From positions 1 to 7,826 of the forward strand of contig JAJZGH010000227.1 in assembly GCA_021798635.1 (NCBI GenBank): DNA of 7,826 nt, written 5' to 3'. The notes under the pieces were generated by a model. That model did no database searches, was not told where the DNA came from, and worked only from the letters and a program-made list of their open reading frames with translations. Source of the stretch: Planctomycetota bacterium (GTDB taxonomy: Bacteria > Planctomycetota > Phycisphaerae > WQYP01). Each line of letters opens with the position of its first letter. Position 1 is the first letter of the stretch. Made by a program: the position numbers and the translations under genes. This document shows, in pieces, positions 1 through 7,826 of the stretch.

Positions 1-786
1 AGGGGCTTCTTCCACAAGAATATGCAGCAGATCATCAATTCCCACCTCGTGTTTGGCGGAGACAAACAGAATCGGAATCACATGCCCGGCGTTCATGGCC
101 TTAATAAAACAGCTTCGCAGTTCCGCAGGATCAACCTTTTTACCCGCCAGATATTCTTCAAGTCGGGCGTCATCCATTTCCACCACCGCTTCGACCATTT
201 CGGCGTGAATGGCCGCGGCATCGCCAAAATCCGTACTTCCGGCGTCATGGTCAAAGCAGTCCACGACATCTTTTCCGTCGGCGGCGGGCAGGTTAATGCA
301 ATGCAACGTGGTTCCAAATGTCGTTTTCAGTTGGGCAACCAGGCCGGGCAAATCGGTGGCGGCGTCAAGTTTGTTTACCACGATCATGCGAGCCAGGCCC
401 ATTTCGCCCGCAGCCAGAAAAAGCCGGCGCGTGTTATATTCCACACCTTGCAGGGCGTTGACCACAATGACCGCCGTTTCCACCGCCGGCATGGCTGCCA
501 GAGCGTGCCCGATAAAATCCGGATATCCCGGCGTATCAATAAGATTAATTTCCCGGTTTTCAAAATTGGCGAACATCACGGTGGAGTTGGTGGAATGTTT
601 ATGCCGCCGCGCCTCGGGTTCAAAATCGGATACGGTATTGGCTTCCTCAATGCTGCCCATGCGCGTAATAACCCCGCAGCGGTGGGCGATGGCTTCGGCC
701 AGGGTGGTTTTTCCCGCGCCGCTGTGGCCGATTAACACAATGTTGCGGATGTCCGCCGGCCGATACTCTGTAAAAGTGGTACCCAT
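1..786 (-). CDS. Elongation factor G-like GTPase (EF-G-2 type), 3' end cut by window edge
   Basis: The first 262 residues of a translational GTPase are visible, open to the window edge. The G domain motifs are clear: P-loop GHSGAGKT at residues 20-27, switch II DTPGY at 84-88, NKLD at 138-141 and SAK at 243-245. The P-loop and the stretch after it (TRMGSIEEANTVSDFEPEA, 41-59) match the EF-G-2/EF-G-like branch rather than canonical EF-G, whose P-loop reads AHIDAGKT. The switch I region lacks the usual RGITI and reads HKHSTNSTV, as in EF-G-2 proteins. Family members are about 680-700 residues, so over half lies outside. The start is supported by AGGAG at 793-797, six bases before the ATG. It lies 26 bases after the glycosyltransferase stop on the same strand, so co-transcription is likely. 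The family binds GTP and probably the ribosome in the cytoplasm, but its exact role is poorly defined. Confidence 0.93.
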   Translation of the reverse strand, partial: MGTTFTEYRPADIRNIVLIGHSGAGKTTLAEAIAHRCGVITRMGSIEEANTVSDFEPEARRHKHSTNSTVMFANFENREINLIDTPGYPDFIGHALAAMPAVETAVIVVNALQGVEYNTRRLFLAAGEMGLARMIVVNKLDAATDLPGLVAQLKTTFGTTLHCINLPAADGKDVVDCFDHDAGSTDFGDAAAIHAEMVEAVVEMDDARLEEYLAGKKVDPAELRSCFIKAMNAGHVIPILFVSAKHEVGIDDLLHILVEEAP

Positions 787-812
787 GTTCCGCTCCTCAT
801 GTAAAAGCCTAA

Positions 813-2003
813 TTATGGCTGATCCCCGGGCGGCAGCAAGTCCGGGGGTATATCCGTATGCAAAGCCAGGGCTTCGTAAAGGCGTTCCAGCTTTTCGCCG
901 GTAACTTCCCAGGTAAAGTTTGACTGCACTAATTTTTTAGCGTTTTCCCTCATGGAGGTGAGAATTTCCTGATTGCCCAGGAGTTCCGCAACCGAAGTGA
1001 CAAACGCCGCCATATCGCCATGTTCAATAATCACGCCGGCCTGCTGGCCTTCAACTTCATCAAAATGGCATTCCCGCGTGAGCACCACCGGCAGACCCGC
1101 TGCCATGGCCTCAATAATCGGCAGGGAAGACGTCGCCTGATACGCGGGAAGAATAAACACATCCGCATCCACCAGCGTGCGCCATTTCGCCAAACCGGTT
1201 AGTTCGCCCGTCCATACCACATGCCCGGTTAAATTGTGTTTCTTGATCAACTCATTAAGCGTGTCGATGTAGGGCTTTTCTCCGGTTCCCGCAATCACCA
1301 GAATCAGGTCCGGTTGTTGCCGGAGAATGGCCGGCCAATGGGGCAACAGGCGGTCCAAGCCGCATTTCGGCTCAATAGTCCCAAGAAATAAAGCCAGCGG
1401 ACGATCCGGTTTGCCCAGCGTGGATTGAATTTCATTGCGCCAGGAACCCCGGGCTGGAAGATTCTCACAAACCGTGGCCGGAATCCCGTTGCCGATAATG
1501 GTGTTTTTAAGATTCGCCAGAGCCGAAGAATGTTTGATTTCTGAAATATTCAGACACTGAATGGCCGCGGCATGATGGACCAGGGCTGAATCCTTAAGCA
1601 GCCAGTTAATTTTTTGGTTCAGTCGGCCGCCGGGTACCTCAACCCCCGCCTCAAGCTGTCCGTGCGGTGCCAGAACGTAAGGAATGTTAGCCTGCCGTGC
1701 GGCGGCGGCTGCATAATCCGCCGGGCTGTGCCGCAGGCCATGAATATGAACCAGATCAAAATGCGGTACATTCTGCTGCAGGTACGCGCGCAACGCCGCA
1801 CTGGGCATACGAACGGATGGACCGTCGGGGGCGAACCCCCGCACCAGCACGCCCTGCGGCTGCAGGACCGTGCCGTCGCGCTTTAAATAGACAATGCTCA
1901 CGTCATGTTCGCGCGCGGCCACTGCTTCGGCCATGCCGCAAACCGAAAGGGCCAGCGGCCCGCTGTCGATACGCATATCTGTAAGCACATGAAGAATTTT
2001 CAT
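813..2003 (-). CDS. GT4-type glycosyltransferase (GT-B fold)
   Basis: A 396-residue protein with the two-domain layout of retaining GT4 glycosyltransferases, which move a sugar from an activated nucleotide donor onto a glycan or lipid acceptor, usually at the cytoplasmic membrane face. The N-terminal acceptor domain begins MKILHVLTDMRIDSGPLALS and contains HIHGL (86-90) and LAPHGQLE (111-118). The C-terminal donor domain has GTIEPKCGLDRLL (208-220, the usual GR..PKKGLD position), IAGTGE (237-242) and PIIEAMAAGLPVV (295-307). The second glutamate of the EX7E motif is E298, but the first position, residue 290, is alanine. I chose the ATG at 2003 because the family N-terminus starts there; an upstream ATG at 2084 would add 27 residues of unrelated sequence. 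A weak GGGA lies upstream. The stop is TAA. It is first in an apparent operon with the EF-G-like gene. Substrates cannot be read from the sequence. Confidence 0.92.
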   Translation of the reverse strand: MKILHVLTDMRIDSGPLALSVCGMAEAVAAREHDVSIVYLKRDGTVLQPQGVLVRGFAPDGPSVRMPSAALRAYLQQNVPHFDLVHIHGLRHSPADYAAAAARQANIPYVLAPHGQLEAGVEVPGGRLNQKINWLLKDSALVHHAAAIQCLNISEIKHSSALANLKNTIIGNGIPATVCENLPARGSWRNEIQSTLGKPDRPLALFLGTIEPKCGLDRLLPHWPAILRQQPDLILVIAGTGEKPYIDTLNELIKKHNLTGHVVWTGELTGLAKWRTLVDADVFILPAYQATSSLPIIEAMAAGLPVVLTRECHFDEVEGQQAGVIIEHGDMAAFVTSVAELLGNQEILTSMRENAKKLVQSNFTWEVTGEKLERLYEALALHTDIPPDLLPPGDQP

Positions 2004-2102
2004 GCAAAATCGTCCCGTAGTATCCGCATCACGATGGGGTAGAAACGCACAACATGCTTCCACCAGTGCCCGGATTTGTGCCATCGGCGACGCGGCGGAA
2101 TG

Positions 2103-2108
2103 ATTCTA
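2103..2108 (-). promoter_or_regulatory. Possible -10 box (TAGAAT) for the glycosyltransferase operon
   Basis: On the minus strand the hexamer TAGAAT lies about 95 bases upstream of the glycosyltransferase ATG. The same hexamer occurs upstream of both RHS tip genes. No good -35 is present at 16-18 bases (the 17-base position reads TGGCCT), so this is weak. Confidence 0.22.
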
Positions 2109-2228
2109 CAGTGCCACGCCAACGGAGGCCAGCGCAATTCGCAAAGTTATCAATGTCAGGGCCGCATCCGGTGGTTTGAACCGCCCGCTCGATTCCGTTA
2201 CGATAATCATGACAAAGACATTTATTGA

Positions 2229-2449
2229 TCAACCCGGATCGGTAAAAAGATCCCCCCGCGCAACGGTAGGGCGCATCGGGGGACGCCCGTGCCCGCTCTT
2301 GCCGCCAAGCCCGGCCAAAAGGCCCGCGACCAATGGGTCTACCGTCTCGAAGCGGCCCGTCAGACCGCGCAGGACTTCAACAAAAAATGACCCCTGGCGA
2401 GATCACCCGGGAAATACGCGCCCGCCGCAAGACCTCACTGCGTACCTGA
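2229..2449 (+). other. Possible gene relics: two short frames overlapping by ATGA
   Basis: One frame, open from 2229 without an ATG, ends at the TGA at 2388-2390. Its last part reads QKARDQWVYRLEAARQTAQD and looks like a normal alpha-helical protein end. A second frame begins at the overlapping ATG at 2387 (AAAATGA) and encodes 20 residues, MTPGEITREIRARRKTSLRT, ending at 2449. The ATGA overlap is a typical junction between coupled genes. The first frame therefore could be the 3' end of a decayed gene and the second the 5' stub of its neighbour. The second resembles the N-terminus of 5-formyltetrahydrofolate cyclo-ligases only loosely, and I do not claim that identity. Chance remains quite possible. 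Confidence 0.2.
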
Positions 2450-2505
2450 TCTCTTGCTGTGACAGCGCTCTAAGCGACTATTTTTCATACGGTCCCAGGC
2501 GAAAG

Positions 2506-2537
2506 AACCGCGGATTGCGCGGATAACGCGGATACGG
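2506..2537 (+). repeat. GCGGATTRCGCGGAT-type dispersed repeat phrase
   Basis: The sequence begins AACCGCGGATTGCGCGGATA and continues with a further CGCGGATA unit. It matches the copy at 2767-2785 with one base changed over the first 18. Such phrases are widely dispersed between genes in some bacterial genomes and cause spurious open frames. Confidence 0.6.
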
Positions 2538-2712
2538 GCGGCGGCCCGATTAGAGCAGAGACAGGAGAGAGTTGAAAAGAGAGCAATTCGGCTGGAACAT
2601 AAGATGGGCTGTCGCCGAACAATTTTCCCCTCCTGCGGTCTACGATCCACTCCCTGCTATCGAGCCTCAATAGCGCGAATGTGATATTTGATATTTGTGA
2701 AGCCCTGCGTTT

Positions 2713-2785
2713 ATCCGCGTGATCAGGGTAATCCGCGGTCTTTTTATCGGGGACACAACGGGATTGAACCGCGGATTACGCGGAT
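2713..2785. repeat. Imperfect inverted repeat of the GCGGATTACGCGGAT phrase
   Basis: The right arm, ACCGCGGATTACGCGGAT (2768-2785), is the exact reverse complement of the left arm (2713-2739) once a 9-base insertion in the left arm is removed: ATCCGCG, then TGATCAGGG, then TAATCCGCGGT. The arms are separated by 28 bases. As RNA they could form an 18-bp stem with a 9-base bulge. No T-run follows the right arm, so this is a repeat rather than an intrinsic terminator. Confidence 0.65.
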
Positions 2786-2798
2786 AGGAGGAGGTGGT

Positions 2799-2825
2799 TT
2801 GCAAACCGAGGATTTACGGTAGAAT
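2799..2825 (+). promoter_or_regulatory. Candidate promoter for the first RHS tip gene
   Basis: TTGCAA (2799-2804), a 15-base spacer and TAGAAT (2820-2825) form a possible sigma-70-like promoter. The spacer is short. The -10 ends 41 bases before the ATG at 2867, and AGGA at 2856-2859 gives a seven-base ribosome-binding spacing. The arrangement resembles that in front of the second RHS tip gene. Confidence 0.35.
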
Positions 2826-2866
2826 GGCGATACCATCATCAGGCGGATTGTGATCAGGAAACCCGC

Positions 2867-3751
2867 ATGGTTGCATTGCACGAACAATTTCACCCCAACG
2901 GCACGCCGTCGCGGTTACAGGGGACAGGTTACGGGTTACAGCGGGACGGGGAAACTGTGGACGTTTGCAATCTTCATGGCCCGCGGACCACGGATCAAAA
3001 CTTTGGCAGTTCCGATGGCTTGTTCATTGATCCGTGCTCATTGATATTTGAGCGCAGCGCCGGTGCCAATGAAATTATCTTCTGCGGCTACCGGTACGAT
3101 CCGGAAGCAGAACTCTATTACGTCCGTAATCGCAGCTGCAACGCCGCGCTGGGCCGCTGGCTGCAGCGAGATCCAATTGGATACCAAGGCGGCGTGAGCT
3201 TGTACGAGTACGTTAAGTCAATGGTGGAGCGAAATGCCGATCCGAGCGGGCTGAGGGCCGAGTTACCCGGCGTACAGCCCCCGGTTCTTTCCAAGACGGG
3301 AAGGCGCCACCCGCTTTCGGACGGCCGATATTACCAAAACTTTCATTATACCCAGGCCTTGGGAGTCGTCATCACCAGCGGTGATACGCCAAGCAACCAG
3401 AAATTTTTCCAGCTCGCGGAATCGCTCCTACACGGACTCACAAAGCTCTCCGGAGTCGGCGAGATACTCACGGATATGGCCAAGTCAATTACTGACAACG
3501 GCGATTATCAGATACCCTTCCTAGGGACGGCCTTTCCCGAGGTAACGAAAGTCGTCTTCTGCAAGACCGGAAAGGTTCAGTCGGTTACGTTGAAAGAATG
3601 GAGGAACACGCAGTGGGAGTGGGATACAAGCCTACATGGTCAGATGGGCGGTGGCTTTGTCCTCAGTGGCGGTGAGGACCAAGACCGGGAGTTCTTCAAG
3701 TCGCTCCTGGACACGCTGAAAGAGTTGGTCAAATCGGCTGGCGGGGAGTAG
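2867..3751 (+). CDS. Orphan RHS tip 1: RHS core end fused to an unknown C-terminal domain
   Basis: A 294-residue protein. Residues 72-129 are the conserved end of an RHS/YD-repeat core: GYRYDPEAELYYVRNR, then LGRWLQRDPIGYQGG, then a degenerate NADPSG. Complete RHS proteins exceed about 1000 residues; here the shell is absent. Residues 1-65 are not RHS-like and are largely composed of dispersed-repeat DNA, including the 72-bp element. After DPSG comes a 165-residue variable domain (130-294) that I do not recognise. It contains HPLSDGRYYQNFHYTQALG and a charged helical end (FFKSLLDTLKELVKSAGGE). In RHS systems this variable tip is usually a toxin, but no nuclease or other catalytic motif is evident here. 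AGGA sits seven bases before the ATG. The stop lies 3 bases before the next ATG, implying coupled translation. It may be a displaced tip awaiting recombination, a small expressed protein, or a pseudogene remnant. Confidence 0.72.
   Translation: MVALHEQFHPNGTPSRLQGTGYGLQRDGETVDVCNLHGPRTTDQNFGSSDGLFIDPCSLIFERSAGANEIIFCGYRYDPEAELYYVRNRSCNAALGRWLQRDPIGYQGGVSLYEYVKSMVERNADPSGLRAELPGVQPPVLSKTGRRHPLSDGRYYQNFHYTQALGVVITSGDTPSNQKFFQLAESLLHGLTKLSGVGEILTDMAKSITDNGDYQIPFLGTAFPEVTKVVFCKTGKVQSVTLKEWRNTQWEWDTSLHGQMGGGFVLSGGEDQDREFFKSLLDTLKELVKSAGGE
2991..3062 (+). repeat. 72-bp element, copy 1
   Basis: This segment aligns without gaps to 5731-5802 with 56 of 72 identical bases. It is framed by an inverted pair, GGATCAA at 2992-2998 and TTGATCC at 3027-3033, and ends in AGCGCAGCGCCG, shared exactly by both copies. 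The element lies in the same reading frame in both RHS tip genes. The 16 differences fall 2, 6 and 8 at codon positions 1, 2 and 3, which shows no strong protein-level constraint. Confidence 0.75.
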
Positions 3752-3754
3752 TGG

Positions 3755-5122
3755 ATGGCAAATTGCTGTGATCCATTTTTCGGCATTGTGAAGTCAAGAA
3801 CCCCTGCACTGGAGATCAGGAGGCGTCCCATCCCGGATCAGGGTGAGTTCATTGTCGTTACTTCGCTTCTGCTGTTCCTCGCTGTGCCGTGCCATCGTGC
3901 CGCCGCGATCAACGGAGTCTATCCGGTTCGCGATGTGAGACCTCGCGTCGTGTGCTCGGGTGGGGCGGTGTTGAAACACATTCTTACGCTTCGATCGCAT
4001 ACGCGGGCGCGGCTTATACCTGGGATCGTGTGGACCGGCCCACGGCAAATTGTGGCCGAAGACTCGTTGTCGCGACTGGTGCGGTGGAATTTCTCTGGAA
4101 AGGTCGTACAAAATGTTTCGAAACCGGTCCATACGAGCCCCGGCGGGATAACGCTCGGATTATTCAAATCGCTGGGCGGGGCCGTGTCCGCATCGCTGGT
4201 TTCCAATGGCCCCAATCGCAACACCGCGCTGAAGCTGGATATACTTTCCGCACAAGCCCTTTCCGCGGGATCACGTATATCGGGACGGGAGTTGAGGTCA
4301 GTGAGTGTGCCAGACTATGGCTTGGAAGGGAAACTGAATTTTTTTTCGCTCGTTGTCCCACCAAGAGCCGCTTGGCTAGCCACCATACCGGCAGGGCCTG
4401 CCGCGCCAGGCTCTCGAATAAGACTGTGGCGGTTCGGGACCGGTAAACCATTAAGATGGTCTGTCCGCCTGCTAGAGCCAGAAAACAGAGGCTTTGCGAC
4501 TGACGATGGAAGTTACCTGGCGTGGGTTTCGTTCGGCCATTGGGTACGGATGCTGCGGGTACGAGGTCCCGGTCACGGGTTCACCAAGGTGCATGTGATT
4601 GGGCCCGACCTGCAGTACGGCGCGTTTTCCCCTGACGGGCGGATAATGGTTCTGGAGGCCGGTGGCACCAGTTCGATCTTGGGAGGAAAGGTGCAATTGA
4701 TCTCGTTGCGAAGTGATTCGCCCGCTCGGGAGCGGGTTCTTGGATTGTGGGGGCGGGCCTACAGGGCTGTGCCCGTCTGCCCGCCCGCGTTCTCGCAAAA
4801 CGGAAAGCTGCTAGTGGCCGCCACGCTAAGACTCGGCTCGAAATGGCCCGTCGGGATTTGGGTAATCTCCGGAAGGAGCTTCACAACGCTCTGTTACTTG
4901 GGGATACGCAACGATTTGCCCGAAAGGATTGCATTTTCTACCGGAAGGTCAGAGCTTGCCGTGCAGTGCTGGTATCACGTATTCGTTTTTCGATTGCCCA
5001 AGCGATTCCCCTCGCGCTCACAAAGGATTTTTCACGAGCCGAAATGGTTCAACATGTGGACAAGTCCAAAGACTATAATGTTTCCCCCGCAACGTACTGC
5101 GGCACAAAGCAACGCTAAGTAG
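3755..5122 (+). CDS. Probable exported beta-propeller (WD40/PD40-like) protein of unknown function
   Basis: A 455-residue protein. A hydrophobic stretch, FIVVTSLLLFLAVPC, followed by HRAAA around residues 32-51 looks like a signal peptide or membrane anchor after an unusually long basic N-terminal region. The rest is rich in beta-strands and has repeated propeller-blade signatures: AFSPDGRIMVLEAGG, AFSQNGKLLVAA and AFSTGRSELAVQCW, plus weaker ones such as DGSYLAWVSFGHWVRMLRV. I see no catalytic motif. The ATG lies 3 bases after the stop of RHS tip 1, with GGGGAG at 3743-3748 overlapping the RHS end, so translation is probably coupled. That is the position where RHS systems keep the immunity gene, though immunity proteins are usually much smaller and an exported propeller would be unusual. 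It could instead be an accessory or an unrelated cargo gene. No neighbour identifies a ligand. Confidence 0.7.
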   Translation: MANCCDPFFGIVKSRTPALEIRRRPIPDQGEFIVVTSLLLFLAVPCHRAAAINGVYPVRDVRPRVVCSGGAVLKHILTLRSHTRARLIPGIVWTGPRQIVAEDSLSRLVRWNFSGKVVQNVSKPVHTSPGGITLGLFKSLGGAVSASLVSNGPNRNTALKLDILSAQALSAGSRISGRELRSVSVPDYGLEGKLNFFSLVVPPRAAWLATIPAGPAAPGSRIRLWRFGTGKPLRWSVRLLEPENRGFATDDGSYLAWVSFGHWVRMLRVRGPGHGFTKVHVIGPDLQYGAFSPDGRIMVLEAGGTSSILGGKVQLISLRSDSPARERVLGLWGRAYRAVPVCPPAFSQNGKLLVAATLRLGSKWPVGIWVISGRSFTTLCYLGIRNDLPERIAFSTGRSELAVQCWYHVFVFRLPKRFPSRSQRIFHEPKWFNMWTSPKTIMFPPQRTAAQSNAK

Positions 5123-5214
5123 GAACGAAGAATCATTACAACGCAATCAAGTGTCGTAAATCACTCAATAAGCATGGTTTGGCGGTAACTGTTGCCGCAT
5201 TTATGAGCATGGCG

Positions 5215-5235
5215 CGGCACAGTGGTGTCGTGCCG
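5215..5235. repeat. Small inverted repeat CGGCAC...GTGCCG
   Basis: Perfect 6-bp arms, CGGCAC at 5215-5220 and GTGCCG at 5230-5235, enclose nine bases. There is no T-run after it. It may be a fragment of a dispersed palindromic repeat. Confidence 0.4.
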
Positions 5236-5427
5236 TCCAAACTTTCTCCGGCGCGCGTGCGGCCATTGCCGGGGAAGGGGGCTTCCTCGACAGCACCCGC
5301 CGCGCTCCGGCTGCCGCCCCGGCGATTGCAATCTCCTCGACGGCCGCCGGGATAAAGATATTTTCCGTCGGGAAGCTATCCCAGCGGCGGTGGAAGTAAT
5401 GAAGCTGTCGGAGTCTGGGAGACAAGT

Positions 5428-5461
5428 GGCGGCGTGTGGCCGCCTTGCGAAGGCAGTTTTT
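5428..5461 (+). terminator. Weak terminator-like hairpins followed by T5
   Basis: Two overlapping, mutually exclusive stems are present: GGCGGC/GCCGCC (5428-5433 with 5439-5444) and GCCTT/AAGGC (5442-5446 with 5450-5454). The second is followed by AG and five T residues (5457-5461). A 5-bp stem is short, so termination would be weak. It lies between module 1 and the promoter of module 2, where a terminator is expected. Confidence 0.3.
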
Positions 5462-5485
5462 GTGAACTGGTGTTGTGAATTGGCT

Positions 5486-5513
5486 TTGCGATCAGCATCG
5501 GGCGGGTTAGAAT
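5486..5513 (+). promoter_or_regulatory. Candidate sigma-70-type promoter for RHS module 2
   Basis: TTGCGA (5486-5491), a 16-base spacer and TAGAAT (5508-5513) match the consensus at 4 of 6 and 5 of 6 positions. Transcription would start near 5520, giving a leader of about 30 bases to the ATG at 5550. This is the best promoter match I found in the window. Confidence 0.5.
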
Positions 5514-5549
5514 CTGTGCTTTGATAGAACTGTCCTTTCAGGCAGGCTT

Positions 5550-6821
5550 ATGGTCGCGACGGTTGAAACAATTTCGGAACCAGAGCTGCACAGCAAGCGC
5601 CGCAGTACCTCCGTTTCCTCGGCTCCCTCCGTGGTGAAAAAAAGCGGTTCAATGAATTCTGAACCCGGAATCTGGAACACGTTGATTCACAGGGAGGTAG
5701 CGGAGGTAAACGGAGGACCAACGATAATCACGGATCAAAGATTCGGAAATTCCGAAGATTTGTTCCTTGATCATTATTCATTGACCATTGAGCGCAGCGC
5801 CGACAGCTCCGGAAACGCACTGGGCTTCGCAGCAGACAGCGTGATCACAGAGTACCTGTACAATCAGCAATATTACGACGTGATTTCCGGCCAGTATTAC
5901 ATGCGTGCGAGAAACTACGATCCCGCCACCGGGACATTCACCCAGCAGGACACAATCTCCATCGCCCCCGGCGACACCGCCAACGCGAACCTCTTCCTCT
6001 TCGCCGGCGCGGACCCGGTCAATATGTCTGATCCCAGCGGGCATGATCTGATGGAGACGTTAGGGAGTATTGCGATCCAGAGCATGCTGGGCTCGATCAT
6101 CAGCCCGGTCGTCGCGCCATTCGCCAGCGATGCGGCAGCGCTTCTCATACCGCCGGCGTTGATGATGGCGTTGGAAGCGGCAGGTTCCCCGGACGCCGTG
6201 GAACTCGGAGTAGACGGATCGGTCGGCGGCCAGTTCGAGGGAGTTGGCGGGTTTATCGCTGGCGGCCTCAGCCTGCTCGCGTCAACACATACCGGAAATG
6301 CAGCGCTTTACGCGTCCGGCGGCGGTGGGTTCTCGTTATTTGGTGGAGGGAACGGACTCTCCGGCGGCATAGGCGCGTCGGTTGGCCTGGTGTGGAACAC
6401 GCCGCGGTCGGGCGACTTCGTAACCAACAAATTGGAGGTATCCGTGCCCTTCGGCGTGCTCCCGGCGTCTTTCCGGGCGAAGGTTGAGAGGGATCTGGCG
6501 GAAAGTGCAGCGTCGTCGAGTTTTCTCACGGATATGGAAGCCAACAGGCTCGTCGGCGCGGGCTGGACCAGCACCAAGGTTGACAGCTACCAATGGCAAG
6601 TGATGAAAGACGCGTTCGCGCGGATAAGCTGGTTGACCAGCCGGCTTGACAGCATGAATGTGAGCCTGTTTGGGTCGGTGGGAAATCCCGGCGGGGACAT
6701 TGGTGTGTCGTTTGGCGTTGATCTGCTCGGCGCGGAAACGGAAGGCACCACAGGTGGAGTCTCGCTCGGTTATATGTGGGGCCATCAGATAGCCCCGCAA
6801 CAGTCGGTCTACCTCGGTTGA
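5550..6821 (+). CDS. Orphan RHS tip 2: RHS core end with a glycine-rich C-terminal domain
   Basis: A 423-residue protein. Residues 102-164 are the end of an RHS core of a different subtype from tip 1: YLYNQQYYDVISGQYYMRAR, NYDPATGTFTQQD, then FAGADPVNMSDPSGHDL. The approximately 100 residues before it are not RHS-like. They include DNA-level repeats and the 72-bp element, so the original long shell is missing. After DPSG comes a 259-residue variable domain. A hydrophobic stretch around 178-210 could insert in a membrane. It is followed by glycine-rich, strand-like sequence (SVGGQFEGVGGFIAGGLSLL, GGGGFSLFGGG, SGGIGASVGLVWNTP) and a matching end (GGVSLGYMWGHQIAPQQSVY). I do not recognise a catalytic toxin motif; a membrane-active tip is one possible reading. 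The start is uncertain: only weak AGG motifs precede the ATG, and the frame upstream is closed by TAG at 5508-5510. Its partner gene starts 45 bases downstream. Confidence 0.75.
   Translation: MVATVETISEPELHSKRRSTSVSSAPSVVKKSGSMNSEPGIWNTLIHREVAEVNGGPTIITDQRFGNSEDLFLDHYSLTIERSADSSGNALGFAADSVITEYLYNQQYYDVISGQYYMRARNYDPATGTFTQQDTISIAPGDTANANLFLFAGADPVNMSDPSGHDLMETLGSIAIQSMLGSIISPVVAPFASDAAALLIPPALMMALEAAGSPDAVELGVDGSVGGQFEGVGGFIAGGLSLLASTHTGNAALYASGGGGFSLFGGGNGLSGGIGASVGLVWNTPRSGDFVTNKLEVSVPFGVLPASFRAKVERDLAESAASSSFLTDMEANRLVGAGWTSTKVDSYQWQVMKDAFARISWLTSRLDSMNVSLFGSVGNPGGDIGVSFGVDLLGAETEGTTGGVSLGYMWGHQIAPQQSVYLG
5608..5716. repeat. Imperfect inverted repeat inside the 5' part of RHS tip gene 2
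   Basis: The left arm at 5608-5630 (CCTCCGTTTCCTCGGCTCCC followed by TCC) pairs imperfectly with the right arm at 5693-5716, whose reverse complement begins CCTCCGTTTACCTCCGCTAC. Such CCTCCGTT phrases look like dispersed intergenic repeats, supporting the view that the first part of this reading frame was not originally RHS coding sequence. Confidence 0.5.
5731..5802 (+). repeat. 72-bp element, copy 2
   Basis: This copy matches 2991-3062 at 56 of 72 bases. It contains a perfect palindrome, TTCGGAA-A-TTCCGAA (5742-5756), degraded in copy 1, inside the outer pair GGATCAA (5732-5738) and TTGATC (5767-5772). Like copy 1 it ends in AGCGCAGCGCCG, shortly before the RHS core. Confidence 0.75.
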
Positions 6822-6866
6822 TTGGGTGTGATCGTTTCGCGGAAGCGACGTCAAGGAGCGTGACTT

Positions 6867-7817
6867 ATGAAATGGTGGCAGGCTTCACTCGCTGCTATCC
6901 TGTATATCGCCATGTTCACTACGGTTGAGGTCGGCTGGCACTGGTATATCTCGACCGGGCTGCCGCTGGCGGCCCTCATGCGGCACGTCTATCTTCACAC
7001 TAACCGCTTCGGCTACCTAATGTTTTTCAGCTTTCCCGATGGTCTCCTGCCGGTCGGGGCCCTTTCGATGGGCATAGGGTTAATTGGCAGGCGGCAGCGC
7101 GTGCTTTTTGCGGTCGTTCATACCCTTTTAGCCGGTGCCGTCACGGTGGCGACGTTGCCACTGTACACTCATTGGCTTCATCCGGTGCCGGTACCGCGGG
7201 AATGGCCTCTTTATCCATGGGGATGGAGGGGCGTGTTAACGCCTGCGGCCATCATTGACCTCGGCGTTACCACGCTTTTTGCCGTCATAGCGCAGCACAA
7301 CCTCCGCCCTGGCGCCGGCAGGAAGGTGCAAGGCCGAGCCTTGCTGGGGGCTGAGGAGCGTGTGGCCGGCGAGCCATCCCCCACGCAACCAGAGCACGAT
7401 GATTACAGGTCCGATGCGCTACGTGCCATACAGATCAAACAGGAGAAGCATTGCAGTATTCAGAAAGCCGTTGAGCTTGTCGATCAGGAGAGAATGGCGC
7501 GCCGGCGGCCCCAAGCCGGAACGCAAGGGGATGCGGGCTTAAATGCGAGCGGGGAGCCGGTGCTGGGGCGGGCCAACGCTGGCGGCGGGGACTTACCGGA
7601 TCACGGATCGCCGACTTACACAAGCCGCCAAATATGGGCGGTCATCCGGCTTATGCGGGTGAGGGGCTGGGGCGTGGAGCAGGCAGCCAAGAGTTTTCAT
7701 ATTCCGCCCGAGGTGTTGCGCAATACTGTCCGGAAAATGGTAACACAAAACCCGCGAAGATTTAACACAATCTTAACTTGCGCATTTGCGCCGGATATGT
7801 TCTACTGTCAGTCATGA
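6867..7817 (+). CDS. Four-helix membrane protein with cytoplasmic HTH-like tail
   Basis: A 316-residue protein, not assigned to a family. Four hydrophobic segments fit membrane helices: about 6-27, 52-73, 79-100 and 124-143. From 146 on the chain is hydrophilic, with a long linker rich in G, P, A and charged residues (150-180 and 212-248). The tail has two similar helical segments, YRSDALRAIQIKQEKHCSIQ (180-199, continuing KAVELVDQ) and YTSRQIWAVIRLMRVRGWGV (251-270, continuing EQAAKSFHIPPEVLRNTVRKM). The second looks like a simple helix-turn-helix of the psq/transposase type. The last about 20 residues (TILTCAFAPDMFYCQS) look unconserved and overlap regulatory-looking DNA. AAGGAG (6853-6858) lies eight bases before the ATG, a strong ribosome-binding site. 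It starts 45 bases after RHS tip 2, the immunity position; multi-pass membrane proteins are known as immunity factors against membrane-acting toxins. A one-component membrane-bound regulator is the alternative. Confidence 0.8.
   Translation: MKWWQASLAAILYIAMFTTVEVGWHWYISTGLPLAALMRHVYLHTNRFGYLMFFSFPDGLLPVGALSMGIGLIGRRQRVLFAVVHTLLAGAVTVATLPLYTHWLHPVPVPREWPLYPWGWRGVLTPAAIIDLGVTTLFAVIAQHNLRPGAGRKVQGRALLGAEERVAGEPSPTQPEHDDYRSDALRAIQIKQEKHCSIQKAVELVDQERMARRRPQAGTQGDAGLNASGEPVLGRANAGGGDLPDHGSPTYTSRQIWAVIRLMRVRGWGVEQAAKSFHIPPEVLRNTVRKMVTQNPRRFNTILTCAFAPDMFYCQS
7741..7777 (+). promoter_or_regulatory. Phased TAAC repeats, Pho-box-like operator
   Basis: TAACACAA occurs at 7741-7748 and again at 7763-7770, exactly 22 bases apart. 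A third TAAC starts at 7774, 11 bases after the second. The core TTTAACACAATCTTAACTTG (7761-7780) has two YTTAAC half-sites one helical turn apart, the layout of PhoB/PhoP/SphR-type boxes. A possible -10, TATGTT, lies at 7796-7801. The site overlaps the end of the membrane-protein gene and would serve a gene starting at or beyond the right edge. Confidence 0.35.
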
Positions 7818-7826
7818 GCCAAGCTG
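7814..7826 (+). CDS. Possible start of a downstream gene, cut by the window edge
   Basis: ATG at 7814-7816 overlaps the TGA of the membrane-protein gene as ATGA and opens a frame reading MSQA to the edge. The overlap is typical of coupled genes, but there is no clear ribosome-binding site before it. The real start may lie outside the window. Confidence 0.2.

Follow-up and report, generated by a model that had tools for sequence, protein, structure and literature searches.

Two stand-alone RHS-tip genes were identified on the plus strand of the window, the whole stretch of 7,826 nt of Planctomycetota DNA that was analyzed. The features of the two genes and their surroundings, with the evidence on which each was assigned, were as follows.

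2798-2825, plus strand: promoter-like site of gene 1, TTTGCA-16-TAGAAT, 41 nt before the ATG
2867-3751, plus strand: gene 1, stand-alone RHS-tip gene, ORF of 294 aa; TIGR03696 match at residues 66-129, E 6.6e-14
2867-2884, plus strand: start box of gene 1, ATGGTTGCATTGCACGAA (MVALHE), assigned by the start-box pattern
2989-3062, plus strand: repeat copy 1, the 3′ part of the translated leader of gene 1, ending in ..TTDQNFGSSDGLFIDPCSLIFERSA
3063-3253, plus strand: RHS core of gene 1, type RDPIGYQGG, entered at GANEII; from TIGR03696 and the comparison of entry points
3254-3748, plus strand: variable tip of gene 1; a 97% identical tip stands behind another leader in protein P0051
3755-5122, plus strand: ORF of 455 aa behind gene 1, in a putative immunity-gene position; PD40 propeller match below the cut-off
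5345-5461, plus strand: group II intron D1-D4-like piece upstream of gene 2; RF02003, 34.8 bits (gathering threshold 49), E 5.2e-5
5486-5513, plus strand: promoter-like site of gene 2, TTGCGA-16-TAGAAT, 36 nt before the ATG
5550-6821, plus strand: gene 2, stand-alone RHS-tip gene, ORF of 423 aa; TIGR03696 match at residues 98-165, E 4.8e-16
5550-5567, plus strand: start box of gene 2, ATGGTCGCGACGGTTGAA (MVATVE), assigned by the start-box pattern
5729-5802, plus strand: repeat copy 2, the 3′ part of the translated leader of gene 2, ending in ..ITDQRFGNSEDLFLDHYSLTIERSA
5803-6044, plus strand: RHS core of gene 2, type GDTANANLFLFAGADP, entered at DSSGNALGF; from TIGR03696 and the comparison of entry points
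6045-6818, plus strand: variable tip of gene 2; related proteins P0002-P0008

Between positions 2700 and 5850, three promoter-like sites were found, compared with 1.4 in shuffled sequences. The ORF at 3755-5122 begins 3 nt after gene 1, and a second ORF (6867-7817) begins 45 nt after gene 2; no immunity family was found for either in Pfam or NCBIfam. No Pfam match was found for the leader, and the AlphaFold models of both genes were poor (mean pLDDT 45 and 31), too low to show how the leader folds. A plasmid search with gene 2 returned 29 records, all below 60% identity and none covering 80%. Pieces resembling group II intron D1-D4 also precede several start boxes of related genes. D5-D6 (RF00029) was found neither in the window at E up to 5 nor in nine related loci at E up to 1; the idea that the start module lies inside a complete group II intron was rejected on this ground, and the D1-D4 piece was kept as a remnant.

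The longest direct repeat of the window in a repeat search consists of positions 2989-3062 and 5729-5802, 74 nt that are 78% identical and align without gaps. Both copies lie in the frame of the ORF that continues into the RHS core. For a 72-nt version of this repeat the initial annotation had counted 16 differences in a shared reading frame, split 2, 6 and 8 over codon positions 1, 2 and 3, and the recount was identical. The conclusion that had been drawn from this split, that the match is a DNA-level repeat, failed, as the changes are coding-like when measured over many copies (pN/pS, below); in the window pair itself, changes fall on 5.5 of 12.7 synonymous and 10.5 of 53.3 non-synonymous sites. 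A foldable or protein-bound element had also been suggested. The inverted pairs behind this suggestion exist, but the predicted DNA hairpins of the two window copies outperform shuffled sequences by about 2 standard deviations (z -1.97 and -1.78), too weak for a strong palindrome of the Rickettsia type, and a hairpin or protein-bound element was rejected as the nature of the repeat. A minus-strand Rfam hit to mir-5360 at the position of copy 2 (27 bits, gathering threshold 79) was put down to chance.

The distribution of the element was determined in six related Planctomycetota MAGs together with the window, and the counts refer to these rather than to the window's own genome. Scanning one genome per species with the leader alignment identified 26 loci, distributed over six MAGs whose titles name Planctomycetota or Phycisphaerales. 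The repeat is found far beyond chance, in all six of the related genomes: 70 blastn matches to the 74 nt were obtained (E up to 0.1), many of them partial, and a DNA pattern of the 3′ end (up to 3 mismatches) occurred at 78 places in the six genomes, compared with 1 for the reversed pattern. The leader profile matched 9 of 28 genomes of the family. Protein searches with both genes accepted lengths of 0.55-1.75 times the query, and most of the proteins returned were short and of RHS type; a loose pattern for the element's peptide, or for the end of it, matched 59 of the 168 homologues listed, in short proteins, one of the homologue sets comprising the best 120 of 183 matches.

In total, 77 distinct copies of the 3′ end were read, including 2 from the window, and RHS was recognized downstream of 34 of them, which bears out the expectation that copies should lie upstream of other RHS tips. 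Element-like sequence (score of at least 16, shuffles having reached 14) lay ahead of the 3′ motif in 29 of the 34 RHS-followed copies and in 14 of the 43 others. The remaining 29 of the 43 were short motif matches, a count to be read with the provision that at least 2 of the 43 (copies 14 and 60) encode CANETIFCGYP in frame and fell short of the cut-off. Intergenic repeats contain the 3′ motif as well. None of the 43 copies lacking a recognized RHS was recognized in an unrelated gene, the copies not having been annotated one by one.

All 34 RHS-followed copies, which had been found by their DNA pattern, have RHS in the frame of the element. Over the 72 nt, pN/pS was 0.52 in the ORF frame (bootstrap 0.43-0.63, 33 copies) compared with 1.02 and 1.09 in the other frames, and over the 48 nt outside the search pattern it was 0.57 (0.47-0.66) compared with 0.91 and 1.05 in the wrong frames; these values, like the other pairwise comparisons, use related, non-independent pairs, and the bootstrap ranges are optimistic. 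For nucleotides 24-48 alone, one wrong frame was also below 1 (0.65). Because of the frame lock and the low pN/pS in the ORF frame, the repeat is, as judged from substitution patterns, the end of a translated leader under constraint and not merely a repeat at the DNA level.

RHS cores were found at 141 places in the six genomes (E up to 0.001), of which 134 were read with their flanks and 7 were not fetched. The core lay more than 1000 codons into its ORF at 11 places, 400-1000 codons at 15, and nearer at 108, and 91 of these 108 short RHS ORFs had a closed 5′ end. The leader profile matched 29 of the 91 short closed ORFs, 1 of the 15 intermediate ORFs and none of the 11 full-length ORFs, three of which were not read to their 5′ end. 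Full-length RHS genes had been named at the outset as a second place in which copies might lie; the element as an ordinary part of such genes was rejected on the count of 0/11, with 8 of the 11 read to their 5′ end. Readable N-termini of 8 of the 11 full-length ORFs were unlike those of the short ones (MVQAKAK.., MAANLNNC.., MSYYYSPG..), and one reads MSYIPPPGPP, with an uncertain start. A leader-profile match was absent from 62 of the 91 short RHS ORFs, and a tip therefore needs no leader.

The short ORFs frequently begin with a start box, ATGGTYGC..GAA (protein MVAxxE), which a strict search found in 55 of the 91 and which was absent from the other 36; the strict search replaced a loose one (71/91), some of whose picks lay inside RHS or the element. 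The pattern was found in 2 of the 11 full-length ORFs, in both cases inside the gene, 523 and 1129 codons before the core. A start-box pattern occurred at 47 places in the six genomes compared with none for the reversed pattern, and 16 of 28 genomes had a match. Out of 83 places listed, 63 distinct start-box loci were read: RHS follows in frame at 41, lies beyond the ORF in one frame or another at 6, and was not found at 16. Many of these 16 resemble, by eye, decayed leaders or bare tips. A TANAAT box lay upstream of 31 of 48 non-redundant start-box genes compared with 3 of 121 control ORFs, and a TANAAT box combined with a -35-like hexamer was found in 15 of 48 compared with 0 of 121; the control ORFs were chosen mechanically from the same loci (length 200 aa or more, no match to RHS, start placed at the first ATG). 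Both window genes carry the start box and the TANAAT box, and on this evidence they are members of a short RHS gene family that is provided with promoter-like and start signals.

A modest 7-nt periodicity (lags 7, 14 and 21), as in heptad-repeat DNA, was found in the leaders and was absent from upstream and core DNA. The lag-7 excess was 0.154 around the 43 copies lacking RHS, a value helped by the heptad-like nature of the searched 3′ motif itself, 0.044 in 54 leaders, and -0.014 in 86 upstream and 134 core stretches. Because leaders and intergenic copies share this periodicity, the element looks like heptad-repeat DNA that has turned into coding sequence, an origin that we infer.

In the 34 copies, RHS begins at about ten entry points behind the same leader end: 17 are GANEII-like, 4 DAHGxTR-like, 4 RNRNY-like, 2 TDRNGN and 2 CQGMT, and 5 are single cases. 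The 23 closed proteins that share this leader end fall into 18 tip groups. Similar tips occur behind different cores, as in P0050/P0051 (tip 0.97, core 0.78), P0119/P0125 (tip 0.93, core 0.37) and G003_C161/P0066 (tip 0.95, core 0.71). Of 74 pairs compared, 32 had the element in neither protein and 6 were one gene met twice, which left 36 usable pairs, and the 19 of these with tips at least 80% alike formed the breakpoint set. In 5 of the 19 the likeness of the core fell more than 0.2 below that of the tip, which puts the change inside the core. In 4 (P0003/P0007, P0004/P0014, P0018/P0028 and P0043/P0134) core and tip were equally alike and the likeness stopped exactly at the leader end; an earlier view that tips change partners in the core alone was withdrawn after this comparison. 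Two pairs were alike throughout core and leader, and 8 were in between, among them gene 1 and P0051 (tip 0.97, core 0.78). Hybrids were also found: P0035 joins an N-terminal leader of the gene 2 type to the element and core type of gene 1, and P0044 joins the leader of gene 2 to the other core, although its reading soon leaves RHS. Given breakpoints both in the core and at the leader end, and these two hybrids, it is concluded from the alignments that leaders, cores and tips are all exchanged.

We consider it probable, at roughly two chances in three, that short stand-alone RHS-tip genes form a multigene family with a translated N-terminal leader, that the repeat is the 3′ portion of this leader, and that the modules of these genes have been recombined. 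A gene of this family would consist of a sigma-70-like promoter, the start box, a leader of about 50-105 codons in the element-bearing copies that is partly DNA of heptad-repeat "words", an RHS stretch with a varied beginning, and a variable tip. The two window copies would then be related leaders, brought ahead of different RHS cores when leaders, cores and tips recombined, in part within the core and in part where the leader ends. Duplication most likely spread the leader module, together with recombination, presumably homologous in the main, whose breakpoints fell in the core, within the leader and at its end. The module would provide a detached RHS tip with a promoter, a start codon and an open frame, and thereby with expression of its own; the leader peptide may have a role beyond keeping that frame open. 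The 36 short ORFs that lack the strict start box and the 14 element-like copies of the 3′ end that have no RHS recognized downstream count against this explanation.

The joint itself invites other explanations. Insofar as a fixed joint at GAGCGNAGCGCC is combined with many entry points, homologous recombination alone does not explain the boundary, and a recurrent, exact boundary of this kind favors a special joint. One tentative and rather doubtful proposal is that an "expression head", made up of the promoter, the ATGGTYGC box and a heptad leader ending in GAGCGNAGCGCC, has been repeatedly fused in frame to silent RHS fragments. If true, such a head would be a natural gene trap that turns orphan tips into expressed genes and draws coding sequence from intergenic heptad repeats.

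The initial annotation had proposed that the repeat is a joining or integration site for the capture of RHS tips. On this reading the end of the element would be cut and then linked to arriving RHS pieces (core plus tip), with the joint at GAGCGCAGCGCC. Copies before many RHS tips, the sharp 3′ boundary ahead of about ten entry points, the lack of a match in full-length RHS genes (0/11, 8 read to their 5′ end) and the presence of the 3′ motif in intergenic repeats are consistent with this proposal, and the four of 19 pairs in which likeness ends exactly at the element end raised its odds and lowered those of the recombined leader family. The translated constraint across the element, the changes inside the core in 5 of the 19 pairs, the absence of a leader-profile match from 62 of the 91 short RHS ORFs and the weak hairpin argue against it, and the joining site, though partly supported, is judged unlikely. 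It is highly improbable that the element belongs to the mobile palindromic repeats that, like the Rickettsia palindromic elements, enter genes in frame. The inverted pairs, the motif copies in intergenic DNA and another short in-frame insert with two hairpins in RHS cores of the group would agree with it, but no copy was recognized in an unrelated gene (non-RHS copies were not annotated singly), the hairpin z is about -2, the constraint tracks the reading frame, and the element sits between the start and RHS. Plain paralogy, in which duplicates of an ancestral stand-alone RHS gene diverged in core and tip in the absence of module exchange, is the least credible reading. Arrays of neighboring like leaders (e.g. 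G002:C30), the start box and promoter-like site common to the genes and the 2 of 19 pairs alike in core and leader speak for it; against it, one leader end precedes cores that differ in subtype and entry point, similar tips follow different cores and leaders, and P0035 and P0044 are leader/core hybrids.

Orphan RHS and CDI tips are usually viewed as silent stores of toxin diversity because their start signals are missing. If the recombined leader family is real, this store would be expressed, given the common promoter-like site, start box and constrained leader that dozens of tips carry. The small proteins could then act inside the cell, be exported or serve the expression of immunity genes, each of which is testable, and the leader would in addition exemplify the recruitment of intergenic repeat DNA into coding sequence. 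Among titles and opening parts of abstracts in the open-licence literature, no paper on such a leader in Planctomycetota was found.

Several known systems share features with these genes. Orphan rhs-CT and cdiA-CT genes are described as short detached 3′ ends with a conserved piece and a variable tip, often arranged in arrays and subject to exchange by recombination, and as usually lacking translation initiation signals (PMC3967940, PMC3150448). Both window ORFs (294 and 423 aa) likewise have an RHS core just before a variable tip and no N-terminal shell; a full-length rhs gene is seen near the related loci G001:C57 and G001:C53, and none lies within the 7.8-kb window. Unlike those orphans, a large set here has a common promoter-like site, start box and translated leader, the sequence signals being present in 55 of 91 (start box) and 31 of 48 (TANAAT). 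In Salmonella rhs, a conserved internal P2 promoter and a CTG start are reported for main and orphan tips, so that tips there also have a promoter of their own; P2 lies inside the conserved region before PxxxxDPxGL (PMC7043789), whereas here the site, promoter-like by sequence, precedes a distinct leader that is not RHS and carries an ATG start box. Polymorphic toxins, described as including standalone cassettes and lineage-specific N-terminal domains, similarly combine a conserved N-terminus with a highly variable C-terminus (PMC3482391). In contrast to theirs, the leader here has no Pfam match and is partly heptad-repeat DNA, and any role in delivery would be hypothetical. The Rickettsia palindromic elements are repeated DNA read in frame inside proteins, and in this respect they resemble the element; they differ in that the palindrome here is weak, the constraint is confined to one frame, and no copy was recognized in unrelated genes. 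The STRR of cyanobacteria are heptamer repeats of intergenic DNA. Heptamer repeats of the sequence TAACTGA are reported in Beggiatoaceae (PMC4679880). The 7-nt periodicity of these repeats is matched in the intergenic copies and more weakly in the leaders, but here the heptad DNA would lie in an open reading frame under constraint.

An insert of about 55 nt, running in frame as TTGAGGCAGGAGCCGAAATCCCGA..AGGAG..TCGGG and giving the peptide RQEPKSR.., was seen in RHS cores of the related genomes. It was present in 18 of their 134 RHS ORFs (for example, loci L202, L126 and L175, at G005:C39, G003:C141 and G003:C50), and in most of the 18 it separated SLG from the RD/QDP part of the core. The insert DNA was almost unchanging across 11 aligned copies, and folding produced hairpins with AGGA loops. 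An Rfam scan of three of the loci returned no match. By its appearance, this insert resembles a true DNA- or RNA-level element more than the 72-bp repeat does.

Direct and inverted copies of a word upstream of gene 1, and two inverted stretches within gene 2, were also noted, the latter by eye:
2505-2525, CCGCGGATTACGCGGATA word upstream of gene 1, direct copy
2722-2739, same word, inverted copy
2766-2786, same word, direct copy
5608-5632 and 5688-5716, inverted stretches CCTCCGTTTCCTCGGCTCCCTCCGTG and CACAGGGAGGTAGCGGAGGTAAACGGAGG in the 5' leader of gene 2

The ORF 3' of gene 2 (6867-7817), whose N-terminal half reads as hydrophobic and whose C-terminal half reads as charged, had no match in Pfam or NCBIfam. 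Elsewhere, in locus L233 (G004:C386), a leader beginning with the start box (ATGGTYGC..GAA) runs on for 354 aa into what by eye appears to be a gene 2-type tip, and no RHS core was recognised there.

Intergenic DNA of the six genomes G001-G006 carries heptad word repeats (GATCACG, CATTGGT, GGTTCTA and TCGTTGT). The 7-nt periodicity was strong around the 43 copies of the leader-3'-end motif that have no recognised RHS behind them.

Pieces resembling the group II intron D1-D4 model RF02003 lie 63-88 nt upstream of RHS start boxes at four loci:
Window, 5345-5461
L139, 14517-14646 (55.5 bits)
L225, 1589-1731
L218, 1146-1269

Only the L139 piece exceeded the RF02003 gathering score, and higher-scoring matches to D1-D4 and to D5-D6 are present elsewhere in the same genomes.
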